The notes under the pieces: generated by a model
Seen by the model: only the letters and a program-made list of their open reading frames with translations
What the model was told of the DNA's origin: nothing
Databases searched by the model: none
Position numbers and translations under genes: made by a program
Shown: positions 1-28,688 of the stretch, piece after piece
How the letters are laid out: every line of letters starts with the position of its first letter
Numbering within the stretch: position 1 is the stretch's first letter
Virus record (IMG/VR): IMGVR_UViG_3300003690_000060
Location: 1-28,688 of that record
DNA length: 28,688 bases
Strand: one strand, 5' to 3'
From: a virus

Positions 1-496
1 CTTTCATGATTTTAATAATCTTTTGTGTATAATACACGTCTTCTGCATAAATTGCAAGTGTTTTTACTAAAACGTCTGAATTTAGTTGATTTCCTACCAC
101 CTGTTTATCACGCTCCTCTCTAAAATTTTTATAGTGATGACTTTCATTTAATAAATCAATATAGTAGGATATGGATTCGCATTTGGTTTCAAAGATCCTA
201 AGCCCCCAGCTCACATTAGGTTTATTAATGGGCTTTATTTGGTCATCAGCTGGATCAAATGTTCGAATCCCCATTAAATTGTTGCCTTCAATGGCGAATC
301 GTGACTTCCCCCATTTTGATTCATGAATGGCTTGAGAAATAATTATCTCTAGTGGAACTCTTTCAAATTCGTTACTGAGAGAATTAAGGTGCAATGAACA
401 TTGGGTGACATCTTCTATAAATTCTCTATTATTAGTATAGTCCATAACCGGATTAAAGCTCCCACAAATAATTAATGTAGCACATAACCAACTCAT
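1..496 (-). CDS. Glucosaminidase (GH73/Bax-like) peptidoglycan hydrolase, C-terminus cut by window edge
   Basis: An open frame of 165 codons starts at ATG 496-494 and runs off the left edge, so the C-terminus is missing. It shares one base with the polymerase stop (TAATG), which suggests coupled translation as the last visible gene of the operon. Residues 53-80 carry the GH73/Bax-type core: SQAIHES with candidate catalytic Glu59, then WGKSRFA and NNLMGIRTF. A later SYYIDLLN...YKNFREER segment also resembles Bax-like proteins. The family cleaves N-acetylglucosaminyl bonds in peptidoglycan. The first 13 residues are hydrophobic and end in Cys-Gly-Ser, so they could be a short signal or lipoprotein-like sequence, but the lipobox is poor. 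Likely role: lysis or local wall opening. This is a second wall hydrolase besides the GH24 lysozyme near 12 kb. The family call is fairly secure; the cellular role is inferred. Confidence 0.75.
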   Translation of the reverse strand, partial: MSWLCATLIICGSFNPVMDYTNNREFIEDVTQCSLHLNSLSNEFERVPLEIIISQAIHESKWGKSRFAIEGNNLMGIRTFDPADDQIKPINKPNVSWGLRIFETKCESISYYIDLLNESHHYKNFREERDKQVVGNQLNSDVLVKTLAIYAEDVYYTQKIIKIMK

Positions 497-2346
497 TATC
501 CACCCCATGTTTCATTAACTTCAATATCTACTTTGGATGGAACTTCTAGTTCCACGCAATTCTCCATAATTTCCTTAACTTTATCTGCCTCTTTTTCATT
601 TTTAACAGAACAATCCAATTCATCATGAACTTGTATTAGAGGAATAATTCCTAATTGTTCGTGCACATCCACCATGGCTTTCTTAGTTTGGTCAGCAGCT
701 GATCCTTGGATAAGTCGATTAAGGGCCTTATAAGTATGGGCTCTCTTGATTGCCATTCCATATTCGGTCTGGGCTTGATTGAGTGGCAATGCCTTGTGAA
801 CTCCCCACGATGTAGGCTCCCATAGATCAAATCTACATTTTCTTCCCATCAAAGTTCTAATAACTCCTTTGTTATTAGCACGATTCATCACAACTTCCAA
901 CATACCTTTCATAAATGGCACTTTTGCATGGAAATCCTGTAACATTAACTTAGCTTCCTGGGGTTCCATGTCTAGTTCCCTAGCTAATTTATGATATCCC
1001 ATACCATACATTACCCCAAGTCCTATTGTTTTAGCTAGACTTCTTTCCACCCCTGCCATTTCAGCAGTTTGCTTATGAAAGTCTAAGTCTTTTTGTTGAT
1101 ACGCTTCTTGAACTTCTTTAGAACCCGGTTGGTCCACGAGCCTCGCGAAATGGGTGAGGAGCCGTGGTTCTTGCTGTGAGTAGTCCGCTTTAAGCCAGTA
1201 TTCTCCACTCTCCGGGATGAAAAGTTTCCTGATGTCCTTCGCGAATTGACCCCGGTTTGGAATCTGCTGTAAATTAGGATGATTATAACTAAAGCGACCA
1301 GTGATAGTACCTCCACTGTCAGACCTAATTTGGTTAATGTGAGCATGTATTCTTCCTGTGTTATGATGATTAAGTAGACCTCCTAGAAAAGTTCCTCGCA
1401 ACTTATTCAATTCCCTCGCCTGCATAAGTAATCTAGGCAACTCATGGGGGTGATCCGTCAAGAACATCTTAGTGAAGGATGGTGCGTCTGTCTTCTGTGT
1501 TCTCTCGTATGGAAGATTCAATGCATCAAATGCTTGAGCAATGGAGGCAGCAGCCCATATCTCCACTTTTAATCCTGTAAGGTCCTTTATCCTTTTGAGT
1601 AGTTTCTTTTCCTTGTTTCTGAACTTTTCATTGAGACGTATGCATCCATCCACGTTGAAACGAACTCCTGTCTTAGTCATTCTAAAAATAACATTGATTA
1701 AGCGGCACTCCATGTCGTATACTGTTTGTAAATTATCCTTGGTGATTTCCCATGACAATTTTTCATGAAGCTTTAATGTTAATCTCGCATCTTTTTCAGC
1801 ATATTCCCCGACAAATTGTGCCGGCAATTTGTACATTTCATTCTTCGGGTCTACCCCAAATGCATCTGCTGCTTCACGTAATTTTATTTCATTTTTTCGT
1901 TCCCCTAGGTATTCAGATGAGATACTATTTAAGGTATACGAAAACCTATTTTCATTAATGAGAGCCATTGCGACCATGGTGTCATGCACTCTGCCATTGA
2001 CTTCTATTCCTAGTGTTGATAGCCATCCAATGTCATACTGCGCGTTATGAAACACTTTATCAATTGAACCGTCTTCACATATGGACTTAATATATTTAAG
2101 TACTTGTTTTCTGTCCATATTCCCCCCACCTTCGTGCGCTATGGGATAATACCCTGTAAATCCGTTGGAGGAGACTGCAATACCAATCACCTGTCCTCTC
2201 TTGGTGGGCCATCCTGGCCCTTCCTTTATCAGTTCCGGGTCGCATGTCTCCAGATCAATAGAAACCTTGTTATGTGTGCTCAGATCTGGAAAGGTTGTTG
2301 GAGCTACCCACTCTGAATTAACTTCCTTGAACATATCTCTCATCAT
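496..2346 (-). CDS. Family A DNA polymerase with 3'-5' exonuclease
   Basis: Replicative DNA polymerase of the PolA/T7 gp5 family, 616 residues, without a 5'-nuclease domain. The N-terminal proofreading exonuclease has Exo I (Asp31, Glu33 in DLE), Exo II (Asn101, Asp105 in HNAQYD) and Exo III (Tyr182, Asp186 in YAEKD). The polymerase half has motif A (DYSQQE, Asp388), motif B (RSLAKTIGLGVMYG, residues 435-448) and motif C (HDE, residues 574-576). Lys439 and Tyr447 match E. coli Pol I Lys758 and Tyr766. The residue at the Phe762 position is Leu443, the Leu762 class reported as common in marine viral PolA. The start overlaps the preceding DUF3310 gene by 4 nt (ATGA); the second codon is also ATG. 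It lies in one operon with the primase, helicase and ssDNA-binding protein. All catalytic residues are intact, so it should be active. Confidence 0.97.
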   Translation of the reverse strand: MMRDMFKEVNSEWVAPTTFPDLSTHNKVSIDLETCDPELIKEGPGWPTKRGQVIGIAVSSNGFTGYYPIAHEGGGNMDRKQVLKYIKSICEDGSIDKVFHNAQYDIGWLSTLGIEVNGRVHDTMVAMALINENRFSYTLNSISSEYLGERKNEIKLREAADAFGVDPKNEMYKLPAQFVGEYAEKDARLTLKLHEKLSWEITKDNLQTVYDMECRLINVIFRMTKTGVRFNVDGCIRLNEKFRNKEKKLLKRIKDLTGLKVEIWAAASIAQAFDALNLPYERTQKTDAPSFTKMFLTDHPHELPRLLMQARELNKLRGTFLGGLLNHHNTGRIHAHINQIRSDSGGTITGRFSYNHPNLQQIPNRGQFAKDIRKLFIPESGEYWLKADYSQQEPRLLTHFARLVDQPGSKEVQEAYQQKDLDFHKQTAEMAGVERSLAKTIGLGVMYGMGYHKLARELDMEPQEAKLMLQDFHAKVPFMKGMLEVVMNRANNKGVIRTLMGRKCRFDLWEPTSWGVHKALPLNQAQTEYGMAIKRAHTYKALNRLIQGSAADQTKKAMVDVHEQLGIIPLIQVHDELDCSVKNEKEADKVKEIMENCVELEVPSKVDIEVNETWGG

Positions 2347-2621
2347 TTATTATTCTCCTGGTTTAATTGTTTAATGTGCTCCCACGTTTCTTTTCCTCTT
2401 CTTGTCCCTTCGTCATCTGGGTATAGGTCCTCAAGAAGAAGTTCAGCATAGTGGATAACTTTCTCCACGTCCTGTCTTCCCCCCTTCATGCTATGCCTGG
2501 TTATATACTTGACAATGTTTCCTTCATACCATCCAAGTTTATTCTTGACGATATAATGACTGGGTTGAATTTCCATTCTTTTATAATGATCTCCTCCTAT
2601 TTGTTTCTTATGTGCACTCAT
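2343..2621 (-). CDS. DUF3310-family small phage protein
   Basis: A 92-residue protein with the DUF3310 pattern: GGDHYKRMEIQPSHYI near the N-terminus, then GNIVKYITRH, GGRQDVEKVIHYAELLLE and a charged tail. DUF3310 proteins are common in tailed phages and often sit among nucleotide-metabolism or replication genes. A relation to the T7 gp1.7 nucleotide kinase has been suggested for similar proteins, but no kinase motif can be seen here. The ATG overlaps the helicase stop by 4 nt, and its own stop overlaps the polymerase ATG by 4 nt, so it is almost certainly translated with both. The biochemical function is unknown. Confidence 0.8.
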   Translation of the reverse strand: MSAHKKQIGGDHYKRMEIQPSHYIVKNKLGWYEGNIVKYITRHSMKGGRQDVEKVIHYAELLLEDLYPDDEGTRRGKETWEHIKQLNQENNK

Positions 2622-4129
2622 AGTACAAACCCTCCATCTCTCTGGGGCTGAACAATGTGTAAACTTTCCTTGGTTCTCGTCAATCCTACATAAAATACAC
2701 GTGACTCATCATCAGGGTCATATTCCATATTTTCTCTCGCCTTCCTTGAAAGATCCGTCAAGAGCATTACATTCTGAGCCTCTCCTCCCTTTGCACCGTG
2801 TATGGTGCTTAGGCTTATTAATGGTTTATCAAATGAGTCTGTTCCCTGTCTGTTCTCAATGGCTCTTAGATATTCCTTATCCTTGGATCCTACCTTATCA
2901 AAAGCCACATCCCACGGTCGTCCTGAAACCAGCAATCCATGGTGCATTACAAGTGATTCTATACTATATTTATTTTTGTCATCAGCAGTCCTTAATTGCT
3001 TATGACCGTGCTCAACTCCTATTTTAGTGGACATATAAGAATAGATATCTTTAATAGACTGAACCTCCAACTCCTCTCCTTTTTCCAGCATATTCCAGGA
3101 TTTAACTGCATCCATTAACTTTTGGGAAATGGGGAGTCTATTATTTCGTTGGTACAAGAGTCCTTGGTTCCTGATGTCACGTTCCACTTCATCCAGCAAG
3201 TAGTTGGTGCGACCCATAATGAGCCATTCTCCTTTTCTGATATCAACCCCTTCTGGATATGCGTGGTATTTAACTTCCCCCATGTAATCTCTTCCTTGCC
3301 ATTCTTTTGCTCTACGATGGCGCACCCTTCCTATGATGCTATTGGCCAGTTTATGAACCACTCGTGGACATCTGTATGATTTTTTTAATATATCAACATT
3401 CGTTGCTGGCATTGTAATGAAATGCTCTACGTCTGCACCAGCCCACCGGAAAATAGCTTGATCATCATCTCCACTGATATATACTGTATGTGATTTTTTC
3501 CATGCACGTTTGGCCACTTCCCATTGCAATTTACTTAAATCCTGTGCTTCATCTATGAATACCACTTCCAATTTTGGAATTGGGCCTGAAGCCAGAAACA
3601 ATTGAAGCATATCAGTAAAGTCAAATACTTCTCTCTTGTGTTTATACTCCTCCAATGAAAGGCTTGCTCTCAATAAGGCGTGCCATGACACATCCAAATT
3701 ATATTCATTATAGTATTTGTCCAGCTCCATGTTCTTCATTCTGGCCAAATTGATTTCATTTATCAGCCTGTTGTCGGTGGTAATGGCTCCTCCGAAGTCT
3801 TCCCCTTCAGTCACTGCGCCTAAATCCATTCCATAGTTCAATGAAAATTCTTTATAATTACTTCTTGACATTACTTCGGAAGTGGTCATTCCCAATTGAT
3901 TAAAAGCAAATGAATGTAAAGTCCTAAAGTAGGGCAGTTGCTTATCCTCTAACTTAAATTTTATCTTGGCTCTTTCCTTGGCTTCATTGGCAGCTTTTTT
4001 AGTGAAAGCAAAAAATCCAATGCGGTCAGGAGGCGTTCCTCGAGATAGCTCCTTTTCCACAAGTTTTAAAAGATTATGTGTTTTTCCTGTGCCAGGAGGT
4101 CCTAGTATTATATTAATTTTTTGTGGCAT
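2618..4129 (-). CDS. SF1 DNA helicase, UvrD/Rep-like
   Basis: ATP-driven DNA helicase of superfamily 1, 503 residues. Visible motifs: Walker A GPPGTGKT (10-17), Ia-like FFAFTKKAANEA (39-50), LHSFAFNQLG (71-80), Walker B/motif II IDEAQD (192-197), motif III SGDDDQAIFRWAG (219-231), motif IV KSYRCP (Arg253), motif V STIHGAKGGEAQNV (about 441-454) and motif VI VGLTRTKESL (Arg485). It is shorter than UvrD (about 720 aa) and closer in size to compact phage helicases. It starts inside the end of the HNH gene (17 nt overlap) and overlaps DUF3310 by 4 nt. No DnaB/T7 gp4-type helicase is visible in the window, so this may be the fork helicase, although it could instead serve in repair or recombination. 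Confidence 0.93.
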   Translation of the reverse strand: MPQKINIILGPPGTGKTHNLLKLVEKELSRGTPPDRIGFFAFTKKAANEAKERAKIKFKLEDKQLPYFRTLHSFAFNQLGMTTSEVMSRSNYKEFSLNYGMDLGAVTEGEDFGGAITTDNRLINEINLARMKNMELDKYYNEYNLDVSWHALLRASLSLEEYKHKREVFDFTDMLQLFLASGPIPKLEVVFIDEAQDLSKLQWEVAKRAWKKSHTVYISGDDDQAIFRWAGADVEHFITMPATNVDILKKSYRCPRVVHKLANSIIGRVRHRRAKEWQGRDYMGEVKYHAYPEGVDIRKGEWLIMGRTNYLLDEVERDIRNQGLLYQRNNRLPISQKLMDAVKSWNMLEKGEELEVQSIKDIYSYMSTKIGVEHGHKQLRTADDKNKYSIESLVMHHGLLVSGRPWDVAFDKVGSKDKEYLRAIENRQGTDSFDKPLISLSTIHGAKGGEAQNVMLLTDLSRKARENMEYDPDDESRVFYVGLTRTKESLHIVQPQRDGGFVL

Positions 4130-4565
4130 TTCCCATTCCGTGGTGTTCTATTCTATGACAATTAGAGCATAGGACAATACATTTCTTCCATTCTTTTTTT
4201 ATTTTTTTTAGTTGTGTGTAACTAGTTCTAAACCAGTGGGATACATTTTTAGTTTTTTTATTAACATGATGAAAATCTAACGCGAATGGACTTTTATTAT
4301 ATCCGCACTTCTGGCATCCTCGAGATGATTTTTCATTATTAACAATTTCTTGTATCATATTATAGAGAAATTTTTTACGCTCCTTATTATACTCTTTCCT
4401 CCATTTTTCATATGATTCGGTGGTTCTCCATATTTCCTTGCAGAATCCTGTTTTCTTTCTAAGAACACTTGTTTGATAGCCATCAAAAATCATACCATCT
4501 TCTCTAATAAATCCGCCATGAAATAATTTTCCTGTGGTAGGGTTTAGTCTTTTAGAATGGGACAT
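4113..4565 (-). CDS. HNH endonuclease with zinc-binding Cys pairs
   Basis: A 150-residue HNH nuclease. The C-terminal half carries CQKC (Cys84, Cys87), the core DFHHVN (97-102) and CSNCHRIEH (133-141), giving two CxxC pairs for zinc around a beta-beta-alpha metal site. The N-terminal half has the NPTTGKLFHGGFIREDG pattern seen in free-standing phage HNH proteins. It overlaps the AEP primase by 14 nt upstream and the helicase by 17 nt downstream, so it is wedged between two replication genes without breaking either. It may be a homing-type selfish nuclease or a DNA-processing enzyme recruited by the phage. The target site cannot be predicted. It is Lys- and Asn-rich and its DNA is visibly AT-rich. 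Confidence 0.88.
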   Translation of the reverse strand: MSHSKRLNPTTGKLFHGGFIREDGMIFDGYQTSVLRKKTGFCKEIWRTTESYEKWRKEYNKERKKFLYNMIQEIVNNEKSSRGCQKCGYNKSPFALDFHHVNKKTKNVSHWFRTSYTQLKKIKKEWKKCIVLCSNCHRIEHHGMGNATKN

Positions 4566-6042
4566 TGTCCATCTCCTTTATGTCAAAGTCAGAATCCTGT
4601 TGCTGGTATGCAGGAATACACCATGTATTCACTCCTCTACCTTTAATCTTAAAAAAATGAGATTTCCCACCCAACGACCTAAGGCGAGTAACTATCTGAC
4701 CGGTATGATAATGTGTAAATTTATTTCTAGTTAAATAGTCCTGTAGATCCTTTAGTCTGAAATAAGTTTTTCCCTCTTCCGTCCAAGGCTTGTGTAATAT
4801 TAATTCATCACGATTCATGGCCTGGGCACGATCAGTACAAAACTCCTGGAGAAAAGCCTCAAACTGACCAGCCACAGACCCATCACTCGACACCTCAATT
4901 TCAATTGCGTTGTCCATTAAGGATTGGATTATCTCCTGCCATAGTGACTCTTTCATCTTAGGAGGCATCTTCCTCAATACATCCATACATTTCCTTTGAA
5001 ATTTCTGTTGTACTTGAATCTCCTCCGTGGATAATTCTAAACGGTAATCATTAACGTCCAGGAACCATACACGTGGATCGGATAATTGAACTGTTAACGC
5101 ACCAAATTCTGTTATTGCACCGCCATTACCAATTCCATACTTACGTGTTCTACATACTTTAGCATTGCAATAAGAATTTATTGGTGGTTCCTTACATCTA
5201 TAATTATAATCTTTTTTCTCCAGTTGTTTTTGAATTAGTACCACTTCCTGTGCTGATAGAGGTGGATTCATAAAACTCTGATTATGATTTTCCAGTAAAG
5301 ACTTCCAGTTATCAGGGTCAAATTTACGGAGGTACACTCCTATGTTAAAGAGACCATTATTTCTGGTTCCTTCAGGAAATCCTTGTGAACACAGTGCTTG
5401 AAGGCAAGGTGGTCCGTCAGCTATTACTTTATTATCTACAGGAATTCCGATCTTCTCTATGTCAGTAACTACATATTTATTATATAGACTTATGAACTCA
5501 TTCAAGGTGGCAGCAGTGCCATCATCTTTGTATGCATATCTTGTTGTTTTATTATGATTATAATATGGTAGATTTAAAAAATTACCCAAGTCGCCTTTCT
5601 CTATGAGTATGCTTGATTGTTTTGGAAATACTTCCACCGAGGAATGTCCTAGACTAGACGAAATCTCTCTTAACTTATGACGAATTAATTTTGCTGAAAC
5701 AGGTTGTTTTAAGAATATAAATACATGTAATCCCCCACTCTTTGATCTACAAGGAACAAGGGGAAGCTGAAGTTTTCTTATATTATGAATTATTTTTTTG
5801 TAATTAATAGGATAAGTATCAATATCAATACAGCCCCACTTGGCAGTATTGTCAGCCCTAATAGGAATGATCCCCAAAGAAGGGCCTTCCCCATCAAGGT
5901 GCGCCTTCCATAATTCTTCTGTAATAAGTTTTTTGACAATGTATGATTTACCCTCCTGCTTACCATCAGCACGTTTCCCTTCGGATCTATGCTGACCATA
6001 AGCTATATCTAAACCTTCAAATATCAATTTGAACTCTTCCAC
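4552..6042 (-). CDS. Archaeo-eukaryotic (AEP/TOTE-type) primase with winged-helix-like C-terminus
   Basis: Primase of the archaeo-eukaryotic superfamily, 496 residues. The N-terminal catalytic domain has the DxD motif in WGCIDID (Asp73, Asp75), the SGGLHVFIF motif with His106, and VEVFPKQ (Glu137 the likely third metal ligand), matching primase domains of TOTE conflict systems and related phage proteins. The middle part has GTRNNGLFNIGVYLRK (225-240) and Cys213, Cys283, Cys292 and Cys297, a possible zinc or Fe-S cluster. The C-terminal third resembles a winged helix. The last residues, EMDNVPF, resemble an SSB acidic tail. GTG was chosen as start because GGAGG lies about 6 nt upstream. It presumably makes primers for the family A polymerase encoded downstream. 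No TOPRIM/DnaG primase is seen in the window. The fold is secure; the partners are inferred. Confidence 0.88.
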   Translation of the reverse strand: MEEFKLIFEGLDIAYGQHRSEGKRADGKQEGKSYIVKKLITEELWKAHLDGEGPSLGIIPIRADNTAKWGCIDIDTYPINYKKIIHNIRKLQLPLVPCRSKSGGLHVFIFLKQPVSAKLIRHKLREISSSLGHSSVEVFPKQSSILIEKGDLGNFLNLPYYNHNKTTRYAYKDDGTAATLNEFISLYNKYVVTDIEKIGIPVDNKVIADGPPCLQALCSQGFPEGTRNNGLFNIGVYLRKFDPDNWKSLLENHNQSFMNPPLSAQEVVLIQKQLEKKDYNYRCKEPPINSYCNAKVCRTRKYGIGNGGAITEFGALTVQLSDPRVWFLDVNDYRLELSTEEIQVQQKFQRKCMDVLRKMPPKMKESLWQEIIQSLMDNAIEIEVSSDGSVAGQFEAFLQEFCTDRAQAMNRDELILHKPWTEEGKTYFRLKDLQDYLTRNKFTHYHTGQIVTRLRSLGGKSHFFKIKGRGVNTWCIPAYQQQDSDFDIKEMDNVPF

Positions 6043-6068
6043 TAAACCTCCAGTTTATGAAAACTAAC

Positions 6069-6875
6069 CTAAAACGGTATGTCTTCGTTACTTTCTTTTG
6101 AGTTAGTTTGTGGAGCCTCTTTCACAGGCTCCCCCTCAATTAAAGGTTTAGCTTCTACTTCTCCTCTAGAGACGGTAATTGAAAATGATTTAGATTCGTT
6201 ATATATATCTACATCTTCCACTTGTCCAACTTTTTCCACTTGGTAACCAAACCAACTGCCACGATCATTAGACTCACTAACTGTAGTGAGTTTATAAATC
6301 ATTGCATAAGTTGGAGGTGTGAAACTTCCAGATGGGCCTTTGACCTTCTGTGAAAGCATCAAGCTATTCCATCTTCTACTCTTTTTTAATTGAGTAGATG
6401 TCATGCTAATAACTGCTTGAGACCAATTACCATCAGATCCTTGAGCCATCACGTAGTGATAAGCTGTAGTTGCTACATAGTTACCACTTGGTAACACATC
6501 TTTAAATGTTAATTGATCACGCTTAGTTTGGGACAAGATCCCACTGTCAGCGCTGTGAGACGCCACGAATCCTCCACCTTGTTCACGAGGTTTCCATTCC
6601 ACGTAGCGTAGTTGGTAAAGTACAGGAATCACGTTTAATGAATCACTAACTTCCTGGGTAACAGTATTATAAAACTGTCCCACTTTTGCTCCTTCAACAT
6701 ATTCCGCTTTGGACTGATTAAGTTGTGGGCTGTTGGATTGTAATATATTAATGTAAGGGATTGCAGTGTCTCTTGACAAGTCAAGATTGCCGAATCCACT
6801 TGCATCCTTGGAATCACTAGCAAGAATTGCTAGATCTACTTTTGCCGCTTTAGCGACTGTTTTAGTTTGTGCCAT
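6069..6875 (-). CDS. Putative phage ssDNA-binding protein with SSB-like C-terminal tail
   Basis: A 268-residue protein whose last residues are NEDIPF, nearly identical to the bacterial SSB tip (DDDIPF) that docks helicases, primases and repair enzymes. The tail follows a low-complexity, acidic Pro/Ser/Asn linker from about residue 240, as in SSB. The core (about 30-230) is rich in beta-prone stretches and aromatic residues. It has the phage-type AIPYINILQSNSPQ start and the WFGYQVEKVGQV segment seen in phage proteins next to replication genes. No clear OB-fold motif could be assigned by eye. ATG at 6875 is preceded by AAGGAG. It lies directly upstream of the primase in the operon. ssDNA binding is inferred from the tail, size and position. 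Confidence 0.65.
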   Translation of the reverse strand: MAQTKTVAKAAKVDLAILASDSKDASGFGNLDLSRDTAIPYINILQSNSPQLNQSKAEYVEGAKVGQFYNTVTQEVSDSLNVIPVLYQLRYVEWKPREQGGGFVASHSADSGILSQTKRDQLTFKDVLPSGNYVATTAYHYVMAQGSDGNWSQAVISMTSTQLKKSRRWNSLMLSQKVKGPSGSFTPPTYAMIYKLTTVSESNDRGSWFGYQVEKVGQVEDVDIYNESKSFSITVSRGEVEAKPLIEGEPVKEAPQTNSKESNEDIPF

Positions 6876-6889
6876 ATGGCCTTTCTCCT

Positions 6890-7438
6890 TTAATCTTTAA
6901 TCGTTGTTTTTTGTCCTACGTAAGCTCCCAACAAATCCATAGGTAATTTATTACCTGCTTCATGCTGCTCACGTATAAATGCGCGAAGGGTGGAAGGTTC
7001 AACCCATTCACGAGTGTCGGAATCATATCCTAATTCTGTTAATTTGGATACTAATCCATTAGCTTTGTGATCTTCATCCTTCCCAAAGCTGCAAGAGACT
7101 TGGTTCTTTATTAAATCACCAAATCCATTGTCTCTTAACCAAGCATAAGCTGCTCTTTTCTTTTCAGCTTTAACAGAAGCACCATAATAATTTGTAACTT
7201 TTAAGTGTCTTCCGTCTGCCAGTTTTAATTCTGATAAACCTACTTCTGCAAAAAGATTAGGTAAAACATTTTCTGATAAATGTCTTTTATAATCTTTTTT
7301 CTTTTTTAAATCATCTTCTATTAGCTGTATCTCTTTATCAGTGTCAGCAATATCGTTTGCTACTGCACCAATCTTACCCATGTTATCTTGGGATGTGGAG
7401 CCAGCATCTCGTTCCATTTGACTAATTAAACTATTCAT
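6890..7438 (-). CDS. Conserved phage protein with N-terminal coiled coil, function unknown
   Basis: 182 residues. The first ~55 residues form a likely coiled coil rich in Asp, Glu and Lys (DTDKEIQLIEDDLKKKKDYK). The rest is a compact mixed domain with LKLADGRHLKVTNYYGASVKAEKK and a WLRDNGFGDLIK motif. Proteins like this recur beside ssDNA-binding genes in marine phage genomes, but no enzymatic motif can be seen. It starts at ATG 7438, one base after the stop of the preceding small gene, and ends 14 nt before the ssDNA-binding ATG. By position it is a replication accessory or structural-maintenance protein; that is inference only. Confidence 0.6.
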   Translation of the reverse strand: MNSLISQMERDAGSTSQDNMGKIGAVANDIADTDKEIQLIEDDLKKKKDYKRHLSENVLPNLFAEVGLSELKLADGRHLKVTNYYGASVKAEKKRAAYAWLRDNGFGDLIKNQVSCSFGKDEDHKANGLVSKLTELGYDSDTREWVEPSTLRAFIREQHEAGNKLPMDLLGAYVGQKTTIKD

Positions 7439-7439
7439 T

Positions 7440-7745
7440 CTATCCTCTTAAATCTATTTCTATATCGTAATATTTTTTTTCATCTCGGTCCCACTTCAGG
7501 ACTTTGAACTTGCCATTATTATTTTTTGCTGCAATGGCACCAGCAACCGCTATTATAGCAGGATCTCCCATTAAAAGCAAGTAATCATTATCATTAAAAT
7601 CCTTTAATTCATGATTAATCTTATGGGACATGGGTCCTGCTGATAAAACTATCTGTCTATTGTCCGGAAGAACAACTTTTAAATCACCAAACTTCTCTGC
7701 CGATCTTATGTTTCTTCCCATTTCTTGTAAAACGTAGACTGTCAT
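7440..7745 (-). CDS. Small conserved phage protein, first gene of the leftward operon
   Basis: 101 residues, no recognisable domain. It contains LPDNRQIVLSAGPMSHK, a hydrophobic YLLLMGDPAIIAVAGAIAAKN stretch (about 55-75) and a Lys/Asp-rich C-terminus. The hydrophobic part is Ala/Gly-rich and may be a buried core rather than a membrane span. It is the first gene after the leftward promoter at 7794-7766; the predicted mRNA leader is only about 14 nt and has no clear Shine-Dalgarno. Being first in the operon and next to the divergent switch, it could be an early regulatory protein, but no DNA-binding motif is visible. Confidence 0.6.
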   Translation of the reverse strand: MTVYVLQEMGRNIRSAEKFGDLKVVLPDNRQIVLSAGPMSHKINHELKDFNDNDYLLLMGDPAIIAVAGAIAAKNNNGKFKVLKWDRDEKKYYDIEIDLRG

Positions 7746-7756
7746 ATTTTTATTTC

Positions 7757-7785
7757 TTGACTCGTATTATATACTATGCTATAAT
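7757..7785 (+). promoter_or_regulatory. Rightward sigma70-type promoter for the SNF2-like helicase
   Basis: TTGACT (7757-7762), 17-nt spacer, TATAAT (7780-7785): 11 of 12 consensus positions with ideal spacing. The expected transcription start is about 7792, 16 nt before ATG 7808. The -10 box overlaps the alternative ATG at 7784, which therefore cannot be the main start. It interlocks with the leftward promoter on the other strand. Confidence 0.85.
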
Positions 7786-7794
7786 GTTTGTCAA
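7766..7794 (-). promoter_or_regulatory. Leftward consensus sigma70-type promoter for the replication operon
   Basis: On the minus strand TTGACA (7794-7789), 17-nt spacer, TATAAT (7771-7766): all 12 consensus bases with ideal spacing. The expected start is about 7759, 14 nt before ATG 7745. Its -10 box lies in the spacer of the rightward promoter and vice versa, so polymerase should not be able to occupy both at once. Confidence 0.88.
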
Positions 7795-7807
7795 GTTAGA
7801 ATTTAGA

Positions 7808-9244
7808 ATGTACAAATTTAAAACGAAGCCATATGAGCATCAACGTGATGCATTAAAAAAATGCTGGAATAAGGAAGCTTTTGCTGTCTTTGCCGAGATG
7901 GGGACAGGTAAGACCAAGATAGCGTTGGACAATGCATGCATATTATATAATAAAGGAAAGATTGATCGTGTTCTCGTAATAGCTCCTAAAGGAGCTTATA
8001 TGACATGGGTAGAACAGGAAATTCCAATTCATGTTCCAGACTATATAGAAAAGAAAGTACTCGCCTGGAAACCATCCACGAGCCAAAAATATAAAGCACA
8101 GTTAAAAGATATAATGAATATTCAAGATTATAAATTAAAAATTATGGTCATGAATGTGGAAGCTTTCTCCACCAAGAAGGGAACTAATTTTGCCAAGCTT
8201 TTTTTAATTGGAAGATCAATGATGATAGTGGATGAGAGCACAACCATCAAGAATCCAAAAGCAAAAAGGACAAAAGCAATATTAGATTTAAGAAAAGAAA
8301 CAAAATACAGAAGAATATTAACAGGATCTCCAGTAACACAATCTCCAATGGATTTATGGGCACAGATGGATTTCCTTGATCCGGAAATACTAGGACAATC
8401 CAGCTACTATGCATTTAGGACCCGGTACGCCGTGGTCATAGAGGCGACGGCAGCTGGGGGAACTCATCGCTACCAGAAAATTGTTAAGTTCAGGAACCTC
8501 AAGGAACTAGGGAAACTTGTATCACCACATTCATACCGCATATTGAAGAAAGACTGCCTGGACCTACCAGACAAGGTATATATTAAAAGAGAGATAGAAT
8601 TGACCAGCGAACAGCAGGAAGCCTATCGCGACATGAAAGCGGACGCCATGACTACATTAAAGGGACAGTCAATGACAGCCCTTAATGTATTGACGCAGTT
8701 AATAAGACTGCACCAAATAACATGTGGGCACATGAAAACGGATGCCGGACACACCATAGATCTTAACAATAACAGAATGGATGAATTACATCAAATTTTA
8801 GGGGAGACCACTGGAAAGGTAATCATATGGGCTAATTATATTCATGACATTGAAAGAATTGAAGCCAGCATATCCCTTGACTTTGGAGCTGACTCATGCT
8901 GCACGTATTATGGAGCAACACCTACTGATAAGAGACAGGAATGCATACGTCAATTCCAGGATCCTAATTCCAAGGTAAGATTTTTTATTGGCAATACACA
9001 AACTGGAGGATATGGGATAACCCTTACAGAAGCCAGCACGGTGATCTACTATTCAAATAATTATGATCTGGAGAAGAGGATACAGTCAGAGGACCGCGCC
9101 CATCGCATAGGACAGAAAAACAAGGTACTATACATTGATTTAATGGCAAAAGGGACTGTAGACCAAAAGATCATACAGTCCCTTAAGAACAAGGTTAACA
9201 TCGCCAAAGAAATCAGTGGCGAGGAACTTTCTACTTGGATTTAA
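7808..9244 (+). CDS. SNF2-like SF2 DNA helicase/translocase
   Basis: The only plus-strand gene, 478 residues from ATG 7808. That start is chosen because upstream TTG 7757 and ATG 7784 lie within the promoter, and because MYKFKTKPYEHQ begins the conserved region. Motifs: Q-like YEHQRDAL (9-16), Walker A EMGTGKTK (30-37), Ia VIAPKGAYMTW (57-67), motif II VDESTTIKNP (141-150), motif III LTGSPVTQSP (171-180), motif IV region GKVIIWANY, motif V GGYGITLTEA, and motif VI QSEDRAHRIGQ (426-436). SNF2-family proteins are ATP-driven dsDNA translocases. Motif II reads DEST instead of DEAH/DEAD, as in some phage members. No nuclease or DNA-recognition domain is fused. It may remodel protein-DNA complexes or help replication or recombination. 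The gene overlaps hsp20 tail to tail by 14 nt. Confidence 0.92.
   Translation: MYKFKTKPYEHQRDALKKCWNKEAFAVFAEMGTGKTKIALDNACILYNKGKIDRVLVIAPKGAYMTWVEQEIPIHVPDYIEKKVLAWKPSTSQKYKAQLKDIMNIQDYKLKIMVMNVEAFSTKKGTNFAKLFLIGRSMMIVDESTTIKNPKAKRTKAILDLRKETKYRRILTGSPVTQSPMDLWAQMDFLDPEILGQSSYYAFRTRYAVVIEATAAGGTHRYQKIVKFRNLKELGKLVSPHSYRILKKDCLDLPDKVYIKREIELTSEQQEAYRDMKADAMTTLKGQSMTALNVLTQLIRLHQITCGHMKTDAGHTIDLNNNRMDELHQILGETTGKVIIWANYIHDIERIEASISLDFGADSCCTYYGATPTDKRQECIRQFQDPNSKVRFFIGNTQTGGYGITLTEASTVIYYSNNYDLEKRIQSEDRAHRIGQKNKVLYIDLMAKGTVDQKIIQSLKNKVNIAKEISGEELSTWI
9147..9184 (-). terminator. Candidate intrinsic terminator for leftward transcripts, inside the SNF2 gene
   Basis: A perfect 11-bp inverted repeat (9150-9160 and 9174-9184, arm AAGGGACTGTA) with a 13-nt loop. 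Read on the minus strand it is followed by TTTT. It lies about 50 nt past the hsp20 stop, so it could end hsp20 and other leftward transcripts before they reach the divergent promoters. On the plus strand it is followed by TTAAG, a weaker signal. The T-run is short and the repeat is also coding sequence. Confidence 0.42.
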
Positions 9245-9668
9245 TTTCTATTTGTTTTGGTTTTTCGGATTCAGGTATATCCCTGTGATAGGAAACCTTT
9301 AAAAGACCATCCTTCAGCTCCGCTCCATTAACTTTAATATGTTCATGAAGTCTGAAGATTTTTCGGAAAGTTCTATCTGCTATTCCTTTGTGATAAAAAT
9401 CCTCTGATTTCTTTTCTTCCTTACACCCATAAACGTGTAAAGTCTTATCTTTGACCTCAACTTTCAAATCCTTTTCAGTGAACCCAGCGACAGCAAATTC
9501 AATGACACCTTTGTCATCTTTTTCTTTCATATTGTAGGGGGGGTAAGTGTTAAGAACTTGAGTTGGGTGAAAATAACCAGAATCAGCTAAGTTTTCAAAA
9601 TGGTTAAATATTTGATCAAATCCTATTGACATAGGTTTGAGCACATCTAAAAGAATATTCTCTCTCAT
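9231..9668 (-). CDS. Small heat-shock protein Hsp20 (alpha-crystallin family)
   Basis: An ATP-independent holdase chaperone of the IbpA/Hsp20 type, 145 residues. The alpha-crystallin domain spans about 45-140: YNMKEKDD, IEFAVAGFTEKDLKVEV, LHVYG, FRKIFRLHEHIKV and the typical ELKDGLLKVSY. The C-terminus has KPKQIEIKSK, an I-x-I-type anchor for oligomer assembly. ATG 9668 was chosen over an upstream in-frame TTG (9689) because AAGGAG sits 6 nt before it. The gene has its own consensus-like promoter in the end of the nuclease gene, so it can be expressed apart from its neighbours. Hsp20 genes are known in marine cyanophages and other marine phages, where they probably protect folding of phage or host proteins during infection. 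Confidence 0.93.
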   Translation of the reverse strand: MRENILLDVLKPMSIGFDQIFNHFENLADSGYFHPTQVLNTYPPYNMKEKDDKGVIEFAVAGFTEKDLKVEVKDKTLHVYGCKEEKKSEDFYHKGIADRTFRKIFRLHEHIKVNGAELKDGLLKVSYHRDIPESEKPKQIEIKSK

Positions 9669-9722
9669 ATTTTTCTCCTTATTAAGCAAGATTAGTAGGA
9701 CCCATTATGGCATCCTATGTGT

Positions 9723-9752
9723 ATTATATAATAAGTGATAGGTACTTGTCAA
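9723..9752 (-). promoter_or_regulatory. Sigma70-type promoter for hsp20
   Basis: Minus-strand TTGACA (9752-9747), 18-nt spacer, TATAAT (9728-9723). Both boxes match the consensus; the spacer is one base longer than ideal. It overlaps the nuclease stop codon (9726-9724). The expected start is about 9716, giving a leader of about 48 nt that includes AAGGAG before hsp20 ATG 9668. Confidence 0.78.
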
Positions 9753-10392
9753 GTCTTTTCATGAAAGTGTCGGCTGATCTTCTCCAATTTTCGCCTGTAA
9801 GCTCAAATATCTGGTATGTCAAGTCGCGTGAGCACATCATGATGATTCCTTGGTCAATGTCCGTTCCAAAGATCTTGTTATGTGCCATTCCGTAGGCTGA
9901 AAGCTGCATGAGGTAGTCCTGTATCCATTCACGCTTCTTTGGCCTATTAGTCTGCTTGAAATCAATGATAGCCGGTCTTCCCTTGTACAGTCCAACCATG
10001 TCAGTTGTTCCAGCGTATTTTCCTGGATAGTACAGATGAACTTCCGACCCCCACACTTCATTAACATCCTTAAGGCCCTGTTCTATTATGATTTGGGCCA
10101 TTTGTTCTGCCTTTACCCCAATTTTTGTAAGATCCTTATAACCCGTATCGTTCACAAAACGTTCTATAAATAAGTGGAGTGCGGTTCCAATCCTGGAGGA
10201 TTCGTCTAAAATTTTCTGGGCTTTTTTATCACCGACTCGCTGCTTCCACCTTCTAAGAAATTCCTTATCCTTGGTCTTGGAAAGAACTGACGTTACCGAA
10301 GGGAGACTTTCTCCATCCGGCGTCAAGTATAGTCTGGTTTCACCCTCCTCTCGCTTGAGAGAAGCGTAGTCATATTTCTTCGTTAATTTCAC
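9724..10392 (-). CDS. RecB/Cas4-like PD-(D/E)XK nuclease
   Basis: 222 residues. The N-terminal LPSVTSVLSKTKDKEF and RIGTALHLFIE (His73) are followed by the active site: Glu117 in SEVHLYY, YAGTTDMVG (Asp131), IDFKQTNRPK (Asp144, Lys146) and the RecB-family QxxxY motif in MQLSAYG (Gln163, Tyr167). This matches phage exonucleases of the RecB/Cas4 branch, which process DNA ends in replication, recombination or host DNA degradation. No Cys cluster like that of Cas4 is visible. GTG 10392 is the only suitable start before the conserved region; it has no Shine-Dalgarno and coincides with the expected start of transcription. It lies alone between the virion block and hsp20. Confidence 0.9.
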   Translation of the reverse strand: MKLTKKYDYASLKREEGETRLYLTPDGESLPSVTSVLSKTKDKEFLRRWKQRVGDKKAQKILDESSRIGTALHLFIERFVNDTGYKDLTKIGVKAEQMAQIIIEQGLKDVNEVWGSEVHLYYPGKYAGTTDMVGLYKGRPAIIDFKQTNRPKKREWIQDYLMQLSAYGMAHNKIFGTDIDQGIIMMCSRDLTYQIFELTGENWRRSADTFMKRLDKYLSLII

Positions 10393-10397
10393 AGGGC

Positions 10398-10426
10398 ATT
10401 ATATCACAAAAAGTGGATTAAATCAA
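10398..10426 (-). promoter_or_regulatory. Sigma70-type promoter for the PD-(D/E)XK nuclease gene
   Basis: Minus-strand TTGATT (10426-10421), 17-nt spacer, TATAAT (10403-10398): 10 of 12 consensus bases with ideal spacing. The -35 box lies in the last codons of the preceding gene. The predicted start falls at about 10392-10390, exactly on the GTG start codon, implying a leaderless message if the promoter is used. Confidence 0.62.
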
Positions 10427-11107
10427 GGAAGCAATTCCCCCTTGGTTAAACCATTTCCAGTCCCTTTCTCCTGAAGCTTTCTTCTTGGACATTATTTGCT
10501 TTACCGTACTTAAAATTTCTGACTTGGTTAATCCCATTTGTCGTAGACGTACAATCAAGGATGCGATCATTTCAATTTTAGCTCCTTCTCTTATGTGTGC
10601 AGGGAAATTTACACTTCCCATATCCATTCCAATTTGGTTTTCCTTTGCCCACACAGGATCTATTTTATAAACCTCATCCGCCGTGATGCTCCTGATGACG
10701 CCGGGGTTAGTAACTTCCTGTCCCATATCCCCCTTAGAAGGTCTTATTGAATAATGTGAGGCTTCAATAGGTTCAGGAGTGTGCCAGCTACCTGGCTCCT
10801 GCTTTGCTTCCAATCCTGCCTTTGATATGAACTCTGTATCAGGGTGCAGTGTTTCCCCACGCCAGTATTTGTCAACTCTTCCGCGCATAGGAAATTCAGG
10901 GTAGTAGTAATACTTTTTTTCTGGAATATATAATCTTGTCCCTTTCTGTTCTATCTCCCTAGTCTTTTTGTTATATACATAATTAGGAACCTGGGACGGA
11001 GAAGTTTTGACTTTTCTGGTATACCCCGTTCTTCCTAACGCCAATTCTATGAGGCTGGGGAATCTTGGCTTTGCTTTAGGTGGTTTATATTTTGGTATTC
11101 TGGCCAT
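10418..11107 (-). CDS. Unknown phage protein ending in a GGIASL motif
   Basis: 229 residues with no domain recognised. The N-terminus is very basic and Pro-rich (MARIPKYKPPKAKPRFP), and the middle is rich in Tyr and charged residues (PEKKYYYYPEFP). Residues about 170-205 look helical (IEMIASLIVRLRQMGLTKSEILSTVKQIM). The final GGIASLI matches short Gly-Gly-hydrophobic ends on two other proteins of this block. It starts 3 nt after the preceding gene. By position it belongs to the late, virion or lysis-linked block, perhaps as a minor virion protein; this is inference. Confidence 0.6.
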   Translation of the reverse strand: MARIPKYKPPKAKPRFPSLIELALGRTGYTRKVKTSPSQVPNYVYNKKTREIEQKGTRLYIPEKKYYYYPEFPMRGRVDKYWRGETLHPDTEFISKAGLEAKQEPGSWHTPEPIEASHYSIRPSKGDMGQEVTNPGVIRSITADEVYKIDPVWAKENQIGMDMGSVNFPAHIREGAKIEMIASLIVRLRQMGLTKSEILSTVKQIMSKKKASGERDWKWFNQGGIASLI

Positions 11108-11110
11108 GGT

Positions 11111-11851
11111 TTACTCGTAAAGGGAAAGAAGTCCGCCCATGTTTTTTTTCTCTTTAAGAAGAATGTTCCCTTTACTATCTCTCATGTGTACAAATTTAGG
11201 TTTCTTTCGGAAAGTGTTAGTGGTGCTATCCCAAATATCATAGACCTTGTATCGCTCTCCTGGAGTCACTACTTCAACTTGAAAACGGGACATAGAAACG
11301 TCCTCTCCAATCCTACCTGTAATTGGATCGGGTTTAGGTTCTATAATAATCTCTTCAAGTTTGTTAGGATTAAGACGGGGAGTCTTGCGGTGCTTGAATA
11401 GTCTTTCAACTTGCCTATTCAATTGTTGTCTTTTTCCCAGCAATTCAGCCGTTAGTTCAGCGCCACTTTTCTTTTTTTTTAATTTCTTTTTAGCCTTGAA
11501 AAAATCTATGAGTCCACCTCTTCCTTTCTTCGGCTTGGTTTTATCGGGGATCATGAAGTTTTCCACGATGGTTTCTGATTTTATAGGGGGTTTAGTTTCA
11601 CGTATTCTTTGCTGCAACTCTTCCGGCTTGTCGCTGTACCACATTTCCCTGAAATTCTGTTCAACTTCATCGGGGGTTCTGCCCCATTCTTCAAATGTAT
11701 TGACTGCGTCATCACTGACAGCCAAGCTTCTTCCCTTCTCATCCAATGTAGTTCTACTTCTACTTCTTCTTAGAGCCCACCTTTCATTGGCTTCACCTAC
11801 ACTTCCTATTTTAAAAGGAGGGTATCGTCTTCTTTTTATAAATCTTGCCAT
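11111..11851 (-). CDS. Unknown basic phage protein ending in a GGLLSL motif
   Basis: 246 residues, strongly basic, no domain recognised. The N-terminus is MARFIKRRRYPPFK; residues about 125-165 contain a run of lysines (KAKKKLKKKK) followed by a likely helix (LTAELLGKRQQLNRQVERLF). The C-terminal part has beta-prone sequence (GERYKVYDIWDSTTNTF). It ends in NMGGLLSLYE, like its neighbours' GGIASLI and GGLMSIRR. The charge suggests contact with DNA or with an acidic partner. It sits between the lysozyme gene and the 229-residue gene with almost no spacing, so it should be co-transcribed with them. Confidence 0.6.
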   Translation of the reverse strand: MARFIKRRRYPPFKIGSVGEANERWALRRSRSRTTLDEKGRSLAVSDDAVNTFEEWGRTPDEVEQNFREMWYSDKPEELQQRIRETKPPIKSETIVENFMIPDKTKPKKGRGGLIDFFKAKKKLKKKKSGAELTAELLGKRQQLNRQVERLFKHRKTPRLNPNKLEEIIIEPKPDPITGRIGEDVSMSRFQVEVVTPGERYKVYDIWDSTTNTFRKKPKFVHMRDSKGNILLKEKKNMGGLLSLYE

Positions 11852-11854
11852 ATT

Positions 11855-12289
11855 TTATCCACAATTCTGCATTTGTTCAGCCATTTCCCCGGCACGATTG
11901 GGTGTCTGCTTGGCCCAACGCGAGTCGAGCATCTGTACGTGCGCCTCGAAATAATTAGGTGGGTCTTGCCTTAAGGCATCCCACATCTTGCGGAACTTTT
12001 GAACACCCACGCTTCCAAGCTGAAAAATCATCTCAATTATCAGGAATTTTGCATCTTCTGAAATCTTAAGATCCTTGCACATTCCTTTACCCTGGTTGAT
12101 GGCGTACTGCAAGTCCTTCTTTAGAATATCTTCCAGATAGTCCTTGTCATACTTCTTTCCGTCTTCCCAGTGGTTCTCCACGCAGAGGTGTCCGTAGCCC
12201 ACGGTTTTTTTAGAAAGTGAGTCTAAGTAGACGTGGTCTTTGAACCCTTCGTGTTTTTTAACTGACTCCAAAAGTTTGTCATAGTTCAT
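11855..12289 (-). CDS. GH24 (T4-type) lysozyme, endolysin
   Basis: Endolysin that cleaves the MurNAc-GlcNAc bond, 144 residues from ATG 12289. The catalytic triad spacing equals that of T4 lysozyme: Glu14 (KKHEGF), Asp23 (YLDS), Thr29 (KKTVGYGH), against T4 Glu11, Asp20, Thr26. The C-terminal SRWAKQTPNRAGEMAEQM matches the T4-type end. A longer frame from 12352 exists, but the ATG at 12289 overlaps the holin-like gene stop by 4 nt (ATGA) and begins the conserved region. No signal or anchor sequence precedes the domain, so export should depend on the adjacent holin candidate. Confidence 0.93.
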   Translation of the reverse strand: MNYDKLLESVKKHEGFKDHVYLDSLSKKTVGYGHLCVENHWEDGKKYDKDYLEDILKKDLQYAINQGKGMCKDLKISEDAKFLIIEMIFQLGSVGVQKFRKMWDALRQDPPNYFEAHVQMLDSRWAKQTPNRAGEMAEQMQNCG

Positions 12290-12486
12290 CCTACCATCCC
12301 CGTGTAGACTGCCTTGATAATCAATCCAAGGAGCATGAACGAGACTGTCCACACGATCTTGAAGATCACGTCAACCTTCCCTGAGATGTGGGAGATATGA
12401 TTGTCCAGCTTCTGGTTGATAAGTTTAAGATGTCCTTCTATTTTAATAATGTCTTCACGGTTCTGTGTCACTTTCTCCTCTGGCAT
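12286..12486 (-). CDS. Putative holin (XhlA-like small membrane protein)
   Basis: 66 residues: a charged helical N-terminal half (KVTQNREDIIKIEGHLKLIN, about 5-35) that may form a coiled coil, then one strongly hydrophobic segment (about 41-62, FKIVWTVSFMLLGLIIKAVY) near the C-terminus. This order and size resemble the haemolysin XhlA family, which acts with holins in host lysis. Its stop overlaps the lysozyme ATG by 4 nt, the classical holin-endolysin arrangement. It starts at ATG 12486, just after the stop of the large virion gene. Single-span holin or holin partner are both possible. Confidence 0.72.
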   Translation of the reverse strand: MPEEKVTQNREDIIKIEGHLKLINQKLDNHISHISGKVDVIFKIVWTVSFMLLGLIIKAVYTGMVG

Positions 12487-12488
12487 GT

Positions 12489-15400
12489 TTATCTCCTTAT
12501 GCTCATCAGTCCACCTTCGGACGCGTACTGTGCGGCCAATGCAGCATCGGTGTCACCCGTGTAGAGTGCCTGTGCCGCCGGAGCGTTTAGTTGACTTGTT
12601 CCTCTAAGTATTGAACCAGGTGCTGGTGTTCCGCCACCAAACCCTGCTGTCGCCACTTCTGTTTCACCTGTTGTAGGTAGTTGCGTGGGCATTTGAACCC
12701 TGCTTTGCTGTCCCATCCAATCAGGCTTGATGGATTCTATTACTCCACCTATTCCTTCCTTAACATCCTTTAATCCTTCTTTTACTATAGTCGCCGCAGC
12801 TCCTCCTTTAACGGAGTCTAGTGTTTCTTTTCTTATAGCTGCTTCTTCCATCTGCGCAAGTTCCTTATCCAATTCATTTATTTCCTCTCCAAAGACCTGG
12901 AAGAATTTAATGATCGCCTTGTTTCTTAAACGCTCTGGCAATTTAAAATCAATGGCGTTTCTGTAGACACGCATGTTGATTGGATTCGTTACAATCTTAC
13001 CTAAGTGCCTTGTGAGTAATGATCCTGCAATGGCACCAAACATAGAACCAGCACCCATTCCCCCAACAACAGTTCCTGCACCGGCTCCGGCTGCCGTACC
13101 TGAGGCTGCCGCCGCTGATACTTTACCAGCTCCAGGACCCATGAATGGCATGAAAGCTTTTATTGCTCCCCTTAATCCTGAAATTTGTGCCCTTCTTGCT
13201 ATGAATGTACTGATGTCAGGAATGCCATACTTGAACACGGCGTCCACTGCGTTCGCCCATTTCTCTATGTCATCCAAGGTAGGAAGTGGCATTGTATCAT
13301 CTGCCGGTCCTTTCCATTTGTTTCCTACTGCTGTAATGTCTTCAAACTCGACTCTTCCACCCATTGGTGCCTCGGCACCTATTGCTTCCCCTCTCTTCAG
13401 GGTTACCGGTTCGAATAAATCTTCTCCAAACACTCCAGCTTTAGTTGGAGTTTTAGGTATAAATCCTCCTGCTGGAGAAGGAGACGGTCCAGGAAACATT
13501 TCCTTGACTGCCTCGTAAGTATTTCCGCCCTTCGCGTCTAATCCTAGAATCTTTCTGAAAGTTCTCATGTCAAATGCTTTAACACCACGCTTATTCTCCT
13601 TCAATGAAGCTTCAAATGCCTCTTCAAAGAAGTGCCTTGTTGTCTGATTGAAAACGTCTGGCCCTAGAAGATTTTTGGCCGCAATCATTGCTGACTTGTC
13701 CATCGACTTGAAGGCAACACGGTACAAATCATCCGCAGCTACTGGTCCTTGTTCAGCCAATCTCAGATCAAAACCATTTTTCTCCACCCTTCCAAATTGC
13801 TTGGCGAAAGGTGAGTCAAATAAAATCATTCCATTGGCTACAAAATCATCATACTCTTTCCATAGCTTAGCGGCTTCCCCGTCAAATCCACTGAGTGCCG
13901 CCTCTGTTGATTTTTTCATTTCGGCAATTTCGGAAAGAATTTTGTTATCACTTTTATATTTTTGAGCATAACGACCTAGGTCATCAAAGAATCCTTCGAG
14001 CTGCTGCAATTGCCACTTGCTTGTTTTACTTAGATTTAAGTAAATATCATTGACAAAATTATAAAAATCCTCAGTTCCCCTAGGAAACTGTAAATTAGGC
14101 TTTGCGGATAAGTCAATGACATCCGTTCCTTCCCACTTGGCTGTCTGCAGTCGGCTCTTCTGCCTGATGGAATCCATTATTCCTTCGGTAGTATTCTTTA
14201 TTGTTGTTGTATCTAGAACTATTCCTTTGGACTTGGCATAAGATCTAAAGGCGTTTAATCTTAAATCAGCTTCCGCCATGAATTTCTCTGCCACTTTTCG
14301 TTTAGATCCCAGCATATTTAATCCGAGTCCACGTGTAGTCATTGTTGGCGCATAGCGTGTAAACATGTTGTCCCACAGGTCAATAAGAATCTTTGACTGA
14401 AGCTCCAAATTGTTTACAATTCCACCACCTATGATAGGAAATCTTCCAAGGGTCTGTGGTATACCACCAACGAATGCATAGTCACTGAGAGCTGCTGTTG
14501 AAAGAAGCGTTCCTGTTGCTTCTCCTGGAACCATTTCACGTCCTGAATTGGTTATACCCCACCATCCACGCTGTGTTGGGAGGGTGACATTATATTTCTT
14601 TAAAAGTTCCTCTGTTCCAATTAATGTCTTCTGTCCTGTTTCTCCTACACCTCCAAGCACCCTACGACTTAGATTCCTAGTCACGTTGTACATAGGTCTT
14701 ACACCCATTACTATTCCACCAAGAAGCATATCTATTACAGCTAGGTCAGCTGCACGTTGAGATCGTTCCTTCATTGAAGGACGGTTGATTGTATAGGTAT
14801 TGACATCCTTTCCTTCCAAGTATGCCTTGCTTTTCTGTGCGTTGTTCCATAGGTCCAGTCCCCTTTCATATCCAAAGTATGACATGGCAACTCCAAGTCC
14901 TCCACCTGCCACAGTGGCAATGAATTTAGCCAATCCTGGAAGTGGAAGTGTGGCTCCTAACCTTGCTCCTGCCATGAGTCCGGCATAGGACCCTCCAATG
15001 CTTCCGGCGACCTCGCTTGCAATCTGTATTTCAGGGAAAGGATTAGGACGGTTGCTCCTTAACTGGAAAGGGTCATAGTTGACCTCCTCTATTGAAGTTC
15101 CAATGCCAAATTCCTGCGGTGCATATCCTGACTGGATAATCATCTGCCTAATGGCTTCTCTTGTCCTGTCTAGAATAGCTGGGTTCGGTGCTCCAGCCGC
15201 TTCTGATTTCTTAAACGCGGTGATCCCTTGCTGTCCCATCTCACCAATGCGGGCACGCACGTCTTCCTTTGAATTCTTTTTTCTTCTTTGCTGTCTCATC
15301 TTGTCCGCGGCTTCCTGTTCATCTTCCAAGACATTCTTATGCCTGTAGTGATCCATCAACGGAGTGCCCGGCAGTAATTTATCGCCTGCCCTTCTCCATA

Positions 15401-15596
15401 TCCTTCCGAAAGTTTTTTCTATAGGCTTGGACCACGGCTCTACATACTTCTCACGCTGCTCATAAATATTTCTTTCCGCTTCACTGACGGGATATCCACC
15501 AGGGCTGATCTGTGACTTTGCTGGATCAGGTTCCTTTATGTAGCGATCCTTTTGAAACTTAGGAAGAAGCGTTATTTTTTTCTTTAGCTCTGCCAT
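12489..15596 (-). CDS. Large putative internal virion/ejection protein
   Basis: 1035 residues, probably a virion protein ejected with the DNA. Two Gly/Ala-rich, membrane-compatible stretches are visible: about 192-240 (GSIGGSYAGLMAG, AGGGLGVAMSYFG) and about 824-860 (AAAASGTAAGAGAG, GGMGAGSMFGAIAG). Such glycine-zipper segments are typical of ejected podovirus proteins that enter the cell envelope. The long middle is charged and mostly helical, and the end is low-complexity, finishing in GGLMSIRR. No lytic transglycosylase or peptidase motif was found. It shares one base with the preceding gene (TAATG) and lies next to the 777-residue gene, as internal virion genes usually cluster. The role is inferred from size, composition and position. 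Confidence 0.62.
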   Translation of the reverse strand: MAELKKKITLLPKFQKDRYIKEPDPAKSQISPGGYPVSEAERNIYEQREKYVEPWSKPIEKTFGRIWRRAGDKLLPGTPLMDHYRHKNVLEDEQEAADKMRQQRRKKNSKEDVRARIGEMGQQGITAFKKSEAAGAPNPAILDRTREAIRQMIIQSGYAPQEFGIGTSIEEVNYDPFQLRSNRPNPFPEIQIASEVAGSIGGSYAGLMAGARLGATLPLPGLAKFIATVAGGGLGVAMSYFGYERGLDLWNNAQKSKAYLEGKDVNTYTINRPSMKERSQRAADLAVIDMLLGGIVMGVRPMYNVTRNLSRRVLGGVGETGQKTLIGTEELLKKYNVTLPTQRGWWGITNSGREMVPGEATGTLLSTAALSDYAFVGGIPQTLGRFPIIGGGIVNNLELQSKILIDLWDNMFTRYAPTMTTRGLGLNMLGSKRKVAEKFMAEADLRLNAFRSYAKSKGIVLDTTTIKNTTEGIMDSIRQKSRLQTAKWEGTDVIDLSAKPNLQFPRGTEDFYNFVNDIYLNLSKTSKWQLQQLEGFFDDLGRYAQKYKSDNKILSEIAEMKKSTEAALSGFDGEAAKLWKEYDDFVANGMILFDSPFAKQFGRVEKNGFDLRLAEQGPVAADDLYRVAFKSMDKSAMIAAKNLLGPDVFNQTTRHFFEEAFEASLKENKRGVKAFDMRTFRKILGLDAKGGNTYEAVKEMFPGPSPSPAGGFIPKTPTKAGVFGEDLFEPVTLKRGEAIGAEAPMGGRVEFEDITAVGNKWKGPADDTMPLPTLDDIEKWANAVDAVFKYGIPDISTFIARRAQISGLRGAIKAFMPFMGPGAGKVSAAAASGTAAGAGAGTVVGGMGAGSMFGAIAGSLLTRHLGKIVTNPINMRVYRNAIDFKLPERLRNKAIIKFFQVFGEEINELDKELAQMEEAAIRKETLDSVKGGAAATIVKEGLKDVKEGIGGVIESIKPDWMGQQSRVQMPTQLPTTGETEVATAGFGGGTPAPGSILRGTSQLNAPAAQALYTGDTDAALAAQYASEGGLMSIRR

Positions 15597-17929
15597 TACT
15601 CTATCCCCATTTCTTCTTTAAAGTCTTCCATGAAGTCTTCCACGCTCCATGTAGGATTCATATTTGAGTTCTCTATTCCTTGAAGCGTACTTCCATAGTT
15701 TCCTGACGAATGTAAGTCAAAAATTTTTCCTGGCCCATTGTCTCCTCCTGGTTGACCAATTCCTATCGCTCCAGGGAAGAATATTCTCCAGTCGACAAAT
15801 TGAGGAAGAACACCTACTCCAGTATTCTTCTTGGAAAGTGTATCATACATGAACATATCATGCATGGTTCTGTTAAGCATGTTAAGGCCACCAGTCCTCT
15901 CTCCATTCGCATTCATTTTGCCGAATTCCGCATCAATCATCTCTGCTGTTACCTTAACGCCCTTAATCTTTTCAGTCTTTCTAACCCAGTCTTCAACGAA
16001 AATCTTGAAATAATTGTAATTTTTAGCTATGGCATCCTTAGGATTCTGCCATCCGAACGGATTAACATCCTGTCGTGAAAGGGAGATTGTATCCGCAAGC
16101 AGACGTCCAGTTGGCTGCTTGTAACGCGCGATAACCATTGATATCGCGTTAAGGTACTGCTCCATGGCTCCAATTTCTGGTGTCTGCCATGCCCATTTCT
16201 TATTATCATCATCCCATTTGGTTGTTCCAATGGAAGCGTACATTGATTGTGGAGTTGCAAGGGTATCCCCAATTTTCAGTTGATATTCCTCCGCGAATCC
16301 ATCACCATCCCTGTCAAGGGTATACATTTCACCAATTTCCTGATCCCCTTCCTTAAGGGTATAGGTTCCGTCTTTGTTTAAAGGTCTTCCGTTGCCATAT
16401 ACTAATCCTTCACTTCCTCTTTCCGCAAGAAGATTAGGGTCCTGTGACATCCAGTAGGACTGTATTTGTTCTATCGCATCAGCGTGCGAAGATGCCAGTT
16501 GGCTTTTATCCGTCAACCATGGCTGTGAATTAATTAATTGATCCCATCCTGAAATCTTGGATCTTAAAAATTCATTTAATGACCCACCTATTCCAAAGTA
16601 GTTTTCATTTCCTCCTAGACCATTGTTAGTTGCCCATTGAAGGAATGGTCCCATTCTTCCAACGGCACGGATCATAACATTTCCGTAGTTCATTGCGGCA
16701 TCGCCTGCAGCACTTGTAGAATACTGACTTGGGTCAATAACTTCAAACCCACTCCAATCCGAACCTTCCTGTCCGAAAGGAGCGATGGTAAACATTGGAT
16801 AAAGACCTTGCGCACCACGTGCGTCATCAGCCATGCGTAAAGCCTGCACGTAAGGTTCCTTATCAAATCCCCATCCGGCGCCCACAGGAACTACACCAAT
16901 CTTGTTAGGCACTCCGTCCCCGTCGTCATCTTTTCCGTTAGGATCATAAATAATTCTTCCAATCTTAACCTTGCTTCCCTTGCCTTGTCCGAATGGATTA
17001 TTGGAAACTTGTGAACGTTTAGCCTCGGCAACCATGTTGAACGCCGCCAGTGCAAGCTGCGTATCCTGCTGGCTTTGCCTGTTTGTCGCTTCCAGCATTT
17101 GTGGCAACACTGCAAGACCTGACTGTCCAGCCACGTCAAGGAATCCTGAGATTCCCCCACGCATGGTCTTTCCTGTCATGAGTGCGGCACCTAGCTGCAT
17201 TAATAAGTTTATTCCTTCCTGTCTTCTTGTGTCCGGTATGAGAGCTTCCAATTTTTTCTTAAGCTGCTCCACGACTTCCATGTCGATTTCAAGTGACTGA
17301 ATTGATTCGCCCCAGTTAGCCTGATTGTACGGAGTGATTAGTCCAGCCGCATCAAACCCGTCGTTTGCTCCTGCCACTGCGACGCTTGCTCCACTTTCTG
17401 AGTCTCTAGGAGCTACGAGATCACCCAGTTTTATATTTTGACCTTGTGGTTCTTTCGTGACTGTGGTGTTGGGATTCTTTCCCGTGATTCCTTCAATGAC
17501 TGTATTGATGCCATCCGTGATTATGTTTCCAGTTGATGGTGTTTCAGTTGTGATTGTTTCCACGTTGTTATCTTGATCAACTACGTTGACGCTTTCAGTC
17601 TTAGTGGACTCCTCCGTTCTTTCCGGAAGATCCGATGGATCAGGCATCATTGCCGTTGAACCAAGGTATCCTTGAAGACCGTAGGATCCTGCTCGAAGCG
17701 ACTTACGCGTTGGTCTCATTATTCTTCTAAATATATTTCTATTGGGATGAACGTGCCCCTTAAATGGTATTCCAAAAAAAGGAGTGCTTTCTGTTGGTAT
17801 TCCTTCCGAGGGTTTGTACCCCAAGTCCAATTCATTAAGCTTGCTACGAATGGTAGTTCCTCTCTTTAAATGAGGACGAGTGCTGTATCCACCTCTACTG
17901 AACAATGGTCTTTTAAGGACATTACTCAT
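15596..17929 (-). CDS. Large putative virion protein with two DxDGDG calcium-like loops
   Basis: 777 residues. The N-terminus is basic (RPLFSRGGYSTRPH), followed by an acidic Thr/Ser/Asn-rich stretch (about 100-165), then a helical, Ala/Gly/Gln-rich part (about 215-305, LLMQLGAALMTGKTMRGGISG, NRQSQQDTQLALAAF) of a type seen in marine phage virion proteins. Two Asp-rich loops, DDDGDG (334-339) and DRDGDG (539-544), look like EF-hand or thrombospondin-type calcium sites. The rest is a long mixed domain without an enzyme motif. Probably an internal virion or tail protein that works with the neighbouring 1035-residue product. The calcium binding is inferred from the loops alone. Confidence 0.6.
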   Translation of the reverse strand: MSNVLKRPLFSRGGYSTRPHLKRGTTIRSKLNELDLGYKPSEGIPTESTPFFGIPFKGHVHPNRNIFRRIMRPTRKSLRAGSYGLQGYLGSTAMMPDPSDLPERTEESTKTESVNVVDQDNNVETITTETPSTGNIITDGINTVIEGITGKNPNTTVTKEPQGQNIKLGDLVAPRDSESGASVAVAGANDGFDAAGLITPYNQANWGESIQSLEIDMEVVEQLKKKLEALIPDTRRQEGINLLMQLGAALMTGKTMRGGISGFLDVAGQSGLAVLPQMLEATNRQSQQDTQLALAAFNMVAEAKRSQVSNNPFGQGKGSKVKIGRIIYDPNGKDDDGDGVPNKIGVVPVGAGWGFDKEPYVQALRMADDARGAQGLYPMFTIAPFGQEGSDWSGFEVIDPSQYSTSAAGDAAMNYGNVMIRAVGRMGPFLQWATNNGLGGNENYFGIGGSLNEFLRSKISGWDQLINSQPWLTDKSQLASSHADAIEQIQSYWMSQDPNLLAERGSEGLVYGNGRPLNKDGTYTLKEGDQEIGEMYTLDRDGDGFAEEYQLKIGDTLATPQSMYASIGTTKWDDDNKKWAWQTPEIGAMEQYLNAISMVIARYKQPTGRLLADTISLSRQDVNPFGWQNPKDAIAKNYNYFKIFVEDWVRKTEKIKGVKVTAEMIDAEFGKMNANGERTGGLNMLNRTMHDMFMYDTLSKKNTGVGVLPQFVDWRIFFPGAIGIGQPGGDNGPGKIFDLHSSGNYGSTLQGIENSNMNPTWSVEDFMEDFKEEMGIE

Positions 17930-17932
17930 GTC

Positions 17933-18811
17933 TTATGTTACTTTAGATAGGGGGTTTTTAGACTGCTGGTATCCTTGGTACGCAGCAATTCCAGTGAGTC
18001 CTGCTCCCATCGCCTGCGCCAAAGGATTGGTTCCTGGTGCCGTTGAAGCCGTCAGTGAGGATGCACTTGTCGGTGCCCCTTGGAAAATGTCTGAAACGAA
18101 TCCTGTTCTTTGGTATGGCTCGTAAAGTTGCGCCAGTTCCTGCTTGAACTTGGCGTCCTCGATCATTTGCTTGCGTTGTTGCTGCATTGTTCCAGTCTGC
18201 ATCAGTCCCTTTACATCAGCTGCTTGTAGTCCTTGCTCCGCCTGTCCTAGGCCAGCCGAGAATTGTGCCGCTGCTTGTAGTCTTTTTTGCTGGTCACCGA
18301 ATTGCGATTGGGCCATTTGCTGCGCCTGCGTGTATCCTGTTGCGCGTGCCTGCCCAACAGTCTTCGCTTCCTGTCCGTAAAGTTCTGCTTCAGCAAGACC
18401 GTGCCTTGCTCCGCCGTAGGCGCCTCGCTGCTGTGCCTTTGATCCTAGTTGTCCCTGTTGTCTTGTAAACTGCTCTTGAATTTGTCTTATGACAGCATCT
18501 TCATGGGGGTTCATGAACGCCTTGTAGGCGTTTGGATCGTATGCACCCGTTGTCTGTCCTGCAAGGGCCTGTGCCTGTTGCAAGTGAGGGGCGTAAGACC
18601 CTAGTCCGGCTGTCTGTCTATTAAAAGCCTCCTGCTGTTGAGGATCGAATCCTGCAACTGTCTGCGTAGGGACGGTTAGTGCTGTCGATGCCAGCTGGGA
18701 CGCAGTGTCCATTAGCCCTAACTTCCTAGCTTCTATTTCCGGTGCTTCCCTTACATACTGCGTCTGCGTAGTGACGTCAGGTATTGGTGCCGGTCCTCCT
18801 CCAAAACACAT
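17933..18811 (-). CDS. Gln/Ala-rich putative virion protein
   Basis: 292 residues, very rich in Gln, Ala and Gly and likely mostly helical. It begins MCFGGG and contains GSKAQQRGAYGGARHGLAEAELYGQEAKT (about 123-151), a pattern frequent in uncultured marine phages within the virion gene block. It ends with GAGLTGIAAYQGYQ, nearly repeated at the end of the 214-residue protein encoded at 21815-22459. A GGAGG ribosome site lies 9 nt before ATG 18811. The composition recalls internal head proteins of podoviruses that are ejected with DNA, but no direct homology to P22 or T7 proteins could be established by eye. Confidence 0.6.
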   Translation of the reverse strand: MCFGGGPAPIPDVTTQTQYVREAPEIEARKLGLMDTASQLASTALTVPTQTVAGFDPQQQEAFNRQTAGLGSYAPHLQQAQALAGQTTGAYDPNAYKAFMNPHEDAVIRQIQEQFTRQQGQLGSKAQQRGAYGGARHGLAEAELYGQEAKTVGQARATGYTQAQQMAQSQFGDQQKRLQAAAQFSAGLGQAEQGLQAADVKGLMQTGTMQQQRKQMIEDAKFKQELAQLYEPYQRTGFVSDIFQGAPTSASSLTASTAPGTNPLAQAMGAGLTGIAAYQGYQQSKNPLSKVT

Positions 18812-19258
18812 TTAATTGTACCTCCACATGGTTCCCATGTTTTTAAATTTTAATCGTTCGTATAAGGCAGGCCTGTCAAGTCCTGTGATAACTGGCATAA
18901 GCACTGTCTCGTCGCGTCGATACTCCTTAATCTTCGCCAAAAGTTCCTTTGCTATTGCATAGCTCCTGTACTCTGGGAGAACATAGAACCATGTTTCTGC
19001 GACAAACTTCTTAGAGGAAAACCACCATTCCGATGAGATTGCCCCTATGCTTCCAACAACCTTATCATCCTCGTAAGCGCTGTAAATGAGTCCATTTTTA
19101 TAGTGTTGATCCACTGTAAACGATACTCTGTCACGCTCAGCTTGAGGATAAATGTCACTAAATTCTTCACTGAATTTAAGAAGAAGTTCAACAATGTCAT
19201 CAAGGTCATCCAGTGCAGGTTTCCTGTACTGTAATGCCTTATTTTCCCCGTTTTGCAA
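18812..19258 (-). CDS. GNAT-family N-acetyltransferase
   Basis: 148 residues with the GNAT fold pattern: an N-terminal LQYRKPALDDLDDIVELL strand-helix, VVGSIGAISSEWWF (strand 4 region), and motif A AETWFYVLPEYRSYAIAKELLAKI (about 86-109) with a degenerate acetyl-CoA P-loop (RSYAIA). The C-terminal ALYERLKFKNMGTMWRY is the typical ending. GNAT enzymes move an acetyl group from acetyl-CoA to an amine; the target is unknown. The start is TTG 19258, preceded by GAGGA at 7 nt; no usable ATG exists upstream. It overlaps the previous gene by 20 nt and directly abuts the Gln-rich virion gene. Being inside a virion block suggests it may modify a virion or host protein late in infection. Confidence 0.87.
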   Translation of the reverse strand: MQNGENKALQYRKPALDDLDDIVELLLKFSEEFSDIYPQAERDRVSFTVDQHYKNGLIYSAYEDDKVVGSIGAISSEWWFSSKKFVAETWFYVLPEYRSYAIAKELLAKIKEYRRDETVLMPVITGLDRPALYERLKFKNMGTMWRYN

Positions 19259-19616
19259 TTCCGTATCCTCTTTTTGCCAATCCTCCAGCCTTGTAGTGTC
19301 GTGTTACTCTCTTCTTCATCCATCCTTGCTGATCCTTTCCCCATCCATGAACACTCTGTTCAAAGTCTTCTGGGTGGTCTCTCAGCCATTGTGCTTTTTC
19401 ATCGAAATGTTCTTTCTCTCCAGGAGAAGTGTACACTTCTCTATTCTTCCTGATCTTTCTGATATTACGGGCGAGATCCTGTCTTGATACTTGAACGTCT
19501 TTTTCCCATTTACCAAGTCCTATCTTGTTGGCGTCCTCTCCTCTTTTTCTGGCGTCAATTACCTCATTGGCAATCTGCGTTTTGGTTTTATATGGTTTTA
19601 CTCTTACTCTAGCCAT
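19239..19616 (-). CDS. Small basic phage protein ending GGLAKRGYG
   Basis: 125 residues, very Lys/Arg-rich, no domain recognised. It begins MARVRVKPYKTKTQ and has helical stretches (VIDARKRGEDANKIG; QDLARNIRKIRKNRE), a segment HFDEKAQWLRDHPEDFEQSVHGW, and ends YKAGGLAKRGYGIAKRGK. Tails of this kind occur in small marine phage proteins encoded in the virion block. It may bind DNA or a virion partner. Its ATG shares one base with the preceding gene's stop (TAATG). Confidence 0.6.
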   Translation of the reverse strand: MARVRVKPYKTKTQIANEVIDARKRGEDANKIGLGKWEKDVQVSRQDLARNIRKIRKNREVYTSPGEKEHFDEKAQWLRDHPEDFEQSVHGWGKDQQGWMKKRVTRHYKAGGLAKRGYGIAKRGK

Positions 19617-21028
19617 TATATTATCTCCTCTTCCATCATGGACTCGGACATCATTCCTTGCGGACCCATTTCCGTTATAGATTCTTCCGACATCATTTCT
19701 TCCGGCGCGCCCAGTCCTTGTGATTGAAGGGATGGAAGTCCACCTCCCTCAAAATTCTTCATCATGTTCATCATTCTTTGAGCCCCCATTTCACGGTCAC
19801 CACCTCCGGCTCCTTCAACGGCTTCCGATGTCATGACGAATTCTCCGTCTGACAGCATCGCTGGTATGTCATCTGATGTCCCACTTCCAGGTCCAACGGA
19901 CTCTCCACCCGGTCGCATGTCGAGGTCACCGCTTGCCAGCATGTCCTCTCCGAACGCTCCTTCCTGATAGTTACGCCTTACATCACCGCCGTAGTTGTAT
20001 CCTCCTGGTTGTTGTTGAGGTTGTTGTGGTTGTTGGCCTGCATACTGCTGGGTCATCCCCTGCAGCTGTCCTGCGATTCCGCTCATTGGTTGATACTGTC
20101 CGGTCTGCTGTGAAAGCACCTGTTCTATAAGCGCCTGTATTGTTTCGTCGTCAAATACCTGCTCCTCTTGATTGTAATACTCCGCTAGAAGCGACTGTAT
20201 CGCATCAGTGGTTCCTTCCTGGCTTCCTCCTAGTCCGGCTCCAAGTGCGGCCGGCAGTCCACCAGTCTGGTATCCTCGTCTTCCTTCCTTTAAAAACCAG
20301 TCTTTCCAGTCTCCTATATCAGAGGTGCCAGGTTTAGGTGTAGCACTTCCTGAAAAAGGACCTCTTCCTTCCATGTTAAGAAACCAGTTTTCCCAGTCTC
20401 CTCTTTGAGAGTCTGGGTCAGGGGTGGCTATTCCACCTTTCGCCATTCGAGGATAGTAGTATGGATAGTCCATGCTTTCTTCTGTATAGCCTTCCTTTAC
20501 TCTATCGGGGTCAAACCAGTCTCCGAATCCGTATTGTTCTGGATCCCTTCCGTAGTGAACGTTGAAGGGGGGAGCGAACTGTTTCCTTGGATCTAATTTT
20601 GGTTTACTTCCAAACGCCATTTGTCCCATCATTGCGGCAGTCGGTGTCGTCAAGTACGCATACTTGCCTAGTTCTCCTGCTGAAGCCCCGAATGGATCGA
20701 GTGCCTGTCCTATAGCTTTATTCTTAATATGTTTCCAAGGTACTTTAGCACTCCCTTCAGCAGCTTTCTGAAATAATTCTTTATTGAGACTACCAAATCT
20801 TCCAGCAGTTTGTCCTGTTGCTGCCGCTGTCTTCGCAGCTTCTGCTGCGGCTGCCTGCGATCCTTGGAACATGCTTCCAAGTCCGGAAGTTGCTCCACCC
20901 ATTACTGCGCCTATGAGTGCGTCTTTCCATAAGTCGTCACCCCTGTTTCCACTCATGTAGCCAGTGGCGGCTGAGGTTCCTCCGCCTACGAGTGCGGCCC
21001 ACATCCATGGTGCCATAGCTGGTAGCAT
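19616..21028 (-). CDS. Putative virion/tail protein with DIPAML-SDGEFVM motif
   Basis: 470 residues. The N-terminus is a Gly/Ala-rich, membrane-compatible stretch (about 8-60, WAALVGGGTSAATGYMSG, ALIGAVMGGATSGLGS). The middle has two near-copies of GDWxxWFLxxxxRG. A Gln/Pro-rich region (about 330-350) follows, then SDDIPAMLSDGEFVMTSEAV (about 391-410), a motif common in phage tail and tape-measure-like proteins, and GGGLPSLQSQG near the acidic, Met-rich end. Long tape-measure heptads are absent, so a tape measure is unlikely. Probably an internal virion or tail-associated protein. Exact function unknown. Confidence 0.62.
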   Translation of the reverse strand: MLPAMAPWMWAALVGGGTSAATGYMSGNRGDDLWKDALIGAVMGGATSGLGSMFQGSQAAAAEAAKTAAATGQTAGRFGSLNKELFQKAAEGSAKVPWKHIKNKAIGQALDPFGASAGELGKYAYLTTPTAAMMGQMAFGSKPKLDPRKQFAPPFNVHYGRDPEQYGFGDWFDPDRVKEGYTEESMDYPYYYPRMAKGGIATPDPDSQRGDWENWFLNMEGRGPFSGSATPKPGTSDIGDWKDWFLKEGRRGYQTGGLPAALGAGLGGSQEGTTDAIQSLLAEYYNQEEQVFDDETIQALIEQVLSQQTGQYQPMSGIAGQLQGMTQQYAGQQPQQPQQQPGGYNYGGDVRRNYQEGAFGEDMLASGDLDMRPGGESVGPGSGTSDDIPAMLSDGEFVMTSEAVEGAGGGDREMGAQRMMNMMKNFEGGGLPSLQSQGLGAPEEMMSEESITEMGPQGMMSESMMEEEII

Positions 21029-21273
21029 TATATGTTTACTCCTGATTTAATTAGTTCATGTATTGCAACTTTAATCATTACATCTCTCCTAATATGATGT
21101 TTCTTTGTATCCGTTTTCACGTCATCCACGTCCAATTGCGCCTCCTCGTCGGAAGCGTATTCATTTCCCGTAACCGTGTTCGTAATGGTGACTTCCGCCG
21201 GAACCACAAATTCAGGTATCTTTTCACCGTTGATTAATTTGTATGAAACCACGCTGTCGTCTCTTATTGGCAT
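21028..21273 (-). CDS. Small conserved phage protein, function unknown
   Basis: 81 residues. It contains NTVTGNEYASDEEAQLDVDDVKTDT and HIRRDVMIKVA, a pattern that recurs in small genes between tail and virion genes of marine phages. No catalytic motif is visible; the acidic centre and short beta-prone N-terminus suggest a small binding protein. ATG 21273 has AAGGAG just upstream. Its stop shares a base with the next ATG (TAATG). Confidence 0.6.
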   Translation of the reverse strand: MPIRDDSVVSYKLINGEKIPEFVVPAEVTITNTVTGNEYASDEEAQLDVDDVKTDTKKHHIRRDVMIKVAIHELIKSGVNI

Positions 21274-21307
21274 AATTCTCCTTTATAGCACATTCATTAT
21301 CCTTTGT

Positions 21308-21631
21308 CTATGTCTTAGATATCTCCAGAAGAGCAAGGTATGCATTGATGGGTTGTGCCGTCGTATTAATCGTCAATGTATCACCCTCTTCTAGCACGAT
21401 TAGGTCCCCTGATGCAAGATAAATAAAAGATTCCGTTTCCTTGTCAGCGACCGTGGCGTTATAGGACAGATCAGTTGAATTTATTTTTAATATCAACGCC
21501 GTATTTCCCCCGGAATTGTTGTACACCCAGCATGTTTTGAGTATAGCCGTGGTCTGGGCAGGAGTGGTGTAAATAGTCGTATTCCCCGTGCTCGTGATTG
21601 TTGTGAGATCTTTCTTATAACTGTTAGCCAT
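21308..21631 (-). CDS. Small beta-rich putative virion protein
   Basis: 107 residues, almost entirely Thr/Asn/Val/Leu-rich beta-prone sequence: YTTPAQTTAILKTCWVYNNSGG, then LSYNATVADKETESF and IVLEEGDTLTINTTAQP. This pattern (TTPAQTT ... LEEGDTLT) is common in small phage structural proteins that form beta-sandwich decorations or tail parts. No catalytic motif. It lies between the tail nozzle region and the internal virion genes. Confidence 0.6.
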   Translation of the reverse strand: MANSYKKDLTTITSTGNTTIYTTPAQTTAILKTCWVYNNSGGNTALILKINSTDLSYNATVADKETESFIYLASGDLIVLEEGDTLTINTTAQPINAYLALLEISKT

Positions 21632-21632
21632 T

Positions 21633-21815
21633 TTAGCTCATGAACCATGACATTTGTTCGTCCTCGTTCCGTAATTGTTCTGGTGTATAGGTGGAATTGA
21701 GGATCAGAATCAATAATTCCAGGTTGTTGACGAGCGTGTTGAACGTCGCCGCACTCACCGGAGTCAATTCCTCCTCCTCCGCCTTAGGCAGAATGGGTAT
21801 GTTTATCTGTGCCAT
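21633..21815 (-). CDS. Very small phage protein, function unknown
   Basis: 60 residues: INIPILPKAEEEELTPVSAATFNTLVNNLELLILILNSTYTPEQLRNEDEQ. The middle is hydrophobic and helix-prone but flanked by acidic residues, so a short amphipathic helix is more likely than a membrane span. It is supported as a gene by tight packing: its ATG shares a base with the upstream stop (TAATG) and its own stop lies one base before the next ATG. No family recognised. Confidence 0.5.
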   Translation of the reverse strand: MAQINIPILPKAEEEELTPVSAATFNTLVNNLELLILILNSTYTPEQLRNEDEQMSWFMS

Positions 21816-22459
21816 TATACCATTCCCTTGTTCTGTGACTGATAGGCCGCGAGGCCTGTTAGTCCCGCACCTATTTGCGGTTGCACTTGTTGTTGTAGTG
21901 GTCTTCCTGGTTGTGATGTTGGTTTATTAATTGGATTAAATTCTTCTAAATTACCAGTAAACGATCCAGCATAACCATATGGATTTAAGACTCCACCCAT
22001 TCGTGATCCTACATCAATTGGTTTATCTGTAATGCTCCATGGAGCGTCCCCAGCAGTAGGTCTTGGATCAGCGTAGTATCCTTCCCCGGTGAAAAAATCA
22101 GCAAACTCTTGCGTGAATCCTGCCGGAGCTCTTCCCATCTGTTCGTTGTGCGTCTGTCCTCCGTAAGCTGATGATAGTTGACTCATTAAGCTTCCTCCTT
22201 CCGGGTCATAAGCGAATCCAGTGTCCTGCGGTGCTGGCGCAGCAGGTTGTGGTGCCGCCAAGGATTCAATCCCAGCCGGAGTGGGTTCCACTTCCAGAGG
22301 GGATGGTCCTGGGGAGAGGTCCCTGAACTGATCCGTAAGGCTGGCGATTCCTGTTTCCATTTTTCCAAGGCGCGTGTCAAGTGCCTGGAAGTCAAATGGC
22401 TGTTGCTGCTGTTGGCCGAACTGGCTTCTAAAGTTGTTTCCAAATCCTAAATTAAACAT
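21815..22459 (-). CDS. Putative virion protein with coiled-coil start and GAGLTGLAAYQ tail
   Basis: 214 residues from ATG 22459, which shares one base with the stop of the nozzle gene (TAATG). A longer frame starts at 22510 but lies inside that gene. The N-terminal part is Gln-rich (SQFGQQQQQPFDFQ) with a short coiled-coil-like segment (DTRLGKMETGIASLTDQFRDL). The rest is Pro/Gly/Ala-rich and probably disordered. It ends with GAGLTGLAAYQSQ, almost the same as the end of the 292-residue Gln-rich protein. Likely a virion or assembly protein; no enzyme motif. Confidence 0.55.
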   Translation of the reverse strand: MFNLGFGNNFRSQFGQQQQQPFDFQALDTRLGKMETGIASLTDQFRDLSPGPSPLEVEPTPAGIESLAAPQPAAPAPQDTGFAYDPEGGSLMSQLSSAYGGQTHNEQMGRAPAGFTQEFADFFTGEGYYADPRPTAGDAPWSITDKPIDVGSRMGGVLNPYGYAGSFTGNLEEFNPINKPTSQPGRPLQQQVQPQIGAGLTGLAAYQSQNKGMV

Positions 22460-24318
22460 TATCGCATACCGTCCTGTCTTACGTCCGCACGGTAGGTGCC
22501 ATACCTCCATGCCGTATCAAGGGCATCACTTTCAATTCTTATTGATCCCTGTCTTCCCCTTGCACGCGTATCCACTTTAGTGGTGGAAGAAGTCACGGCG
22601 AAAGGGCCGTTGGTTCTTTGCGTGGAAGCTGGGTAGTCCCTGAATTTAAGGGACACGTTAACAGTTCCTAACAAGTTTTTAAAGTCGGGAATGAATCTGC
22701 TTATTGACATCAGATATTGTCCTGCCTCAGGAAACACGAAATCTCCTGACTCGATGTAAGCAGTCATAGCTGACCCGTCATCATCGTTTCCGTTCTCCTG
22801 TGCGTAGAGGTAACTTCTTCCCGCCGATAATCCATTTATGGTTGAAATGGTTGTAGCCGTATCCGCTGGACTGTAGCTCGTTGCGTAAGGATAAGGGTAT
22901 ACCCCCTTGTCCTCCCAGCTTGACCGTGCCAAGCTTCCAACGCTCCACACTCTTTCCACGTAATTGTAAGTTACCACGCGATCAATCTGCGTAGCCGCCG
23001 AAGAGGCGTAGAACCACGAGACTTCATTGAATTCACTGTTGGACGCGCAGAAAATGTCCTTCTTGTTGCTCGTGGAAATGTCATCAAAGACATAGTCCTC
23101 CACGCTTGATTGAATCTTGGCCACACGTCCGTCAAATTTAAAGAAGGAATCAGTTCCCATCCAAAAGGCCGTTCCATTAACGTCTATTGCGGCGTGCAGT
23201 CCTGCACATCCGCAGTTGGCTCCCAGTTGAGAGAATCCAAACGTAAATGGTGCGCCAATCAACTGCATCTGGTAGAGGGCTGAGTCCGACCAAATCAAGA
23301 CGGCTCCACGCGAACGCCTTGCTGCCACCAGCCTACTTCCGTCCGTCAATCTTTGGGACCCTGCCGTATTGGTTGTTGTCGCCGTCCAGGTGGTGTAATC
23401 CTCCTGATCGGACCAACGCACGAGCATATTATCTTGTGTGGATCCACCTTGTTCTATGGTTCCAAATAAAATAACATGACGATCCGTTCCTGAAACAAGG
23501 ACGAATCTGTTTGTCGCAGGAGCGTTTGTTACAATAGTCGCCCTGTTGGAGCTTACGCCACTTGTAACATCCCAATAGTAAAGTGATCCGTTATGAAAAC
23601 ACGCAAGCGTGTCCTCCCCCCAGTTGTCCAAGGACCATTTGGCGGAATCAAGTTCCACTCCGGAAGCGCCAGTCAATCCTTCACGGGTTGTGCCCCATGT
23701 GTGGAGGTCCCATGTTCCAGCGCCCCATCCGTATCCGAAGAGGGATAACGCCGGTCCAGTGCTAATTTGGTATGCCGCTGTCGCCGATCCACCCGTTCTG
23801 TCGGAACCTGAGGATTCAGAAGCCGCAGCCGTGATGATGTAAATATCCACGGATGTAACTGATTGTATTTCGAATTCTCCCTGAAGATTTGCCGCACTCA
23901 AAGAGCTGCTTGTAGGGGGTGTCGCCGAAGTAATGGTGACAAAATCTCCTGCCCTTGCGCCGTGCCCCGCATCCGTAACGCTTACCTGATCAGAACCATC
24001 CGTCGTGGCGAACTGTGTAATGGAGTCTCCTGTCGAACGTTCCGGGGTTATGTCACCCCACGATCCCTCGGAATAGGCGTATAATTTTTTGTTGGTTCCC
24101 ATCATGGTGTAACGAACACCGTCCAGAGTGAACCATGTTACAATTCCACGAGTCGCACCCACGAGTGCGTCAGTCGTGACCTTCGCCCATCCTCCTATCT
24201 TTTCAGGAAGACTATACCTGAATCTGATGTTGTCCCCATCGAACCATTTTCCTTGCGCACCGTATGCGGTGTCCTGTTTATCTATTCCTGGTGCGATAGG
24301 TATCTTTGCTAGTGGCAT
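22459..24318 (-). CDS. Tail nozzle/DNA stabilisation protein, P22 gp10-like
   Basis: 619 residues, beta-rich throughout. The N-terminal DNIRFRYSLPEKIGGW and GIVTWFTLDGVRYTMMGTNKKLY segments match the beta-propeller start of P22 gp10-like phage stabilisation proteins, which sit under the portal, close the head after packaging and form part of the tail tube. Propeller-like blades are seen in MLVRWSDQEDYTTW, RGAVLIWSDSALYQM and FDGRVAKIQSSVEDYVF. The C-terminus ends WRYGTYRADVRQDGMR, typical of the family. ATG 24318 follows GGAGAT. This gene is the main evidence for a short-tailed phage. The function is inferred from the family. Confidence 0.82.
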   Translation of the reverse strand: MPLAKIPIAPGIDKQDTAYGAQGKWFDGDNIRFRYSLPEKIGGWAKVTTDALVGATRGIVTWFTLDGVRYTMMGTNKKLYAYSEGSWGDITPERSTGDSITQFATTDGSDQVSVTDAGHGARAGDFVTITSATPPTSSSLSAANLQGEFEIQSVTSVDIYIITAAASESSGSDRTGGSATAAYQISTGPALSLFGYGWGAGTWDLHTWGTTREGLTGASGVELDSAKWSLDNWGEDTLACFHNGSLYYWDVTSGVSSNRATIVTNAPATNRFVLVSGTDRHVILFGTIEQGGSTQDNMLVRWSDQEDYTTWTATTTNTAGSQRLTDGSRLVAARRSRGAVLIWSDSALYQMQLIGAPFTFGFSQLGANCGCAGLHAAIDVNGTAFWMGTDSFFKFDGRVAKIQSSVEDYVFDDISTSNKKDIFCASNSEFNEVSWFYASSAATQIDRVVTYNYVERVWSVGSLARSSWEDKGVYPYPYATSYSPADTATTISTINGLSAGRSYLYAQENGNDDDGSAMTAYIESGDFVFPEAGQYLMSISRFIPDFKNLLGTVNVSLKFRDYPASTQRTNGPFAVTSSTTKVDTRARGRQGSIRIESDALDTAWRYGTYRADVRQDGMR

Positions 24319-24326
24319 GTAATCTC

Positions 24327-25169
24327 CTATACTGCGCTATCATAAAATCTAATCCACCGATCAGTTCCGTTAATGCTCACGCGAATTGCACCTTGCTTTC
24401 CTCCCGCACTTGCCGTTGAAGAAGACAGACTGGCTGTGCTGTCAACCGCGGTAGTACCATCAAAGTAAATGAATTCCTGGTCAGCATCATCCTGATCCAG
24501 ATTGATGACGGCTATTCCTGCCGTTGATCCAGTCTGGTTTACCTCAAGTTTTGCTGACTGCGGCGATAGAACGCCAATGCCAATGCGGTTGTCGCCGGCA
24601 TCGGACACAAAGTTGTTGGGATCACTTGATCCTTCCACCCTGAAATCATAGTCTCCTGCGTCATCATTGACAGTTACATTGCCACCATCAAACTTAGAAG
24701 TTCCACCTGTGACATCCAATTGTCCGTTAGCCTTTATATTTCCAGTGTCGGCGATAACATCATAAGCCGTTGATCCGTCCGTGTAAATCAATTGCTTTGC
24801 TCCTCGCGTAAGGATTACTGCTGTTCCCCCTGACGGTCCAAAGCTTAAAGTGTAGGAGTTAACTACGGATGTTGTGGCATCCTCTATGATGTACCAGTTG
24901 GAAGAGGCCTCACATGTTACTGTTGAACTCCCACCTACTGAATCAAGGTTTCCTGTAAATTTTATTATCGCACGCGATTGTGTATCACCGGATCCATCCC
25001 CACCGTTAACGACTGTCAACGCTTGACTAGTAGCCGCAACAGCGATTGCTGAATATCCTTTTAACGCGTACTCAAGTTTCTGAAGGTTGTAATTTGTATT
25101 AGTCCCCCACGTTCCGGAATCCGAACCGGTACTCATCAAGTATAAATTTAATTGGGTCGAATAAGCCAT
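24327..25169 (-). CDS. Putative tail fibre/structural protein
   Basis: 280 residues from ATG 25169, which is preceded by AGGAGG; a longer frame from 25211 overlaps the upstream gene and is less likely. The N-terminus has YLMSTGSDSGTWGTNTNYNLQKLEYALKGY, a module frequent at the start of marine phage fibre proteins. The rest is Gly/Thr/Ser/Asp-rich beta sequence (SRAIIKFTGNLDS, NIKANGQLDVTGG, NRIGIGVLSPQSAKLEVNQTG), the last of which resembles the repeat before S74 chaperone domains; the S74 domain itself is absent. Probably part of the adsorption apparatus next to the nozzle. Confidence 0.72.
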   Translation of the reverse strand: MAYSTQLNLYLMSTGSDSGTWGTNTNYNLQKLEYALKGYSAIAVAATSQALTVVNGGDGSGDTQSRAIIKFTGNLDSVGGSSTVTCEASSNWYIIEDATTSVVNSYTLSFGPSGGTAVILTRGAKQLIYTDGSTAYDVIADTGNIKANGQLDVTGGTSKFDGGNVTVNDDAGDYDFRVEGSSDPNNFVSDAGDNRIGIGVLSPQSAKLEVNQTGSTAGIAVINLDQDDADQEFIYFDGTTAVDSTASLSSSTASAGGKQGAIRVSINGTDRWIRFYDSAV

Positions 25170-25177
25170 TATTCCTC

Positions 25178-25693
25178 CTAGTCTTCCGATCCTGGACCCA
25201 CAAAGATCCATGTGTTGGTTGCAGAGTCATCCACTGCATTCCATATAATCAAGTTTGGAGTTCCTACTCCGAAAGAAGCCTGAACTCCGTCAGGACTAAC
25301 AGTCGCTGTTCCTGTAACGGTAACGGTTCCCATTCCAAAAGTAGCCTGCACTCCGCTGACATCATACTTTGATATCAGTACAACATTGCCTACGGAGAAC
25401 GCCGCCTGCACTCCGCTTGGAGAGACAACTGCCGTTCCTGTCACGGTGACAGTGCCCATTCCAAAAGTGATTTGCACTCCAGAAGGACTGACGGTCGCTG
25501 TTCCCGTAACGGTGACAGATCCTACTCCAAACGCCGCCTGCACTCCGGCAGGACTGACGGTGGCAGTTCCCGTAACGGTGGCAGTTCCTAATGAAAAGGT
25601 TGCCTGTACACCACTAAAGGTTACAACCGTGTGCGTCGGAACCCCTGAAAAAGGGAACCGCGCGAAACTAAAAGCCCCAAACGTAGAAGCCAT
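25178..25693 (-). CDS. Tandem-repeat beta protein, putative tail fibre component
   Basis: 171 residues, of which 28-145 consist of six copies of a 20-22 residue repeat, GVQATFxxGTxTVTGTATVSPx (start residues 28, 50, 72, 94, 114, 136). The fourth copy is shorter and diverged (VVLISKYDVS). Val/Thr alternation suggests stacked beta strands, as in fibre shafts. Related GVxATG/VTVTGxA repeats are widespread in marine phage structural proteins. The C-terminal TNTWIFVGPGSED may be an attachment or cap sequence. The ATG follows immediately after the TAG of the upstream reading frame. Likely a spacer or shaft protein of the tail. Confidence 0.68.
   Translation of the reverse strand: MASTFGAFSFARFPFSGVPTHTVVTFSGVQATFSLGTATVTGTATVSPAGVQAAFGVGSVTVTGTATVSPSGVQITFGMGTVTVTGTAVVSPSGVQAAFSVGNVVLISKYDVSGVQATFGMGTVTVTGTATVSPDGVQASFGVGTPNLIIWNAVDDSATNTWIFVGPGSED
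25259..25612 (-). repeat. In-frame tandem repeat, about 66 bp, six units
   Basis: Coding repeat within the gene at 25178-25693. Units begin at 25612, 25546, 25480, 25414, 25354 and 25288 (minus strand); five intervals are 66, 66, 66, 60 and 66 bp and the last unit is partial. Nucleotide similarity is high between some units (repeated GTAACGGTGACAG-like blocks on the plus strand), so copy number could change by slippage or recombination. Confidence 0.85.
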
Positions 25694-25949
25694 CTAGGCC
25701 TCCGATTTAGGATATTTCAGTTTTATCTCAGCACGCTTGGCGTCTATCGCCGCCTTGTCATCCGTGTCATATAAAGCGACAACTAAATTGGCTTTCCAAT
25801 GCGTTGAGTTGTTCATCTGTTGGTTGTGCTTCATCAACATTCCATTCCTTGATATAAACTCCACTTCCATCATCTTGAAGACTTACATCATTAATAAAAT
25901 TAAGCTCTCTATCTAAATATAATTTAATTTTTGTACTTAACTGTGCCAT
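25694..25949 (-). pseudogene. Small fibre-associated gene with apparent 1-nt frameshift
   Basis: As it stands the frame from ATG 25949 gives 60 residues ending at 25767 with an odd tail (SQFSCRFI). One base out of frame, reading continues with protein-like sequence (ANLVVALYDTDDKAAIDAKR, then EIKLKYPKSEA) to a TAG at 25696-25694, immediately before the next gene's ATG at 25693. Dropping one A from the AAA run at 25795-25793 joins the two into one 84-residue protein and removes an otherwise empty gap of 73 nt. It may be an assembly error, a real mutation, or programmed +1 frameshifting. The N-terminal part (KIKLYLDRELNFINDVSLQDDGSGVYIKEWN) looks conserved. The product is probably a small tail-fibre accessory protein; function unknown. 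Confidence 0.68.
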
Positions 25950-25956
25950 ATTATCC

Positions 25957-26688
25957 TTATGCTATTAACTTAAATCCAGCAAATATTGTCAAACCCCAGT
26001 CACCACTATCACCCTGTATGTCCTGAGTGCTTCCATTATCGTGCCAATAAAGCATTTCCACATAGTCTGACTCCGCTAAAGTCATTGCCCAAGTGCTTTC
26101 AACAGTGTGGTATCCACCATCTGCTGTTGCGCTATTGGTAATGGCAGAATGGATTTTTGTAACTCCATTAAGAGAAGATATCAGTCTTGCGCCAGTTGAA
26201 GTCCAAGCAGTTGCTCTAACATGTGAAGAAAAAAAGTAGTTTCCTGCACTCCCAACTGGAACTGTGAATCTGTAGTTCGTTGATGAATCAAAGGCACTAT
26301 CAGTATCAAAAATTTCAGCATTGAATTGAATTTTAGTAGATGCTCCACTTGCGCATGCTTGTGCAGAGCTTCTATAGACTGAAAACGCTGGAGTGTTATC
26401 TCCACCTGCTGCTATCCATGTGCTATCTCCTGCCAGAAATACAGAACTTGATGCCGTTCCTGTTCCAAGTCGTGCCGTTGGTACAGTTCCACTTCCAAGA
26501 TTCGTTGCATTTAATGCTGTGAAATTAATTCCACTTGATGCTGGCATGGTTGCTGGAGGTGTAAGTGTAGAAGCACTGATGTCCAGTGTTGCTCCACTCG
26601 GTATTGAAACCGTATCACCTGATGTGCCAATCTCCAGAGCCGTTCCGCTTTGGGGATCGAGTTTATCTACTTTTAATACTGATGCCAT
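25957..26688 (-). CDS. Tail fibre protein with C1q/TNF-like C-terminal domain
   Basis: 243 residues. The N-terminus MASVLKVDKLDPQSGTALEIG and IPSGATLDISAS is the fibre-shaft start common in marine phages. A linker NLGSGTVPTARLGTGTASSSVF, GDSTWIAAGG follows (about 62-95). The C-terminal part (about 97-243) resembles a C1q/TNF-like jelly roll: FSVYRSSAQACASGASTKIQF, NAEIFDTDSAF, YRFTVPVGSAGNYFFSSHV and a final LTIFAGFKL. Such domains form trimers at fibre tips and often bind receptors. Its ATG shares a base with the stop of the chaperone-like gene (TAATG). Confidence 0.82.
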   Translation of the reverse strand: MASVLKVDKLDPQSGTALEIGTSGDTVSIPSGATLDISASTLTPPATMPASSGINFTALNATNLGSGTVPTARLGTGTASSSVFLAGDSTWIAAGGDNTPAFSVYRSSAQACASGASTKIQFNAEIFDTDSAFDSSTNYRFTVPVGSAGNYFFSSHVRATAWTSTGARLISSLNGVTKIHSAITNSATADGGYHTVESTWAMTLAESDYVEMLYWHDNGSTQDIQGDSGDWGLTIFAGFKLIA

Positions 26689-27005
26689 TAGGGTTTACTC
26701 CATATTTCGTGTGTTAAATTTCCATCCTCATCTCTTGCGAGAATTAAATCATATTCTTCTTCTGTTGTATAAGTTTGAGGAATATCTCTTAATGATTGTC
26801 GCCATGTCTTGATGTTTTCAGGCATAGTTACATCATCAAAACCCATATAATCTGTTTCCATTAATTTTTTTAATCTTATTTGTCTTATTTCTTCTAGTTT
26901 TCTTCTTGCTCCGTCATCTATATAAGCTTGTTGCCTTGCATCATATTCTGCCTGTTCAGCAACATTCATATCTCTTACTACTCCGTTATTATATGTTTTT
27001 GTCAT
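26688..27005 (-). CDS. Putative tail fibre assembly chaperone
   Basis: 105 residues. The C-terminal half has RLKKLMETDYMGFDDVTMP and WRQSLRDIPQ, matching the phage tail assembly chaperone pattern (L..TDw...DV..p...W..yRqaLRDIp) found next to tail fibre genes. The N-terminal half is a charged helix (EQAEYDARQQAYIDDGARRK). It sits between two fibre genes and shares a base with each neighbour (TAATG). Likely helps fold or trimerise a fibre; the partner is inferred from position. Confidence 0.78.
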   Translation of the reverse strand: MTKTYNNGVVRDMNVAEQAEYDARQQAYIDDGARRKLEEIRQIRLKKLMETDYMGFDDVTMPENIKTWRQSLRDIPQTYTTEEEYDLILARDEDGNLTHEIWSKP

Positions 27006-27805
27006 TATGATACCACCAATCCGTAAACAGTTACTTGTAGTGTAGCTATATCTCCACTGTCAAAAAAGAACTGCATGCCGTCAGCCGTTACATCAGAAGT
27101 AGTATCATTATAAAAACCTCCAAATCTGCTAGTAAAACCATAACCTGTACTATTTGCTGCGCCTTGTGCTGTTCCAATATGATTAAAAGAACAACCTGTA
27201 CTAGTATTATGATCTACCGTTGCATAGAAAATGCCTGAACATCCTCCTTCTTGTGCAACAGTGGATTGACCTTTTATTATTCTAAAAACTGGTCCACCAG
27301 TAGAAGAATTTGAGTCTACACCTGCTGCAGAATAATAATATTGAGCAGAATTATAAGCAGATGCTACATTAGATCCACCTTCTCGCAGTTTAAACTCAAG
27401 AGAGTAACCTGCTGACGCTGCAACTCCCCTTCTTATTACCACCATATAACTATTATAGGTTGTTGAAAAACAATTATCTATATCACCTGTTCCTACATTT
27501 GATGTTATATCTAAATCACCTGTTTGTACCCATACACCACCTGAAGGTGCAACCCATGCACCATCCCCTCGCCAGAAGGTCGAACTCGATGCTGAAGTTC
27601 CTGAATTAAGATTTCCTACTGGTATGTTTCCTGAAAGAGCCGTAGCGTCATTCATTGTTCCACTTACAAGTGTTACATCTGCGTCAGGCAAAGTGACTGT
27701 TTTATTTGCACTCAGACTTGCAGGAGAGGCGATGGTAACACTGCTTGTGTTATCACTCTCGAAAAGCTTTATCGTGCCTGTTCCTTTTACTCTTAGTTCT
27801 GCCAT
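27005..27805 (-). CDS. Tail fibre-like protein
   Basis: 266 residues from ATG 27805. That start is preferred over ATG 27838 because [19 protein letters not shown] is the usual opening of this fibre class; neither start has a clear ribosome site. The shaft start is followed by [18 protein letters not shown] and the linker [22 protein letters not shown], which parallels the linker of the fibre at 25957-26688. The C-terminal part (about 95-266) is a Gly/Ser/Tyr-rich beta domain ([45 protein letters not shown]), a likely tip or receptor-binding domain. It overlaps the upstream small gene by 53 nt. Confidence 0.78.
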
Positions 27806-27935
27806 TAAGAATTGCTTGGTAGTCTGTGTTTTTTTCATTTAATGGAACAAAATGAATCGTATCATCTTGTTTTATTAACTTGTAACAAGTTACTTTATCT
27901 TCTTGATTTTTAATTTTTTTAACTGTTTTAATCAT
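27753..27935 (-). CDS. Small fibre-associated protein, function unknown
   Basis: 60 residues. The first 45 ([39 protein letters not shown]) look like a small phage protein family placed beside tail fibre genes, with the recognisable [12 protein letters not shown] core. The last ~15 residues are basic ([15 protein letters not shown]) and are encoded in the 53-nt overlap with the next fibre gene, so the ending may be a recent extension. It shares one base with the stop of the fibre gene upstream (TAATG). Probably a fibre accessory protein. Confidence 0.58.
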
Positions 27936-28688
27936 TATAACTCCGAATCAAATCTAAGGTACGCACTTGTTGAACTTGATACTCGGAGAAATGCTGCAGC
28001 TCCAGTTGTAAATGGTGTCCCTGAATCTGCATCCCAGTTTGTTACTATACTGCTAGGACTTAAGGTAGTATTTGCATTCTCCTGCAAACTTGCCAAAGAA
28101 GAAGCTGTTGCAGCATTATAGTGATTTACTTCCATTCCTACTTCTGTAACAGTAGGATAAACTCGCATAGGAACAGGAAGGTCACAAGTAAGTCTATAAG
28201 CACTAGTGCTATTAGCAAATCCATTAGATTCAGTTGAAGTTTGGTCAGCTGCTATACCATTAATTCCATAAAAATACCTCTGACACCTAGCCAAGTTATC
28301 TCCATAACTTTCGTGCTGGAAAGGTGGTAGAGTTGTTGATGTGTAAGTTCCTACTTCCAATTGAGCAGCAGTAATAGCGATATCATTAGCTGTACTATCA
28401 GCTAAATTCACTTTACCACTTGGAAGATTGTTGGCAGCAGTCTGAGCTTCCCAAGCAGTAGTTGCTTGTGTGCCTCCAGTATAATTTGATCCAGCTCCAA
28501 GATACCATCTAACATCAAAACTAACTACATTATCATCATCCATTACTCCAGTTGTATCTTTTGGAAAATTTAATACTTTATATTCCCAAGTATCTGTTGA
28601 TGAAATTGTATAATTTTGAAATACACTTCTTGAACTATCGTGGTCATATAAGCCACAAGTGAAAATATCTGTTCCTGTTTTATTTGAT
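27935..28688 (-). CDS. Tail fibre/adhesin-like protein, N-terminus cut by window edge
   Basis: The frame is open through the right edge, so the ATG at 28543 is internal; at least 250 residues are visible. The upstream part (CGLYDHDSSRVFQNYTISST, DTWEYKVLNFP) resembles carbohydrate-binding-like modules of phage adhesins. It is followed by VVSFDVRWYLGAG and by AITAAQLEVGTYTSTTLPPF and CQRYFYGI, a combination (QLE-G ... PF ... C-RY) very common before the C-terminal part of phage tail fibre or baseplate adhesins. The end (residues after CQRYFYGI) is a Ser/Thr/Asn-rich beta domain, probably the receptor-contact tip. Confidence 0.78.
   Translation of the reverse strand, partial: SNKTGTDIFTCGLYDHDSSRSVFQNYTISSTDTWEYKVLNFPKDTTGVMDDDNVVSFDVRWYLGAGSNYTGGTQATTAWEAQTAANNLPSGKVNLADSTANDIAITAAQLEVGTYTSTTLPPFQHESYGDNLARCQRYFYGINGIAADQTSTESNGFANSTSAYRLTCDLPVPMRVYPTVTEVGMEVNHYNAATASSLASLQENANTTLSPSSIVTNWDADSGTPFTTGAAAFLRVSSSTSAYLRFDSEL

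Follow-up and report, generated by a model that had tools for sequence, protein, structure and literature searches.

Closely packed divergent promoters have been described in several bacterial systems. In Tn10 tetA/tetR (Bertrand et al. 1983, as summarised in PMC11686294) and in the pLS20 Pc/Pr pair, as described in PMC4207663, opposed sigma70-type promoters occupy one polymerase footprint and serve two divergent genes; both systems contain operators and a regulator, which is encoded by one of the genes, and the two pLS20 promoters differ greatly in strength. According to Bendtsen et al., as cited in PMC4207663, an overlapping-promoter switch needs unequal basal strengths and a regulator that acts differently on each promoter. 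A related class is formed by the bidirectional promoters of Warman, Grainger and colleagues (PMC10268837, PMC12825309), in which pseudo-symmetric DNA is read both ways and polymerase binds one way at a time; their starts lie 7 to 25 bp, usually 18 bp, apart and they share a -10. At five E. coli bidirectional promoters, polymerases did not compete unless one side was activated, the promoters being too weak otherwise (PMC12825309).

Here, an arrangement of this kind was analysed in a marine phage, IMG/VR virus record IMGVR_UViG_3300003690_000060, of which positions 1 to 28,688, a stretch of 28,688 bases, are referred to as the window. All genes of the window except one are leftward: the late genes extend leftward from the right end to about 9.7 kb and are followed by hsp20, and the replication operon lies beyond the gene of an SNF2-family helicase (Table 1), which meets hsp20 tail-to-tail with an overlap of 14 bp. 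The helicase is closest to that of phage 023Pt_psg01 (56% identity) and shares 50% and 43% identity with those of the isolates HTVC027P and HTVC023P, which places the window near the HTVC023P-type pelagiphages; the virus is best read as pelagiphage-type (HTVC023P-like), with a presumed host. At the nucleotide level, GenBank phages gave nothing beyond one short helicase match, and Rfam detected no known RNA element in the whole window. A leftward gene at 25178-25693 encodes a protein of near-identical repeats of the type GVQAxFGxGTVTVTGTATVSP.

The 62-bp gap between the start codons of the helicase gene (ATG 7808, plus strand) and the first leftward gene (ATG 7745, minus strand) contains two complete opposed promoters, which overlap fully and are thus overlapping divergent promoters. 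The rightward promoter, P-right, matches the consensus at 11 of 12 positions and has an extended -10 (TG at 7777-7778, TATGC-TATAAT), whereas the leftward promoter, P-left, matches 12 of 12 without a TGn; judged by the consensus, the two are nearly equal. Each -10 lies inside the spacer of the opposite promoter, and the two -10 boxes, at 7766-7771 and at 7780-7785, do not overlap, with 8 bp between them. The hexamers, spacers and coordinates given by the initial annotation, as well as the nesting of the -10 boxes, were confirmed. Its exact symmetry about 7775.5 is true of the geometry; however, this adds no evidence, as opposed promoters with equal spacers are automatically symmetric, and mirror symmetry as a sign of design was rejected. 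Beyond the hexamers, only one of seven half-positions in the window is symmetric. Transcription is predicted to start at around 7792 (plus strand, P-right) and 7759 (minus strand, P-left), 33 bp apart, and the spacing to the start codons suggests that each promoter directs the gene on its own side.

Table 1. Features at the divergent junction and around hsp20 (positions in the window; strand "." for the element as a whole)
Feature	Position	Strand	Remark
Remainder of the leftward operon	496..7438	-	gp33-like, gp34-like, AEP-type primase, HNH endonuclease, UvrD-type helicase, DUF3310 protein, DNA polymerase A
First leftward gene, 101 aa, Pam3 gp32-like (PF23992, phrog_5888)	7440..7745	-	modelled alpha/beta fold without helix-turn-helix
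Predicted leader of the replication-operon message, 14 nt	7746..7759	-	CAAGAAATAAAAAT; ends before ATG 7745
P-right, rightward promoter	7757..7785	+	TTGACT 7757-7762, 17-bp spacer, TATAAT 7780-7785
Interlocked element, 38 bp	7757..7794	.	TTGnnn-3-ATTATA-8-TATAAT-3-nnnCAA
P-left, leftward promoter	7766..7794	-	TTGACA 7794-7789, 17-bp spacer, TATAAT 7771-7766
Predicted leader of the helicase message, 16 nt	7792..7807	+	CAAGTTAGAATTTAGA; ends before ATG 7808
SNF2-family DNA helicase, 478 aa	7808..9244	+	only rightward gene in the window
hsp20	9231..9689	-	
One-way hsp20 promoter	9723..9752	-	TTGACA-18-TATAAT; upstream of hsp20; internal yardstick for phage promoter grammar

The element resembles Tn10 tet and pLS20 in that two opposed promoters in one footprint face two divergent genes; it differs from both in having no recognisable regulator as first gene, and from pLS20 in that both promoters are near consensus. 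As in the bidirectional class of Warman et al., pseudo-symmetric DNA would be read in both directions by a polymerase that binds one way at a time; however, the predicted start distance falls outside the range of that class and no -10 is shared. The element is best read as a known kind, overlapping divergent promoters, unusual in its dual near-consensus strength, its balance and its conservation. What appears to be distinctive is that an adjacent regulator is absent and that the element is retained as a unit through gene exchange.

A chance origin of the interlocked pair was rejected: the best pair reached 17 to 20 of 24 consensus positions in 150 sequences generated from the window with a first-order Markov model and at most 19 in an earlier test with 60 shuffles, whereas the real pair reaches 23. 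Promoters that agree with the consensus at 11 or 12 of 12 positions number just three in the whole window, namely P-right, P-left and the promoter of hsp20, and all three lie directly upstream of genes they could serve. The hsp20 promoter, which is kept as CTTGACT-18-TATAAT in many relatives, has the same grammar as the interlocked pair. In the minus-strand stretch 9660-9752, it is followed by a conserved leader, AGGATGCCATAATGGGTCCT, before the Shine-Dalgarno, an arrangement kept in many relatives; this leader is hairpin-like and contains a tiny open reading frame (MGPTNLA).

Two helicase searches of IMG/VR yielded 160 loci, in which the conservation of the 38 bp between diverged flanks, proposed as a check by the initial annotation, could be followed. 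The element is present at the divergent junction in all loci with enough upstream sequence, i.e. in 79 loci of the main group (window included) and 78 of the psg01 group, 157 in total; four loci without it are cut short or have no upstream sequence. It is thereby common to two helicase clades that are about 56% identical. Of the 42 distinct main-group elements, 34 keep a distance of exactly 8 bp between both TATAAT/TAGAAT boxes, flanked on the outside by TTG and CAA. The element stays where the left gene has been replaced (clusters 3, 5, 6 and 7) and where a gene has been inserted on the right (clusters 2, 4 and 8): its position is unchanged in 13 loci with a different first leftward gene, and inserted rightward genes have the element upstream of them, which puts it about 460-520 bp from the helicase gene in the main-group cases (13 loci). 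In the main arrangement, 11 nt separate the element from the left start codon and 13-14 nt from the right one, and distances of 11-14 nt on both sides are found in most main-group loci. Among 60 representatives, information content is 1.6-1.7 bits per site in the -10 boxes and 1.2-1.45 bits in the -35 boxes, the latter figure being diluted by a one-base shift in 20 of the 60, compared with 0.59 bits at other spacer positions and 0.98 bits at third codon positions of the helicase gene. Thus, the -10 and -35 boxes are conserved, and the bases between them drift like synonymous sites. Taken together, the element appears to be a real shared launch point for replication genes.

The predicted leaders have the lengths of about 14-16 nt claimed earlier and contain no GGAGG; the accompanying claim that they have no Shine-Dalgarno needs qualification, as both resemble AGAAA. 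The 3' tail of alphaproteobacterial 16S rRNA is usually UUUCU, which pairs with AGAAA. The motif is exact in the leftward leader and reads AGAAATAAGA in the rightward leaders of most relatives. A replacement left gene of the L010 type starts 19-24 nt from the element instead of 11 nt, and the added leader contains a Shine-Dalgarno-like AAGGA.

It is probable that the element consists of two strong, opposed, interlocked host sigma70 promoters which share one footprint and split initiation, part of it going to the replication operon and part to the gene of the SNF2 helicase. Host sigma70 RNA polymerase would read both promoters; rightward initiation would yield the helicase message, in some relatives with an inserted gene first, and leftward initiation the message of the replication operon. 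As polymerase would occupy the same stretch of DNA at either promoter, each binding event would serve one direction and block the other, and the element would act as a compact splitter dividing initiation between two DNA-metabolism transcripts without a regulator. The earlier statement that polymerase cannot bind both promoters at once is thus borne out as far as the coincident footprints are concerned, from which exclusion would follow by geometry. Steric competition might be of no consequence in vivo here, given how weak the five E. coli bidirectional promoters are; the near-consensus hexamers, however, make competition likely at this element.

According to an alternative explanation, two ordinary promoters are merely packed into the 62-bp gap and are interlocked only since indels would break both, so that exclusion has no consequence. 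Phage gaps are short, all central bases belong to both promoters, which would lock the geometry and is a plausible additional reason for its being frozen, and the E. coli bidirectional promoters compete little at basal activity. However, occupancy should be high with both promoters near consensus, and the two promoters are never separated in more than 150 loci, including those with inserted genes. We regard compact packing without functional interaction as less likely than not. In a further reading, which we regard as unlikely, the interlock itself is selected: as a regulator-free splitter, exclusion between the two near-consensus promoters would determine the proportion of helicase to replisome transcripts during infection and curb its noise, and the element would be kept as a portable unit amid gene exchange.

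The initial annotation also proposed that the same dyad could be an operator for a repressor. In a wider form of this idea, the inverted TTGAC...GTCAA half-sites would bind a dimer or tetramer of a phage or host protein, which would shut off or redirect both promoters later in infection. The half-site centres are 31-32 bp apart, corresponding to three helical turns. Many psg01-group elements have a poor leftward -10 (e.g. L215), and the outer TTGACA...TGTCAA nevertheless shows hardly any variation, with a length of 37 bp in 42 of the 44 distinct sequences; such a spacing exceeds what bare promoters would need and speaks most strongly for a further protein binding here. In the main group, however, variation in one outer repeat is largely independent of that in the other, and palindromy is limited to the promoter elements: in the test of per-position symmetry against column composition, positions 6-8 and 15 reached 0.17-0.24, compared with 0.21-0.40 expected. 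The palindromic CATATG centre of many relatives amounts to two overlapping back-to-back TRTGn extended -10s. Furthermore, the -35 is reduced to three of five TTGAC matches in 13 of 41 half-promoters with a TGn but in none of 11 without (Mann-Whitney p=0.014; lineages not independent), and weak -35 boxes (TTG only) are confined to sites beside a TGn-extended -10, a pattern that points to sigma70 grammar, with the same reservation on lineages, and that an operator would not require. The psg01 group shows the same trade-off: its -10 boxes depart from TATAAT while both -35 boxes are fixed at TTGAC, nearly all TTGACA, as found with a search pattern that was itself TTGAC...GTCAA. The symmetry test lends the operator no support. 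The element is adjoined by no regulator gene, although similar 38-bp elements lie between an HxlR-type regulator gene (family named by eye) and its neighbour in Treponema. A repressor operator is accordingly a rather improbable explanation, and the 38-bp pattern is best read as promoter grammar.

Judged by their hexamers, spacers of 16-18 bp and compensation by extended -10s, the promoters look like those read by host sigma70. As alphaproteobacterial sigma70 promoters mostly lack the -7T (PMC8407463), the TATATA and TATAAG boxes of some clades can be accommodated; the non-TATAAT clades (nine of the loci and others) were reinterpreted on this basis instead of as promoter loss, the lack of -7T being reported for alphaproteobacteria generally.

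A true transcriptional switch between two programmes, the candidate role put forward by the initial annotation, in which polymerase competition would commit the phage to helicase-first or replication-first expression, is highly improbable: footprints coincide and strengthening one side of the E. coli bidirectional promoters represses the other (PMC12825309), but what such a switch needs (PMC4207663) is not apparent, as the strengths look near equal by consensus, neither adjacent gene (the SNF2 helicase on the right, the Pam3 gp32-like protein without a helix-turn-helix on the left) is a recognisable regulator with opposite effects, neither product is known to exert feedback, and DNA metabolism is served on both sides, with the helicase and the replication operon in the same core set (PMC9599517).

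The Pam3 gp32-like protein had no match in a sequence search of the PDB. Among solved structures, its good model (pLDDT 90) comes closest mainly to chains of SAVED/CARF ring nucleases and of Cap5 (best E 1.5e-3, TM 0.58). On this structural likeness, the protein might weakly be considered a candidate counter-defence protein made from a strong promoter.

Among deeper relatives, the same junction of HTVC027P contains TTGACT-17-TATATA and TTTACT-18-TATAAT with overlapping -10s and predicted starts 21 bp apart, and thus looks like the bidirectional class of Warman et al.; 023Pt_psg01 has TTGACA on both sides, and inspection of the junction in HTVC023P and DSL-LC04 revealed no clear element. The 38-bp geometry is thus probably younger than overlapping divergent transcription at this junction, which is not universal. 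The initial annotation held that related genomes which keep both genes but lose the hexamers or their symmetric spacing would speak against it; 157 loci retain the element, whereas -10 boxes drift in some clades, HTVC027P has a different pair and none is recognisable in HTVC023P. In keeping with the use of host polymerase, no RNA polymerase gene is reported for HTVC027P, in contrast to HTVC022P (PMC12753301). Start sites are not reported in the main text on HTVC027P RNA-seq, and the word "promoter" is never used in the main texts of two HTVC023P/HTVC027P papers. The GenBank records of HTVC023P-type phages open at the divergent junction (three cases), which leaves the element at the record end, where it is easily missed. 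An unbiased search for a phage promoter consensus by way of TTGACA in three GenBank relatives showed no enrichment across the genomes (36, 34 and 25 found, 49, 49 and 53 expected). Only one set stands out, in HTVC027P; it consists of intergenic promoter-like sites, TTGACA...TATAGGAT, that have a G at -7, which fits the lack of -7T in alphaproteobacterial promoters.

Scans with a gapped pattern that allowed 55 geometries gave 18 distinct sequences in viral contigs and 29 in bacterial genomes, of which 12 and five, respectively, have the 17/17 geometry; the arrangement thus recurs outside this phage group. Treponema, Ruminococcus and Herbivorax have the same 38-bp 17/17 geometry, TTGAC-4-ATTATA-8-TATAAT-4-GTCAA. 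The genes at these bacterial copies are unrelated to those of the phage. The Treponema copies lie between divergent genes, as in the phage, and are regulator-linked, with an HxlR-like regulator gene and its divergent neighbour on either side in five loci. In other IMG/VR contigs of 4-117 kb, a symmetric extended -10 core, ATTATAnCATATGnTATAAT, occurs without -35 boxes between divergent genes, often including hsp20 (11 loci, one of which, L122, has no GenBank phage match). Eight loci in prophage-like contigs contain a near-perfect palindrome around GTTTATTATATCATATGATATAATAAAC, with genes on both sides at distances of about 170-230 bp.

With this element, a transcription hub is defined, and its start sites predicted, for an abundant group of ocean phages. 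The element also offers a natural case of two near-consensus promoters that fully share one footprint, at which polymerase competition should show without an activator, whereas in E. coli bidirectional promoters it was seen only when one side was activated or strengthened. Moreover, the approximately 86 natural variants (42 in the main group and 44 in the psg01 group) differ in -35, extended -10 and -7, and would make trade-offs between promoter elements testable in alphaproteobacterial hosts.
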